Positions 1-5,940 of a DNA stretch of 5,940 bases are shown piece by piece; position 1 is the stretch's first letter; each line of letters begins with the position of its first letter. The stretch spans positions 1 through 5,940 of the forward strand of contig PEWQ01000205.1 of the NCBI GenBank assembly GCA_002780065.1, in the 5' to 3' direction. The DNA comes from Candidatus Hydrogenedentes bacterium CG07_land_8_20_14_0_80_42_17. Lineage in GTDB: Bacteria > UBA8481. The notes beneath the pieces were generated by a model, which was given only the letters and a program-made list of their open reading frames with translations, was not told the DNA's origin and did no database searches. The position numbers were made by a program, and so were the translations under genes.

Positions 1-135
1 GAACTTCTCCAGAGAATTGGGGCGTAGTCAGAAACCCGCATTTTGAATTTACCGCAACTCACAGCATGTCAATGCGTTATTGCTTGAAAGACCGGAGAAC
101 TTCAGATTAGCCCACTGATTCCCATTCCCTTATAA
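1..135. other. Left edge, no supported gene; possible 3' end of an upstream gene
   Basis: No start codon with a ribosome-binding site is visible here. One plus-strand frame is open from base 3 to a TAG at 108-110 (35 codons, including ENWGVVRNPHFEF). It could be the C-terminus of a gene entering from the left. That would fit the rightward terminator at 318-354, but 35 open codons occur easily by chance and no family was recognised. Confidence 0.2.
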
Positions 136-165
136 CGTCTCCCGTTATATTTGAAATTGCAATTT
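136..165 (+). repeat. 30-bp direct repeat, copy 1
   Basis: This segment, starting CGTCTCCCG and ending in the perfect 12-bp palindrome AAATTGCAATTT, recurs exactly at 257-286. The two copies are 121 bp apart and lie outside any gene. Between them are an AT-rich inverted repeat and a GC-rich hairpin, so the block may be one composite non-coding element, or the result of two insertions of a dispersed repeat. Confidence 0.85.
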
Positions 166-175
166 GGAAAGTGCA

Positions 176-214
176 AATTGAAAATTTTATTTTTCCAATT
201 TTCATTTTTCAATT
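176..214. repeat. AT-rich inverted repeat
   Basis: AATTGAAAA at 176-184 is the reverse complement of TTTTCAATT at 206-214, with a pyrimidine-rich 21-nt centre. No GC clamp is present, so it would fold weakly as RNA. From memory, similar AATTG/CAATT-rich stretches occur as dispersed repeats in many environmental genomes. No function is assigned. Confidence 0.5.
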
Positions 215-218
215 ATTT

Positions 219-238
219 CACGCGTTCTTTGACGCGTG
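219..238. repeat. GC-rich 7-bp hairpin CACGCGT/ACGCGTG
   Basis: CACGCGT (219-225) and ACGCGTG (232-238) form a perfect 7-bp stem with a 6-nt TCTTTG loop. A second short inverted repeat, CGCCT (240-244) with AGGCG (254-258), follows immediately. Neither has a T-tract, so they are not terminators. They sit between the two 30-bp direct repeats and look like part of the same non-coding element. Confidence 0.5.
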
Positions 239-256
239 GCGCCTGTCCCTCCAAGG

Positions 257-286
257 CGTCTCCCGTTATATTTGAAATTGCAATTT
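257..286 (+). repeat. 30-bp direct repeat, copy 2
   Basis: Exact second copy of the repeat at 136-165, again ending in the AAATTGCAATTT palindrome. It is followed directly by the palindromic element at 296-323. The sequences flanking the two copies differ (TATAA before copy 1, CAAGG before copy 2), which marks the repeat boundary at 30 bp. Confidence 0.85.
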
Positions 287-295
287 CCTGCTGTC

Positions 296-323
296 ATTGC
301 GAGCACCGAAGGTGCGAAGCAAT
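296..323. repeat. Dispersed-type palindrome (ATTGC...GCAAT)
   Basis: Outer arms ATTGC (296-300) and GCAAT (319-323) enclose inner arms GCACC (303-307) and GGTGC (311-315) around a GAA loop. From memory, the sequence resembles the widely dispersed TCATTGCGAG...GAAGCAATCT type of intergenic repeat seen in many bacterial phyla. Its right arm overlaps the left arm of the terminator hairpin at 318-345, so the two structures are mutually exclusive in RNA. Confidence 0.6.
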
Positions 324-354
324 CTCTTAATGTTAACAGATTGCTGGTTTTTTT
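318..354 (+). terminator. Rightward intrinsic-terminator-like hairpin
   Basis: AGCAATCT (318-325) pairs perfectly with AGATTGCT (338-345) across a 12-nt loop. GG and seven T residues (348-354) follow, the form of an intrinsic terminator for plus-strand transcription. The T-tract touches the stop codon of the minus-strand diguanylate cyclase gene at 353-355, so it would stop transcription from the left running antisense into that gene. On the minus strand no T-tract follows the hairpin, so it does not clearly terminate the cyclase transcript. The stem has only 3 G-C pairs of 8. Confidence 0.5.
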
Positions 355-1621
355 ATGCGACGACAGCAGAATTACATTTTGCAGATTCTGAAACTATGAC
401 TTGGTTTCGCCCGCTCCGCTTCGCTTCATATAATGCTTTGTCTGTTTCTTCGATAAGTTCTTTTCTGGTCTTCATTTCAGATTTCACCGTGCTTATTCCA
501 ATTGAAACCGTTACTTTTAGAATTTCGTCGGGCAGATCGCCGTATTTGAAGTTGTAAGATTCGATTCGTTCACGAATTCTTGAAGCTATTCTAAATGCCC
601 CCGAAAGGTCTGCTTCAGGGCATATTACTGTAATCTCTTCTCCGCCGTATCTGCATGGAATATCTGTTCCGCGCGACTCTTCTATTATGATTGCTGATAC
701 ATTTTTTAATACAACATCTCCGGTAGGATGACCATAAGTGTCGTTAACTTTTTTGAAGTAATCAATATCGACCATTAGAAGTGAAAGAGCAGTTCTATAT
801 CTCATTGAACGTTTGAATTCTTCTTCAAGACGCCGTTCGAAATGACGTCTAACATAAAGACCAGTCAAATGATCCGTCACCGCCATTCTATAAAGCCTTG
901 AGTTCTCTAAAGCGATTCCTATAGCTCCGGCTACTGCATGAAGTTTGCGGCACTTTTCAGCGTTTAATACATTTGAATCGGGATCGAATAGCTTTAAAAC
1001 TCCGACCACTCTGTTTTTGGCCGATAAAGGCAGAGCGGCAACCGTGCCTTTGCCATCTCGAATTTCAAATATTTTTCGGCGCTCTAAAGCTGATTTTCCA
1101 ACCAGTCCTTCTCCGATCTTTATTCGCTTTTGCAAAACTCGGGCAGGAGAAATATCTTTTCCGTTTGCTTTCGCTCCAACAATTTCATACCACATTTCAT
1201 CATCGCTTTGCAGATAAATGAGCGCTTTCGATATTCCATAGTTTGTTGTGACAAGATCGAGTATCGCTCGAATCATCTCTGAAAAATCAAGTATGGCTCC
1301 AACAGCAAGAGAAACCTCGCGTACAGCAGAAAGCTCATCCACTTGATCCGAAAGCATTTGCTTTTCTTTATAAAGTTTCTGAACGGCAAATTTCAGGGAA
1401 GGGAGCTGTGAATTATTTGAATCAGTTCGGCTTTGTTCAACTTTTGAAGACTCTGCAATGCATGGAAAAATGGATACGGCAAATCCGAAAAAAATTACGG
1501 CAGAAGATGAATGAACCGGCATGTGCTTTGAAAAGCTGATCCCAACAGCCATAAGAAAAAGGCCTGCGCAAAACCATCCATGCTCTTTCATCAGCATTTT
1601 TATAGCATTAATTAATCGCAT
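353..1621 (-). CDS. Membrane GAF-GGDEF diguanylate cyclase
   Basis: Predicted inner-membrane enzyme making cyclic di-GMP from two GTP. In the 422-residue product, two hydrophobic helices (about 16-31 and 39-56) precede a charged coiled-coil stretch (about 75-100), a GAF-like domain (about 100-242) and a C-terminal GGDEF domain (about 247-409). The GGDEF domain keeps the TDHLTGLY entry motif, the metal-site Asp in MVDIDYFKKVND (residue 285), the active loop GGEE (326-329; signature GGEEI rather than GGEEF) and an RGTD inhibitory I-site (317-320) placed as in PleD, five residues before the loop. It should therefore be active and product-inhibited. The GAF domain presumably senses an unknown ligand. 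The ATG at 1621 is chosen because AGGG lies 4 nt upstream. The frame extends to a TTG at 1729, but that adds an unlikely Ile-rich stretch overlapping the divergent gene. It faces the cyclic-nucleotide-binding protein gene across 85 bp. Confidence 0.93.
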   Translation of the reverse strand: MRLINAIKMLMKEHGWFCAGLFLMAVGISFSKHMPVHSSSAVIFFGFAVSIFPCIAESSKVEQSRTDSNNSQLPSLKFAVQKLYKEKQMLSDQVDELSAVREVSLAVGAILDFSEMIRAILDLVTTNYGISKALIYLQSDDEMWYEIVGAKANGKDISPARVLQKRIKIGEGLVGKSALERRKIFEIRDGKGTVAALPLSAKNRVVGVLKLFDPDSNVLNAEKCRKLHAVAGAIGIALENSRLYRMAVTDHLTGLYVRRHFERRLEEEFKRSMRYRTALSLLMVDIDYFKKVNDTYGHPTGDVVLKNVSAIIIEESRGTDIPCRYGGEEITVICPEADLSGAFRIASRIRERIESYNFKYGDLPDEILKVTVSIGISTVKSEMKTRKELIEETDKALYEAKRSGRNQVIVSESAKCNSAVVA

Positions 1622-1706
1622 AATCCCTGTTCTATCGTATCGGCATAAAGTTTTTTCGCTGAATAATGAATTTTTATTTATCTTTTGCCGAAGAAAATGT
1701 AATATT
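1622..1706. promoter_or_regulatory. Divergent intergenic region with likely promoters for both genes
   Basis: This 85-bp AT-rich gap separates the divergent starts of the diguanylate cyclase and CNB genes, so promoters for both must lie here or inside the genes. On the plus strand AATAAT (1662-1667) is a passable -10 box, but no good -35 sits at the right distance. No clear inverted-repeat operator was seen. There is no Shine-Dalgarno sequence ahead of the ATG run at 1707. A shared regulatory region is inference from geometry. Confidence 0.4.
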
Positions 1707-2201
1707 ATGATGATGATGATGCCGAACAAGTCCTTACTTACAGACGAGGATCTTCCGCGTTTCGATGAAATGCTTTCTTTTTTGTCTAACGCAGAGATTC
1801 AAGTGCTCTTCAATAATGTTGAAGAGAGGGAATTATTGAAGGGTGAAACTTTATTCAAGCAAGGCGGCGAAGGGGCGACACTTTTCATTATTAGTAAAGG
1901 GTCTTTCGATATAGTTATCGAAAATTCGGACGGAACGCGAAATGTTCTCACTAGATTAAGCGTTGGACACATTATCGGCGAAATAGCTTTCATTATGGGC
2001 GTGCCGCATTCGGCAACTGCAGAGGCGGCGGAAGATTCTGGAGTGTATATGATTCATAGACACAATTTTGATGCAATGGTATTGGAAGATCCGACTCTTG
2101 CATTTAAAATAATTCAGGCTATCAATAGGGTGCTTTGCTACCGGTTAAGCAGAGTAAATAAACAGTTATCAAATATTCTTCATGGAGATAAGGTGGCATG
2201 A
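1707..2201 (+). CDS. Stand-alone cyclic nucleotide-binding (CNB) domain protein
   Basis: A 164-residue protein that is essentially one CRP/PKA-type CNB fold (about 30-150) with a helical tail and no DNA-binding helix-turn-helix. The beta-roll is recognisable from LLKGETLFKQGGEGATLFII (residues 43-62). The phosphate-binding cassette reads GEIAFIMGVPHSATAEA (91-107). Canonical cassettes have Arg before the SAT/AAT triplet, contacting the cyclic phosphate; here it is His101, so cAMP/cGMP binding is doubtful. It may bind another ligand or act as a protein-interaction module. Five consecutive ATG codons (1707-1721) begin the gene without a Shine-Dalgarno sequence, so the exact start is uncertain; the frame is open upstream to 1521 but that part runs antisense to the cyclase gene. 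The end overlaps the TPR gene by ATGA, so the two are translationally coupled. Confidence 0.88.
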   Translation: MMMMMPNKSLLTDEDLPRFDEMLSFLSNAEIQVLFNNVEERELLKGETLFKQGGEGATLFIISKGSFDIVIENSDGTRNVLTRLSVGHIIGEIAFIMGVPHSATAEAAEDSGVYMIHRHNFDAMVLEDPTLAFKIIQAINRVLCYRLSRVNKQLSNILHGDKVA

Positions 2202-2782
2202 AAAAATTCATATTTGTTTTAGCGGCGGCAATTGCGACAATTATGTTTTTCAATTCTTACTCGTCGGCAATGGAAATGGCTCCTACAGGATGGGGAAAAG
2301 ATTTTTCAGACGCTGTTTCTCAAGGTGACGCTTATTTTGTTAAATGTGAATACGCGCGCGCTCTGGAATCGTATGAACACGCTGAAGAACTTGCTCCTCA
2401 TGCGGCGCAGGCTTCTTACAAAATTGCTCTGACGATGTACAGGTGGGGAAATGACATTCAAGCGCGCCGTGAGGATTTGTGGCCTCTTGCGATAAAGAAG
2501 GTTGAGAGAACACTCTATCTCGATCCGACATTTGCCGATGCGGTTTTTCTTCTCGGTGTATTGAGATATCGCATGGGCGATTTCAAGAGCGCAGTCCAAA
2601 TCTATAAGTCGATCTCTGAGATTCGCCAAGGCGATCCGGATCTTTATATGGATATTGCAGTTGCGGCGTGGAGAGCAGGCGATATGAAACTTTCGTCCGC
2701 CGCTCTTGAACGAGCTAGGGCGCTGACGCCGTCTTCTACTCGATTACACTCTATTGCAAGAGAGATTTTTTCATCGCGCTGA
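2198..2782 (+). CDS. Exported TPR-repeat protein
   Basis: The 194-residue product starts with a classical signal peptide: MKK, a hydrophobic core, and a likely cleavage after SSA at residue 24. No lipobox Cys follows, so a soluble periplasmic or envelope-attached protein is predicted. The rest is helical with TPR-like pairs: about 36-69 (GDAYFVKCEYARALESYEHA), about 95-110 (VERTLYLDP), about 112-145 (FLLGVLRYRMGDFKSAVQIY) and about 146-180 (AAWRAGDMKLSSAALERARA). TPRs are protein-protein scaffolds and no catalytic domain is present. The start ATG overlaps the stop of the CNB gene (ATGA) and is preceded by AAGGTGG at 2190-2196. Its own TGA overlaps the next ATG by one base. The specific partner is unknown; the two small membrane proteins downstream are the obvious candidates. 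Confidence 0.88.
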   Translation: MKKFIFVLAAAIATIMFFNSYSSAMEMAPTGWGKDFSDAVSQGDAYFVKCEYARALESYEHAEELAPHAAQASYKIALTMYRWGNDIQARREDLWPLAIKKVERTLYLDPTFADAVFLLGVLRYRMGDFKSAVQIYKSISEIRQGDPDLYMDIAVAAWRAGDMKLSSAALERARALTPSSTRLHSIAREIFSSR

Positions 2783-2988
2783 TGATGGATTCGCAAAAAA
2801 TTTGTGTGCAAGAATCAAATTATAGTTTTATCGCTGTATTGATTATTGGAGTTTTGACAATTGTATTAGGATTCGGCTCGCTCTTTTTTGCCGATGCCAG
2901 AGCCGAAAACTTTATGACTTTTTTCGGATGCACTGCGGTTGTGATTGGATATACTCTTCTCGGTATTTCGATAATGCTTAGGAGGTAG
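2782..2988 (+). CDS. Small two-helix membrane protein
   Basis: A 68-residue protein with two predicted transmembrane helices (about 16-37 and 45-66). They are joined by a short charged loop (ADARAEN), and the protein ends in LRR; the N-terminus and C-terminus are probably cytoplasmic. No family was recognised. The first ATG overlaps the TPR stop codon (TGATG), with a second in-frame ATG at 2785. No Shine-Dalgarno sequence is apparent, so initiation probably depends on translational coupling. The last two codons, AGG AGG, are also the Shine-Dalgarno sequence of the next gene, so the two are co-translated. It is likely a partner of the exported TPR protein or the next microprotein, by context only. 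Confidence 0.75.
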   Translation: MMDSQKICVQESNYSFIAVLIIGVLTIVLGFGSLFFADARAENFMTFFGCTAVVIGYTLLGISIMLRR

Positions 2989-2993
2989 GAGCT

Positions 2994-3218
2994 GTGAGTT
3001 TTTTTGATAGTATTGCTGTTTGGCTAATAAATTTTATAAAATCCTGCTGGGTATATATGAAATTTGCCGCCGGAACTATTGTGAATGGAGTTGTAGGAGT
3101 TTTACCCGGTTCTACACATGTTGATGAAACTATGGCGGCGATCTTTTTATATGGTGGATTGGTGGCTATTGCAGTAGCTTGGCTATGGTTTGGTAAAGCA
3201 TTGAAGTTTAAAAATTGA
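2994..3218 (+). CDS. Small membrane protein, unknown function
   Basis: A 74-residue protein with an amphipathic, aromatic-rich N-terminus (residues 1-24), a Gly/Val-rich hydrophobic segment (about 25-38) and a clear transmembrane helix (about 48-67), ending in a basic tail (KALKFKN). The initiator is GTG at 2994, supported by AGGAGG at 2980-2985 with 8-nt spacing. That ribosome-binding site lies wholly inside the last codons of the preceding gene, 5 bp from stop to start. No family was recognised. Gene order suggests it works with the preceding two-helix protein, but this is inference. Confidence 0.75.
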   Translation: MSFFDSIAVWLINFIKSCWVYMKFAAGTIVNGVVGVLPGSTHVDETMAAIFLYGGLVAIAVAWLWFGKALKFKN

Positions 3219-3255
3219 GTAAAAGAAAGTATTTTGAAAGGAGGTTTGACACGTA

Positions 3256-3351
3256 ATGCCCTGTGGCAAGAAACGCCTCAAACATAAGATGGCAACTCAT
3301 AAGCGCCGTAAAAAGCGCAGAGCTAATAGACATAAGAATAAAAAGGTTTAA
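3256..3351 (+). CDS. 31-residue highly basic protein, likely ribosome-associated
   Basis: An ATG at 3256 opens a 31-codon frame ending TAA at 3349-3351. The product is built almost entirely of Lys, Arg, His and a few small residues: MPCGKKRLKHKMATHKRRKK, then RRANRHKNKKV. A strong AAAGGAGGT (3237-3245) lies 11 nt upstream of the ATG. From memory, it closely resembles a family of about 30-residue proteins with the pattern MPxGKKRKxHKxATHKRKKR found in Bacteroidota and other phyla. Such tiny basic proteins (compare mycobacterial bS22 and bL37) sit in rRNA pockets, so a ribosomal role is likely but not shown here. Its last codons form the start of the first 51-bp repeat unit. It is too short for most gene callers. 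Confidence 0.8.
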   Translation: MPCGKKRLKHKMATHKRRKKRRANRHKNKKV

Positions 3352-3493
3352 TTGGAATGGCGTGTAGGGGCAGACCTATGTGTCTGCCCTGAAAAGGTTT
3401 AATTGGAATGGCGTGTAGGGGCAGACCTATGTGTCTGCCCTCAAAAGGTTTAATTGGAATGGCGTGTAGGGGCAGACCTATGTGTCTGCCCTG
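3341..3493 (+). repeat. Three tandem copies of a 51-bp unit, each with a perfect hairpin
   Basis: Units lie at 3341-3391, 3392-3442 and 3443-3493 and are identical except for the last base (G, C, G). Each begins AAAAGGTTTAATTGG and contains GGGCAGAC-CTATGT-GTCTGCCC, an 8-bp perfect stem extended by a G-T pair. The first 11 bases are the end of the 31-residue gene, including its TAA. The same AAAAGGT appears once more at 3503-3509, where it is the upp ribosome-binding site, so short homology flanks the array. The hairpin core preceded by GTAGGGG resembles a dispersed intergenic palindrome known from many environmental genomes (recollection). Near-identity suggests recent tandem expansion. Confidence 0.95.
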
Positions 3494-3501
3494 ACTTTTT
3501 T
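3470..3501 (+). terminator. Third repeat hairpin followed by a T-tract (weak terminator or attenuator)
   Basis: Only the last of the three hairpins (GGGCAGAC...GTCTGCCC, ending near 3491) is followed by a T run: TTTTTT at 3496-3501, about four bases after the stem. It could attenuate readthrough from the upstream operon into upp. The distance from stem to T-tract is longer than ideal, so efficiency is probably partial. Confidence 0.35.
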
Positions 3502-3515
3502 GAAAAGGTGTATTC

Positions 3516-4139
3516 ATGACAGGTTTGCATATTCCTGACCATCCGGTTGTGGCTGACAGACTTACTCGAATGAGAGATGTAAAAACTACTCCGAGTGAAT
3601 TCAGAGTAATTTTGAAATCGCTTGCTCCGTTTTTGGTTTATGAAGCGGCGCGAGGTCTGCCGACCGAGCTTAAAGAAGTTGTTACACCTTGCGGTCGTGC
3701 AAAAGGAAAACTGCTGACTCAGAGAGTTGTTTTGTTTCCGATTCTTCGAGCCGGATTAGGACTTCTTGACGGAGCACTTCAGGTTTTTCCTGAGGCAAGA
3801 GTCGGCTTTATCGGAGCCTATCGTGATGAGACTACTTTTCAACCTGTTGAATACCACAGATCCGGTCCGAAAGATTTAAGAGACTGCGCTGTCTTCGTGC
3901 TCGACCCTATGCTGGCAACCGGCGGCTCAGCAGTTTTTGCAATAAATAAAGTTAAAGAGATGGGAGCTGTTGCAATACGGCTTGTCTCTGTGCTTGCCGC
4001 GCCTATGGGAGTTGATGCAATGCATAAAGCGCATCCCGATGTTCCTATAGTTGTTGCCGCTGTCGATCCGGAACTGAATGAAAAGATGTACATAGTCCCA
4101 GGGCTCGGAGATGCCGGCGACAGATTTTTTGGAACTTGA
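3516..4139 (+). CDS. upp: Uracil phosphoribosyltransferase
   Basis: A cytoplasmic pyrimidine-salvage enzyme converting uracil and PRPP to UMP and pyrophosphate. The 207-residue protein has the normal family length and all hallmark motifs: FPILRAGLGLLDG (74-86), the PRPP-binding loop VLDPMLATGGSA (128-139), and the C-terminal uracil-binding signature VDPELNEKMYIVPGLGDAG (183-201) ending DRFFGT. The ATG at 3516 is preceded by AAAAGG with 7-nt spacing. That site lies in the residual repeat motif at 3503-3509, so the 51-bp array sits directly at its translation-initiation region. It probably receives transcription from the upstream cluster unless the third hairpin terminates it. It is convergent with the EIIA gene, with 4 bp between the stop codons. 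Confidence 0.97.
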   Translation: MTGLHIPDHPVVADRLTRMRDVKTTPSEFRVILKSLAPFLVYEAARGLPTELKEVVTPCGRAKGKLLTQRVVLFPILRAGLGLLDGALQVFPEARVGFIGAYRDETTFQPVEYHRSGPKDLRDCAVFVLDPMLATGGSAVFAINKVKEMGAVAIRLVSVLAAPMGVDAMHKAHPDVPIVVAAVDPELNEKMYIVPGLGDAGDRFFGT

Positions 4140-4143
4140 GAAG

Positions 4144-4587
4144 TTATTTTGCTTGCAGAAAAGCTTCTGCTACTTTTTTGGGAGTTTTAGCTTCAAGTAT
4201 TGCCTGTCGAACATGACTGAACTTTAATCTGCGGGATATTTCAGCTAATAGTGTCACATGCTCCTTCATTTTGTTTTCAGGCGACAAAAGCAAAACTATA
4301 ATTCGCACCGGCGTTTTATCCGGAGCTTGAAAATTTATCGGGTCTTCGGAACAAAATATCGAGTAAGCAAATTTCTTTAGACTTTTAATTTTAGCATGAG
4401 GTATTGCTACTCCGAGTCCAATAGCCGTTGAAAGAGCTTTTTCCCGCGCCATTACAGCTTCGAATACTTCATCTTCTTCTAGAGATAGATTTTTTGTCAG
4501 AGCTTTTATTGCAACTTTTATCGCTTCATTTTTATCCGATGGAAGATCTAAACTAATTGCTTTTGCAACTAAAGATTTTTTTATCAA
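4144..4587 (-). CDS. PTS EIIA type-2 domain protein (PtsN/EIIA-Ntr-like)
   Basis: A 147-residue, single-domain protein of the fructose/mannitol/Ntr EIIA family. The phosphorylatable His is in GLGVAIPHAK (His64). The second conserved His is in KEHVTLLAEISRRL (His110). No membrane or EIIB domain is attached and no sugar transporter is nearby. That favours a regulatory EIIA-Ntr-type role (phosphorelay from EI-Ntr/NPr) over sugar uptake, though the substrate cannot be read from sequence. The start is TTG at 4587-4585, with a perfect AGGAGG (complement of 4595-4600) at 7-nt spacing; no ATG is available. It follows recO by 18 bp on the same strand and is probably co-transcribed with it. Its last codons overlap the probable upp terminator on the other strand. 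Confidence 0.9.
   Translation of the reverse strand: MIKKSLVAKAISLDLPSDKNEAIKVAIKALTKNLSLEEDEVFEAVMAREKALSTAIGLGVAIPHAKIKSLKKFAYSIFCSEDPINFQAPDKTPVRIIVLLLSPENKMKEHVTLLAEISRRLKFSHVRQAILEAKTPKKVAEAFLQAK
4155..4179 (+). terminator. Probable upp terminator inside the EIIA 3' end
   Basis: GCAGAA (4155-4160) and TTCTGC (4165-4170) form a 6-bp stem with an AAGC loop, followed by TAC and six T residues (4174-4179). It lies 16 bases after the upp stop and would terminate upp transcripts. It also encodes part of the EIIA C-terminus on the opposite strand (the AEAFLQAK end). The stem is short, so strength is moderate. No matching structure serves the minus-strand operon. Confidence 0.5.
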
Positions 4588-4594
4588 ACAAAAT

Positions 4595-4600
4595 CCTCCT
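4595..4600 (-). promoter_or_regulatory. Ribosome-binding site that fixes the TTG start of the EIIA gene
   Basis: CCTCCT on the plus strand reads AGGAGG on the coding strand, 7 nt before the TTG at 4587. There is no in-frame ATG or GTG nearby, so the rare start is well supported. Confidence 0.85.
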
Positions 4601-4605
4601 TTTAA

Positions 4606-5262
4606 TCAAATTCTTTCAAGAATTCTAATGCCTTTCCAAGAACGTTCAAGTACTCTTTCAATATTATTTGTAATGTTTGAACTTAATACTTTTCTAGTTT
4701 CAGCAGTAATCTTGTATTTTTTCCAGCGGAGCGGATCGTCTTTTATGACGCTTGCGATAAATTTATCTGCATTATTTTTGATGCTTTCAGGCGGATTTAA
4801 ATAACCGTTTTTTTGCAGCCATTTTACGGCAAATGCAAATAGCGGGGCATAGGGATCACTATTAGAGCGATTAGCTTCTATAAAAGAAGACGCAAATTCA
4901 TACATATCGGCTTCCATTCTTTCTTCCGGGCCGCCTAGAAGCAGTAGTTCCGCGCCGGCCTGCAGAGCGATTGTATGGCGCCATGATGACGTAAGAGCCG
5001 GCGATTCATCACTCTCGAATTCTTTCATTACCCAAAGAACTGCACTTGCTCTTTTTGCAAACAATGCCGTTCCGCATTGAAATGTTTCGTAAGCTCCGCT
5101 GAATTTGCTCCCTCTTTTTTTTATTCCATAACAAACTCCATCTATTCTTCCGAAATCTTTTCCTAGAAATCTTATTACAAGATCGTTATCTCGTATTCGG
5201 GAAGCGCCGAGAATGAAGCCTGTAAGTTTCAACTGAATCTGTTTCGATTTTGGTTTAGCCAC
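4606..5262 (-). CDS. recO: DNA repair protein RecO
   Basis: RecO loads RecA onto SSB-coated single-stranded DNA with RecR (RecFOR pathway). The N-terminus fits the RecO OB-fold: a strand LTGFILGAS (13-21), the Asp-containing turn DNDLVIRFL (25-33), GKDFGRIDGVCYGIKKRGSK (34-53), then GAYETFQ (56-62). The remainder is helical and ends ERSWKGIRILERI, resembling the RecO C-terminal helix. Length is 218 residues, near the usual 220-250. The zinc-finger cysteines present in many RecO proteins after the ...GY-x-x-P segment are absent here (GYLNPPE), as in the E. coli-type protein. GTG at 5262 is preferred because GAGG (complement of 5275-5278) lies 12 nt upstream. A TTG at 5280 in the same frame lacks any ribosome-binding site. 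It heads a two-gene operon with the EIIA gene and diverges from the small-gene pair. Confidence 0.85.
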   Translation of the reverse strand: MAKPKSKQIQLKLTGFILGASRIRDNDLVIRFLGKDFGRIDGVCYGIKKRGSKFSGAYETFQCGTALFAKRASAVLWVMKEFESDESPALTSSWRHTIALQAGAELLLLGGPEERMEADMYEFASSFIEANRSNSDPYAPLFAFAVKWLQKNGYLNPPESIKNNADKFIASVIKDDPLRWKKYKITAETRKVLSSNITNNIERVLERSWKGIRILERI

Positions 5263-5284
5263 AAAAAAAAGATACCTCAAACTA

Positions 5285-5314
5285 TTGACAAAATCGATTA
5301 AAATGAATTAAACT
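5285..5314 (+). promoter_or_regulatory. Sigma70-like promoter for the small-gene pair
   Basis: A consensus -35 TTGACA (5285-5290) is followed 18 bp later by TAAACT (5309-5314), which matches TATAAT at four positions. Transcription would start near 5321, giving a short leader before AAGGAG at 5328-5333 and the ATG at 5338. It lies in the short gap divergent from recO, so it points at the three overlapping ORFs to the right. Confidence 0.55.
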
Positions 5315-5337
5315 TAATTTAGGACTTAAGGAGAACC

Positions 5338-5418
5338 ATGAAGGTTCTACAATCGGCCGAAAAAAATATGAAGCCGATGTACAGGGAGGCTGAAGATGGG
5401 TTTTCAGGAAAAGATTAG
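5338..5418 (+). CDS. 26-codon leader ORF overlapping the 84-residue gene
   Basis: ATG at 5338 with AAGGAG upstream (AGGAG at 5329-5333, 4-nt spacing) opens a 26-codon frame ending TAG at 5416-5418. The peptide is MKVLQSAEKNMKPMYREAED, then GFSGKD: charged, with no hydrophobic segment. Its last 23 bases overlap the next gene in a different frame, and the ribosome-binding site of that gene (AGGGAGG, 5383-5389) lies inside it. It could be a real leader peptide coupling translation to the next gene. No attenuator hairpin or run of regulatory codons was seen. Whether the peptide itself matters is unknown. Confidence 0.5.
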   Translation: MKVLQSAEKNMKPMYREAEDGFSGKD

Positions 5419-5650
5419 CGCGTATGCCGTGCTAAAAGGGCCTGATACAAGGCCTGAGACAAATCCTTCATTTATTGCCGCATCATTTCGTAGGAATGTT
5501 TCTATGAATATTGCCACTGAAACTTTAGGCCAAAAGATAGCTGGAGCTGAGTCAGAACGGCTAGTAAGAATTCCGGTTGAAAACGATAAATTAGAGTCGG
5601 TCCGTTCCGAAACAACTCGGGTTGGACTCAATATTTCGAAAAGAGCATGA
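5396..5650 (+). CDS. Small hypothetical protein A of a paralogous pair
   Basis: An 84-residue soluble, charged protein of unrecognised family. ATG at 5396 follows AGGGAGG (5383-5389) with 6-nt spacing. Its core AVLKGPDTRPETNPSFIAAS plus FRR (residues 11-33) aligns without gaps to residues 19-41 of the next protein, sharing GPD, TNPS, A and FR at identical spacing. The C-terminal VGLNI (76-80) also matches IGIAV there. No signal peptide, membrane helix or Cys is present. The pair is therefore a tandem duplication that has diverged strongly. Function is unknown. A structural or adaptor role cannot be told apart from regulation on this evidence. Confidence 0.75.
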   Translation: MGFQEKISAYAVLKGPDTRPETNPSFIAASFRRNVSMNIATETLGQKIAGAESERLVRIPVENDKLESVRSETTRVGLNISKRA

Positions 5651-5664
5651 ATTAAAGGACTGCA

Positions 5665-5694
5665 ATGAAAAAGGAACACGGAGGTAATAAATGA
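5665..5694 (+). CDS. 9-codon mini-ORF overlapping the next gene start (ATGA)
   Basis: ATG at 5665, preceded by AAAGGA (5654-5659) with 5-nt spacing, encodes MKKEHGGNK and stops at TGA 5692-5694. The stop overlaps the next ATG as ATGA. The codons GGA GGT inside it form the Shine-Dalgarno sequence of the next gene, so its presence may simply follow from that site. The matching arrangement before the first paralogue makes it worth recording as a possible coupling ORF. Confidence 0.3.
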   Translation: MKKEHGGNK

Positions 5695-5915
5695 TTTTAG
5701 GATTTTACACAGCAAGTTCTACTGAAAAATATTTAACGACGAAAGTTATCTTGTCGGGCCCGGATAACATTAATAACACTAATCCATCCGTTCTTGCAAA
5801 AACTTTTCGAGAATCTTCTGCCTTGGAAATAACTAATAATTTTGGTGAAGACTTGATGATAAGTCAAAATTCAAAAGAATCCGGAATTGGCATTGCGGTG
5901 GACGTCAAGGCTTAA
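5691..5915 (+). CDS. Small hypothetical protein B of a paralogous pair
   Basis: A 74-residue protein paralogous to the upstream 84-residue one. Shared features are the hydrophobic strand VIL (19-21), GPD (23-25), TNPS (30-33), FR (39-40), an Ile at 47, and a C-terminal beta-like GIGIAV (65-70). Protein B has an N-terminal extension of about eight residues and lacks the charged 15-20 residue stretch between the core and C-terminus of protein A. ATG at 5691 follows GGAGG (5680-5684) with 6-nt spacing. There is no Cys, signal peptide or membrane helix. The family is unrecognised, and the array may continue to the right of the window. Confidence 0.75.
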   Translation: MILGFYTASSTEKYLTTKVILSGPDNINNTNPSVLAKTFRESSALEITNNFGEDLMISQNSKESGIGIAVDVKA

Positions 5916-5940
5916 TTAACGATATTCGTATCTCTGCTAA

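Follow-up and report, generated by a model that had tools for sequence, protein, structure and literature searches.

Do the two small open reading frames at the very end of this contig represent a genuine protein family, and what could such a tandem pair do for its host? The stretch analysed here (the window) is an entire 5940-base contig (C21) of the draft genome G000, which comprises 2.39 Mb in 207 contigs. It was compared with G001, the only other genome of the phylum among those searched, which belongs to the same order and to a different family. A sequence-only reading had described two adjacent genes with strong ribosome-binding sites, a common motif and overlapping leader ORFs, and had proposed an uncharacterised, lineage-specific small-protein family with a conserved translational-coupling layout. 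Both genes, here P1 and P2, are present with the lengths and ribosome-binding sites described (Table 1), and the motif GPD-x4-TNPS-x2-A-x2-FR is an exact, ungapped match in both.

Table 1 Features of the P1/P2 locus in the window and of its counterpart in G001.
Feature	Sequence	Position	Strand	Description
Promoter (putative)	Window	5285-5314	+	Sigma-70-like, TTGACA-18-TAAACT; upstream of the pair; consensus scan 10/12
Leader ORF	Window	5338-5418	+	26 aa; SD AAGGAG; 23-nt overlap with P1 start; probably incidental
P1	Window	5396-5650	+	84 aa, TNP-core family; SD AGGGAGG; homologous to P2 and Q1; orthologue of Q1; codon-position conservation
Mini-ORF	Window	5665-5694	+	9 aa; ATGA overlap with P2 start; sequence not conserved; probably incidental
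P2	Window	5691-5915	+	74 aa, TNP-core family; SD GGAGG; paralogue of P1, likely orthologue of Q2
scpA 3′ end (...LAEIRISLIKP*)	Window	5905-5940	-	Cut by contig end; 27/28 bases match the scpA end on G000:C49
Q1	G001, L014	13495-13710	same as Q2	71 aa
Q2	G001, L014	14090-14302	same as Q1	70 aa
scpA	G001	14533-15384	-	Follows the Q1/Q2 pair

BLASTP aligns P1 with P2 at an E value of 1e-7 across 52 residues, and none of 5000 shuffles reached their local alignment score of 71 (shuffled mean, 24.6). When the whole of G000 was searched with either protein, the query itself ranked first and the other paralogue second (E about 0.002); the next-best match of P1 had an E value of 0.5, and the two proteins are each other's only significant match. 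By these measures, P1 and P2 are true paralogues whose resemblance goes beyond chance. The similar C-terminal strand described for the two proteins held up weakly, as the pattern G-[LI]-x-[IV] emerges only in the multiple alignment, where its G is invariant.

The same tandem pair is carried by G001 (Q1 and Q2). When all reading frames in 19 kb were searched with a profile that contained only P1 and P2, Q1 (E = 6.8e-7) and Q2 (E = 1e-4) were recovered and nothing else of significance, the next match standing at 0.28, and all six pairwise comparisons among the four proteins exceed 5000 shuffles each. Q1 is the closest relative of P1 (33% over 48 residues, ungapped), while P2 and Q2 have K-[IV]-[IV]-L-[SG]-G-x-DN in common. 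By BLASTP, P2 scores better with Q1 than with Q2, so its assignment as the counterpart of Q2 depends mainly on gene order.

Alignment of these four sequences, which are all the known members, reduces the core to L-x-G-x-D-x4-TNP and a later R. Positions identical in all four (P1 numbering) are M1, L13, G15, D17, T22, N23, P24, R32, and G77; three residues of the motif first proposed vary, namely the P in GPD, the S that follows TNP, and the F that precedes R. The R sits 7 residues past TNP in each of the four in one alignment, while a second alignment places a one-residue gap in Q2. The combination by which we propose to define a TNP-core tandem family, namely this core followed by R, a tandem arrangement, and a location beside scpA, was found in both genomes of the phylum.

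Identity at codon positions 1, 2, and 3 was 0.40, 0.67, and 0.33 between P1 and P2, 0.53, 0.53, and 0.20 between P1 and Q1, and 0.45, 0.64, and 0.29 between P2 and Q1. In both genomes, the GC3 of the pair tracks that of the genome's other genes (about 0.32 for the window and about 0.7 for G001). On the evidence of their codons, P1 and P2 are genuine genes that evolve under purifying selection. By comparison, identity between G000 and G001 is 52% for ScpA and 65% for TrpS, which indicates that the TNP-core family diverges faster.

Each of the two genomes holds two copies at one locus. Further copies elsewhere, which the sequence-only reading had suggested looking for, were found in neither genome by profile or motif-pattern searches; additional motif-pattern hits (G001:C103, G001:C106, and G000:C202) were discarded as they do not lie within similar small proteins. 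Among about 385 spread-out genomes (386 searched), the four-sequence profile had matches in G000 and G001 only. Weak matches in G091 and G023 (E = 0.04–0.1 over 98 genomes) found no support in the profile search and were attributed to chance. Scans of genome contigs matched J006 alone, the isolate whose record is matched by contig C57 of G001 (RFFU01000027.1, 'MAG: Candidatus Hydrogenedentota bacterium isolate J006').

Searches of Pfam, NCBIfam, PHROGs, and PADLOC returned no significant profile match for the family. The best family match was BAG, at an E value of 0.19 and for one member only, which we regard as chance. A profile search of the PDB gave 0 chains at E values up to 10, and a literature search found nothing relevant to the pair. 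The earlier statement that no known family is recognisable is thus borne out in Pfam, NCBIfam, PHROGs, PADLOC, and the PDB. Together with the homologous tandem pair in G001 and the signs of purifying selection, these results uphold the proposed family: the pair is a genuine, lineage-restricted, uncharacterised small-protein family.

A toxin-antitoxin or other mobile two-gene cassette might also consist of small tandem genes, and in the window P1 is basic and P2 acidic. However, P1 and P2 are homologous to each other, their chromosomal position is fixed in two families with exactly one locus per genome, and searches of PADLOC, PHROGs, phage records (with P1 as query), and IMG/VR viral contigs gave no match. 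We consider such a cassette extremely unlikely, and a phage or mobile origin was rejected on the phage-record and IMG/VR results.

The translational-coupling layout, in contrast, was not upheld. In the window, each start is overlapped by a leader ORF with its own SD (26 aa at P1 and 9 aa at P2), and within the window alone the layout is suggestive. In G001, Q1 lacks an overlapping leader and that of Q2 is an unrelated 62-aa ORF, so leaders are kept in neither sequence, length, nor presence. Shuffled upstream sequences, in which the gene's own SD was kept, produced an SD-bearing ATG leader in 2% of cases for P1, 5.8% for P2, 4.5% for Q1, and 11% for Q2. The leaderless Q1, the unrelated Q2 leader, and these rates do not support conserved translational coupling. 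Leaders that regulate P1 and P2 by coupling or attenuation, as a selected feature, would account for SD-bearing overlaps at 2/2 starts in the window and 1/2 in G001, with shuffle rates of 2%, 6%, and 11%, but the shuffle test was devised after the layout had been seen, Q1 has no leader, and the three leaders (26, 9, and 62 aa) are unrelated in sequence. This regulatory role is therefore quite unlikely, and a search of the leaders against Rfam matched no RNA element.

The 41-nt gap between P1 and P2 in the window suggests a single transcript from the putative promoter at 5285. Q1 has a promoter-like counterpart at the corresponding place in G001 (TTGACA-17-TACACT). Another promoter-like site lies between Q1 and Q2, so co-transcription may not be general.

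On its other side, the pair is bounded by scpA. The final 36 bases of the window, on the minus strand, read as an ScpA C-terminus, LAEIRISLIKP followed by a stop, and overlap the 3′ end of P2 by 11 nt. A flagellin start had also been considered for the contig end and was replaced by scpA. The Q1/Q2 pair of G001 is followed by scpA and then trpS, both on the minus strand. Both pairs lie tail-to-tail with scpA, the fixed neighbour in both genomes, while the upstream neighbours are not shared: the window has a RecO-like gene there, and G001 has a tRNA-Val and a flagellin gene. In G000, scpA was found once, on C49, which bears trpS too; there (C49 1-1264, L002), scpA is followed by a gene resembling that of an AAA ATPase instead of the P1/P2 pair. 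Because the one scpA found in G000 has a different gene after it, the scpA end on C21 probably belongs to a strain variant of the C49 locus, or the two arrangements differ by an insertion between the pair and scpA.

Elsewhere in the window, positions 3341-3494 hold three 51-bp tandem copies (98% match), each with an inverted repeat GGGCAGAC...GTCTGCCC, directly 3′ of a small basic gene. A very basic 31-aa ORF at 3256-3351 (MPCGKKRLKHKMATHKRRKKRRANRHKNKKV) presumably resembles AURKAIP1/COX24-type small ribosomal proteins.

The order pair-scpA-trpS, kept in both genomes, together with the basic character of three of the four proteins (pI 9.7 for P1, 11.6 for Q1, and 11.5 for Q2), could point to an accessory of SMC-ScpA chromosome organisation or to a nucleoid protein. 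We regard this as unlikely: the pair converges with scpA and so lies outside the scpA operon, P2 is acidic (pI 4.8), DNA-binding or SMC-related families were not matched, and a gene order shared by two members of the same order says little about function. It appears very unlikely that the two proteins form an essential, phylum-defining two-component complex of novel fold with a functional tie to ScpA-SMC chromosome organisation.

A flagellar accessory role draws on the flagellin-domain matches in both genomes (7 in G000 and 9 in G001, several in open frames of 528–934 aa) and on the divergently oriented flagellin gene that lies upstream of Q1 at a distance of about 1.1 kb. It is nonetheless improbable, given that a tRNA-Val separates this flagellin gene from Q1, that the flagellin of G000 whose N-terminus is most similar (C93) is located elsewhere, that no similar proteins occur near the other flagellin genes inspected (the family occupies one locus per genome), and that FlbD is separately present in both genomes. 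A link through FlbD or flagellin neighbours was rejected. As a separate observation, a 99-aa ORF with a good SD lies directly upstream of a flagellin gene in G001 (L014 12402-12701, minus strand).

Structure prediction was conducted with AlphaFold in two runs, with P1 and Q1 as query and the four-row alignment as input. Both models show an N-terminal helix, a GxD...TNP loop, a helix from residue 24 to 48-51, and an unstructured tail. Confidence was low, with a mean pLDDT of 56 and a pTM of 0.32 (P1) and 0.28 (Q1), so the fold and any association are guesses; the start of the helix from residue 24 scores best, at about 70–74.

As a tentative explanation, held at well below even chances, we propose that the pair is ancient and vertically inherited, and that its small cytosolic products bind each other by way of a TNP-capped helix in a small accessory complex for housekeeping. 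A gene duplication would have preceded the divergence of the two families, a sequence of events that we infer, and both copies would have stayed beside scpA, so that the family would be long established in, and apparently confined to, a single candidate phylum. P1 and P2 would be small, soluble, and cytosolic, as neither a TM stretch nor a signal peptide is apparent by eye. The invariant L-x-G-x-D-x4-TNP turn, after a short N-terminal segment, is predicted to cap a 25–28-residue helix bearing the invariant R, followed by a variable, probably flexible tail in which a G close to the end is conserved. This long capped helix may be the contact surface through which the two paralogues would bind each other and a common partner. 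Homology, selection, and gene order are observed, whereas fold, interaction, and role are inferred, and our confidence in this explanation is accordingly low. The small number of sequences and the unlike charges of the four proteins (P2 acidic, the others basic) also count against it.

With these results, a phylum of bacteria represented here by two genomes gains a small-protein family with good support. Small conserved genes of this type are routinely overlooked or nameless. Two tandem genes that have held their position in both families must serve some host need, and the motif from four sequences lets others recognise and test the family.

Among known systems, FlbD (PF06289) is similar in size to P1 and P2, and the gene content of both hosts marks them as flagellated. 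An NPD motif is present in some FlbD proteins. However, the PF06289 model did not match P1 or P2, and the genuine FlbD genes occupy other loci in the two genomes and lack the TNP core. In kind, the pair is like taxonomically restricted (orphan) small-protein families, which are likewise shorter than 100 aa, under purifying selection, confined to one lineage, and unmatched by described families. As a kind of thing, such a family is not unusual; P1 and P2 differ from it in being tandem paralogues with a fixed neighbour in both genomes of the phylum.
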